Shown piece by piece: positions 1-41,854 of a stretch of 41,854 bases of DNA; the first letter of the stretch is position 1; the number at the start of each line of letters is the position of its first letter. A model generated the notes under the pieces. It did not search any database. It saw nothing but the letters and a program-made list of their open reading frames with translations, and had not been told where the DNA came from. A program made the translations under genes and the position numbers. The stretch is from Archaeoglobales archaeon (GTDB lineage: Archaea > Halobacteriota > Archaeoglobi > Archaeoglobales > Archaeoglobaceae), in contig QMZE01000004.1 of the NCBI GenBank assembly GCA_003663025.1, positions 1 through 41,854 of the forward strand, read 5' to 3'.

Positions 1-413
1 AGTAAGTTTAGCCAGCCTTCTGGGTAGATTTCTGCTGCGTCTATGCCTACTATTATGTCTGCGTCTGTTTGTTTAGCTCCTAAGTTTCTGGAGGTGAAGA
101 TGCCTCTTGGTGCGTAGATTATTCTGTCGACGTATGGTCTTGCCAAATCTACTGTGTTGTCTGTGCTGTAACTGTCTATTAGGACGAATTCTATGTTTTT
201 TCTGTATTCGTTGAAGAGAGGTTGGTCTAAGATGCTATAGATTGTTTGTAAGATGAAATCTTCTTCGTTGTATGTGCAGAGTTGGATGCTTACTTTTACT
301 TCTGATAAGTCGACGTCTGGGTAGTTTTTTGTTTTGAGCTTTATTTCCATTCTGTGCTTTGCTGCGTAAGTTAGTAGGATGAAAGAGAAAGGTATTGCTA
401 CTAGTGTAATCAT
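1..413 (-). CDS. Family 2 (GT-A) glycosyltransferase with N-terminal membrane segment, partial (runs off the left edge)
   Basis: My translation from 413: MITLVAIPFSFILLTYAAKHRMEIKLK...VSIQLCTYNEEDFILQTIYSILDQ...IEFVLIDSYSTDNTVDLARPYVDRIIYAPRGIFTSRNLGAKQTDADIIVGIDA. GT2 nucleotide-binding motifs. Not in the ORF track because no stop lies in the window. Confidence 0.85.
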   Translation of the reverse strand, partial: MITLVAIPFSFILLTYAAKHRMEIKLKTKNYPDVDLSEVKVSIQLCTYNEEDFILQTIYSILDQPLFNEYRKNIEFVLIDSYSTDNTVDLARPYVDRIIYAPRGIFTSRNLGAKQTDADIIVGIDAAEIYPEGWLNL

Positions 414-571
414 ACTATTCGCTCTTTTAAGTTTTTGATTTTCTTGATTATTAGTTTTGCTCTTTCTGATAGGTGAGGCGGTAGGTGTCTTGTTGCGTAT
501 GCTAGTCGGAATTCTGCGTCTGTTAGGGCTATTAGGCAGGCTATTTCCTTTTCCTCCTCCTTTCTAACCAT
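410..571 (-). CDS. Small charged protein (53 aa)
   Basis: MVRKEEEKEIACLIALTDAEFRLAYATRHLPPHLSERAKLIIKKIKNLKERIV*; ATGA overlap with the GT2 start. Confidence 0.6.
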   Translation of the reverse strand: MVRKEEEKEIACLIALTDAEFRLAYATRHLPPHLSERAKLIIKKIKNLKERIV

Positions 572-711
572 GCTTCTAGCGCCTCCTGGTTCAGTTCTCT
601 TACCTCTTCTAAGATGTTTTTGATTCTTTCGTCTTCGCAGTAGTGGATTGCTCTTACTAGTGCTTTTCTTGCGTAATAGATATGATATAATGCTGTTGTT
701 ATTTCTTGCAT
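541..711 (-). CDS. Small helical protein (56 aa)
   Basis: MQEITTALYHIYYARKALVRAIHYCEDERIKNILEEVRELNQEALEAWLERRRKRK*; overlaps the next gene. Confidence 0.6.
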   Translation of the reverse strand: MQEITTALYHIYYARKALVRAIHYCEDERIKNILEEVRELNQEALEAWLERRRKRK

Positions 712-851
712 TTTTCTTCTAACCTCTCTATTCTTTTTGTTAGGTCGGTTATATGGTTGTTTATTTTTGCGATGCTTGATTCTAGTTTCGCTACTTTATA
801 GATTAGGTAGCAGAGTTGGGTAAATAGGACGCCTAATATTACTTCTTGCAT
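699..851 (-). CDS. Small protein, hydrophobic N-terminus plus coiled coil (50 aa)
   Basis: MQEVILGVLFTQLCYLIYKVAKLESSIAKINNHITDLTKRIERLEEKCKK*. Confidence 0.6.
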   Translation of the reverse strand: MQEVILGVLFTQLCYLIYKVAKLESSIAKINNHITDLTKRIERLEEKCKK

Positions 852-852
852 T

Positions 853-1209
853 TTACAACGACCTCCTATATTCTGAGATGAATTCTCTTAGTAGGCGATT
901 TAGTTTTGCTGTTTCTGTTCTGATTGTTTCTCTTAGTTCTCTTTCTTCTGATAAGAGAGTGTTTAGTTGAGCTTCTTTTTCTCTTAGTTCTGATTCTGCT
1001 AGTTCGATTTTTGATTTCGCTTCTGCTATTCCTTCTGGTGTTGTTGCCATGCTTAGTTGGTGTTTTAGTGCTGATATTCTTCTTCTCAAGCGGTTGATGA
1101 TGTCTCTTAAAGAATGGATTTCTGGTGTTAGTATTTTTAGCCTGTCCTTTGCTGATTTTAGCTTGTTGATTGATTCTTCATATTTCGTTTGGTAGTATGA
1201 CCATCTCAT
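853..1209 (-). CDS. Coiled-coil protein
   Basis: Heptad-rich Lys/Glu/Leu sequence; overlaps the stop of the upstream small gene. Confidence 0.65.
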   Translation of the reverse strand: MRWSYYQTKYEESINKLKSAKDRLKILTPEIHSLRDIINRLRRRISALKHQLSMATTPEGIAEAKSKIELAESELREKEAQLNTLLSEERELRETIRTETAKLNRLLREFISEYRRSL

Positions 1210-1352
1210 TTTGATGCACCTGCTACTATCATGGCTGAGAGGGCTGCTGTTAGTTCTTTTGTTATGATTGTTACTAGGAAGACTATGACTGACCAGAAGA
1301 ATGCGTATAGTATAGTTTCTTTCAGGTATTCTTGAGTTATTATTTCGGTCAT
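1206..1352 (-). CDS. Single-TM small membrane protein (48 aa)
   Basis: MTEIITQEYLKETILYAFFWSVIVFLVTIITKELTAALSAMIVAGASK*. Confidence 0.6.
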   Translation of the reverse strand: MTEIITQEYLKETILYAFFWSVIVFLVTIITKELTAALSAMIVAGASK

Positions 1353-1354
1353 TT

Positions 1355-1468
1355 TTATTCTACCGTTTCTTCTATTAGTTTTGAGAGTATTCTTGCTAGG
1401 ATGGTTGTGAAGAAGGTTATTATTGCCGCTACTAATGCTGCTACTACTAGTTGTTTTTGGTCTTCCAT
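1355..1468 (-). CDS. Single-TM small membrane protein (37 aa)
   Basis: MEDQKQLVVAALVAAIITFFTTILARILSKLIEETVE*. Confidence 0.55.
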   Translation of the reverse strand: MEDQKQLVVAALVAAIITFFTTILARILSKLIEETVE

Positions 1469-1716
1469 CATAGTAATTCTGCTATTTCTGTTTTGAACAT
1501 CTCGTTGAAGGCTTTTCTGACGTTGTAGAGCTGGGAGATTGCGTTTCTTAGTTCTTTTTGTTTCGCCATTAGCTCATTTCTTATTTCTTTTCTCTCTTCT
1601 GGAGAAGCTAGGATTTGTCTTGCCTTCAAGGTTGCTATTTCTTTTCGCAAGGCTTCTGCCTTTGAGAAGGCTGTGTTGTATTTACTTGAGAGTTCTTCCC
1701 AGAGCATGGTCGTCAC
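1468..1716 (-). CDS. Helical/coiled-coil protein
   Basis: 82-aa ORF; start preceded by GGAGGTGACGACC (SD-like); ATGA junction with the next gene. Confidence 0.65.
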   Translation of the reverse strand: MTTMLWEELSSKYNTAFSKAEALRKEIATLKARQILASPEERKEIRNELMAKQKELRNAISQLYNVRKAFNEMFKTEIAELL

Positions 1717-1720
1717 CTCC

Positions 1721-1912
1721 TTAGTATCCCCTTATCAGTTTATAGAGTTTCAGTGCTATCACTATAACTACGATTGCTACGATGCCCCAGAATGTCCATG
1801 TTGCGTATGTTTTTGCGTCTTCTTCTGACACGCCTAGTGCTTCGTAGAGACCTGCTATTGCGTCTATTATGCTGTCTAATATACCTTTCTCTTCTTGCTG
1901 TCCATTTGTCAT
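1721..1912 (-). CDS. Small membrane protein
   Basis: Hydrophobic segment WTFWGIVAIVVIVIALKLYKLI. Confidence 0.6.
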   Translation of the reverse strand: MTNGQQEEKGILDSIIDAIAGLYEALGVSEEDAKTYATWTFWGIVAIVVIVIALKLYKLIRGY

Positions 1913-1925
1913 TTTTCATCACCTC

Positions 1926-3893
1926 CTACTTTAGTAGGGAGAGGAGGAATAAAAATAAAAATATTGCTGCGCCTATTAAGAAGTATGTTGTAAATTGCTG
2001 TCCTAACGATTCTGCTTCGTCGCAGGTTAAGTTCTCTGTTTCTATGCCTAGCCAGGACATTATCATTCTCTGCCAGCCTGGTATTAGCTCTGAGCAGCGC
2101 TCTAAGTGTATTTCTATGTCGTAGCTGTAGCCTTGTGTGAAGGTTCTGTCTGCTTCGTAGGTTTGCCAGTATTCGTTGTAGTAGATTTTGTAGTGGAAGG
2201 TTCTTTTCGTGTTTTGTAGGTCAATTTCGCCGAAGTCTGCTTCGCCGTCTTTGTTTGTTTTGAGTGTTTTGCTGTAGTTTATGTCTTTGCATTCTAAGGT
2301 TACCGAGACGTTTTCTAGAGGAGTTAGGGTGTAGATTAGTGCTCCGCCTTCTCTGCTGTAGACTCGGAATTTTACAGAGGCTTTGCCCGTTGGAGCGCCT
2401 AGTGTTATCGTTACTGTTGTTTTTGATGAGTAATGAGTTATGTTTGCTGTTGCGTCTCCGTAGTCTACGTTACTTGCTTTGATGTCGTAAGTTCCGAAAG
2501 GAACATCTTTGATTGTGCATTTGTTTGTTTCGCCGTCAAATACTGAGCAGCCGTGTCTCCATGCGTCTGATGTTTTTTCTTTGTAGTAGACGTCAAATGC
2601 TTTGATTGGGTTGCCTCCTACATCTTCTACTGTTACTTCTATGTCTCCCTTGCCTTCCTTGTATAGTGTTACTGTTAGCGTGTCTCCTAAACCGAGTTCT
2701 GTTGAATATATTGTTCCTTTGTGTTCTGTGTAGCCTGATTTTGTTACTTTTACTATTACTGGGTCTTTGTCTGTTACGAAGAAGTCTGTTAGTCCTGAAG
2801 AGTCTGTTGTGTCTGATGCTATGAAGTTTTCTTTGTCGTCGTAGAGTTCTACTGTTGCGTTTTCGAGTGGGTAGCCTTGCTCGTCTTGGACTTCTACTTT
2901 GAAGCAGAATTTGTATGAAGTTATTTTGAATGTTTTGTTTGCTGGAAGAAATTGCGGAGATGTGTATTTCTTATAACAGTCTTTCGTTATTTCTACATAG
3001 TAGTATTTGAAGGCGTCTAAGTCTTTGAATTCTACTTGTCCGTAAGAGTCTGTGTATTTTGTTGATACGAGAGTGCCTCCTGATTCGTATAGTTTCACTT
3101 CTGCGTCTTCTATCGGAGTTGTGTCTGATTGAACTGTTATTATTATGGTTACTAAAGATACTTCTTGTAAGGTAAAATTGAAGGTTTCGCAGTCTGAGAT
3201 ATCTGAGTAGTTTTTATATGTTGATTTAGAGACATAACCTGATTTTGATACTACTATTGAGACGCAAGATGGGTCGAAAATGCCTGGAGCGCATTTTTCT
3301 ATCCAGACTTCGCCGTTTGAGTCTGTTGTAAAGGATTCGTAGCCTGGTGAGCTTGTTTTGCAGGTTCCTGCACAGTCAAAGCAGATTTCTACTGTTGCAT
3401 TTTCGATAGGATTGCCGTATTCGTCTACTACTTTTACTTTGAATAGTTTTGCGTGTGATGTGCAGAGCCAGTCGCAGCATTTTGTTTCTACTTTTACTTT
3501 GAAGCCACAATTTGAGTCGTAGCAGAGCCAGTCGTCTTGTTTCCATGATGAACCGTCCCAGTAGAAAGAGATTACGACTATTTCTATGTCTTTGTTAAAC
3601 ATGCAGAGTTCTCTTGCGTAGAATTCGTTTTTGTCTAAGTCTGATTCTGTCATGCAGGCGTCTGGATTTAGTGTTTTGCTTCCTCCTGCTACTTGGTGAA
3701 AGTTTGTTCCGTCGTATGCGTAGACTGCTACTAGGATGTCTCCTTTGTCGCCTCCGTTGCAGCAGAGTAAGTTCTTGAGTTTTATTTTGTCGTCTGGTTT
3801 TAGGGTTACTCTTGAGCTGTTTAAGTAGTATTTCTTGCCATTTACTTCTATATATGTTGCGAATGTGTTTGTGAAGTATGGATTAGGTGCCAT
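1926..3893 (-). CDS. Large Cys-containing surface/fibre-like protein with about five carboxypeptidase-regulatory-like (Ig-like) domains and a C-terminal TM anchor
   Basis: Repeated VKVxDExGNPIENATVEI...TDSxG...KSGY units; C-terminus TYFLIGAAIFLFLFLLSLLK; no N-terminal signal peptide. Confidence 0.8.
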   Translation of the reverse strand: MAPNPYFTNTFATYIEVNGKKYYLNSSRVTLKPDDKIKLKNLLCCNGGDKGDILVAVYAYDGTNFHQVAGGSKTLNPDACMTESDLDKNEFYARELCMFNKDIEIVVISFYWDGSSWKQDDWLCYDSNCGFKVKVETKCCDWLCTSHAKLFKVKVVDEYGNPIENATVEICFDCAGTCKTSSPGYESFTTDSNGEVWIEKCAPGIFDPSCVSIVVSKSGYVSKSTYKNYSDISDCETFNFTLQEVSLVTIIITVQSDTTPIEDAEVKLYESGGTLVSTKYTDSYGQVEFKDLDAFKYYYVEITKDCYKKYTSPQFLPANKTFKITSYKFCFKVEVQDEQGYPLENATVELYDDKENFIASDTTDSSGLTDFFVTDKDPVIVKVTKSGYTEHKGTIYSTELGLGDTLTVTLYKEGKGDIEVTVEDVGGNPIKAFDVYYKEKTSDAWRHGCSVFDGETNKCTIKDVPFGTYDIKASNVDYGDATANITHYSSKTTVTITLGAPTGKASVKFRVYSREGGALIYTLTPLENVSVTLECKDINYSKTLKTNKDGEADFGEIDLQNTKRTFHYKIYYNEYWQTYEADRTFTQGYSYDIEIHLERCSELIPGWQRMIMSWLGIETENLTCDEAESLGQQFTTYFLIGAAIFLFLFLLSLLK

Positions 3894-3894
3894 T

Positions 3895-4149
3895 TTACTT
3901 CAGCCTTTTGTTTATTTCTTCTAGGATTTCTTTTAGTAGTTTCTTGATTTCTTCGTCTTGTAAGGCTTCGTTTATTCCGTTTTTGAAGACTTCTTGTAGC
4001 CAGTTTGCTAGTCTTTGTTTGGTTTCTTCGCTTATTAGAGAATAGACTAAAGATTTTGTGAAAATTTTTGCGAATATGAAGCCCAAGAGCATTAGGATTA
4101 GAGAGCCTATTACGAAGCCCGATATAGAGATTAAGAGAGATTGAAGCAT
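3895..4149 (-). CDS. Membrane protein with amphipathic C-terminal helix
   Basis: Hydrophobic N-terminal half, charged helical C-terminus; overlaps the radical SAM gene stop. Confidence 0.6.
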   Translation of the reverse strand: MLQSLLISISGFVIGSLILMLLGFIFAKIFTKSLVYSLISEETKQRLANWLQEVFKNGINEALQDEEIKKLLKEILEEINKRLK

Positions 4150-5303
4150 TCTTTTACCACCTCAGTTAGTGTTGCGAAGAGTTTACAGTGGATTGATGGA
4201 GGTTTGTATGGGTTGCCCGTTACTTGGAAGTTTGAGGTGTAACATAAGCCGCATAACGCTGATTTGCAGGTTTTGCAGTTCTCTAGAGGATATTTTGGCT
4301 TTGGTAGGTGCTTTCTTTCTATGTTGTAGATTGTTCCGTAATTGAAGTTCATTTCTCTCCACGCTAGGCAGTGGTAGCATGGGTATAAACTCCCATCATA
4401 GTCTATACAAATTGAGTTGCCTGCTCCGCACATGCCTCTTATTTTTCTGTTTGATTTCAATAATCGGTAGATTTTGTTGTATGGAAAAGGCAGGATTTTC
4501 GCTGTTTTTAAGATTTTTCTTGATTGTTCTTTTAGGATTGGCAAGTCTTTTTCTTTTATCGCGTATTCGGATGTCCAGTCGAAGTTGAACGAGATTGCTT
4601 GTGTTAGGTTTGATAGGTAAATATAGTTTTCATATAAGTGATTTAGTTCGTCGCCTGGAACTGTGCAGGCTATGCTGAACGGGATGTTTAAGCCTTTTAC
4701 TGCTAGTATGTTCTTTTCCACAACTGAAGAAGTTGGATGATTTCCTCTTAATCTATATTTGTCTTGCCAAACGCCGTCGTAGCTTATTAGTAAGTGAATG
4801 TTAAATAGCTTCAGAAGTTTTAGTAAACGCAAAGGAAGGTTGTAGCCGTTTGTTGTTATTCCTGTTACTAAGCCTGATTCGATAAATCTTGTCAATTGAG
4901 AGGAGATTGTTGGTTCTGTTTGAGGGATTTCCAAAATTAGATGATTTTGTTTTGCGAAGGCTATGATGTCTTTTGCTGTTTTGTTTAGCATGTCGCCTTT
5001 TCTTTCTTTGTTTCTGTCGTAGCAGTAGAGGCAGTTGAAGTTGCATTCGTTGTTTATTCTTAGTGTTGCTTTGAAATACGGTTTATAAGTTTTGTTAGTA
5101 TTAGTAAGGGGAGATATAAGAGGCGTCGGAATTTTATTGCTATCTTCAGGTGCAAGTCTGAGTAGTATATTTTCACTATCAGCGAAGGTAAAATCTTTCT
5201 GATTCTTCTTAGTGGTTCTAAAGAGTCTACTAAGGGTGTTCCGTAGGAAACTACCATTATTGGACATTCTATTTCTTCTAATATTTGGCATGTTGTTTCG
5301 CAT
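4131..5303 (-). CDS. Radical SAM/SPASM-type enzyme (peptide-maturase-like); true start uncertain
   Basis: CNFNCLYC cluster motif, ITTNGYNLP, C-terminal Cys-rich region CGAGNSICIDYDGSLYPCYHC...CKTCKSALCGLC...HC. GGEP position is atypical (PQTEP). Confidence 0.85.
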   Translation of the reverse strand: MRNNMPNIRRNRMSNNGSFLRNTLSRLFRTTKKNQKDFTFADSENILLRLAPEDSNKIPTPLISPLTNTNKTYKPYFKATLRINNECNFNCLYCYDRNKERKGDMLNKTAKDIIAFAKQNHLILEIPQTEPTISSQLTRFIESGLVTGITTNGYNLPLRLLKLLKLFNIHLLISYDGVWQDKYRLRGNHPTSSVVEKNILAVKGLNIPFSIACTVPGDELNHLYENYIYLSNLTQAISFNFDWTSEYAIKEKDLPILKEQSRKILKTAKILPFPYNKIYRLLKSNRKIRGMCGAGNSICIDYDGSLYPCYHCLAWREMNFNYGTIYNIERKHLPKPKYPLENCKTCKSALCGLCYTSNFQVTGNPYKPPSIHCKLFATLTEVVKECFNLS

Positions 5304-6541
5304 GTTGTTTCACATGTATCGCACACATGTTGAACTTGTGTTAGACAGGCAGAAGTGCATGTTTCTGGCGAACCTTCACATGCTGTTTGGCAAGTTGTTT
5401 CGCAATTTCCACATGTTCCGCAAGCTGGAAAAGTATCTGTTTCGTATGCTATGAAACACGCTAGTGTGTTGAAATCATCTGAAGTGATTTCTCCGTCTTT
5501 ATCTAGGTCTGCTCTGTCTTTAAAGTCTGATTCTGAGAGAGGTGTTGTTATTTGTGCGAATCCGCATCTCAGGTAGTCGCCTAATAGAACTAAATCTGTG
5601 CCGTCTACGTAGCCGTCGTTGTTTAGGTCGCCGTAGTTTTCGCAGGGAGGAGTTCTTCTTGGTGTTAGTTTCCATTTTACTTCTAAGTAGGTTGGTCTGT
5701 CTGTTTCGCACTCGTCGTGGTAGATGCCGTAAGGATTGAATTCTTTTGTTGTTATTTCGTTTGCCTTGACTGTTATTGAACCCATAGGTCTTGGGTATTG
5801 ATAGAAGAGGTTTAGTATGCACGATGAGTCTGAGTCGCCGTCTTCTATTATTTGAAGGGTCATGTCGTTTTCGGTGTTATTTTGAATTGCTATTTTGTGC
5901 TTGAATTGACTTCCTAGCACTTCTGTGCCTTCTCCGAAGAACGCTCTTGTTCTGTAACAAAATGTTCCTGTTTGCGTCCAACCTGCGCAGGAATATACTT
6001 CTGCTACATAGGTCTTGGCTTTTGCTGAAAGTCCTGACGGTAAGTCAAAATTATATCTGAAAGTAAAATCTGTGTTTTCTATTTCTGTTTCGCATGTCGA
6101 TTCACAGTCGCACTGACAGGATTGCTCACAAGTGCCTTCGCATAAAGCCATGCAAAATGTTTGACATGTCGTTTCGCACGTTTCTTGACAGGCTGGTTGA
6201 ACTATTGTTGCTACTATGCTTGCTTTTACTTCTGATTCGACACTTTTTATATCTACCCCTACTGTGAAAAACACTTTTTTCTTTCCTGGCGAGACAGTTT
6301 TTGTTTTACTGTCTGATAGAAAAGACTTTCCGTCTTTGTAGATTGTGTATGATACTTTTATGTCTTTGGTTTCTGATAAGTTGTTTTTTATTTGGACGCA
6401 TAGATATGGTTTTTCTGGATATGTTGCTTCTGTTATTTCGCTCTCATAATCTGTGCAGCAGTATTCTGGAGCAACTGTCCAAATTGACTTATCTTCTAAA
6501 CCTTTGTCTATCGTAGAGTCTATTTTTAATTTGATAGACAT
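5060..6541 (-). CDS. Cys-array structural/surface protein with dockerin-like module and CFI-box-like C-terminus
   Basis: CQETCETTCQTFCMALCEGTCEQSCQCDCESTC and CGTCGNCETTCQTACEGSPETCTSAC...CDTCETTCETTC arrays; YGDLNNDGYVDGTDLVLLGDYL...RADLDKDGEITSDDFNTLACFI dockerin-like repeats; CPIMVVSYGTPLVDSLEPLRRIRKIL tail. Confidence 0.85.
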   Translation of the reverse strand: MSIKLKIDSTIDKGLEDKSIWTVAPEYCCTDYESEITEATYPEKPYLCVQIKNNLSETKDIKVSYTIYKDGKSFLSDSKTKTVSPGKKKVFFTVGVDIKSVESEVKASIVATIVQPACQETCETTCQTFCMALCEGTCEQSCQCDCESTCETEIENTDFTFRYNFDLPSGLSAKAKTYVAEVYSCAGWTQTGTFCYRTRAFFGEGTEVLGSQFKHKIAIQNNTENDMTLQIIEDGDSDSSCILNLFYQYPRPMGSITVKANEITTKEFNPYGIYHDECETDRPTYLEVKWKLTPRRTPPCENYGDLNNDGYVDGTDLVLLGDYLRCGFAQITTPLSESDFKDRADLDKDGEITSDDFNTLACFIAYETDTFPACGTCGNCETTCQTACEGSPETCTSACLTQVQHVCDTCETTCETTCQILEEIECPIMVVSYGTPLVDSLEPLRRIRKILPSLIVKIYYSDLHLKIAIKFRRLLYLPLLILTKLINRISKQH

Positions 6542-7527
6542 TTTATATAGTTTCTATATTGTCTTGCTGTTTTTTCCATAGCAAAATCTGAAGCTCTTTT
6601 TCTGCAATCTTCGGGATTGTAAGATATGTCTAAGTCCATTTCTTCTACGCTGTCGTATAGAGAGCCGTGTTTCTCGTTTACTATGATGTCGCATAAGCCT
6701 CCGTTTCTTAAACCTATTACATAAGTTCCGCAACTTAAGGCTTCTACTATGTATAAGCCGAAAACTTCTATGTATGGTAGAGATGGTAGTGCTATTAGTG
6801 CTTTTGCTTTTTGAAGCAAGTTAATTTTTTCTTCGTGGCTTACTTCGCCTTTGTATATTACGTTGTCGAATTTCTTTGCTGTCTGCTTGATTTTGTTTAT
6901 ATAATTCGGGTCTGGTTGTTCTGCGCCTGCTATTACGAATTTCTTGTTTGGGTATTTTTTCGCTAGTGTGAAAATGTGATGAACTCCTTTTTCTCTTGCT
7001 ATTCTTGATAGGAATAAGTAGTAGTCTTCTTTTTCCTCGCAGAAAGGATATTCATTCAGATAAATGCCGTTTGGTATGATTGCTGAGTCTTCTTCTAGCA
7101 TTTGATAGACTAATAAGCGCTGCCATCTGCTTAAGGTTATGTAGTTTTTGTTTTCTACTGGTGGGTTTGAGTTCCAGGGTAATGCGTGAAATGTGTGAGT
7201 GCATGGTATTTCTTCCTTGAGAGAGTAGATGTATTCCCAGCCTGTCCAGGTATGTCCGATTATTACATCGGGAGAGAATTTTTTGACTATGGGTTCTGCT
7301 ACTTCGTAGGCTCTCTTTTCTTGTTCTATCCAAGAGGTGTTCCAGTCTTGTAGAGGTTCTACTGTTTCTATTTTATTTGGGAAGTATGCGCTTCTTTTTG
7401 TTGTTACTAATAAGACGTCGTCTGTTTTGAGGAGTTCTTTTGCTATGTAACCTGCTATTTTCTCTGCTCCTTGGTAGATTTTAGGGTTATATGGTAAAAT
7501 CCAAGGTGCGAAGACACAAATTCTCAT
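6526..7527 (-). CDS. GT4-type glycosyltransferase (GT-B fold)
   Basis: YQGAEKIAGYIAKEL, DVIIGHTWTGWEYI, FLSRIAREKGVHHIFTLAKKYPNKKFVIAGAEQ, EVFGLYIVEALSCGTYVIGLRNGG. Confidence 0.9.
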   Translation of the reverse strand: MRICVFAPWILPYNPKIYQGAEKIAGYIAKELLKTDDVLLVTTKRSAYFPNKIETVEPLQDWNTSWIEQEKRAYEVAEPIVKKFSPDVIIGHTWTGWEYIYSLKEEIPCTHTFHALPWNSNPPVENKNYITLSRWQRLLVYQMLEEDSAIIPNGIYLNEYPFCEEKEDYYLFLSRIAREKGVHHIFTLAKKYPNKKFVIAGAEQPDPNYINKIKQTAKKFDNVIYKGEVSHEEKINLLQKAKALIALPSLPYIEVFGLYIVEALSCGTYVIGLRNGGLCDIIVNEKHGSLYDSVEEMDLDISYNPEDCRKRASDFAMEKTARQYRNYIKCLSN

Positions 7528-8276
7528 TCTAACCAGCCTACAAATCTTAGGCGGAAGTCTTTGTTTATATGCGAAAATTGGTTTCTTTCTCCTAAAAATT
7601 CGCCGTGGTCTGATGTTATTATTCCGTCAAAGTTCTGTAAGCATGATAATACTGCTGTTAGGTTTTTCTCGTGCATTTTTATCACTGCTTCTCTGCCTAG
7701 GATTTGTGCTGCTTCTCTCATGTCTGGATATTTCTTGCCTTGCTTTTTTAAGCCTAGATTTTCTCTTCTTGCGTCTTCCCATAAGTCGTATTTTGCGTCT
7801 ATTGGTGGAAAGTGCGGTTGTATGAAGTGTATGAAGATTCTCTTTTTTGTCAGTGGTCTGATTGCTCTGTAGTAGGCGTATAATGTCCAAGGCAGAACTG
7901 TCTTGTGTTCTTCGTTCCATAGAAATTCCCATGCGTCTATGATTCTCATGCCTTTTACTGATTTTCTATGCATGCCTTTTGATGAGATGTATGGATTTGC
8001 AGAAATATAAATGCAGTCTATCGGTTCTGTAAAGGTTCTTCTGAACCATTCGTGTGTGTTTGTTCCTTCTGATAGGACTAGTTTGAATTGTTTGGTTATT
8101 CCTTCTAAGCGTGAGAAGCGGTAGAGTCTTTGAGGTTGGCAAGCGTCTAGAATTGCTATGTCTCTTTCTGTGTTGTAGATTAGTTCTTTTTGTCTTGGTA
8201 TTTGTTTTGCTAGTTCTCTTGCTTCTTCATCAGATAAGAGGAGAGGATTTAAAACATAGGAATGACCAGCCTTCAT
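7524..8276 (-). CDS. Sulfatase-like hydrolase/transferase (alkaline phosphatase superfamily)
   Basis: ERDIAILDAC, SEGTNTHEWFRRTF, IHFIQPHFPP, IITSDHGEFLGER metal-binding motif. Confidence 0.75.
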   Translation of the reverse strand: MKAGHSYVLNPLLLSDEEARELAKQIPRQKELIYNTERDIAILDACQPQRLYRFSRLEGITKQFKLVLSEGTNTHEWFRRTFTEPIDCIYISANPYISSKGMHRKSVKGMRIIDAWEFLWNEEHKTVLPWTLYAYYRAIRPLTKKRIFIHFIQPHFPPIDAKYDLWEDARRENLGLKKQGKKYPDMREAAQILGREAVIKMHEKNLTAVLSCLQNFDGIITSDHGEFLGERNQFSHINKDFRLRFVGWLE

Positions 8277-8796
8277 ATTGTAACCTGATTATTTTGTATT
8301 TCTCGCCTAAGAGGTTTTTTAGAGTTTCATAGTTGAAGTGTCTGTGGTGGAAGATTGATTTTAAGTTGTAAATTCTACATTTGTTTGATTCTTGCGCTAT
8401 CTGTCTTGGTGTTTTGTTTTCTATTATGCAGAGTTTCCATAGTGGCATGAATGGTCTGTATAAAGAAAGCCAGTTTTCTTCGTCTGGAACTGTTCCTACT
8501 ACTATTCTTGATACTCTTTCTGCTTCTTTTAAAACTTGTTTTGGATTTTCTACGTGTTCTAAAATTTCTGCTAGGATTGCGTAGTCGAATGATTTGTCCT
8601 TAAAGGGTAAATTGTGAGCGTCTGCTACTATGTTGTTGCCCCAATCGTTTATGTCTACTAGAACTAAGTTTGGAGGAAAGCCGTATCTTCGCCAGAGTAG
8701 GCAGTCTCCACTGCCTATGTCTATTATTTTCTTTTTAGTGTCTATTTGGCTGTAGAGCCATTCAAATCTATCAGATGGATAAGAGCGAGTAGCCAT
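8230..8796 (-). CDS. Class I SAM-dependent methyltransferase
   Basis: KKIIDIGSGDCLLWRR, VDINDWGNNIVADAHNLPFKDKSFDYAILAEILEHVENPKQVLKEAERV. Confidence 0.85.
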   Translation of the reverse strand: MATRSYPSDRFEWLYSQIDTKKKIIDIGSGDCLLWRRYGFPPNLVLVDINDWGNNIVADAHNLPFKDKSFDYAILAEILEHVENPKQVLKEAERVSRIVVGTVPDEENWLSLYRPFMPLWKLCIIENKTPRQIAQESNKCRIYNLKSIFHHRHFNYETLKNLLGEKYKIIRLQYEGWSFLCFKSSPLI

Positions 8797-9442
8797 TTTC
8801 GGTTAGTTTCAAGCCTTCTGCGTGGTGAGCTATTACTTCTGTATCTACAAAAATTTTCATTTTTAGTTCTCTTCTGACTCTTTCACAGAAAAAGAAGTCT
8901 TCTGAGAGTTCTTTATAGTATGATGGTATTTTTAGGCAGGAATCTTTTGTCCAGAGGAAGTATGGTAATTCGGGGTTTGATTTCTTTAGTAGAGTGAAGA
9001 CGTCTTTGTGAATTAAGCATAAGCCCATGCCTATGTAATATGCTTCAAACAAGCCTTTCGTGAAGGAGGAAACTTGTTGAATTTCGTTATTCTTGCGAAT
9101 CCATGCTGACCATAGGAAGCCTTTTTTCTTTGCTCTGTATAAGCCGCTTACTATTGGTAATCTGTGGCGTAAAAGTTTTAGTGCGAAATCTCTTGGTGGA
9201 ATGACATCTGAGTCTAGGAAAATTATCCATTCGGCATGCTTTGAACCTTCGTCTGCTAATATGTTTCTGCAGGCGTCTAATGGTCTGCCTCTGTTGAATA
9301 AAATTATAGATTCTGGAGGTAAGATTAACTCTCTCAATCTTAAAGCAAATTCTGTTGATACTTGCCCTACGTGGCAAATACAAAGGGCGCAGGAGTTCTG
9401 TTTAGCTAACTCCTGCGCCCTTATGTATTCCCACGCTGTCAT
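8771..9442 (-). CDS. GT-A-fold glycosyltransferase-like protein
   Basis: FNRGRPLDACRNILADEGSKHAEWIIFLDSDVIPP (DxD), LPIVSGLYRAKK. Confidence 0.75.
   Translation of the reverse strand: MTAWEYIRAQELAKQNSCALCICHVGQVSTEFALRLRELILPPESIILFNRGRPLDACRNILADEGSKHAEWIIFLDSDVIPPRDFALKLLRHRLPIVSGLYRAKKKGFLWSAWIRKNNEIQQVSSFTKGLFEAYYIGMGLCLIHKDVFTLLKKSNPELPYFLWTKDSCLKIPSYYKELSEDFFFCERVRRELKMKIFVDTEVIAHHAEGLKLTENGYSLLSI
9383..9422 (-). other. Perfect 15-bp inverted repeat (10-nt loop) near the 5' end of the GT-A gene
   Basis: AAGGGCGCAGGAGTT-ctgtttagct-AACTCCTGCGCCCTT, arms 9383-9397 and 9408-9422. Confidence 0.85.
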
Positions 9443-9968
9443 GCTACCACTATGTATCTGACTGCGTCGCCGTCTACTTCGGAGACTAAGCCTATCTTGT
9501 TAAGGTTGTCTATGTTTATAGCGACTGACTCGCCTGCTGCGAGTGGGTAGCCTTGTCTGAAGAGACGTTTGTGTCGCCTATATAGACTGTGCCTGAGTTT
9601 GTTGGTTCTGCTTTGACCAAAACTGTTCGGATTTCTGCACTACCTAAGACAACTGGTGAAGCGCCGCTTAAATTAGTTCCTGAGATTATAACTCTACCGT
9701 GGTTAAGCGATGTAGGAACTGCTGTTTTGACTGTCTGACCGCTGATTTTCGCAACTACTGTTTCTCCGCTGACTTTTGCTAAGACTGTTTCTCCACTGAT
9801 TTTGCCGATTACAGTTTCACCGCTAATCTTGCCGATTACAGTTTCTCCGCTGATTCTGGTGATTACTGTCTCGCCGCTGACTTTTGCGATTACTGTCTCG
9901 CCGCTGATTTTTGCGATTTCAAGCGAACCTGATGTTAATGGAGCTCCTGCTCCAAATATATCTACCAT
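9439..9968 (-). CDS. Fibre-like protein with 9-aa tandem repeats; C-terminus is encoded after an apparent -1 frameshift (the listed ORF 9516..9968 is the truncated reading)
   Basis: After about 9555 the -1 frame reads QGYPLAAGESVAINIDNLNKIGLVSEVDGDAVRYIVVA*, matching the C-terminus of the 10166..10579 product (KGYPLRPGETVALKTDNLNKIHASGAVGDKIRYIAIIG) and ending in an ATGA overlap with the next gene. Confidence 0.75.
9723..9911 (-). repeat. Seven in-frame 27-bp (9-aa) tandem repeats
   Basis: KISGETVIA KVSGETVIT RISGETVIG KISGETVIG KISGETVLA KVSGETVVA KISGQTVKT. Confidence 0.9.
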
Positions 9969-9985
9969 TTTACATCACCTCCTTT

Positions 9986-10153
9986 CTATTCTTTTCTCGC
10001 TCCTGCTTCTACTCCTAACCAGAGAGAACCTATTATCTTTATTATCTCTATTGCTTGCTCTGCTGGCAAGGAGCCTTTTATTAATGCTGTAAATGTTCCT
10101 ATTAAGATAATCCAGACTGCTATTCTACCTTTTGCGAAAAAAGATTCTAACAT
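9986..10153 (-). CDS. Small membrane protein (55 aa), holin-like in appearance
   Basis: MLESFFAKGRIAVWIILIGTFTALIKGSLPAEQAIEIIKIIGSLWLGVEAGARKE*; SD GGAGGTGATGAAAATG. Confidence 0.65.
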   Translation of the reverse strand: MLESFFAKGRIAVWIILIGTFTALIKGSLPAEQAIEIIKIIGSLWLGVEAGARKE

Positions 10154-10165
10154 TTTCATCACCTC

Positions 10166-10579
10166 CTATCCTATTATAGCTATGTATCTGATTTTGTCGC
10201 CTACTGCTCCTGATGCGTGAATTTTGTTTAAGTTATCTGTTTTTAGGGCTACTGTTTCGCCTGGTCTGAGAGGGTAGCCTTTTGTTACGTCTGCTTTTCC
10301 CGATGTTCCTATGTATGCGTCTTCTTTGTTTGTTGTTTCTGCTTTTATTAGGACTGCGATGATTTCGCCGCTTCCTATCGGTTGTGGTGTAGGATTTAGG
10401 TTTACGATGTCGTTGTCAAAGTCTTTTGCTTTTGTTGTTATGCCTGGTTCTGCTGTTAAAGGTATCCATTCGTTTGCTTGCTGGTCGTAGATGTATTGTC
10501 TGCTCTCTCTGAGTAACCAGGCTGTTTCTAGCGTGTTTATTGTTGTTGCAGATGCCACTGAAGAGCCTTTGTTGCCCAT
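10166..10579 (-). CDS. Virion/fibre-like protein, paralogous C-terminal domain with 9439..9968
   Basis: Shared VLIKAETTN...YIG...GYPLxxGExVAxxxDNLNKI...RYI domain. Confidence 0.7.
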   Translation of the reverse strand: MGNKGSSVASATTINTLETAWLLRESRQYIYDQQANEWIPLTAEPGITTKAKDFDNDIVNLNPTPQPIGSGEIIAVLIKAETTNKEDAYIGTSGKADVTKGYPLRPGETVALKTDNLNKIHASGAVGDKIRYIAIIG

Positions 10580-10601
10580 TTTATTAAAAATTTTCCTTTT
10601 T

Positions 10602-10615
10602 TATTTAAATAATTT
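10602..10615. promoter_or_regulatory. TATTTAAATAATTT element (copy 1), putative TATA box for 10166..10579
   Basis: AT-rich 10-bp palindrome TATTTAAATA about 22 bp upstream of a start codon without SD. Confidence 0.5.
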
Positions 10616-10627
10616 ATGCTTTTCTAA

Positions 10628-11068
10628 TTAAATAATTTTCTCTACGGTTATTTGCCCTTCTGTTTCAACGATTAGCACTCTCTCTTCTCTTACGCCTTCT
10701 GTTGTCTTTGTATAAGTGTATGCAAATGCGATTCTCGCAGATTCGTCTACTGACTCTATACGATATGCTATGATTGTGCCTGCAGTCTTAAGTTCTTCGA
10801 GCTTCTTTACCGCGGCAGCTCTAAACGTATTCGCTGATGTAAGAATAGGCTCTGAGCCTTCCCAAAATGCTTCTTCAGTTTCCGTCTGAGGATTGAAAAC
10901 CCAGGCATGAATAACTCTATACACGACAGCGTCTCCGTTCTTATACCACACAGCAACGTTTTTCTTCAAGCGCTCTGAAGAGACCGCTGAATCTGCTAAA
11001 CCCTCTGTGCGAACTATTACATCTTTATTTTTACTAAGCCATTCGTCAAACAGTTCTTTCCATTTCAT
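10628..11068 (-). CDS. Hypothetical protein
   Basis: 146-aa ORF, collinear in the structural cluster. Confidence 0.65.
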   Translation of the reverse strand: MKWKELFDEWLSKNKDVIVRTEGLADSAVSSERLKKNVAVWYKNGDAVVYRVIHAWVFNPQTETEEAFWEGSEPILTSANTFRAAAVKKLEELKTAGTIIAYRIESVDESARIAFAYTYTKTTEGVREERVLIVETEGQITVEKII

Positions 11069-11080
11069 TTCTTATAACAC

Positions 11081-12094
11081 CTAAGGAGTTTCTTCTGAGC
11101 CCATTGAAACGGAAGGCTCTGGAGAAACATACTTACGAACTAGAATCCAATCGTAATAGCAACCGTATGAACCTCCTATGATAAAATTAACAGTAGAAGA
11201 GTAGGTAGTATCTGTTACGCTATCTTTAAACTCTCCGTCTTCGTAATAACTTATCGTGCCGTCAGCAGCTCTTCTTACCTCAATCACATGCCAGTTTGTG
11301 TCAGCTGGAAGACCCGTGATGTTCAAGAGTCCTGTTACACTTCCATCATCAGAGCGGTCTATCCAAACTACTCCTCCTCCGTATCTCTTCACAAAATATC
11401 CATCATTCCCAGACTCAGTAGAATAAGTCCCAGTAGCAAGAATATCAACCCATATATCGTAACTATTATCCACAGTAGTTACTCGTGCTTTATACTTTGC
11501 AGCGATTTCTGCCTCTGAATTTGGCTTGTAGCATCTGCCTGGGTTATCTGATGTATATAGCGTTCCACCGCTCTCAGTGAAGGAGCCTAGCGAAACCGTC
11601 CAATCGAGAACACCATCTTCAAAATCATCAAATATAAGAAAAGTCGCATTACCATCGCTCGCGCTCGTAATCTGTGAATTTCCGTAATACATGTAGATAT
11701 CAACGCTTGAATTCGCAGGTATGGAAGGCACTTCTACCCATATCTTCGCGCTTTCATTAACAGAATCCCATTCCTCAATCCAATAATCTAGAAGATTTCC
11801 ATCGGCGTCGGTGAATCTTATGTCTTCGCCATTTGTTTGAGCATGCGCGAAATTAAAGTTTGAGCTGTTGAGTTCTATGAGGACTTGATAGTATGTTAAG
11901 TCTGTGCCTGATTGCTCTGCGATTGTGATTTTTCTTCTGTATTGGAAGCTCATAGAGTCTACGATAAAACCGAAAGGATAAAATAATTTCTCAAGCAGCA
12001 GTTCGCGTGAGAAACCGATATATATGTTTGGTTTCTCGAATGCTCTTTCTATTTTGAGTTTCTCTCTTAGAATACAAGAGGATAGAGCCTTCAT
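11081..12094 (-). CDS. DUF2341 / LamG-like (concanavalin-type) fibre or adhesin protein
   Basis: YRRKITIAEQSGTDLTYYQVLIELNSSNFNFAHAQTNGEDIRFTDADG...YWIEEWDSVNESAKIWVEVPSIPANSSVDIYMYYGN followed by a jelly-roll-like region. Confidence 0.75.
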   Translation of the reverse strand: MKALSSCILREKLKIERAFEKPNIYIGFSRELLLEKLFYPFGFIVDSMSFQYRRKITIAEQSGTDLTYYQVLIELNSSNFNFAHAQTNGEDIRFTDADGNLLDYWIEEWDSVNESAKIWVEVPSIPANSSVDIYMYYGNSQITSASDGNATFLIFDDFEDGVLDWTVSLGSFTESGGTLYTSDNPGRCYKPNSEAEIAAKYKARVTTVDNSYDIWVDILATGTYSTESGNDGYFVKRYGGGVVWIDRSDDGSVTGLLNITGLPADTNWHVIEVRRAADGTISYYEDGEFKDSVTDTTYSSTVNFIIGGSYGCYYDWILVRKYVSPEPSVSMGSEETP

Positions 12095-12702
12095 GTTAAT
12101 TGTAAGTAAATAACTAATTCGTTGCCTGATGTTGCTGGGTCTGTATAGACTTTTATTGCTAAGCCTGGGTTTGTAGCGTCAACTGCTGTTACTTCTGCTT
12201 CTATTTTGATACCGAGCTTGTCTCCACTGTTAAATGATGTAGAGGGTAACTCTGTAACTAATATTAAATCGTAATTAATTTCGCTTGTTGAGTTTGGTGC
12301 GTGTTCTGCGCCGTTGACTTTGGTTCCGCTGATTTCACTCCCGTTCTTCAGTAAAGATAGGTTTATTCTTCCTTTATCACTTTCGTTTGCTGCTGCTGTG
12401 TTCCACATTCCTATTTTCCCGAAAACCGCTACTTTACCGCTTAATATCATAGCGCATGGAATAACGATTTCGTAGGTTCTGTCTGCAACAGTGCCTGTTG
12501 TTGTGCTACTTCCTGAAAAGGAAGTTTCTGAAGTTTTCTTTAGATACGAAATGTCTGGAACTAATAAACGATTAGGCGTTGCTTGTTCGTCCGAGATTGC
12601 GAAGTAGTAGCCTGCGATGTCTGCTGGCATAGAAGCTACGATTGGGTCGAACGCTCCTATTTGTTTTGAGTTTGTGTCGATAAATGCGAACTTCTTAGTC
12701 AT
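12091..12702 (-). CDS. Beta-rich virion-associated protein
   Basis: 203-aa ORF, Thr/Ser-rich beta pattern, overlaps both neighbours. Confidence 0.65.
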   Translation of the reverse strand: MTKKFAFIDTNSKQIGAFDPIVASMPADIAGYYFAISDEQATPNRLLVPDISYLKKTSETSFSGSSTTTGTVADRTYEIVIPCAMILSGKVAVFGKIGMWNTAAANESDKGRINLSLLKNGSEISGTKVNGAEHAPNSTSEINYDLILVTELPSTSFNSGDKLGIKIEAEVTAVDATNPGLAIKVYTDPATSGNELVIYLQLT

Positions 12703-12866
12703 TCAAAACACCACCCAGCGTCTCCTACTATATGGTATCCATCGACCGAATCTGCGTCGTCAATCTTACCATTTATGTCTGCATCGTATAACTTGTTTTC
12801 TGCTCCTTCTGTCTTTAAGCGGTTCTTTATATACGACCATGAAGTTGGTTGGAAAATTTCTGTCAT
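12699..12866 (-). CDS. Stand-alone N-terminal fibre module (55 aa), partial duplicate of the 13215..13973 N-terminus
   Basis: MTEIFQPTSWSYIKNRLKTEGAENKLYDADINGKIDDADSVDGYHIVGDAGWCFE*; closely matches MTEIFQPTSWSYIKNRLKREGAENKLYDEDINGSID. Confidence 0.75.
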   Translation of the reverse strand: MTEIFQPTSWSYIKNRLKTEGAENKLYDADINGKIDDADSVDGYHIVGDAGWCFE

Positions 12867-12889
12867 TTCTCTTTTTCTTTTTATTTTTT

Positions 12890-12903
12890 TATTTAAATAA
12901 TTT
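12890..12903. promoter_or_regulatory. TATTTAAATAATTT element (copy 2), putative TATA box for 12699..12866
   Basis: About 24 bp upstream of a start codon without SD. Confidence 0.5.
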
Positions 12904-12909
12904 TGCTCT

Positions 12910-13245
12910 TTATAGCACAGCTAATGCTTCTTTGCTTTCTATAGCATCCGAAAGTTTTATTGTTTCTTCTAGGTAGCATCTGCTTTTCATAAAAGAGAGC
13001 CATTCTTCTAGTGTTTTCTTCTTTTCTAGTATTAAGACTTTGTTGTCTTGTATGCAACATGCGAATAATGCTGTGTTTGTCAATTTTGCTGTTTTCTGTT
13101 GCGCTAGAATTTCTGCTGTTGTTATGTAACTTGTTAGGTCTGGTTCGTAAGGTTCTCCTAGCGTGCCTTTTCCTTTCAGTTTGAGCTCTATGTATCTTCT
13201 GTGGACTTCGTCTTTTATTCGTAGATTATTACTACTGGCGCACAT
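12910..13245 (-). CDS. Hypothetical protein
   Basis: 111-aa ORF overlapping the upstream gene end. Confidence 0.6.
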   Translation of the reverse strand: MCASSNNLRIKDEVHRRYIELKLKGKGTLGEPYEPDLTSYITTAEILAQQKTAKLTNTALFACCIQDNKVLILEKKKTLEEWLSFMKSRCYLEETIKLSDAIESKEALAVL

Positions 13246-13973
13246 ACTCTTCCCTCTTGTGCTTCTGAAGTTGAGTCGTCGTATACTCTTATGCGAATTG
13301 ATTGTATTTGCGTTATTGCTGATTCTGATTCTTCGTATGAGCCTATGAACTCGCCGTCTCTATAGACTTCAAAGTAGTTGTTTCCTGTTATTTTTGCATA
13401 TATTTCTACTAGGTAATAGCGATTCGGAGATAAATCCACTGCTTCTGCTGCTAAGAATGTTGTGCTTCCTGCGACTGTTTTTGCTAATCTGAAATCGCTT
13501 AATGATGCTGGAGGAACTATTCTTATGTCGTAGAGGTCTGGTGGATTTACTAAGTTTGCTCCCGAGTCATCACAGATGTCTATTGCTATGTGGCGACAGG
13601 AAACTGCATTTAGGTTTGCTTTTATGTATGCTTTGTGTGCTGGAAAGTATAAGTCTGCGTATATGTATGAGTGTCCTGTTGATGTTGATGAACCGCCTAT
13701 TATCGTTAATTCTTTCGTTGTTGCTGAGATGTTTCCTGTAGTGTGTTCATGCTCGTCTACTGAGTTTAGTAGGTGTTTCATGCTTGAAGTTGCTACTAGG
13801 ATTTCTGGGTCGCTGAAGTTTTTTAAGAAGCGGTTTTTTACTCCTATGAGGTTTAGCTTGCTTATGTCTATACTCCCGTTTATGTCTTCGTCGTATAACT
13901 TGTTTTCCGCGCCTTCTCTTTTTAAGCGGTTTTTTATGTATGACCATGAAGTTGGTTGGAAAATTTCTGTCAT
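13215..13973 (-). CDS. Fibre-like protein with EF-hand-like DxDINGxID N-terminal module
   Basis: N-terminal module duplicated at 12699..12866; beta-rich C-terminal region with YFEVYRDGEFIGSY. Confidence 0.7.
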   Translation of the reverse strand: MTEIFQPTSWSYIKNRLKREGAENKLYDEDINGSIDISKLNLIGVKNRFLKNFSDPEILVATSSMKHLLNSVDEHEHTTGNISATTKELTIIGGSSTSTGHSYIYADLYFPAHKAYIKANLNAVSCRHIAIDICDDSGANLVNPPDLYDIRIVPPASLSDFRLAKTVAGSTTFLAAEAVDLSPNRYYLVEIYAKITGNNYFEVYRDGEFIGSYEESESAITQIQSIRIRVYDDSTSEAQEGRVCAPVVIIYE

Positions 13974-14206
13974 CTTCTTGGTAAAGGTAGGATTTCTTTT
14001 ATTTTCTGGAGTAGAGGTTTCTTCTTCGTTTCTATTGATTGCTCTAGTGATTCGAAGTCTTGTATGATTGAGTTGATTTCTTCGTCTTCTTCTGGTTCTA
14101 TAATTACTTCTTTTGAGCCGTCTGAGAGGATTATTCTTCTTGAGGTCTCTACTTCTATTTCTTCTATGTAACCTGCTGTTTTCCTTCTTACTGATATTTT
14201 CTTCAT
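13970..14206 (-). CDS. Hypothetical small acidic protein
   Basis: 78-aa ORF overlapping both neighbours. Confidence 0.6.
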   Translation of the reverse strand: MKKISVRRKTAGYIEEIEVETSRRIILSDGSKEVIIEPEEDEEINSIIQDFESLEQSIETKKKPLLQKIKEILPLPRR

Positions 14207-16404
14207 TTCAGCCTTAACCTTTCTTCTAGTCTTATGTATTTGTAAGTTGGGTGCATGAATACTGTTTTTTCGCCTTCTACTGCTTTTATTTGTATGCTTT
14301 TGTATCTTGCTTTTTCTATTGTTATTGTTTCGCCTGGTATTACATAAATTTCTGCTTTGCCGTTTTTGTCTGTATAGTATTCCTTTCCTAAGCTAAGGAT
14401 TCTTGCGTTTTCTATTGGTTTCAGTTCCGGTTTTGAGTCAATTGCGTCGTAGACGTAAATTGTCATTTGCGCTGGGTCTAAGTAGATGTCTTGTCGCCAG
14501 TTTGAGTATATGTCTCCTTCGTAGACTTTGCTTTTTGCGTAACCTTTTGCTGTCGCATATAGCTTGTAATGACCTGGAGGAACTATTTGTTCGTAGTAGC
14601 CGTTCTCGTCTGATACTGCTACGAATTCTCCGTCGTTTATCCAAATTAATGCGTTTGGTATAGGTTCGTTTGTTACTGAGTTATAAACGTAGCCGTAAAT
14701 TTTTCCGCCTTCTGAGTGAGCTAAAGCCCAAAAAACGAAGATTGCTTCGTAATAAAAGGTTGTTCCTGAGACTAGCAATAACTCTGATTCTATGCCTATT
14801 CTCGCTCTGTCGTCTATTATGTCTTTGTTTCCTGCTTTTACGTAGCCTTGGATTGTGTAGTAGCCTGGTGCTGACCAATATATTCTGTATTCTAGTTCTG
14901 AAGGAACTTGTATTAGGTAGAAGCCGTTTGTATCTGAGGTTGTTTGCGAGATTACGTTACCTGTTTCTTTCTCTACTGCTATTACGTTTGCATTTGGAAC
15001 TGGATTTCCGTAGATATCTACTGTTCTGCCTATTATTGTTATTGGCGGTGGAAATTCTATTTTGTCTGTTAAATGCAGCCATTCTGCTGTGTCTCCCGAT
15101 TCTCCACCTCCTGGCGAGTCTGGAGTAGGAGGTAGAGGATATTGACTTAAGGCTAAACGGTGTCTTAATTTTATTTGGTCTTTTAGATAGATTTTGATTC
15201 TGTCTTTGGTCTCATAATAAGAAGATGTATCTCCTTCGGTTGCTGAGCCAGAACCGCCTCTGCTTCCTGCTCTGCTGATTCTATATGTGTATATTGTTTT
15301 TTCTGTTCTCTCGTAATAATATTCTCTTTCTTCTGGAGGTTTGATTTCATCTGTAGAGTTCTCTGTGCGGAAGTTTCCTAGGAAGAATTTGAATTTTAGG
15401 TCTTTTTCTGCTGGACCGCTGATAGTGAATGCGAATGCTTCAAAGTCGCCTGGTCGTATGTCGCATTTGAAATGTATTTCTTCTCCCTCTTGGCGTATTT
15501 CTTCGTTTTCTTCAAATAAGCCTCTTTTATCTAAGCCTGGGAAATCTACTAATGAGATTGATGCACCTTCTAATGGAATTATGCCTCCTTCGATAGATGA
15601 GGCTGATTTAGTGCATTTTCCGTATAAGTCGCCGAAAAATAATAATGCTGTTACTGTTCTTATGCCGTCTTTTACTTTGTCATCTATGCCGTAAATTTTT
15701 ACTACATGACCGTATTGGTTGCATATTCTTTCTATAAAGCACCAAACTGTTATAGGGTAGATAACGAAGTTTTGATAGTAGTCAGAATGAATTTCTACTT
15801 TCGCTATTGTTACTGTGTAGCCTTCTTTGAGTGCTAGTAAGACGTATTCGCCTTCTGGAACACCTAGGAAGTAGTAGTAACCGTCTGAATCTGTGTGAGT
15901 GTATATTATGTTTTTTCTTGGTTCTACGGAGCATAAATGAACTGTTGCGTCTGCTAACGGTTCTTCTGGTGAAGTTGATTGATAAACGTAACCGTCTAAT
16001 ACGTATGCTCCTGCTAGTGTTTGTTGAGTTCTTAATAAATCTATTAAGCCTAGTGTTTCTCCGTAAACATATTTGAAGTATGGAACATCTACGAAAGACA
16101 GAGTTTCTGAAAGTAATTCTATGTATAGCGGTATTGCTAATTTAATTTTGTCTTTTAATGAAATTTCTTCGTAGAAAGGTATAAATACCGCTACTGTGTC
16201 TGTTAACGAGAGTAATTCTTGCGCTTGGAAAGACGCTGGTGTTTCTTGCGTTGATAAAGGTAATAGCTTGTATAATATCTCTACGCGCTTTTTCTCTCGA
16301 GAAGCTAAGGAAGATAACGGTAATAGATTGTATGTCGCTTCTAAACTTACTTTCTGTTGAACCTTTATCTCTACCGCAGGTTGTAAATCGTATACGAAGG
16401 TCAT
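14203..16404 (-). CDS. Large fibre/adhesin-like protein with about four carboxypeptidase-regulatory-like domains
   Basis: GYVYQSTSPEEPLADATVHL...TDSDGYYYFLGVPEGEYVLLALKEGY; GRTVDIYGNPVPNANVIAVE...TSDTNGFYLIQVP; GYVYNSVTNEPIPNALIWI...VSDENGYYEQIVPPGHYKLYATAKGY. Confidence 0.8.
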   Translation of the reverse strand: MTFVYDLQPAVEIKVQQKVSLEATYNLLPLSSLASREKKRVEILYKLLPLSTQETPASFQAQELLSLTDTVAVFIPFYEEISLKDKIKLAIPLYIELLSETLSFVDVPYFKYVYGETLGLIDLLRTQQTLAGAYVLDGYVYQSTSPEEPLADATVHLCSVEPRKNIIYTHTDSDGYYYFLGVPEGEYVLLALKEGYTVTIAKVEIHSDYYQNFVIYPITVWCFIERICNQYGHVVKIYGIDDKVKDGIRTVTALLFFGDLYGKCTKSASSIEGGIIPLEGASISLVDFPGLDKRGLFEENEEIRQEGEEIHFKCDIRPGDFEAFAFTISGPAEKDLKFKFFLGNFRTENSTDEIKPPEEREYYYERTEKTIYTYRISRAGSRGGSGSATEGDTSSYYETKDRIKIYLKDQIKLRHRLALSQYPLPPTPDSPGGGESGDTAEWLHLTDKIEFPPPITIIGRTVDIYGNPVPNANVIAVEKETGNVISQTTSDTNGFYLIQVPSELEYRIYWSAPGYYTIQGYVKAGNKDIIDDRARIGIESELLLVSGTTFYYEAIFVFWALAHSEGGKIYGYVYNSVTNEPIPNALIWINDGEFVAVSDENGYYEQIVPPGHYKLYATAKGYAKSKVYEGDIYSNWRQDIYLDPAQMTIYVYDAIDSKPELKPIENARILSLGKEYYTDKNGKAEIYVIPGETITIEKARYKSIQIKAVEGEKTVFMHPTYKYIRLEERLRLK

Positions 16405-16910
16405 ACTGTAGTTTTAAATTTGAATGATACTTCCAAAAAACCTCCAGAAGGAACTGTCGCTGGAGACACTTCTCTTGCTATCAAGAAGTAATAGCCTTTT
16501 ATTTTTGCTATTAAACCAAATTCATTTACATTTATGTCTTCATCTGTTTGGTTCGATAAACTCCTCGCTACTTCTAATTCTATTATGTTTCCGCTCACCA
16601 CGACATCCTTTACTTGTGTAGAGTAATAATACAACTGACCCGATGATGTTCCATGTGAAATTTTATTTATATAATAATCGTATGGAGATACAGGTATATC
16701 AGAAGTTCCAACTACTATGCCAAAATCTATATTGCCTTCTGGAGAATCTACCTCCATAGCCGCCGAAACAGAATATGAATAAGTGCCCTTTCCTCCCTTG
16801 GTATATAGCGCTGGATTTATAGTTCTAGATGTTCCAGTAACGTCTTTTAAGCTCTCGCTCCTCCTATCGAAGAGATATGCTAAGTATCGGTAATAGTTTT
16901 CTAGGAGCAT
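16401..16910 (-). CDS. Fibre/tail-type structural protein, GTSD family (paralogue 1)
   Basis: FGIVVGTSDIPVSPYDYYINKI...NEFGLIAKIKGYYFLIAREVSPATVPSGGFLEVSFKFKT. Confidence 0.7.
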   Translation of the reverse strand: MLLENYYRYLAYLFDRRSESLKDVTGTSRTINPALYTKGGKGTYSYSVSAAMEVDSPEGNIDFGIVVGTSDIPVSPYDYYINKISHGTSSGQLYYYSTQVKDVVVSGNIIELEVARSLSNQTDEDINVNEFGLIAKIKGYYFLIAREVSPATVPSGGFLEVSFKFKTTV

Positions 16911-16912
16911 TT

Positions 16913-17485
16913 CTAAAACGAGAACTTTAATTTAATAGAAAGACTGTAGTCTACAGGAAAATCTATAGGAGATACAACGTCACGAAGAATCAAAACTGGA
17001 TAAGTAGTGTCGTCAGCTTTCGCTCTAGCGACTAAGCCGAATTCTTTTACGATAGTATCAACATTATCGTTTAAGAATAACCTCGAGATATCTAAGGAGA
17101 GAGAACCTGCTTCCTCGTAAACGTCTGATATATTCACAGCAGAACACCAGCAAGAGAATTGACTGCCTAATTTATAGTCGTCCGGTGTCGGCGATACATC
17201 AGAAGTTCCTATTAATATGCCGTAAGATTCATCTTCTTCTGGAGCATCGAGGAAGAAACTACCGTTATATACGCAATAACCAGCATTACACCATTTCGAA
17301 CAATAATATGAAACTCTATGAGTAAAAGTAGAGCCGTCTATTCTCTTTAAAGTAACAGAGTCATCTGTAAGTTGAGAGTAATAAGCCAGGTAATAATTTT
17401 TTAAGAGAGAATTAACTTTACCTCTGATGCATCTTTCTAGTTTCTCATTAGGGTTAAAAAGGCAGATTTCGTATGTTATCTTCAT
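16913..17485 (-). CDS. Fibre/tail-type structural protein, GTSD family (paralogue 2) with Cys-containing inserts
   Basis: YGILIGTSDVSPTPDDYKLGSQFSCWC...VKEFGLVARAKADDTTYPVLILRDVVSPIDFPVDYSLSIKLKFSF; insert YYCSKWCNAGYC. Confidence 0.7.
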   Translation of the reverse strand: MKITYEICLFNPNEKLERCIRGKVNSLLKNYYLAYYSQLTDDSVTLKRIDGSTFTHRVSYYCSKWCNAGYCVYNGSFFLDAPEEDESYGILIGTSDVSPTPDDYKLGSQFSCWCSAVNISDVYEEAGSLSLDISRLFLNDNVDTIVKEFGLVARAKADDTTYPVLILRDVVSPIDFPVDYSLSIKLKFSF

Positions 17486-18452
17486 TCGAGAATACCTCCC
17501 TGAATTGGCAGTTTATGTGAAGAATATCTGCTAAAAAGTCATAAATTTTGTAGAAAGCGTAGCAGTATCTGTCTTTGTGATAGAAGTAGGCTGCACAACC
17601 TCCATAACAATAATTCCAATATTTGCAGTTTCTACAATCTCTCTTTTCTAGAATATAATATCTTTTATAAGTAGGTTTGAATGTGTATAATGTTTCTATA
17701 GGAAGAACTGAGCAGTTTGCTACTTTTCCATTCGGAAGAATTCTCTTGGCGTTTTGAGTGCAATAAGGGTCGCATAAAGTATTGAAGCATTCTGCTTCAT
17801 GACCTAATAGGTTGCTTATGAAGAGATTAATAGGGTCTATGTTTATATTAATAGGAAGCAGTTGCAGTTTTGCTAATTTCTTCCATAATAAATATAGAAT
17901 TGTAGGACTAATGGAATATGATGTCAGTGTTTCGTGGTTTATTTTGAAATGCTTGACTATCTTGCTCATGCTGATAATGAAGTCAAATATATAGTTGTAA
18001 TTTAACTTGTGAGCAACAATCATTATAGTGATAGGAATGTTCTCGCTCGCAAGACTTGATATATTTTCTAAAGTTTTTTCTGTTTCTTCTTTTGTGCATC
18101 TTAGTATGTTTTGTTTTGGAAAGCCGTCTATTGAGACTGCTACTGATGTTTTGTATTTTTTGAATAGTTTTATGTGGTCTTCATTTATTAATAAGCCGTT
18201 TGTGCAGATTGACGATTTTCCGCTTAGTTCGTATGATAAGCGTAAAAAATATTCTATATCTTGTAAAGGTAGGAGAAGAGGCTCGCCGCCATGTAAGACT
18301 ATTTCGTCTTTATATCTGTTGTATAAGAATTTGACTGTGTTTGCTATTGCTTCTTTGTTGTAGTTTAATGTTCCTTCTCCATGTAATATTTTTTGGTAGC
18401 AGTATTTACAGTTTCTGTCGCATTTTAGAGCGCCCTCTAGTATCAGTATCAT
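17454..18452 (-). CDS. Radical SAM/SPASM enzyme (peptide-maturase-like)
   Basis: CDRNCKYC, LHGGEPLLLP, CTNGLLIN, SPASM-like CDPYC...GKVANC...CRNCKYWNYCYGGC...C. Confidence 0.92.
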   Translation of the reverse strand: MILILEGALKCDRNCKYCYQKILHGEGTLNYNKEAIANTVKFLYNRYKDEIVLHGGEPLLLPLQDIEYFLRLSYELSGKSSICTNGLLINEDHIKLFKKYKTSVAVSIDGFPKQNILRCTKEETEKTLENISSLASENIPITIMIVAHKLNYNYIFDFIISMSKIVKHFKINHETLTSYSISPTILYLLWKKLAKLQLLPININIDPINLFISNLLGHEAECFNTLCDPYCTQNAKRILPNGKVANCSVLPIETLYTFKPTYKRYYILEKRDCRNCKYWNYCYGGCAAYFYHKDRYCYAFYKIYDFLADILHINCQFREVFSNEDNIRNLPF

Positions 18453-18534
18453 TTCTGTTCGTGTAGATTAGGTTTCCGTTTTTGTCGTAGACTCTTATTT
18501 CTAGTTCTGCTTTTAGGTTTAATTCTTCTGACAT
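18406..18534 (-). CDS. Short N-terminal fragment-like ORF resembling the start of the 18534..18980 product (42 aa)
   Basis: MSEELNLKAELEIRVYDKNGNLIYTNRNDTDTRGRSKMRQKL*; compare KIELIGICTIIIRDKNGKILSIERKKN. Confidence 0.5.
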   Translation of the reverse strand: MSEELNLKAELEIRVYDKNGNLIYTNRNDTDTRGRSKMRQKL

Positions 18535-18980
18535 TATGCGACACCTATTGTCCAAACTACTTCTAAGTATTGTCCTGCTGTCATAGATTTTCCTGCGAAG
18601 ACTTGTCTGCAGAGCATTACTGGCGATGTTGCTTTTGCTCCTGAAAATACTCCGCTTTCTGTTATTGTTACGTCTTCACTGAAGCTAAATGTTGCTCCGA
18701 AGACTACCGATGATGGACTGCTGAATGATACCGATGCTTCTTTTTCTGCGTAATAGGATTGTAACGCTGTGTCTGATGATGTCGGAGAGGCTGTGCCTGT
18801 TCCTATTTGTATGTATGAGAAATAGGAGGTTTCTAAGCCTCCCAACAGTTTTGCTACGTGTGCTTTTCCTGCGTTTGTTATTACATTCTTTTTTCTTTCA
18901 ATTGAGAGGATTTTGCCGTTTTTGTCTCTTATGATGATTGTGCATATTCCTATTAGCTCTATTTTTTCTTTCATTTCCAA
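18534..18980 (-). CDS. Phage-tail-fibre-type structural protein (IGTGTxxPTxxDTxL family)
   Basis: YIQIGTGTASPTSSDTALQ...TITESGVFSGAKATSPVMLCRQVFAGKSMTAGQYLEVVWTIGVA. Confidence 0.75.
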   Translation of the reverse strand: MEMKEKIELIGICTIIIRDKNGKILSIERKKNVITNAGKAHVAKLLGGLETSYFSYIQIGTGTASPTSSDTALQSYYAEKEASVSFSSPSSVVFGATFSFSEDVTITESGVFSGAKATSPVMLCRQVFAGKSMTAGQYLEVVWTIGVA

Positions 18981-19489
18981 ACTCCTATTATTACTACCTC
19001 GTAGGGTATCAAATCTGATGGTTTATCGCCTGGATTCGGATAAGGAACGTCGTTGTTGTTGTCTATATATAGTTCGATTGATTTGCGAACTTTTATTGGT
19101 TGCGGAAACTTGAAGGGTTGCATAATGCTTCCTATTGCTGCTGGTCCGCTTATTGTTTCCATGTATCTGCCGTCTATGTAGAAGTAGTAGAAACTGTTGT
19201 CGTGTTGGTCTGTTCCTACTGCGCAGAGAAGGAAGGTTCTGTTTTTGTTTTGTGGCTGTTGCCAGCCTAATAATTTGTATTTCTTTGCGTGCGCTGGAAC
19301 TGGGTTGTCCATAGTCGATGCGACTCTTTCGTAAACAAAATCTGAAGGTTCTATGCCTCCTAGTGATATGCCTTCTGTCTGTAACACTGTTGCTATTGTG
19401 TATAAGTAGTCTCTAATGTCTAGTAGGATGTCTCTGACAGTTGTTTCCGATTTTGCTAATTCAGTGCTGAGTTGTTGAAAGCTCAACAT
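18971..19489 (-). CDS. Virion-associated beta-rich protein
   Basis: 172-aa ORF within the structural block. Confidence 0.6.
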   Translation of the reverse strand: MLSFQQLSTELAKSETTVRDILLDIRDYLYTIATVLQTEGISLGGIEPSDFVYERVASTMDNPVPAHAKKYKLLGWQQPQNKNRTFLLCAVGTDQHDNSFYYFYIDGRYMETISGPAAIGSIMQPFKFPQPIKVRKSIELYIDNNNDVPYPNPGDKPSDLIPYEVVIIGVWK

Positions 19490-19562
19490 AGTTATAGTAG
19501 AGGAAGATTATTATTACTATCAACAATACAATTATAACCGCTAGTTCTGCTTCTACAATCAT
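19461..19562 (-). CDS. Small single-TM protein (33 aa)
   Basis: MIVEAELAVIIVLLIVIIIFLYYNYVELSTTQH*. Confidence 0.5.
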   Translation of the reverse strand: MIVEAELAVIIVLLIVIIIFLYYNYVELSTTQH

Positions 19563-19960
19563 GGCGAGATTACTGGATAGCCTAATATTGCGTATGCTAC
19601 TTTTCTAACTGCGTTAGCGCTGTCTGTATTTACTAGCTTGACTGATAGTTGAGCGTTTTTGTCCAATATAGGATAGTCTGTGTCTTTCTTTGTTGGTATG
19701 TATTTGTCGTTATAACGAGTTCCTCTAAGTGAGTATGGAAAGCCTTTCAATAGTGTTACTTCGCCCGCTCTGTTTAGTAAGGAGAAGTCTATGATTAGTA
19801 AATGCTTGTTTACTATTTCGTCTGCGTGAATTATCATTCCATCAATCGCAAATGCATATTTGTCGCCGTCTATGGCTGATTCTGTTGTCGGTTTGTCTCC
19901 TGAAGGTTCGATTTCGTCGTATGTTCTAATCAGTATATAGCGGAGTGTTCCGAGCTTCAT
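19559..19960 (-). CDS. Virion-associated beta-rich protein
   Basis: 133-aa ORF; ATGA junction with 19461..19562. Confidence 0.6.
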   Translation of the reverse strand: MKLGTLRYILIRTYDEIEPSGDKPTTESAIDGDKYAFAIDGMIIHADEIVNKHLLIIDFSLLNRAGEVTLLKGFPYSLRGTRYNDKYIPTKKDTDYPILDKNAQLSVKLVNTDSANAVRKVAYAILGYPVISP

Positions 19961-19962
19961 TT

Positions 19963-19985
19963 CCGATAAAAAAGAAAAAATAAAA
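19963..19985 (-). terminator. Archaeal-type oligo-T terminator after the 463-aa structural gene
   Basis: Minus strand downstream of the stop reads TAAACTTTTTATTTTTTCTTTTTTATC. Confidence 0.5.
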
Positions 19986-19988
19986 AGT

Positions 19989-21380
19989 TTATAACCACTT
20001 CTCTGCCGATACCTTTGCGTTTATGTATGCTTGCCTTGTTTCTGGAGGCATCTTCACTAGGTAGATTGACTTCGTGTATAATGTGAATTTGCCTGCTTGT
20101 GTTGGTGTTACGCCTGATTTGTTGACGAAGATGAATGCTAATTTGTGCGGATATTCTATGCGGCGGTATCTCTCTGGTAAGATTCTTAGAGAGAATGTTG
20201 TAGCGCCGCCATATCTGCGAGATGCGTAGTATCCAAACGTGTATTTTTCTGTGTCGTGACCTGTTTTGACGAAGACCTGTCCTGTTGCAACAGAGACTAG
20301 AACGACATCGTTGTTCGGTGCTATCACATCAACTGGTGCAATTGGCTGTTCTCTCAAGGCGTATGCTGCTGTGTAGATTGCTGCGTGGTCTGCTGTTTTG
20401 TATGAGTTCTTGAGCACGTCTAAGGTTATTGTTGTTGTGTCTGTCCCTGAGTCGTAATCTATATTGACGACTTTCGCTATTTCTGCGTTGTTGTCGTCTG
20501 CTATCATCACTTCTGTTCCGACCGAGTAGATATCGCTAACGTCTCCTGAAACTGTTACTGAAACCGCTGAGCCTGCGTTGGCGTCTGCTGTTAATGCGTT
20601 TTTAACGAAGTTTGTTGTTTTGATAAGCACCTCTTCTTCTATGTATTTAGTGCGACCATCGCTGGGAGGAAGTATCATGTGGTCTAGTCTAGGCATAACC
20701 TTCAAATCTGTCTGGTCCCAGAAAACTCTGAATTCTACATCCTTTTCGGAAATTTCTGGATGGTTCCAGAGAACTTCTATTGGTTCGTTTAAAATGTAGG
20801 TTGTTTCTGTTGTCGGAACTATTGTTGCCTTCGGGTCATTCACGTTCCACTCTTCAAATTTTGGTGCGACGACGTCTTCTGTGCGAAGAACGTAATTGAT
20901 GTTTGGCTTGAATTCTGTTACTTCTACGTTTCTGTAGTAGAGCGGAACTACTCGCTCGTAGGAAAGTTTGCCTTTCAGTGCAATTAAATAGAGGTTTATC
21001 GGATGACTGCCTTCTAGGACGTTTCTGTAGAGTGTGCCTCTAAGGTAGATTCGCTTGTCTGGGTCTAAGCCTCTGATTTCTATGTAAGTTTGTAGAGGTA
21101 TTGGAAGTTCAAAGCCTGTGTTTATCCAGCGACCATTCTGCATCAGAGAAAATCGCATTTTATTGCGATTGTATTCTGTGTGATAGTATGGAGCGATTAA
21201 ATTGTCAATTCTTATGTATTCCTGGTCTTTAACGCCGAAGACTATTGTTGTTGGACTGTCTGTTCCGATTTCTCTGACTAGTGCGCAAGTTTTCTGCCAG
21301 TCTTCGAGCCTGAATTTGCCGTCTTCCAGGTCTGAGCCTTTTATTACGAGTTCCCAATTATCAAGCTTTTCTATTGCCAT
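19989..21380 (-). CDS. Candidate major structural/capsid protein
   Basis: 463-aa mixed beta protein with insertion-like module LTADANAGSAVSVTVSGDVSDIYSVGTEVMIADDNNAEIAKVVNIDYDSGTDTTTITLDVLKNSYKTADHAAIY; own promoter-to-terminator unit. Assignment is by context. Confidence 0.45.
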   Translation of the reverse strand: MAIEKLDNWELVIKGSDLEDGKFRLEDWQKTCALVREIGTDSPTTIVFGVKDQEYIRIDNLIAPYYHTEYNRNKMRFSLMQNGRWINTGFELPIPLQTYIEIRGLDPDKRIYLRGTLYRNVLEGSHPINLYLIALKGKLSYERVVPLYYRNVEVTEFKPNINYVLRTEDVVAPKFEEWNVNDPKATIVPTTETTYILNEPIEVLWNHPEISEKDVEFRVFWDQTDLKVMPRLDHMILPPSDGRTKYIEEEVLIKTTNFVKNALTADANAGSAVSVTVSGDVSDIYSVGTEVMIADDNNAEIAKVVNIDYDSGTDTTTITLDVLKNSYKTADHAAIYTAAYALREQPIAPVDVIAPNNDVVLVSVATGQVFVKTGHDTEKYTFGYYASRRYGGATTFSLRILPERYRRIEYPHKLAFIFVNKSGVTPTQAGKFTLYTKSIYLVKMPPETRQAYINAKVSAEKWL

Positions 21381-21381
21381 T

Positions 21382-21534
21382 TCAGATTTCCACCTCTGAG
21401 AAGACTAGCTCCTCAGGACGGATTTCTTCTGTTTTAGGAGGACTTGGCTTCGGTGCTGTTGTTTCTCTTGTTACTTTTACTCTTTCTCTCCTCTTCTTTA
21501 TCTGAATTGCTCTTACTGATTGGCGAATGTGCAT
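21382..21534 (-). CDS. Small basic/proline-containing protein (50 aa)
   Basis: MHIRQSVRAIQIKKRRERVKVTRETTAPKPSPPKTEEIRPEELVFSEVEI*. Confidence 0.55.
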   Translation of the reverse strand: MHIRQSVRAIQIKKRRERVKVTRETTAPKPSPPKTEEIRPEELVFSEVEI

Positions 21535-21544
21535 CTCTATCACC

Positions 21545-21907
21545 CTAGGCTGCTGTCCAAATACCTATCGCTGCGCCGACCATTTCAATTAGGTTGAGGA
21601 CTTCGTAGAAGAATGCTCCGCCCATGAAGTTGCCGAAAAAGTCTAAGACGTCGGATTCGTATGTGTATCTCGTTGTTCTAAGAACTCCGAAAATCAGCGG
21701 AGGTGCTATCAATCCTGCTGTAGTGTAAAGTTCCGCTGTCATGTATTCCTGCTCTGTTGGAGCTTCGCCCTCTTTAATCTTGTTTACGATAACTCCTGAA
21801 ATATAGCCGTGTAGGAAGACCCAGACGACACCTCCTATGACCATGCTTGCTATCCCTGTCCACCCTAAACTCTCGAAGAAACCACCCATTAAGCCGACTA
21901 CTGGCAT
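21545..21907 (-). CDS. Hydrophobic multi-TM virion-type membrane protein
   Basis: IASMVIGGVVWVFLHGYISGVIV, TAGLIAPPLIFGVL, VLNLIEMVGAAIGIW; strong SD. Confidence 0.6.
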   Translation of the reverse strand: MPVVGLMGGFFESLGWTGIASMVIGGVVWVFLHGYISGVIVNKIKEGEAPTEQEYMTAELYTTAGLIAPPLIFGVLRTTRYTYESDVLDFFGNFMGGAFFYEVLNLIEMVGAAIGIWTAA

Positions 21908-21922
21908 TTTACATCACCTCTC

Positions 21923-22525
21923 CTATAGAACAGCGATTACTTCTGGCGGTAGCCAAACTCTTAGCTCTTCTGGCGAGAGAACCCTGCGCAAGTCGCTTAT
22001 AAAGCCTTTATTGATTGCCTCTTGAATTACCTGGTCTCTCGTGTCTCCCTCTAAGATTTTCTTCCACGCATCTCTATCCTTTCCTTTCTGTGCCACTACG
22101 AAAGCCACTTTAGGCATTAAGACTGGAACACCATGATACCTCGCGAAGACATAACCTGTTGCGCCTCGCAAGTCAGGAACCCAAGTATCCACGAAATTCT
22201 TTAACCTCTTCTCTAGATTTGCTGCTCCCGCCTTAAAACCTGCGTCCTCTAACGCTTTCTTAGCTGCGTCTATTCTACTGTATGCAAGGTCTTTCTTCTC
22301 TGTATCCGATGCCTCCTCTCTCCATGTTCTCGTCGAATACTTCTCCCTATCAAACGTCTCACCGAGAGTTGAGTGCTTGTGCGGCGCTGCTCTACCAACG
22401 AGATAAGCACCGACGTTCCTACCGTGTGGCTTCTTGAAAACCCTGAGGTCTTTGCTCTTCGCTATCGCGATGACTTCTTTTACTCTACCAGGAGGAACCC
22501 TATTGATTTCGGGCGCTTTTGCCAT
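21923..22525 (-). CDS. Basic virion/nucleoprotein candidate
   Basis: 200-aa basic helical ORF heading the putative structural operon. Confidence 0.6.
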   Translation of the reverse strand: MAKAPEINRVPPGRVKEVIAIAKSKDLRVFKKPHGRNVGAYLVGRAAPHKHSTLGETFDREKYSTRTWREEASDTEKKDLAYSRIDAAKKALEDAGFKAGAANLEKRLKNFVDTWVPDLRGATGYVFARYHGVPVLMPKVAFVVAQKGKDRDAWKKILEGDTRDQVIQEAINKGFISDLRRVLSPEELRVWLPPEVIAVL

Positions 22526-22571
22526 TTTTTATCCCTCCCTTATTCCATTCCAATTTTATTTTTTTCACCCC

Positions 22572-22585
22572 TATTTAAATAATTT
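22572..22585. promoter_or_regulatory. TATTTAAATAATTT element (copy 3), upstream of 21923..22525
   Basis: About 46 bp upstream of a start codon with SD GGGAGGGAT. Confidence 0.5.
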
Positions 22586-22589
22586 TCCC

Positions 22590-22988
22590 TTATCTATGGC
22601 AGTATGCGAAGAATCTAGGTATGTATTCCTTGTCTTTGCGCTCAAAAATTACTTCTGTATCTATGAAGTAGTTATTGCGGAAGAGTATGGCTGCTACTGC
22701 TAGTAATTTTCCGCCGTCCATTCCTCTTGACTCTAGTAAGAGGCTGTTATGTTGTAGTGCTATATAGACGTATGTTGATACTGGTTTTTTGCCTACTATT
22801 ATTCTAGGTAAAACAATTTTTATTCCGCAGTCGCAACTGTATGTTGCTGTTCTATCCTGTAAGATTAGGGTATATCTACGATTGCATCTTATACACCTCA
22901 AATTGCTTTTAAGCACCAGATATGAAACCATAAGCCTTGATAGAAGGCTGCATCCTCGGAAGAAATAACTTTTCCGCAATAAACACAA
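22590..22988 (-). CDS. Zinc-ribbon protein (true start probably near 22931)
   Basis: CIRCNRRYTLILQDRTATYSCDCG. Confidence 0.6.
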   Translation of the reverse strand: MCLLRKSYFFRGCSLLSRLMVSYLVLKSNLRCIRCNRRYTLILQDRTATYSCDCGIKIVLPRIIVGKKPVSTYVYIALQHNSLLLESRGMDGGKLLAVAAILFRNNYFIDTEVIFERKDKEYIPRFFAYCHR

Positions 22989-23131
22989 CGATAATGTCTT
23001 TCTGGCAGAACTGCTAGGAGTGCTTGTCTTATGTCATCTCTAGGAAGATTTTTGATTGCCATTTGTTCAAAGATTAGCAAGAGTGATTTGTATTGTTTAT
23101 TTTTTAAATAGACCTTTGCGTATTGCCTCAT
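22898..23131 (-). CDS. Zinc-finger protein
   Basis: CVYCGKVISSEDAAFYQGLWFHIWC. Confidence 0.6.
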   Translation of the reverse strand: MRQYAKVYLKNKQYKSLLLIFEQMAIKNLPRDDIRQALLAVLPERHYRCVYCGKVISSEDAAFYQGLWFHIWCLKAI

Positions 23132-23471
23132 TTTCTCTTGCTGTTACTCCTAGTAGAGTGCCTACTGCTAATTCTACTATACCTTCGCCTGCTCTTCTCA
23201 TTCTCTTTCTCGCTGCTTCTGGATTTCTTTCACAGATTGCGTTTACTAAGTCTCCGAGTGTTTCGCCAAAAATGATGCCTGACGTGAATTTCAATTTTCG
23301 CCATTTTTGGTTGTCTGATTCGTAGAGGCTGTCTAGCGAGGCTACTAATTCTTCTGCTGTTCTGACTGCTGCGTCCGCTTCCATCAATTCCGATTCTGTG
23401 TCTATTTCTTCTATATCTCTCTTCTCCTCCTTCTCTTCAACCTTCTTCTTCCTCTTCAAGAGAGCTCTCAT
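23097..23471 (-). CDS. Hypothetical helical protein
   Basis: 124-aa charged ORF, overlaps both neighbours. Confidence 0.6.
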   Translation of the reverse strand: MRALLKRKKKVEEKEEKRDIEEIDTESELMEADAAVRTAEELVASLDSLYESDNQKWRKLKFTSGIIFGETLGDLVNAICERNPEAARKRMRRAGEGIVELAVGTLLGVTARENEAIRKGLFKK

Positions 23472-23898
23472 TTCTTATCACCTCCTTTATTCTCTCTTTG
23501 CACGGAATTGAGATAACTACTTTGTTCTTCTCTACTATCATCACTATGTCTCTTATTATTGCTTTGATGTCTGCACCTGGTATCCAAGATACGAAGGTTA
23601 GAATTTCTTGGACGTCTGATTTTATTATTTCTTTGTTCTTCGGATTACTTATTACTATCTTTGCTCTGTTTTCTTCTTCTAAGTCTAAGAGTATGTCTTC
23701 GCAGTTATATCTTTTGATTAGTTGTTGTTTCATGTTTTGGAGTTTTTGTTTTCCTTCTTCTGTCTTTGCTTCTTTTATTAGTTCTCTGAGAGTCTCTTCT
23801 GGATTTTTCATGGCTTTCGCTAGAACTCCGCTCGCCCTCAGTGCTAATAAGACCAAATTAAATCTCTTTTTTAGGTTATTTTCTCGCATATTATCCAC
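23437..23898 (-). CDS. Hypothetical helical protein
   Basis: 153-aa ORF. Confidence 0.6.
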   Translation of the reverse strand: MDNMRENNLKKRFNLVLLALRASGVLAKAMKNPEETLRELIKEAKTEEGKQKLQNMKQQLIKRYNCEDILLDLEEENRAKIVISNPKNKEIIKSDVQEILTFVSWIPGADIKAIIRDIVMIVEKNKVVISIPCKERIKEVIRNESSLEEEEEG

Positions 23899-24197
23899 CT
23901 CCGCAGTGTTGTGTCGTAGCGTGATTTTTTGTCGTTAATCTCAAAAGGAGATTCTCTATGGAAGATTATCATGCTGTTGCAGATTATTGCGTAGCAGTAT
24001 AAGTAAGGTGGTCTTGGTAGAGGAAAGAAATAGTTTGAGTGGTAGAAAAAGAGCATGTCTGCGAATTCTCTGTATCTGTATGATAACGCTCTTTTTGCGC
24101 AGGTTAGGATGTCTCTGCAGATATATAGTCTATCTTTGAATGCGAAGCCTCTAGAATATTTCAGCATAGCTTTTAATACTTCTTGTCTTATTTCCAT
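23871..24197 (-). CDS. Hypothetical protein
   Basis: 108-aa ORF overlapping neighbours. Confidence 0.5.
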   Translation of the reverse strand: MEIRQEVLKAMLKYSRGFAFKDRLYICRDILTCAKRALSYRYREFADMLFFYHSNYFFPLPRPPYLYCYAIICNSMIIFHRESPFEINDKKSRYDTTLRRWIICEKIT

Positions 24198-24310
24198 AGT
24201 TCCTCCTCCCTCAATATATAGATTTCGTGAGGAAATACCTCATTTGCGAATTGCATAGCTTGCTCATTCCAGCCTTCTGGGAAGAGTTCTTCTGGTAAGA
24301 GTAGTCTCAT
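24188..24310 (-). CDS. Hypothetical protein (40 aa; start re-chosen inside ORF 24188..24424)
   Basis: MRLLLPEELFPEGWNEQAMQFANEVFPHEIYILREEELWK removes the 103-nt overlap with 24322..24582. Confidence 0.5.
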   Translation of the reverse strand: MRLLLPEELFPEGWNEQAMQFANEVFPHEIYILREEELWK

Positions 24311-24321
24311 TTCTTTGTTGT

Positions 24322-24582
24322 TTATTTTAATTCGCCGTAGGTTATGAAGAGTCCTTTGCAGTAGAAGGCTACTTCGTCTAAGAGTTTCTTGGCTGCTTTG
24401 ACGAATTTTATTACTGCCCAGCAAGGTTCGATATCTTTGAAGAATAGTATTTGTTTTGTTGGTGTGTATCTACTAAGGCAGTCTCGCATTCTTATATCTA
24501 ACGGGCAGTAGCAGACTGTTTCGTCGCAGATTATGCCTTCCTTGCCTTTTATTGCTTCAAGGTGTTGTTTCGAGAGTTTCAA
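24322..24582 (-). CDS. Hypothetical protein
   Basis: 86-aa ORF. Confidence 0.55.
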   Translation of the reverse strand: MKLSKQHLEAIKGKEGIICDETVCYCPLDIRMRDCLSRYTPTKQILFFKDIEPCWAVIKFVKAAKKLLDEVAFYCKGLFITYGELK

Positions 24583-24739
24583 TTTTTATGAGCTCACCTC
24601 TCTTTGCGATTAGAGGAGGAAAGCCATGAGGCATTATTAGCTTGTTTCGCATATAAGGAGGTATGTTTTTTTCCTCGCCGCTCCATATTACTTTCCATTC
24701 TCCTGTTTCCTCATCAACTTCTATAACATCCACTATCAT
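24557..24739 (-). CDS. Hypothetical protein
   Basis: 60-aa ORF. Confidence 0.5.
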   Translation of the reverse strand: MIVDVIEVDEETGEWKVIWSGEEKNIPPYMRNKLIMPHGFPPLIAKRGELIKIETLETTP

Positions 24740-25470
24740 TCTTCCAAATCAAATGTTATTATTTCTGGCTCTTCTCCCTCAACTTCCGCAGTTTTCTCAG
24801 GTTCTGGTTGTGGTTGAGGTTCTGGTTTAGGTTCCTCTCTAGTTTCTTCTCTGGGTTTTTCTCTAGTTTCTTCTCTACTCTCTTCTTTCTTCTTTGTTTT
24901 GACTTTTATCTTTGATTCGCCAGCCATGTGTGCTAGGAAGGTTCCTAAGCCCTGCAAACATGCTGAAATTCCTTTTAAAGTTCCTACGACTGAATCTGCT
25001 ATTTCGTCTTCTCTTTTTCGTAAGCCTTTGTATGCTCCTTCTGCTATGCCTTTCATTATGCCTTCTATCGGACTTTTAAGGTCTGTGCCTATTGGGTCTT
25101 CTCCGAACATGTTTTCAAATTCTGCTTTTAGTTTTTTGAGTTTATTAGTTTCTGCTTTGACTTTTTCTATTTGACTCCTTATCCGCTGTGTTATTTCTTC
25201 TCTCGCTAGTTCTTTCGGTATTTCTTCGGGTTCTCTTATCTTCTTTTTCTCTCTTCTCCTATGCGTCATTATTATTTTCTGGTCGTCGCCTTTCTGTTCT
25301 ACTAACGCAAATCTTGTTCCGTCGTAGTCTTCTATGATTGACTTGAATTCGTCTCTGCTTGGTTTGTAATGAAGTTCTGCTATGCATTCGGCTGGATTAG
25401 TGTCTGTGCATATTATTAGCCATACTCTCTTCGCAAATACATTCCGCAGTTTGGATATTATCCCCCGCAT
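24736..25470 (-). CDS. Hypothetical protein with disordered Glu/Pro/Arg-rich acidic tail
   Basis: KKKEESREETREKPREETREEPKPEPQPQPEPEKTAEVEGEEPEIITFDLEE. Confidence 0.7.
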   Translation of the reverse strand: MRGIISKLRNVFAKRVWLIICTDTNPAECIAELHYKPSRDEFKSIIEDYDGTRFALVEQKGDDQKIIMTHRRREKKKIREPEEIPKELAREEITQRIRSQIEKVKAETNKLKKLKAEFENMFGEDPIGTDLKSPIEGIMKGIAEGAYKGLRKREDEIADSVVGTLKGISACLQGLGTFLAHMAGESKIKVKTKKKEESREETREKPREETREEPKPEPQPQPEPEKTAEVEGEEPEIITFDLEE

Positions 25471-25493
25471 ATTTATTTTTCATTATATTTAAT

Positions 25494-25507
25494 TATTTAA
25501 ATAGTTT
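25494..25507. promoter_or_regulatory. TATTTAAATAGTTT element (copy 4), upstream of 24736..25470
   Basis: About 24 bp upstream of a start codon without SD; overlaps the stop of the previous gene. Confidence 0.5.
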
Positions 25508-26141
25508 TTTCTTTTCTACATAAATTCCAAATTTTTCGCTGGAAGTCTGCTGCTTCTGGATAGTAAACTGAAGGAAAGTTTCTAAATATTAGCGTGCATC
25601 TCTCGTCTAGTTTCGTTGTATCTACTAATCTATGAATTATCGGATAGCAACCGCAAGTGTCTATTTTTATTAAGTCTGGATAGACGACTAGAGAGTTTCT
25701 GTTTACTAGTGGTTCTGGTATGTTAAACCTGTCTCTAAATTCTGATTTCACTAGTTCTATAAGTTCGGTGCCTTTAACCTGACTTAGAAGTTTCTCATAA
25801 AGAGTTCTTGCTGTTGAAGGCGATGGTCTCCTCTTCTCTATCTTGTTTATGTAATCTAATAAACTCATCTCTGTTGATGATTCTAACGCTGCACGAATTA
25901 CTGGTCTCGCTCTTCTAGTTGCTCTTTCCATGCCTTTATACATTTCTTCTGCTATCTTTCTCTTCTCTTCTGTTTTTGCTTTATCTTTCCAATAATAGAA
26001 GAAGGCTTTTACTAGCAAGTCGCTTACATTTGTTCCTTCCTCGTGCGCTGCCATTACTATCTCGTCTTTATGTTGCGGTATCAGTCTCATGCTTAACGTT
26101 GCTGATTTCTTTACTTCGGTATCTACTAGCGAGACACGCAT
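25497..26141 (-). CDS. Ribbon-helix-helix DNA-binding protein with long C-terminal domain
   Basis: ATLSMRLIPQHKDEIVMAAHEEGTNVSDLLVKAFFYYW RHH-like N-terminus; located next to the palindromic noncoding region. Confidence 0.65.
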   Translation of the reverse strand: MRVSLVDTEVKKSATLSMRLIPQHKDEIVMAAHEEGTNVSDLLVKAFFYYWKDKAKTEEKRKIAEEMYKGMERATRRARPVIRAALESSTEMSLLDYINKIEKRRPSPSTARTLYEKLLSQVKGTELIELVKSEFRDRFNIPEPLVNRNSLVVYPDLIKIDTCGCYPIIHRLVDTTKLDERCTLIFRNFPSVYYPEAADFQRKIWNLCRKEKTI

Positions 26142-26208
26142 GCTTTACCACCTCCTTTTTATATTATATATTATTACCATTTTTCCATTTTTTATTACCA
26201 AAATGTAG

Positions 26209-26232
26209 TGCAACGCAAAATTTTGCGTTGCA
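26209..26232. promoter_or_regulatory. Perfect 24-bp palindrome
   Basis: TGCAACGCAAAATTTTGCGTTGCA. Confidence 0.9.
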
Positions 26233-26240
26233 AATCACAG

Positions 26241-26271
26241 CCCTTTCCTTCCCCCGTTTTCCCCAAAACCC
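26241..26271 (-). other. Putative G-quadruplex motif
   Basis: Minus strand GGG-TTTT-GGGG-AAAAC-GGGGG-AAGGAAA-GGG fits G3+N1-7 x4. Confidence 0.7.
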
Positions 26272-26341
26272 ATTTTCCTTCCATTTTTAATGCATGCACG
26301 CTTAAAAATCATCCAACTATATATATATAAATATATAGGAA

Positions 26342-26391
26342 AAATATATAGGGAAGGGAAAAATATATATTTTTTCCTTCCCTATATATTT
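26342..26391. other. 50-bp near-perfect palindrome (one G:T mismatch pair)
   Basis: AAATATATAGGGAAGGGAAAAATATATATTTTTTCCTTCCCTATATATTT, centre 26366/26367. Confidence 0.85.
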
Positions 26392-26409
26392 CTTGTCTCT
26401 TTACGAGTC

Positions 26410-26697
26410 TCATTTCTGCCTGAAAAGTTGCTCTATTGCTCGCTTGATTCTCTTGTCTCTGGAAGTTTCTAGGAGAGTTTGGCGTATTGTTTCTATCGTT
26501 GATTCGGAGAGTTCTACTCTGTCCATTTCTGCTACTGTAGATTCTAGTTGTCTTATAGAACCATCAAGCTTCACTGCAAAATATAGCGCTATGAAGAATT
26601 CTGTTAAATCCATGTCTCTCATCACTGCTCCTGTTAGCACTTGCTTTATAGTTCCTATCGGTAGGTCAAGGAGATTTTGTTTCTTCATTCTCATCAA
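26410..26697 (-). CDS. Hypothetical helical protein
   Basis: 95-aa ORF ending next to the noncoding palindromic region. Confidence 0.6.
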   Translation of the reverse strand: MMRMKKQNLLDLPIGTIKQVLTGAVMRDMDLTEFFIALYFAVKLDGSIRQLESTVAEMDRVELSESTIETIRQTLLETSRDKRIKRAIEQLFRQK

Positions 26698-26812
26698 CTC
26701 CTATAGGTAGCGCTTCAATTAAATGAGGCACTGTTAGTTTGATTGCTAGTAGTAGTTTCTTTGCTTCTCTGAATTGGAAGTCGTCTATTTTCTCGCCTCC
26801 TACTCTTGCCAT
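26666..26812 (-). CDS. Hypothetical protein (48 aa)
   Basis: MARVGGEKIDDFQFREAKKLLLAIKLTVPHLIEALPIGVDENEETKSP*; SD GGAGGTGATAGCATG. Confidence 0.55.
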   Translation of the reverse strand: MARVGGEKIDDFQFREAKKLLLAIKLTVPHLIEALPIGVDENEETKSP

Positions 26813-26823
26813 GCTATCACCTC

Positions 26824-27051
26824 CTACCATATTGGTTCTCCACAATATATGCAGAACTGGCAGTCCTCTACATCTTTTAGAATCTCTTGGAGTTTCCTGC
26901 CTTTGCGTAATTCCTCTGCGATATATTCACTTACGCTTTCAGGTCCCATTCTTACGGCGTGCATTCCATTCGGACTTTCGGGACAGCTAGACATTTTCAT
27001 CGCCTCCACGCTATCATCTCTTCTAGCAATTGCTTTTCTCGCCTTGTCCAT
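26824..27051 (-). CDS. Hypothetical small protein with C-terminal CxxC (FCIYCGEP)
   Basis: 75-aa ORF, CQFCIYCGEPIW; true start may be the internal Met near 26997. Confidence 0.5.
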   Translation of the reverse strand: MDKARKAIARRDDSVEAMKMSSCPESPNGMHAVRMGPESVSEYIAEELRKGRKLQEILKDVEDCQFCIYCGEPIW

Positions 27052-27242
27052 CTATTTATGTAGATTCTCAGTATTTCCTCTACTCTCTTTCTTTTCCTAC
27101 CTCGCAATACTCTCCTTGCTAGAGAGAGCGCTGCGTATCTACAGAAAGCGCTTACGGTCATGCCTGTTCTGCTCGATGCTTCTTCCAGCAGTTGCTTCTC
27201 CACCTCATCTACATATACAGATATGGTTCTCATAGGCATCAC
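26997..27242 (-). CDS. Ribbon-helix-helix DNA-binding protein
   Basis: MRTISVYVDEVEKQLLEEASSRTGMTVSAFCRYAALSLARRV. Confidence 0.75.
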   Translation of the reverse strand: MMPMRTISVYVDEVEKQLLEEASSRTGMTVSAFCRYAALSLARRVLRGRKRKRVEEILRIYINRWTRREKQLLEEMIAWRR

Positions 27243-27517
27243 CTCCTTTCTTTTATTTTAGCGACCATGATTTCTTGACAATTCAAACACTGTGCGAAGG
27301 CTTTATCACTTCTTCCTATTCGGATGATTAGGAGTTTTGTGAAGGTTTCACAGAAAGGGCAGGTTTTTTGAATTATTTTTATTTTTGCGGGAAGGATTGT
27401 TCGGCAGTATGTGCATTCCGCTAGTGCTTTTTCTTTTTTCATGTCTATTAGGAAAATTCGTATTAGTTCCTTGTGTCCGCAGATGTTGCAGTTATGAAAA
27501 ATATATTTCTCAATCAT
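27239..27517 (-). CDS. Tandem zinc-ribbon protein
   Basis: Two 4-Cys units: CNICGHKELIRIF...CTYCRTILPAKIK and CPFCETFTKLLII...CLNCQEIMVAKIK. Confidence 0.75.
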   Translation of the reverse strand: MIEKYIFHNCNICGHKELIRIFLIDMKKEKALAECTYCRTILPAKIKIIQKTCPFCETFTKLLIIRIGRSDKAFAQCLNCQEIMVAKIKERR

Positions 27518-27995
27518 TCAGCATCACCTTTATCGCGTAGTTTATGAAATCGTTTTTGTCGCCTTCTATTTTGTCTAGGTATTTCTTGTATGTTTGAAGT
27601 TCAAATGTAGCATCGTAGTTACGTTTTCTGTCTATTACTCGGCTGAATAGGATGTTTGCTTTTTGCCAAGGTATGCCTCTTTCTATTCTTCGTCTGTTTA
27701 TGTCAAAGCGGTGATGGTCGTCGCCTAAGAGGAATTGGTAGAGATTCTTTGTTTTGTCGTCTAAGAGTTCTCCGTGTGCTATGAACCAGAAGTGCATGCC
27801 TCGCTCTGTTTGGAAGTAGCGGTAATCTATTAAAGTGAAACCTAGCGACGAGAGGATTGCTTTTCTTGTTTTGACGAAGAGGTCTATTTCTTCTTCGTTT
27901 AGGTGGCAGTCTATGTCAATCTTGAATGTCTGCGTTGCTTTCTTTTTCGGCTCGTAATAAATTACGTCTTTCCAGGAAGAGCACATAGCCTCCAC
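27510..27995 (-). CDS. Archaeo-eukaryotic primase (AEP)-like protein
   Basis: FKIDIDCH (hhhDhD), TERGMHFWFIAHG (GxHxxF), HHRFDINRRRIERG (hD with basic residues). Confidence 0.5.
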   Translation of the reverse strand: MEAMCSSWKDVIYYEPKKKATQTFKIDIDCHLNEEEIDLFVKTRKAILSSLGFTLIDYRYFQTERGMHFWFIAHGELLDDKTKNLYQFLLGDDHHRFDINRRRIERGIPWQKANILFSRVIDRKRNYDATFELQTYKKYLDKIEGDKNDFINYAIKVMLND

Positions 27996-28215
27996 TCACC
28001 TTTATTGATTTTCTTGCTTTATACGGTTCCTCTTCTAATTCTACGAAGTCAGCCTTGAAAGGCAAGAAGATTATTCTGTCTGCTGGTTCTTCTATTGCTA
28101 CATATATTGGTTCTGACGATAATCTCCTGAAACAGTGAGGACAGCGTGTCCAGTGGCAGTAAAAACCCGTGTCTATTTTTCTACCGCACGCTGCACAGTA
28201 GTATTCTACAGCCAT
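27916..28215 (-). CDS. Zinc-ribbon protein
   Basis: CAACGRKIDTGFYCHWTRCPHCFRRL. Confidence 0.65.
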   Translation of the reverse strand: MAVEYYCAACGRKIDTGFYCHWTRCPHCFRRLSSEPIYVAIEEPADRIIFLPFKADFVELEEEPYKARKSIKVSGGYVLFLERRNLLRAEKESNADIQD

Positions 28216-28511
28216 TTAAAACTCACCTTTCTAGGTTTCTTCAGGAAAATTATGTAGCATATTTCGTTTCTGTCTATGCCTAATTCTTCGCAGTATTTTT
28301 TGCCTTCTTCTATGCTTATAAAGGATTTTGTTCTTCTGTAAATCGCGTAGTTTGGTGTCCAGCGCTTTACTTCTGCTTCGTATAAATTACCATCTATTAT
28401 TATGTTTTTGCGAGCAAATCTGATTTTTCTTATTATTGCTCTTTGTCCTCTCTTAATTCTTTCAACTTCCCACTTTGCCAATTCCTGAGAGTGTAAGATA
28501 TCGGATGACAT
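28206..28511 (-). CDS. Hypothetical protein
   Basis: 101-aa ORF in the replication block. Confidence 0.6.
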   Translation of the reverse strand: MSSDILHSQELAKWEVERIKRGQRAIIRKIRFARKNIIIDGNLYEAEVKRWTPNYAIYRRTKSFISIEEGKKYCEELGIDRNEICYIIFLKKPRKVSFKWL

Positions 28512-28558
28512 AGTCCATCAACATTTTTACATATTCTGTTTTTTCTTCTTCGTATAGT

Positions 28559-29425
28559 TTATTCAACAATTCTAGCAAATTGCTCCCAATCAAAATATTC
28601 ATTTATATCAAACCTCCAGTTGTAGTGTCTTTCTCTGTGAGTTCCTCTTCCTCTGACAAATTCGCCAAATACTTCTGCTCGCGCTGTTCTTGCTTTAAAG
28701 TCTATTGTTGCTGGTTCGCTGCTTACTCTGAAGAATACTCCTGTTTTGATTGGTTTGCCTGTTTCTCTTGCTATTTTTGCTTTCTTTGGTGATTGCTTTA
28801 TCATTAAGCCTTCTGCTATCGTGCGAGCGTGAGATAGGCTATGATACCACGTGAAAACTGGCGAGAATTCGTCTATCATGTATCTTTTGAAGGCTTCGTA
28901 TAGTTTATCTACGAGGGTATCTACGCATTTCCTGTTGCATTCTTGAACTCTAACTGTTATTTTAACTTCGCCTTCTAAATTTCTTGCTGGGTCTGGTTCT
29001 CTTGGCGAGGTTTCGAATGTGTAGTTTACGGTTATTTCTAATGTTGTGTATAATTTCGTATCCACTTGGTATTTCTTTTCTGCTGGTAAGTAATAGATGT
29101 CTTTACCTGTTTCTTCATCTATATCTATAAATTCTCTCTTGTATTTGCTTGCTTCTTCTATGCACTTTTTGTATTTTTCTTCTCTTTGCTTTTCTGCTTC
29201 TTTTAATGTTTCTTCTGCTTTCTTTTTGTAGTGTTCTGATTTCTCTTTGTCCTTGTTCTCGTAGAACGCTGACCAACGGAGATATGCTAGATAACGGTAG
29301 TATTTGTGAGGAAATAACTCTCTTATGTCTTTCTCTTTTATTTTTTCGCATTCCTTCACAGCCCATTCGTATAGACTCATTTTAAAAGTCAAATAATGTT
29401 GATTGTTTTCTTCCTGCACTATCAA
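28559..29425 (-). CDS. Hypothetical protein next to the polymerase (true start probably at MSLYEWAVK)
   Basis: 288-aa ORF, charged helical N-terminus then alpha/beta region; no motif recognised. Confidence 0.7.
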   Translation of the reverse strand: MIVQEENNQHYLTFKMSLYEWAVKECEKIKEKDIRELFPHKYYRYLAYLRWSAFYENKDKEKSEHYKKKAEETLKEAEKQREEKYKKCIEEASKYKREFIDIDEETGKDIYYLPAEKKYQVDTKLYTTLEITVNYTFETSPREPDPARNLEGEVKITVRVQECNRKCVDTLVDKLYEAFKRYMIDEFSPVFTWYHSLSHARTIAEGLMIKQSPKKAKIARETGKPIKTGVFFRVSSEPATIDFKARTARAEVFGEFVRGRGTHRERHYNWRFDINEYFDWEQFARIVE

Positions 29426-31226
29426 TTCCTACTGCGTCTAGAATTCGTTGGATTTTTGTCATTATGTATTCTCTCATTTTTCTGTAGTCTATCTCGTCTT
29501 TGATTTCTTCGTCTTCCGCATAGTATTTTATGCCTTTCTTTGTGTGAATGTATTTGACTCTTCGGATGCCTCTCTTTATCATTTCCATTAATTTCTCGTC
29601 TTCGTAAGTGTCTTTGTTTAGGTTGAACGGAATTGCTAGTTCTTCTTTCGTGAAACGTGTTAGGTTTATGTTGCTTATGTAGTCTATCACATTTCTGTCG
29701 TAGAGGATGGTTTCTATTAGTTCGTAGAGGATTTTTCTTACTGCTTCTGATGTGTCGTTTCTTCTCAGTTCAACGCCTTTATATGTTATTCTGTTGTCTT
29801 TTGTTAAGCCGAAGTATCTCGCTTTCGCTAGTATTACTATTTTCTTGAAGTATTCGTCAAATTCTATTTTAAAGCCTTTTACGCCATATTTGCTGTAGTA
29901 GTATTCATTTACTTTGTTCTCTAAATGCTCTTTTAGTTCTTCTGGCTCGTCTGTTATGACGAATACTGAGTCTGTGTGAGCATATACGCATCTGCTATCA
30001 ATCAGTTGACTTAAGCCTTCTCTTGCTAGTGCGGTTATTCTTTCTGCTACCGAAGGATTGAATAATCTGAAGGATGGGTTTGCACAGACGCCATAGACTG
30101 CATTTATTATGCCTTTTACTACTTGTCTTTTTCTGTCTGCTTCTTCCCATTCTGGTGTGCCTTTCTCGTAACTATTTCTTATTTTTGTCCAGCGCTCTTT
30201 CTCCTTCATTAAGTATGTAACTAGCGAGGGTAAGAAGTCTTTTCCTTCTGGCGAGATTTTGAAGTTCATTATTATCGTCGGGTAGAAGGAAGCAAAGTCG
30301 TATGCTGCAACATTTCTATAAACTCCTTTCCTTGCTAGAACAATTGCTCCTTCGTATTTCTTCTTTTCGCCTTTATAGGTTGGCAAGACTTTACCCATTT
30401 CTCTTGCTCTTCTTAGTGCTATTGTGTCTATTATTCGCATGTTTGAGAAGACAAAGTTGTAGTCTGGAAGTCCTACATAGTGCTTTATTTCTGTTGCGAA
30501 TTTTAGTAAGCCTAGTTTTTCGTCTAGTTTTTTGAGGTTTAGGACATCCAAAGCGTTGTATTCTGCGCAGACTGAGTCTGACATCTCGTCTGAGTATTTC
30601 CCCCAGGGTTCTATGCCTAGCTCTCTTTGACAGACTATTTTTAAGTTGTATGTTGTATGCGGTTTAATTTTCTGATACATTTTGTATGCGTCAAAGAATG
30701 TGAAAGGCGGATGAAGGAAGTAATCACTTGCTTTCTTCAACATAGAAGCGTCAAAATCTATAAACCAGGAAACCATAACGTCTGGGTCTTTTTCTTTTAT
30801 GAATTTCACGAAATCGTAGATGTTGTCTGTTTGGTAGAGTTCTTCACACCAGCAACCTATTAATCTTATCTTTCCGTCTGAATATGCTTCTACATCTACA
30901 TAGGCTGGCTTGAGTGGTATGTTATCAGGAGAGCAACCTTCTAAGTTTTCGTTGAAATAGGCTTTTATGTTTCTGTCTATCATGAATCTTAAAGTGAACG
31001 GAATATCGTCTTCGCATGTTCTTTCACTTCTTATTGAGTAGATTTCACCTCTCTCAACATATTTCTTGTAACATTTTCTGCCGTCTATTGTTTCGTGTCT
31101 GCCCCTACCTAGAATGTATAAGTATCTTCTATATGGGTAGAAGAAAGTCTTTTTCTCTTCGTGAGTTTTTCCTACCAGCATTATCTCATCTTCTAAACCG
31201 TATATCGCTGTTAGCAGGTATTTCAT
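29382..31226 (-). CDS. polB: Family B DNA polymerase with 3'-5' exonuclease
   Basis: Exo I YVDVEA, Exo II FIDFD, Exo III YNALD, motif A YDFASFYPTIIMNF, motif B KGIINAVYG, motif C YAHTDSVFV, C-terminal QSTLFDF (PIP-box-like). Confidence 0.95.
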   Translation of the reverse strand: MKYLLTAIYGLEDEIMLVGKTHEEKKTFFYPYRRYLYILGRGRHETIDGRKCYKKYVERGEIYSIRSERTCEDDIPFTLRFMIDRNIKAYFNENLEGCSPDNIPLKPAYVDVEAYSDGKIRLIGCWCEELYQTDNIYDFVKFIKEKDPDVMVSWFIDFDASMLKKASDYFLHPPFTFFDAYKMYQKIKPHTTYNLKIVCQRELGIEPWGKYSDEMSDSVCAEYNALDVLNLKKLDEKLGLLKFATEIKHYVGLPDYNFVFSNMRIIDTIALRRAREMGKVLPTYKGEKKKYEGAIVLARKGVYRNVAAYDFASFYPTIIMNFKISPEGKDFLPSLVTYLMKEKERWTKIRNSYEKGTPEWEEADRKRQVVKGIINAVYGVCANPSFRLFNPSVAERITALAREGLSQLIDSRCVYAHTDSVFVITDEPEELKEHLENKVNEYYYSKYGVKGFKIEFDEYFKKIVILAKARYFGLTKDNRITYKGVELRRNDTSEAVRKILYELIETILYDRNVIDYISNINLTRFTKEELAIPFNLNKDTYEDEKLMEMIKRGIRRVKYIHTKKGIKYYAEDEEIKDEIDYRKMREYIMTKIQRILDAVGIDSAGRKQSTLFDF

Positions 31227-31353
31227 CTCCTATCACCTCCACTAACATCAGAACTGCGCTCTCATACTTCTCCGAGAAGTAGTTTATTGCTGAGACTATA
31301 TCTTCAAATTCTCCTTCTTCCTCAATTAGAATTCTCGCTCTTACTAGCTTCAT
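31186..31353 (-). CDS. Hypothetical protein (55 aa)
   Basis: MKLVRARILIEEEGEFEDIVSAINYFSEKYESAVLMLVEVIGDEIPANSDIRFRR*. Confidence 0.55.
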   Translation of the reverse strand: MKLVRARILIEEEGEFEDIVSAINYFSEKYESAVLMLVEVIGDEIPANSDIRFRR

Positions 31354-32182
31354 TTCTCACTATTTTGAAATCTACTCCCTCTAGCGTTTGCTGATTAAAA
31401 CCGACTTTTCTCTTTATCACTTCTAGCCATGTGTCGTCAAGTTCTATTCCGACGCCACTCCTGCTTTTGTTTTTACATGCTAATAGAGTTGTTCCAGTGC
31501 CTAGGAAGGGGTCTAATACTCTTTCGTATCTGTATGAGTAGATTTCAATTAGGGTTTCTGGTAGAATTAGCGGATACATGGCTCTGTGCTTCTTTAGTCC
31601 TACATTCTCTTTCTTTTTGTAGAAAGCGTCTGCTGATGCTGTTGGCATTTGCCAAACGTCTGCAAAGAACTTCTTGTCTAGTGTGATTGGTTCGCCTTTT
31701 TCTTTCGGTTTCTTTAGCTTGCCTTTTACTAGAACGAATATGTATTCGTGAACTGCGTCAAACTTTAGGTAGAACGGATAGTTGTGCTTTATGAAGTTGC
31801 CCGATGCCTTTCTTGTTGCTATTCCGAACGGCTTGAGCCAGATTATGTCTGCTTCTAAGTTGAAGTATTTTAGAGAGATGTTTAGCAAGTCTAAGCCTAC
31901 TAGCCATTTCTTTCCTCTGCTTATGTAGATTAGCGGAACGTTTAGACAGAAGCATCTGCCGTATCTTAGTTTCTTGTAGATTAGGTGAATTATTCTGTCC
32001 ATTTTGTCTAGGTAGTCTTCGTAGGATTTCCATTTCATCTCGCCACGCATATCGTAGTATGGCGGAGAAGTTACGCATAGATGGAAGTATTCGTCTTCAA
32101 ATGTTTCTAAGACCTCTTCCGCGTCGCCGATATATACGGACAACTCAATCTTTTTCTGCATTTCTTGCATTCCCACCCCCAT
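31322..32182 (-). CDS. Site-specific DNA methyltransferase (N4-cytosine/N6-adenine type)
   Basis: CVTSPPYYDMRG (motif IV TSPPY) and VLDPFLGTGTTLLACKNKSRSGVGIELD (motif I). Confidence 0.9.
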   Translation of the reverse strand: MGVGMQEMQKKIELSVYIGDAEEVLETFEDEYFHLCVTSPPYYDMRGEMKWKSYEDYLDKMDRIIHLIYKKLRYGRCFCLNVPLIYISRGKKWLVGLDLLNISLKYFNLEADIIWLKPFGIATRKASGNFIKHNYPFYLKFDAVHEYIFVLVKGKLKKPKEKGEPITLDKKFFADVWQMPTASADAFYKKKENVGLKKHRAMYPLILPETLIEIYSYRYERVLDPFLGTGTTLLACKNKSRSGVGIELDDTWLEVIKRKVGFNQQTLEGVDFKIVRNEASKSENSN

Positions 32183-32577
32183 TTAGGTTTTCTCTCGTCT
32201 TTTATTAGTGCTAATATTGCTTGGTCTGATAATGGTTCTTCTAGCGAGAACTCGTTAATATTGCTTGCTATCATAACTAATCTGCCTCTATCTCTATCAC
32301 ACATATTCATGTATATGCCTAATTGTATTAGATATATGAGTTGAGGTTTCTTGCCTGTTTTGATTTCAACGACTTCTTCGTCGTTGATAGCGTCTACTCT
32401 GCCTAATAGAAGATAATTATCATAAACCTTATGAACATCTTTTTCCACTTCGTAGCCGTTTTTCTTTAGTCTGCTACAATATGCTTCGTGAACTAGCTCG
32501 CCCATACGAAACCTTCCGAATTCAAAGTCTGGACATCTTATTATTTCTGTCACGTATTTTATGGTTTTCTTATTCAA
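32107..32577 (-). CDS. Cas4-like PD-(D/E)XK nuclease with Fe-S cysteines
   Basis: GRVDAINDEEVVEIKTGK (D...ExK), N-terminal RCP, C-terminal CKKCRKRLSCPY. Confidence 0.8.
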   Translation of the reverse strand: MNKKTIKYVTEIIRCPDFEFGRFRMGELVHEAYCSRLKKNGYEVEKDVHKVYDNYLLLGRVDAINDEEVVEIKTGKKPQLIYLIQLGIYMNMCDRDRGRLVMIASNINEFSLEEPLSDQAILALIKDERKPKWGWECKKCRKRLSCPYISATRKRS

Positions 32578-32770
32578 TATCTTTCACCTCGCCTGTTTCA
32601 ATAAACAGGTAAGACTTTGATACTCTGCCACATCTCAAGCACATAAAGTATAATATACAGACCGTGTTGTCGTAATCCGTTATGTAAAAGTGTCCTGCTG
32701 GAGAATGTAGAGAATAACCGCATTTCTTGCATCTCCTCTCAAGCACTGTTCTAGTTAAATCTATCTTCAT
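32570..32770 (-). CDS. Zinc-ribbon protein
   Basis: CKKCGYSLHSPAG...CLRCGRV. Confidence 0.7.
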   Translation of the reverse strand: MKIDLTRTVLERRCKKCGYSLHSPAGHFYITDYDNTVCILYFMCLRCGRVSKSYLFIETGEVKDIE

Positions 32771-32776
32771 GCTGTA

Positions 32777-33139
32777 TTACAAAAACCTTCTTAGTCCTTC
32801 TGCAGTGAAGTAAAAGAAGAGCCTGTCTCCCTTTCTCTCTATTTTTATGTCTTCGCACTCTAAGCGCTCTGCTGCTCTTTGCACGGCAGAGATACAAGTC
32901 TCGTAAGGCAAATACTTCTTTAACGAACCTAGTGTCGCAATCTCTCTAATCGTTCGTTTTCCAAGAGTAATACCGTATATTGCGAGAAAACCACTTCTAT
33001 ATAGAAGTATTCCTCGTTCGCGTCCTTCAACCAATTCTTGAAGTTTATCACGCTTCTCTTCAATCATCTCTTGCAGTCTCCACTCCAGTAGTCTCGTCAT
33101 TAGCTCGTAATTCCAATTCATTTCTATTGCTTCTCTCAT
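32777..33139 (-). CDS. Hypothetical, possibly winged-helix protein
   Basis: TIREIATLGSLKKYLPYETCISAVQRAAERLECEDIKIERKGDRLFFYF. Confidence 0.5.
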   Translation of the reverse strand: MREAIEMNWNYELMTRLLEWRLQEMIEEKRDKLQELVEGRERGILLYRSGFLAIYGITLGKRTIREIATLGSLKKYLPYETCISAVQRAAERLECEDIKIERKGDRLFFYFTAEGLRRFL

Positions 33140-33145
33140 AGCACC

Positions 33146-33532
33146 TCACTCTACCCATTCATTAATTAACTGCGCTATCTGCTTTGCAGTGTCTCTGTCT
33201 ATAAAGACGGTTAGAATTGAGTTCTCGCCTTCGATTGCTACGTGAAGCAACTCACAGCCGAAAAGTAACGAGAGTTTATGGTTGCACCGAGGGTCTGAAC
33301 AGGCGCAGGAAAATACTCGTTTCTCAGGAGAGCACTCAAATATTGCCACTTTCCTGCGTCCGTCTGCATCTACTAAGTGAGGACAGTCTCGCGCTATAAT
33401 CCACTCTCTTTCTTCTCCTCCGATAATGTTTCTCCTGCATCGTATTCGTTCGCCACAGAAAGGACACTCTGCTTCGTAATACTCGTATGTTTCATCAAAT
33501 ATTAGTTCTAAATTTCTTTCTTCTCTCATCAA
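33146..33532 (-). CDS. Zinc-binding protein
   Basis: CPFCGERIRCRR...CPHL...CACSDPRC. Confidence 0.65.
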   Translation of the reverse strand: MMREERNLELIFDETYEYYEAECPFCGERIRCRRNIIGGEEREWIIARDCPHLVDADGRRKVAIFECSPEKRVFSCACSDPRCNHKLSLLFGCELLHVAIEGENSILTVFIDRDTAKQIAQLINEWVE

Positions 33533-33837
33533 ATAGTATCACCTCCTTTTTGGATATTATTGTTTTCTTTCGACGAAGCTCTTTCCTTACTGTCTCTAAC
33601 TAATCTCCTAATTACTCCGTAATAACCGCGTATCACATCTTCAAGGAAATATGTTAGAAACGATTGAGAAAATTCAATTCCCAATAAATATTTCCTAACA
33701 TCTGATAAATATGAGCACGACGGACAAACTGCTATATACCAATAATATAAATACATATACCTACCACAGCGAGGACACTTCAAGCTTATTACTACATGTT
33801 CGCCTTCACGATACAGTATTATCTCATAGACCTTCAT
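33529..33837 (-). CDS. Zinc-ribbon protein
   Basis: CPRCGRYMYLYYWYIAVCPSC. Confidence 0.65.
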   Translation of the reverse strand: MKVYEIILYREGEHVVISLKCPRCGRYMYLYYWYIAVCPSCSYLSDVRKYLLGIEFSQSFLTYFLEDVIRGYYGVIRRLVRDSKERASSKENNNIQKGGDTI

Positions 33838-34201
33838 TTTGATACCTCCCGTTATACGCAGACGCAGGATTTCCTACGAAGAACACTGCTTGAACAACTC
33901 TGTAACCTTTTGGTAGAAAGCCGCTGCCATGTATAGCAACTACTGGTCTGCCTATATAGCCAGGTTCTATTACTCCACACTGAATAATGAAACCCTTTCT
34001 GATTAGAGTGCTTCTTGGAAAAAGTATAGCAAAGATATCTGACGGAAGATTGAATTGTTCGTTTAATCTCACGACTTCGTGATTTCCTTTTAAATCCACG
34101 TTCCTCTCAATAGATAAATCTATACCTACTTGCTCAACTGTAGTGTATGGTGAAATAGCCAAATAACCTTGTCTTATTACTTCATCTGGATTGATATGCA
34201 T
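33824..34201 (-). CDS. dUTPase / dCTP deaminase family protein
   Basis: GIDLSIER, FPRSTLIRKGFIIQCGVIEPGYIGRP, AYNGRYQNEGL. Confidence 0.85.
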   Translation of the reverse strand: MHINPDEVIRQGYLAISPYTTVEQVGIDLSIERNVDLKGNHEVVRLNEQFNLPSDIFAILFPRSTLIRKGFIIQCGVIEPGYIGRPVVAIHGSGFLPKGYRVVQAVFFVGNPASAYNGRYQNEGL

Positions 34202-35654
34202 TTATATCACCTCCTAAACTCAATTGAGAAGGCTCAAACCTCACAACTGCGCTCTTAACCCATTTAGGTATGCTCTTTCTTTTTAAGAGAGCGATTGCCT
34301 TTTCATCAAGCACATATAGAATACCGAAATCATCTTCTGCTCTGCATAAACGACCGTATGCTTGAACCAGTAAGTTTTCTGCTAATGAGTAAAACCATTT
34401 CCACTGCTTGAGTTTCTCTAATCTATATCTGACTCTAACATCACTGACATCTGGGAAAGGTGCTTTTACTATGATTGCGAATCTACATAAATCGTATTTT
34501 AAATCTAAACCTTCTTCTAATTTGACGCCTACTAATACTTTGTCATCATCGCTTTCCATCCACTGCTTTAGAATTTCGTCTCTTTTGCTCTCTTCAAGAA
34601 ATATAACTCTGTCCATGCCTTTGAAGTAATCGTAATACCTGTAGCCTGGAACAAATATTATGCCTTTCTCGTTTTCGTGATGCTCAATTATTTTCTTGCA
34701 GACATCTGCGATTAATGAAGCGTTCTCTTTCTGATGTTTTAAGTCAAACTTGCAGACTGGTAAAGCAACTATAGGTCTTCTCTCTGGTGGAAAGAGTGAA
34801 GGTATCTTTATTACTGCGCATTCCTTCTTGCTTAAGCCTAGTTCCTTAATCATATAATCAGGATTTAAAGTTGCGGATGAGAAGACAAACTTCTCTGCGA
34901 AATCAAATCTCTCAAAAATTCTGTCTGCGTATAGAGGAACTATCTCCCTACTAGAACTCTTGACAATATCTATAACCTTTGTTTGTAACGCTATTTCTAT
35001 TCTCTTAGCTAGATTTAGCAGTTTCCTAGCTTTTTCGTCTTCACCGTAATCAGCGAGGTTATTTGCATATTCGTATAAGTAGGGAGGAATGTCCTCTAAT
35101 CTACATCTACGAACAATTGGAAATAATTTATAGCAGTTTTTCTCAGTTAATTTAACTCTGCCGTAATTAACCAGAATTTCAGGTAAGTTGTGTGCTTCGT
35201 CAATTACGCATAAATATTTCTTTCTGAGAGAGTTCAGGTTACTCATTATCCAAAATATATTAGTAACAGTTACGAAAGAAGATAATGCCTTTGCTTTCTC
35301 GTATTTATACACACATAATTCGCATTTGTTTCTGACACACTTGCATTTACCGCCTCTCCTGCACTCGTAGTTCTCCTTGCCTCTGATGTCGTATATTTGC
35401 TCTGATTGAAAATCTCTGCATATTTGGTCTTGTAGGCTAAGTAAGCCTGTTACATAGTAGCCTCCTCTAACCAGTAGTAATGACATGTTTATAGCGCTCT
35501 TACCTACTCCCGTCGGCGCTGATAAGAAAACATATCGTCTCTTCTGTAGTAGTTCGCAAGCCTTCTCTATTGCTTCTTTTTGGTATCTCCTGAAATCACT
35601 GTAGAACTTCTTAAAATTCTCTATTGCCAGTTCTTTATCCTTTCTTGCAGCCAT
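34182..35654 (-). CDS. XPD/DinG-type SF2 helicase with Fe-S-cluster cysteines
   Basis: SAPTGVGKS, CRRGGKCKCVRNKCELC, VIDEAHNL, QAYGRLCRAEDDFG. Confidence 0.9.
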   Translation of the reverse strand: MAARKDKELAIENFKKFYSDFRRYQKEAIEKACELLQKRRYVFLSAPTGVGKSAINMSLLLVRGGYYVTGLLSLQDQICRDFQSEQIYDIRGKENYECRRGGKCKCVRNKCELCVYKYEKAKALSSFVTVTNIFWIMSNLNSLRKKYLCVIDEAHNLPEILVNYGRVKLTEKNCYKLFPIVRRCRLEDIPPYLYEYANNLADYGEDEKARKLLNLAKRIEIALQTKVIDIVKSSSREIVPLYADRIFERFDFAEKFVFSSATLNPDYMIKELGLSKKECAVIKIPSLFPPERRPIVALPVCKFDLKHQKENASLIADVCKKIIEHHENEKGIIFVPGYRYYDYFKGMDRVIFLEESKRDEILKQWMESDDDKVLVGVKLEEGLDLKYDLCRFAIIVKAPFPDVSDVRVRYRLEKLKQWKWFYSLAENLLVQAYGRLCRAEDDFGILYVLDEKAIALLKRKSIPKWVKSAVVRFEPSQLSLGGDINAYQSR

Positions 35655-35767
35655 TTCTTCAAGGCATAATTAACAAACTCGTTAATACTCATCCTCTGCG
35701 CTCTCGCAACAGCCTTAATTTCTTCGTATAAATCGTTATCTACAAAAACGGTAATACTCTTCGCCAT
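35621..35767 (-). CDS. Ribbon-helix-helix protein (48 aa)
   Basis: MAKSITVFVDNDLYEEIKAVARAQRMSINEFVNYALKKWLQERIKNWQ*. Confidence 0.75.
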   Translation of the reverse strand: MAKSITVFVDNDLYEEIKAVARAQRMSINEFVNYALKKWLQERIKNWQ

Positions 35768-35898
35768 TTACTCCTTCTCACCTCCTTCCTCACGACTTCT
35801 CTGATAATCTGCGAAATACTCTTGCCCTCCATAGCACTTGCGTCTCTAAGAAGTTCGTGAACTTCGTCGTCCAGTATAACACTCAAACTCCTTCTCAT
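35740..35898 (-). CDS. Ribbon-helix-helix protein (52 aa)
   Basis: MRRSLSVILDDEVHELLRDASAMEGKSISQIIREVVRKEVRRSKWRRVLPFL*; SD GGAGGTGATAGCATG. Confidence 0.7.
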   Translation of the reverse strand: MRRSLSVILDDEVHELLRDASAMEGKSISQIIREVVRKEVRRSKWRRVLPFL

Positions 35899-35910
35899 GC
35901 TATCACCTCC

Positions 35911-36144
35911 TTATGGTAGAATCTCCTGCTCCAACTCACGCGCACGCCTAACTATATGCTTTCCGTCGTCAAGCAGCAAGACCAAAGCGTATTCCTTCAT
36001 GTCAGGGTCTGTGAAAATTCCCGTTATAGTTCTGATTTCCACGAAGCCACAGTTGTTACGAACAGCGATATGCCTACCTACGAAATCAGGATAGTCCTCG
36101 CTTATCTCTTCTAGCCTCCTAACATAGTCGTTCATCTTTCTCAT
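35911..36144 (-). CDS. Hypothetical protein
   Basis: 77-aa ORF, SD GGAGGTGATAGCATG. Confidence 0.6.
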   Translation of the reverse strand: MRKMNDYVRRLEEISEDYPDFVGRHIAVRNNCGFVEIRTITGIFTDPDMKEYALVLLLDDGKHIVRRARELEQEILP

Positions 36145-36157
36145 GCTATCACCTCCC

Positions 36158-36358
36158 TCATAGTTTTCTTATTTTCACCTTATAACCATGCTTAATCGCA
36201 TCTCTCTTAAGAGCCTTTGCGCACTCATCGCATAAGAAGAAAGTATCGCTCTCAAGCTCATGGTATATAACTGTAATCTCTTTCGTCGCCTCGTTTGCGT
36301 AACAGCGCGGTTCTATTCCTATTCCCCTACCCCTACGATAAGCGTTTTCACATAGCAT
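36158..36358 (-). CDS. Small Cys-containing protein
   Basis: CYANEATKEITVIYHELESDTFFLCDECAKAL. Confidence 0.6.
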   Translation of the reverse strand: MLCENAYRRGRGIGIEPRCYANEATKEITVIYHELESDTFFLCDECAKALKRDAIKHGYKVKIRKL

Positions 36359-36375
36359 CTCTATCGCCTCCTCGC

Positions 36376-36555
36376 TTATAATTCATGATTCACGAAGTTT
36401 TCAAGCGTGTTTTCTTTGAATTCTCTAGATTTGCAGAATATACACTGCTCTGGTCGCTCTTTATACTGTGCCATGCAGCACTGACAGAACCATTCACATT
36501 CGGGTCTATACGTAAGAATGCGATGCAACGCAATAATCTTCTCATCTACTCGCAT
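36376..36555 (-). CDS. Zinc-finger protein (59 aa)
   Basis: MRVDEKIIALHRILTYRPECEWFCQCCMAQYKERPEQCIFCKSREFKENTLENFVNHEL*. Confidence 0.6.
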   Translation of the reverse strand: MRVDEKIIALHRILTYRPECEWFCQCCMAQYKERPEQCIFCKSREFKENTLENFVNHEL

Positions 36556-36557
36556 TA

Positions 36558-36719
36558 CTATCGCCTCCCTTCCCTATTATCAAGAACTTCGAGTGCAGCG
36601 CCGACGCCAATTAAAATACTCGCAGAAATAGTGTTCCATAGCGATTCATTTAGCAAGCTCACGACAGCATAAGCTACGCCCCATCCCAGTAATAACTTTC
36701 CTGTAAGTTTTAACAACAT
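36558..36719 (-). CDS. Small membrane protein (53 aa)
   Basis: MLLKLTGKLLLGWGVAYAVVSLLNESLWNTISASILIGVGAALEVLDNREGRR*. Confidence 0.55.
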   Translation of the reverse strand: MLLKLTGKLLLGWGVAYAVVSLLNESLWNTISASILIGVGAALEVLDNREGRR

Positions 36720-36736
36720 CGCTTCTCATCACCTCC

Positions 36737-36937
36737 TCATACTACATCTTCTACTATCACTCTAGCTAGAAACAGATAAATAATTGCTGATATTACGAAC
36801 CATGCTAATTTCTGCCAGAAAGTGATAGGCTGTAGAAAAAACCAGAGTAGAACACCAGGAACTGCTGGTATAACAAAGATAAGCACAAATGCTATAAAGC
36901 CATACATTACTTCTTCTGCGTCCATGGCTCCTACCAC
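36737..36937 (-). CDS. Small two-TM membrane protein
   Basis: Hydrophobic segments YGFIAFVLIFVIPAVPGVLLWFFL and LAWFVISAIIYLFLARVIV. Confidence 0.55.
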   Translation of the reverse strand: MVGAMDAEEVMYGFIAFVLIFVIPAVPGVLLWFFLQPITFWQKLAWFVISAIIYLFLARVIVEDVV

Positions 36938-37575
36938 TTTATCATCTTCTTAAAGCGCTCTATATATTCCTTGAGCGACTCAACCTCGCCTAGTTTTGAA
37001 GGATGCTCAAACCTTGACTTGACTATTTTATAAACTTGCTTTCCGTTTCTCAAAACTAGAACAGCGACTACGTCTGCTATTTCTGGAAGTATCTTTAATC
37101 CGTCAGGTATTTTCTTCCCTGTTACTCGCTCTCTTCCTAGTTCTTCGTCGTAAGTATATTGGTCTTTTAATCCGCCAGTTACTGTGAATGAGCAATCACT
37201 GTTGAAAAATATTTCTCTCGCTATTTCGTATACTTTACCCCACTCTGTTATCGGATAAATCTTCTCTTTTTTCTTCCCCTTTAAACCTTCTCTTCTCAGA
37301 TACTCCCTAGCAAGCAAGTCTCTGAAAGCATCGGCAGTTTCCAAACAGCATAACAAATTGTTCTCCTCACATTCTCTGACACATTTCATTAATTCATCGT
37401 ATTCTCTGACAACTCTGTATCTTTCTTCAAACTTGTCTCCATAGACATTCATGGCTGCTATCATCGCCTCGTTATTCATCGTCATATCAACACATAAACT
37501 GTCTTTCAACGAAAGCGCTGTATGCGTCTTGCCTATACCCGTTTCTCCGTATATACACACAATTATTCTTTTCAT
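36931..37575 (-). CDS. Sak4/RecA-like P-loop ATPase
   Basis: IIVCIYGETGIGKTHTAL Walker A, central region and C-terminal layout resembling phage AAA_24/Sak4 proteins. Confidence 0.7.
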   Translation of the reverse strand: MKRIIVCIYGETGIGKTHTALSLKDSLCVDMTMNNEAMIAAMNVYGDKFEERYRVVREYDELMKCVRECEENNLLCCLETADAFRDLLAREYLRREGLKGKKKEKIYPITEWGKVYEIAREIFFNSDCSFTVTGGLKDQYTYDEELGRERVTGKKIPDGLKILPEIADVVAVLVLRNGKQVYKIVKSRFEHPSKLGEVESLKEYIERFKKMIKW

Positions 37576-37967
37576 TCTTCCTCACCCACAGTTTTCTCTC
37601 CTAGTATTTGCTTGACTAGCATCCATGCTTCGTAAATCAGCAACTCGGCTGTATATATTCTCTTGTCGTATTCCCTTATTTCGTGCAAGTCGCCCATTAT
37701 AACATATAGACGCTCCTTAATCCTTTCCAATATTCTCTCTTCTATCTTCTTCATATTACTCTTCTCCTCCTCATCTTCTTCTTCTAACTCCTTCTCTCTT
37801 TGAACTATACACTCAAATCGCTGATGCTTCATGCACCAGCCAATCGCATGAAACTCCCTTGCACCACAGTAAGGACAGTATGGCTCATCGCCAACTGGCG
37901 TGTGCTGCACATATAGCTCAAATCCTTTTTCTCTCCATTCCTCCACTAGTTTGTCTATATCTATCAT
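37572..37967 (-). CDS. Zinc-finger-containing protein
   Basis: CPYCGAREFHAIGWCMKHQRFEC. Confidence 0.6.
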   Translation of the reverse strand: MIDIDKLVEEWREKGFELYVQHTPVGDEPYCPYCGAREFHAIGWCMKHQRFECIVQREKELEEEDEEEKSNMKKIEERILERIKERLYVIMGDLHEIREYDKRIYTAELLIYEAWMLVKQILGEKTVGEEE

Positions 37968-38166
37968 TTCTATACCTCACCACAATTTCTGCCATCTTCG
38001 CAAGAACACTACCTCCATAAACCCTGACATTATCAAGTTCATCAAGTATCTTCTGTCTCTCGTCTTCCCTGCCTTCTCGCTCTAGTCTCCCCATCAGTGC
38101 TTCCCACTCAGTTCTAATCAACTTTGACCAAGCTCCATATAACTTCACGAAATCCTCTGGCTTCAT
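37918..38166 (-). CDS. Hypothetical protein
   Basis: 82-aa ORF. Confidence 0.55.
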   Translation of the reverse strand: MKPEDFVKLYGAWSKLIRTEWEALMGRLEREGREDERQKILDELDNVRVYGGSVLAKMAEIVVRYRNDRYRQTSGGMERKRI

Positions 38167-38543
38167 AATATCAACCTCCCTTGCTTATACATAAGAGCGT
38201 CAAGAACATGATATAACTCAAAAAGCCGAAACATAGCAGCAGAATAATCTCCTTGCTCAAAATAATGCTTAATCTCACTAATCAAATCTCTACAAATATC
38301 TTCTAAATTCTCTTTCTGCTCTAACTGCTCTAGTTCCTCGTTAAGTGCGACTATCTCTGCTCCATGAGTAGTTAATCTTAATCTCCTGTCCTCCGTGATA
38401 TAAACAAAGCCTCCTTGCAATAAGCAGTCTACTATCACTTTCTCCTCAATAGGAAGATTATCGTAAAAAAGCACTTCATCACGAATTCTCTTCATTAAAA
38501 GAATAGCACCAGTCAAGCTCATTCTCTCTACCTCACCTCGCAC
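38163..38543 (-). CDS. Hypothetical protein
   Basis: 126-aa ORF. Confidence 0.6.
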   Translation of the reverse strand: MRGEVERMSLTGAILLMKRIRDEVLFYDNLPIEEKVIVDCLLQGGFVYITEDRRLRLTTHGAEIVALNEELEQLEQKENLEDICRDLISEIKHYFEQGDYSAAMFRLFELYHVLDALMYKQGRLIL

Positions 38544-38552
38544 TGCATCACT

Positions 38553-38768
38553 TCACCCCCAAAATATCCGCGTGCGCACTCCAACATAGAACATCAAAGC
38601 CACCAAAAACATCGTAATAAGCACTGTTACTAGAGCCGCGATAGCATCGCCGTATTCTCTCTTTCTAATAGACTCAATCATTTCTCTCCCGACATCAATC
38701 ACCACGATTGCACCGAAGCCGACCACTAGAGCAGTTAAGCCATATACAAGACCCATATATAGCAACAT
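38553..38768 (-). CDS. Two-TM membrane protein
   Basis: Hydrophobic segments VYGLTALVVGFGAIVVI and ALVTVLITMFLVALMFYVGV. Confidence 0.55.
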   Translation of the reverse strand: MLLYMGLVYGLTALVVGFGAIVVIDVGREMIESIRKREYGDAIAALVTVLITMFLVALMFYVGVRTRIFWG

Positions 38769-38850
38769 AAAGACACCTCACCTCCTACTTATCAGCGTAT
38801 AAACTCCGACGACATATACCTTCTCATTAATCTAATAACGACTATCAAGC

Positions 38851-39036
38851 TCATTTCATTAACCTCCTTAACACGAAATAAGCCAAAAGAATATATACAA
38901 CTACGATTACAGCGATGATAAGCAATAACAAATCGCCAGATAATACTGCGCTACAAACACAAACAAAGCATGCTGCTAACCCAGTAACGATAAGAATAAA
39001 TGAAAAGATATCTTCTACTTCAAGCATCTTAATCAT
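38851..39036 (-). CDS. Two-TM membrane protein
   Basis: FSFILIVTGLAACFVCVCSAV and LLLLIIAVIVVVYILLAYFVL. Confidence 0.55.
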   Translation of the reverse strand: MIKMLEVEDIFSFILIVTGLAACFVCVCSAVLSGDLLLLIIAVIVVVYILLAYFVLRRLMK

Positions 39037-39050
39037 TTCAATACACCTAC

Positions 39051-39182
39051 TTATTTCTTTATTTCTACTTCTACGACTTCGCCCTCTTTATATCTTACTC
39101 GCACTTCTCGAACAATCCCGAGAAAAAACAACAGCTCGCCTATAACCTTCTTCAGAAGCAGAAGATAAGAAAACAGCCTCAT
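39051..39182 (-). CDS. Small protein (43 aa)
   Basis: MRLFSYLLLLKKVIGELLFFLGIVREVRVRYKEGEVVEVEIKK*. Confidence 0.5.
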   Translation of the reverse strand: MRLFSYLLLLKKVIGELLFFLGIVREVRVRYKEGEVVEVEIKK

Positions 39183-39186
39183 CGCA

Positions 39187-39339
39187 TCAACGAACGCCGC
39201 GCTCACTCCATCTCTCAACTAACTTCGCTGCTCTTGTTACTATGCATTCTCCGTCAGAGTAAAACTCACAATTCTCACAATTTCCAATACAAATAGGCTC
39301 TGTGCGGAAACTAGCTAGCTCTCTAATAAGTTCTCTCAC
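39187..39339 (-). CDS. Small 4-Cys protein (50 aa, GTG start)
   Basis: VRELIRELASFRTEPICIGNCENCEFYSDGECIVTRAAKLVERWSERGVR*; SD AGGAGGAAAGTG. Confidence 0.55.
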   Translation of the reverse strand: MRELIRELASFRTEPICIGNCENCEFYSDGECIVTRAAKLVERWSERGVR

Positions 39340-39713
39340 TTTCCTCCTAACCTCTCTTTTATCCACTTCTCATCACCTCTCTTCACAATCAACACTTTAC
39401 CTTTATCATGAATTATCTCAAAATCTCTCGTAACAATCAAATCACGAATCTCAACATCGTCTTTATGAAGCAAAACAATCTCACCTCTCAGAAAGGCTTT
39501 AATTTCATCTTCATCCTCAAGAGGCAATAACTCACCACACTCAGGACAATACGCTCTCTCTTCAACAACCTCGGGTTCTTCGTCTCTATCAATCTCTTCT
39601 TGAGAAATTTCTCCCTTATCATCTAAGCGAGTAGAATATGTAATCATATAACATCTATAAATATCTACAGTTAGCTCGCTTATCTCTTCACCACAATACG
39701 GACACCTCGCCAT
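39336..39713 (-). CDS. Zinc-ribbon protein
   Basis: MARCPYCGEEI...YCPECGELLP. Confidence 0.7.
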   Translation of the reverse strand: MARCPYCGEEISELTVDIYRCYMITYSTRLDDKGEISQEEIDRDEEPEVVEERAYCPECGELLPLEDEDEIKAFLRGEIVLLHKDDVEIRDLIVTRDFEIIHDKGKVLIVKRGDEKWIKERLGGK

Positions 39714-39730
39714 TATCTATCACCTCCACG

Positions 39731-39760
39731 AAAAAATAGAAGAGGGAGGATAAACCTCCC
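39731..39760 (-). terminator. Intrinsic-terminator-like hairpin plus T tract
   Basis: Minus strand GGGAGG-TTTAT-CCTCCC-TCTTCTATTTTTT directly after the stop of 39761..40081. Confidence 0.5.
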
Positions 39761-40081
39761 TTATAAATCTAATCCTCCTGCTTCTACTCTCGCCCCTACT
39801 TCTCTCTTCACCTCTTCTATGACATCTAAGAGCTCTCTAACCTCCTCGTATCTAGCGACCATCTCATCCATCTTCTTCCTCGCGACGAGAATCTCCTCAG
39901 ACGCTATGCTATCTATCTTCTCACAAAGCGTATCGCTGAGAGGAACGACAACATTTACGACGCTACCTCCTCCTACATCCACGGCACCTACGCAAGTAAA
40001 TCTCTTTGATAACAACGCCTTTGCTTCTCTCGCACTCAGTTCCACTGGAACACTTATAACCACTCCCTTCACCTCAGTCAT
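39761..40081 (-). CDS. Hypothetical protein
   Basis: 106-aa ORF. Confidence 0.6.
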   Translation of the reverse strand: MTEVKGVVISVPVELSAREAKALLSKRFTCVGAVDVGGGSVVNVVVPLSDTLCEKIDSIASEEILVARKKMDEMVARYEEVRELLDVIEEVKREVGARVEAGGLDL

Positions 40082-40082
40082 C

Positions 40083-40481
40083 TCAATACACCTTTATACC
40101 TGCCTTCTCCATCACTTCTCTAGCACCTGTCTCCGACTTCTGTGAAAAAGCAAGGTCTAATAGTGTCCTCAGCCTAACTGCTTCTCTCGTCTTATCTCTA
40201 GCCTCCTCTACTACATCAGAAATCCTGTCCTCTACGACCTCAACAGGATTAAGCCGAGTAGGTATATTAATAGTTATCTCTGCTATCCATGCTCCAAAAT
40301 CGTTCTTGTATATCTTCTCTAGTTGCATCGCATTCTCGTTATCAACGATGCGCTCAAAGACTCTCCTAAATATCTCCTGTGCGCCATCATCGCAAAGTCC
40401 GCACGCCTCGTAAAGTGATAACCTAACTGTCGCCTTCAAACTATGAATCTTCGCCCAGTTCCATATTTCTTTTGCTTCCAT
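40083..40481 (-). CDS. Hypothetical protein
   Basis: 132-aa ORF. Confidence 0.6.
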   Translation of the reverse strand: MEAKEIWNWAKIHSLKATVRLSLYEACGLCDDGAQEIFRRVFERIVDNENAMQLEKIYKNDFGAWIAEITINIPTRLNPVEVVEDRISDVVEEARDKTREAVRLRTLLDLAFSQKSETGAREVMEKAGIKVY

Positions 40482-40483
40482 CT

Positions 40484-40657
40484 CTACTCACCTTGTTTGC
40501 TTATACCCCTTAGCAACTCTATACACCTCAGACATATCCCGCATATATTGTTGCCCGTTTCCACTGAAACTATCCGAAACTCCGCTGGTCTTCCACAGAA
40601 CTCGCAAGTATCCTCTGTCTTCTCTACATCTATAACTACTTGTCTTCTAATTCTCAT
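40484..40657 (-). CDS. Zinc-finger protein (57 aa)
   Basis: MRIRRQVVIDVEKTEDTCEFCGRPAEFRIVSVETGNNICGICLRCIELLRGISKQGE*. Confidence 0.65.
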   Translation of the reverse strand: MRIRRQVVIDVEKTEDTCEFCGRPAEFRIVSVETGNNICGICLRCIELLRGISKQGE

Positions 40658-41172
40658 AATTCCACCTCTATCTCGCCACTCTCCTCCTCACTTCTCTCGC
40701 CAAGCTTCCGCCTCTGCTCGCTCCCAACCAAAGCCATCTCCGTCTCCACTTTCTCGTCAGTTATCCTCAAGTGAAGACGCTTGTATTTCCTCTCCTCGCC
40801 ACCTGCCCATCTCCAGCCAATCCACACCTTTCTACCGACCAAATCTTCCTTCAACCATAAGACGCCGTCCTCGTCTCTCGTGCCTAGTGTGTCCGCAATT
40901 TGCCTCCCCAGAAGAGAATTCGCACTCGCCGATATAATATATTCCTTCCCTGGCTCCTCTGGGTCTTCTACGACCAATCCGACGTTCCTGATTCTCTCGT
41001 CTTTATACTGACCCGTCTCAAAGTCCTTGGCTTGACCACCGAAGTATTCTCCTAATCCCTTCAAAATCAGCTCGTAAGCAACGCTTTCTTCTAACTCTAG
41101 AGGCTCTCTAGTTATTGCTGCTGCTGGTATCTCCTCTTCCTTTATCTCCTTCTTTTTCATCCTTCTCATCAC
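40654..41172 (-). CDS. Hypothetical protein, possible ssDNA-binding/OB-like (tentative)
   Basis: 172-aa ORF with beta-rich middle and acidic C-terminus SGEIEVEL; fold guess only. Confidence 0.5.
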   Translation of the reverse strand: MMRRMKKKEIKEEEIPAAAITREPLELEESVAYELILKGLGEYFGGQAKDFETGQYKDERIRNVGLVVEDPEEPGKEYIISASANSLLGRQIADTLGTRDEDGVLWLKEDLVGRKVWIGWRWAGGEERKYKRLHLRITDEKVETEMALVGSEQRRKLGERSEEESGEIEVEL

Positions 41173-41518
41173 CTCCCTTCTTTTCTTTCTTTTCTTTCTC
41201 CTTCCTCCTCCATTCCTCTATCGCCAGCCCTATCTTCTGCATCATCTTCCCTGAAATTCTTAGAAAGTCCTCAACTCTGCATGTCTGCAGCAAAAACAAT
41301 TCCACGAAAGTATCGGCGAGTTCGTTATCACCTATCTCCCTCAAAGCGAGAACACTAGCCGAAGCTAGTTTCACTGTCGCCTCCGTGATAACCACTGGAT
41401 TACTTGTTTTCTTCGTCATATTATCAACGAACTCCTCCACAGCCTTGTCCACCTTCTCTTTCTGCTTAGACAACTCCTCCAGCAGATTCATCACATCACC
41501 TCCTATCTCTCCATCCAC
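41108..41518 (-). CDS. Hypothetical helical protein with charged low-complexity tail
   Basis: KEKEKKEKKGGDEKDEKEGDKGRGD tail. Confidence 0.6.
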   Translation of the reverse strand: MDGEIGGDVMNLLEELSKQKEKVDKAVEEFVDNMTKKTSNPVVITEATVKLASASVLALREIGDNELADTFVELFLLQTCRVEDFLRISGKMMQKIGLAIEEWRRKEKEKKEKKGGDEKDEKEGDKGRGDTSSSNN

Positions 41519-41811
41519 CTCTTTCGTGGCAGGGAAGAGCCACCGCGAGCTCTCCCTTTCTGCCCCAAAAGAGCTGTCTCATATTCAGCAGCCCTAATCA
41601 AGAAATCAATCACTTCATCGTTAGCAACATCAACACTATGAACACGCCCTCCCTCGTAAACTAGAAAGACAACACCCAAACTCCTCAGTTCTCTGAATAT
41701 CTCTCTCGCTGAAACATGCGAGATGACATCAACATTCGTAGCACCCCTGAAATCACTGACAACATAATACCAATTAGCAAACAGCAACCTAGCACTCTTG
41801 CTTAATATCAT
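41503..41811 (-). CDS. Possible winged-helix regulator
   Basis: VSAREIFRELRSLGVVFLVYEGGRVHSVDV resembles a wHTH recognition helix plus wing. Confidence 0.5.
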   Translation of the reverse strand: MILSKSARLLFANWYYVVSDFRGATNVDVISHVSAREIFRELRSLGVVFLVYEGGRVHSVDVANDEVIDFLIRAAEYETALLGQKGRARGGSSLPRKRWMER

Positions 41812-41854
41812 TTCTCCTCCCCCGCATAACAGAATAATAACTCTTCATCAATGC

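Follow-up and report, generated by a model that had tools for sequence, protein, structure and literature searches.

We found that a likely archaeal viral contig encodes a cysteine-array protein (P0002) next to a radical SAM (rSAM)/SPASM enzyme (P0001), and that this pairing reaches well beyond the window, by which we mean the whole 41,854-nt stretch analysed here, the entire contig from a 1.87 Mb bin that is 72% complete. What the analysis shows is the gene pair with its arrays, the family to which the enzyme belongs, and the linkage of such enzymes to arrays and tail modules across lineages. We favour, with somewhat better than even confidence, the reading that the virus encodes an rSAM/SPASM enzyme akin to CteB, PapB and QhpD, and that this enzyme acts on the C-[EQ]-[TS]-x arrays in the structural or surface protein encoded beside it, a chemistry and a location that we read from genomic comparison. 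The window features concerned are these:

1926..3893, minus strand: 655-aa Cys-containing protein with CarboxypepD_reg domains (Pfam PF13620, 87.1 bits) and a C-terminal hydrophobic anchor
3895..4149, minus strand: 84-aa protein, hydrophobic and transmembrane-like near its N-terminus; its gene overlaps the stop codon of the rSAM gene
4131-5303, minus strand: P0001, rSAM ORF of 390 aa, by Pfam Radical_SAM and SPASM-type cysteines
4131..5078, minus strand: rSAM/SPASM core, P0001 residues 76-390, by homology, codon usage and fold model
5060..6541, minus strand: P0002, candidate substrate of 493 aa, with support for its reading frame as far as the stop at 5060
5288..5416, minus strand: Cys array 2, P0002 residues about 376-418, CGNCETTCQTACEGSPETCTSACLTQVQHVCDTCETTCETTC, by CxxxC spacing
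5462..5635, minus strand: dockerin type I, P0002 residues 303-360 (Pfam PF00404, 41.1 bits, cut-off 22.9, E 2e-10)
6092..6190, minus strand: Cys array 1, P0002 residues 118-150, CQETCETTCQTFCMALCEGTCEQSCQCDCESTC, by CxxxC spacing and a sub-cut-off TIGR04117 match
6526..7527, minus strand: group 1 glycosyltransferase (Pfam PF00534, 85.5 bits), its stop codon overlapping the P0002 start
8771..9442, minus strand: glycosyltransferase-like protein (phrog_34859 glycosyltransferase, E 9.5e-7)

A preliminary description, made from the sequence alone, had reported an rSAM ORF with the motif CNFNCLYC and SPASM-like cysteines, and both are present. P0001 matches Pfam Radical_SAM (PF04055) at 30.1 bits against a cut-off of 29.5, and its complete SPASM-type cysteine set (CGAG...YPCYHC...CKTC...CGLC...C) aligns with the cysteines of other array-linked enzymes; the SPASM model TIGR04085 gives 24.8 bits for P0001, under the cut-off of 27, and 34.4, above it, for the close homologue L050. 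A structural model of P0001 (pLDDT 84, pTM 0.86) matches rSAM structures. The SAM-amine motif GGE is common in the radical SAM superfamily and is no absolute requirement. P0001 keeps its E and the following P and has lost the Gly-Gly, reading EIPQTEP, and L050 and L060 read EIPQQEP, whereas most other array-linked rSAMs have GGEP. As judged from these sequences, EIPQxEP is a feature of the clade formed by P0001 and its two closest relatives, and because of it the activity of P0001 could differ.

The rSAM ORF was also said to overlap the 3' end of the P0002 gene. The ORFs do overlap, by 244 nt, but the overlap is coded in the P0002 frame, and is at least partly an effect of ORF calling. Across 5060-5303 the codon-usage log-likelihood is +26.8 in the P0002 frame and -21.3 in the P0001 frame, with usage switching from the former to the latter at about 5100. 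Since, in addition, the viral homologues start at P0001 residue about 76-80, the first 75 or so residues of P0001 are probably non-native sequence. The rSAM core seems to begin near 5066, without an obvious start codon, and there is no in-frame ATG, GTG or TTG between P0001 residues 14 and 100. Candidate routes to a start are an overlap start at 5267, a non-AUG start, a -1 frameshift or an assembly indel; the frame relation is compatible with a programmed -1 frameshift from P0002 into the rSAM, and we saw no canonical slippery heptamer by eye.

P0002 is laid out as an N-terminal beta-rich domain, Cys array 1, a second beta-rich region, the dockerin (missed in the preliminary description), Cys array 2 and a C-terminal extension. 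The two dense arrays reported earlier stand out clearly from chance: among its 493 residues are 32 Cys, forming 12 CxxxC spacings (mean 1.6, maximum 7 in 2000 shuffles) and a longest CxxxC run of 25 residues (13 in the same number of shuffles). The NCBIfam Cxxx-repeat target model TIGR04117 matches residues 94-150 at 22.6 bits (E 8.5e-5), below its cut-off of 50. An AlphaFold model of P0002 alone (pLDDT 42.8) was too poor for use. A reading of the C-terminal residues 430-493 as CFI-box-like found no support in NCBIfam (E 10), other array proteins or plasmids, and was dropped. Relatives of P0002 were absent from cultured phages and from 55 host-family genomes; cultured phages likewise yielded none for P0001, and 298 genomes of the phylum yielded only ordinary rSAMs at about 30% identity.

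The preliminary description treated enzyme and array protein as a functional pair, and they do co-occur in relatives. We queried viral contigs with P0001 and one homologue, and this enzyme-first search returned only two viral relatives, L059 and L060 (37-38% identity). In both, the gene for a 160-aa protein with a C[EQ]xx array at its C-terminal end overlaps the rSAM stop, and the gene order is opposite to that of the window. L050/L059 had already come up by way of its array, and L060 was found by the enzyme alone. On a reading of the sequence, rather than by an HMM match, the L050 pair lies among genes resembling tape-measure, tail and small head-tail-type genes.

An array-first search used DNA patterns encoding the array, and we kept non-redundant loci with a strict in-frame array. 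There were 36 such loci, 24 with an rSAM; in most of the others the sequence ends near the array. Where at least 1.5 kb of downstream DNA was available, an rSAM was found in 20 of 21 loci, on the same strand in all, as against 3 of 155 control loci that match the pattern and have no in-frame array (Fisher p 3e-22). Some of the tested loci had supplied seeds for the rSAM profile; NCBIfam identified most of the seeds as rSAMs independently. The array definition was also made stricter following an initial inspection, before which the figures were 47 loci, 28 with an rSAM, and p 1.4e-18. Excluding that of the window, the array-linked rSAMs form 16 clusters at 60% identity, a few of them from bacterial genome contigs. 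The window pair has the same arrangement, with its C[EQ]xx array gene and its rSAM gene side by side on one strand. The array consensus is C-[EQ]-[T/S/V]-[G/S/A/T], with E or Q at 88%, a figure biased by the search pattern, and Cys is the sole invariant residue. A pattern scan of genome contigs gave mostly out-of-frame or low-complexity repeats. Similarity also brought up seven rSAMs of human-gut phages (L284, L286-L288, L290-L292), none of them with an array next to it in the available flanking DNA; hence, not all related phage rSAMs belong to the array system. A planctomycete MAG contig (L082, 3-3719) encodes an incomplete 1239-aa C[EQ]xx-array protein, with no rSAM in the available part.

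These linkage data bear on the idea that the array cysteines form ladders of disulfides or metal ligands, and that the rSAM targets a small RiPP, the 655-aa Cys-containing protein or something else. Disulfides are frequent in Cys-rich extracellular proteins, and the 655-aa neighbour, possibly a membrane-anchored surface partner as judged from its sequence, reaches the cut-off of the rSAM-associated putative lipoprotein model TIGR04134 (41.1 bits, cut-off 39.8). However, the linkage tracks the array itself over the 16 rSAM clusters, in carrier proteins that vary greatly in size, and in L060 no other ORF beside the rSAM is as rich in Cys as the array protein. We therefore regard such ladders as very unlikely.

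Sequence comparison places the array-linked enzymes with thioether formers (CteB/SCIFF, PapB, QhpD) and away from sulfatase maturases, in keeping with the thioether chemistry first suggested. A profile of 16 array-linked rSAMs (A2) searched against the PDB matches CteB (5wgg) at 274 bits (E 1.7e-80), the next match being the sulfatase maturase anSME at 153 bits. The best NCBIfam matches of these enzymes are PapB, QhpD, SCIFF and nif11; the sulfatase maturase model TIGR03942 is absent from the 25 best NCBIfam matches of P0001, and scores 42.3 with L050, against 100.8 for PapB. Foldseek with the P0001 model does not separate the two families (CteB TM 0.77-0.79, anSME TM 0.75-0.77). P0001 itself falls far under the equivalog cut-offs, with 64.7 bits for PapB (NF047865, cut-off 340) and 30.5 bits (E 2.6e-7) for the CXXX-repeat maturase TIGR04115 (cut-off 350).

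The viral pair shares with the CteB/SCIFF maturase (TIGR03974; PDB 5wgg, 5why) an rSAM plus SPASM fold and a neighbouring gene for a Cys-rich substrate. However, the substrate of CteB is a short cellular peptide, whereas here large viral proteins carry internal arrays; moreover, we identified neither a leader peptide nor an RRE domain, and P0001 scores below the SCIFF equivalog cut-off. PapB is the best NCBIfam match of P0001 and of the rSAMs of L050, L020, L032 and L034. Its substrate PapA also has a short-period repeated Cys motif, and PapB, which accepts Cys-Glu, couples Cys to Asp or Glu at a spacing of 0-6 residues (PMC9413430); PapA differs in its CX3D repeats, with Asp after three intervening residues, whereas the viral arrays have E/Q right after Cys. 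QhpD (TIGR03906), the top NCBIfam match for the L030 and L031 enzymes, forms three Cys-to-Asp/Glu bonds within the enzyme subunit QhpC (PMC7876137), and is thus a case of several thioethers in a structural subunit of a larger protein, but one of cellular enzyme maturation, with a single substrate, three links and no repeat arrays. The TIGR04115/TIGR04117 families pair an rSAM with a Cys-Xaa-Xaa-Xaa repeat target, which P0001 and P0002 array 1, respectively, match below cut-off; the viral carriers differ in being large and multidomain. We found no paper on these CXXX families in a literature search that covered few subscription journals and preprints.

Because PapB and QhpD both join Cys to Asp or Glu, Glu or Gln is the leading candidate acceptor in the arrays, with Thr as the alternative, and by analogy the modification probably consists of Cys-to-Glu/Gln/Thr thioethers. 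The rSAM might instead act on the arrays with another chemistry, such as epimerisation, methylation, hydroxylation or Thr/Glu C-C links, leaving Cys free for metal or disulfides. SPASM enzymes do carry out several reactions, the window clade has EIPQxEP in place of GGE, and P0001 scores under every equivalog cut-off; yet Cys alone is invariant in the arrays, and the nearest families all form Cys thioethers, which makes a different chemistry decidedly unlikely in our judgement.

In several phages the arrays are syntenic with tail modules (L021, L028, L030, L039 and L211). The gene order in L030 is gp25, baseplate J, array, glycosyltransferase, array, rSAM, GT9 and GT2-like; that in L021 is tape measure, array, rSAM and GT9-like; that in L211 is tape-measure-like protein, array, array and rSAM; and in L028 the array comes directly after baseplate J. 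The baseplate J-like protein of L028 (5458-8508) contains an intein insertion (Pfam PF14890, 63.5 bits). In L021/L035, L030/L037, L031, L039 and L049 the rSAM is followed by a GT9-like gene, which BLAST detects nowhere else in the locus set. This position in five lineages suggests combined cross-linking and glycosylation; given these genes, and the glycosyltransferase genes near P0002, the arrays may be glycosylated as well.

The host bin encodes a dissimilatory sulfite reductase whose closest structure is PDB 3mm5 (475 bits, against 315 for the next), the Archaeoglobus fulgidus enzyme; this points to an Archaeoglobaceae bin, and hence to a heat-loving host. The contig encodes a family B polymerase distantly resembling the enzymes of haloviruses, a DNA methyltransferase, a dCTP deaminase and a Sak4-like protein, and has tail-type PHROG matches, with the P0002/rSAM pair inside a run of such genes. 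The scan of window proteins brought up no recognisable HK97 capsid, portal or terminase, so the contig is likely, rather than proven, to belong to a virus; it has no terminal repeats and may thus be incomplete. A 463-aa candidate structural protein had no relatives in searches that included the 55 host-family genomes, and the best short matches between CRISPR spacers and the window fall outside repeat arrays. The only clear DNA sharing with the host family that we found is a segment (11619-11930) of a DUF2341-containing gene (11081-12094), with 66-72% identity to other contigs of the host bin and family. In the same gene run as the pair, 9516-9968 encodes a fibre-like protein with tandem 'SGETVIxKI' repeats. 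A second rSAM gene with SPASM-like cysteines, distinct from P0001, lies at 17454-18452 on the minus strand; it adjoins a gene for a 190-aa protein with a small Cys cluster (16913-17485), and its best cultured relatives are rSAMs of the Thermus phages Cumys and phiMa (25-26% identity), located near baseplate/tail-collar genes.

The statement that no viral case had been described holds in part. No paper on a phage rSAM modifying structural proteins was found in the same literature search, but a cassette of two rSAMs with two or three short array ORFs is present in each of the cultured phages SPN3US, CR5, EarlPhillipIV, Machina and ChrisDB. The arrays in these ORFs are C[ST]G[ST] or similar, CxxxC spaced, and lie beside an annotated virion structural gene; none of the papers found interprets the cassette as modifying proteins. 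These ORFs include:

L293, 2088-2486 and 2500-2901: SPN3US-like array ORFs
L289, 4094-4483: SPN3US-like array ORF
L294, L295 and L296: further SPN3US-like array ORFs

SPN3US has one array ORF that lacks an annotation, and one of those in ChrisDB is covered by an annotated gene on the opposite strand. The enzymes (SPN3US gp102/gp103, ChrisDB gp183/gp184) resemble the window enzyme as phage SPASM-type rSAMs beside CxxxC array ORFs, but form a distant clade (HMM scores of 100-116 bits, where the window enzyme reaches 313) and differ in having two rSAMs, C[ST]G[ST] arrays and short precursors of 130-150 aa. Many phage genomes have annotated rSAM genes, which have been assigned to host metabolism or repair, as with the six of one Pseudomonas jumbo phage (PMC8541153), or elsewhere treated as hypervariable cassettes.

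The short, RiPP-like SPN3US-type precursors would also fit a mobile-element surface-decoration system, in which the thioether-modified array protein goes to the host surface or outside and not into virions. So would the dockerin, the glycosyltransferases and the membrane-anchored neighbour, and the window has no recognised virion hallmark gene. On the other hand, large array proteins directly follow baseplate J or tape-measure genes in other phages, and the window pair lies within a run of tail-type PHROG matches; we consider such a destination unlikely, and take P0002 to be a candidate virion protein. The earlier proposal of enzymatic modification of virion or surface arrays withstood its main refuting conditions, since the pair recurs in relatives and the enzymes group away from sulfatase maturases. 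It gains from the linkage, the thioether-forming family and the tail and baseplate context elsewhere, but not from the window itself as regards capsid, portal and terminase.

For the favoured reading, modification of the arrays by the neighbouring rSAM, we infer the chemistry, the residues joined, the place in the virion and the advantage as follows. The P0002 and rSAM genes are on the same strand and overlap, and would be translated from one message. The enzyme would bind the array substrate in the anaerobic cytoplasm, and the 5'-deoxyadenosyl radical would abstract H from a side-chain carbon of Glu, Gln or Thr. The Cys sulfur would then be coupled to that carbon with the assistance of an auxiliary Fe-S cluster, with 2 Da lost per link if the enzyme behaves as its family does. 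The product would be many short thioether rings in each array, giving a stiff, reduction-proof, cross-linked rod or linker that joins the beta-domains and the dockerin in a protein of tail or surface type; this protein may carry glycans too.

More tentatively, and with slightly less than even confidence, we suggest that bacterial and archaeal viruses widely encode an array protein with a CteB-like rSAM, often together with a glycosyltransferase, to cross-link and glycosylate Cys ladders of their own tail, baseplate or surface proteins. To our knowledge, the substrates of rSAM thioether maturases have so far been cellular peptides and one enzyme subunit. The thioether idea is testable now, since SPN3US, a cultured model phage, and the phages related to it have a cassette of a related kind. 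If true, it would give a possible function to phage rSAM genes now listed as host-metabolism or repair genes, and would represent a new covalent cross-linking chemistry for virus structure across many unrelated lineages.
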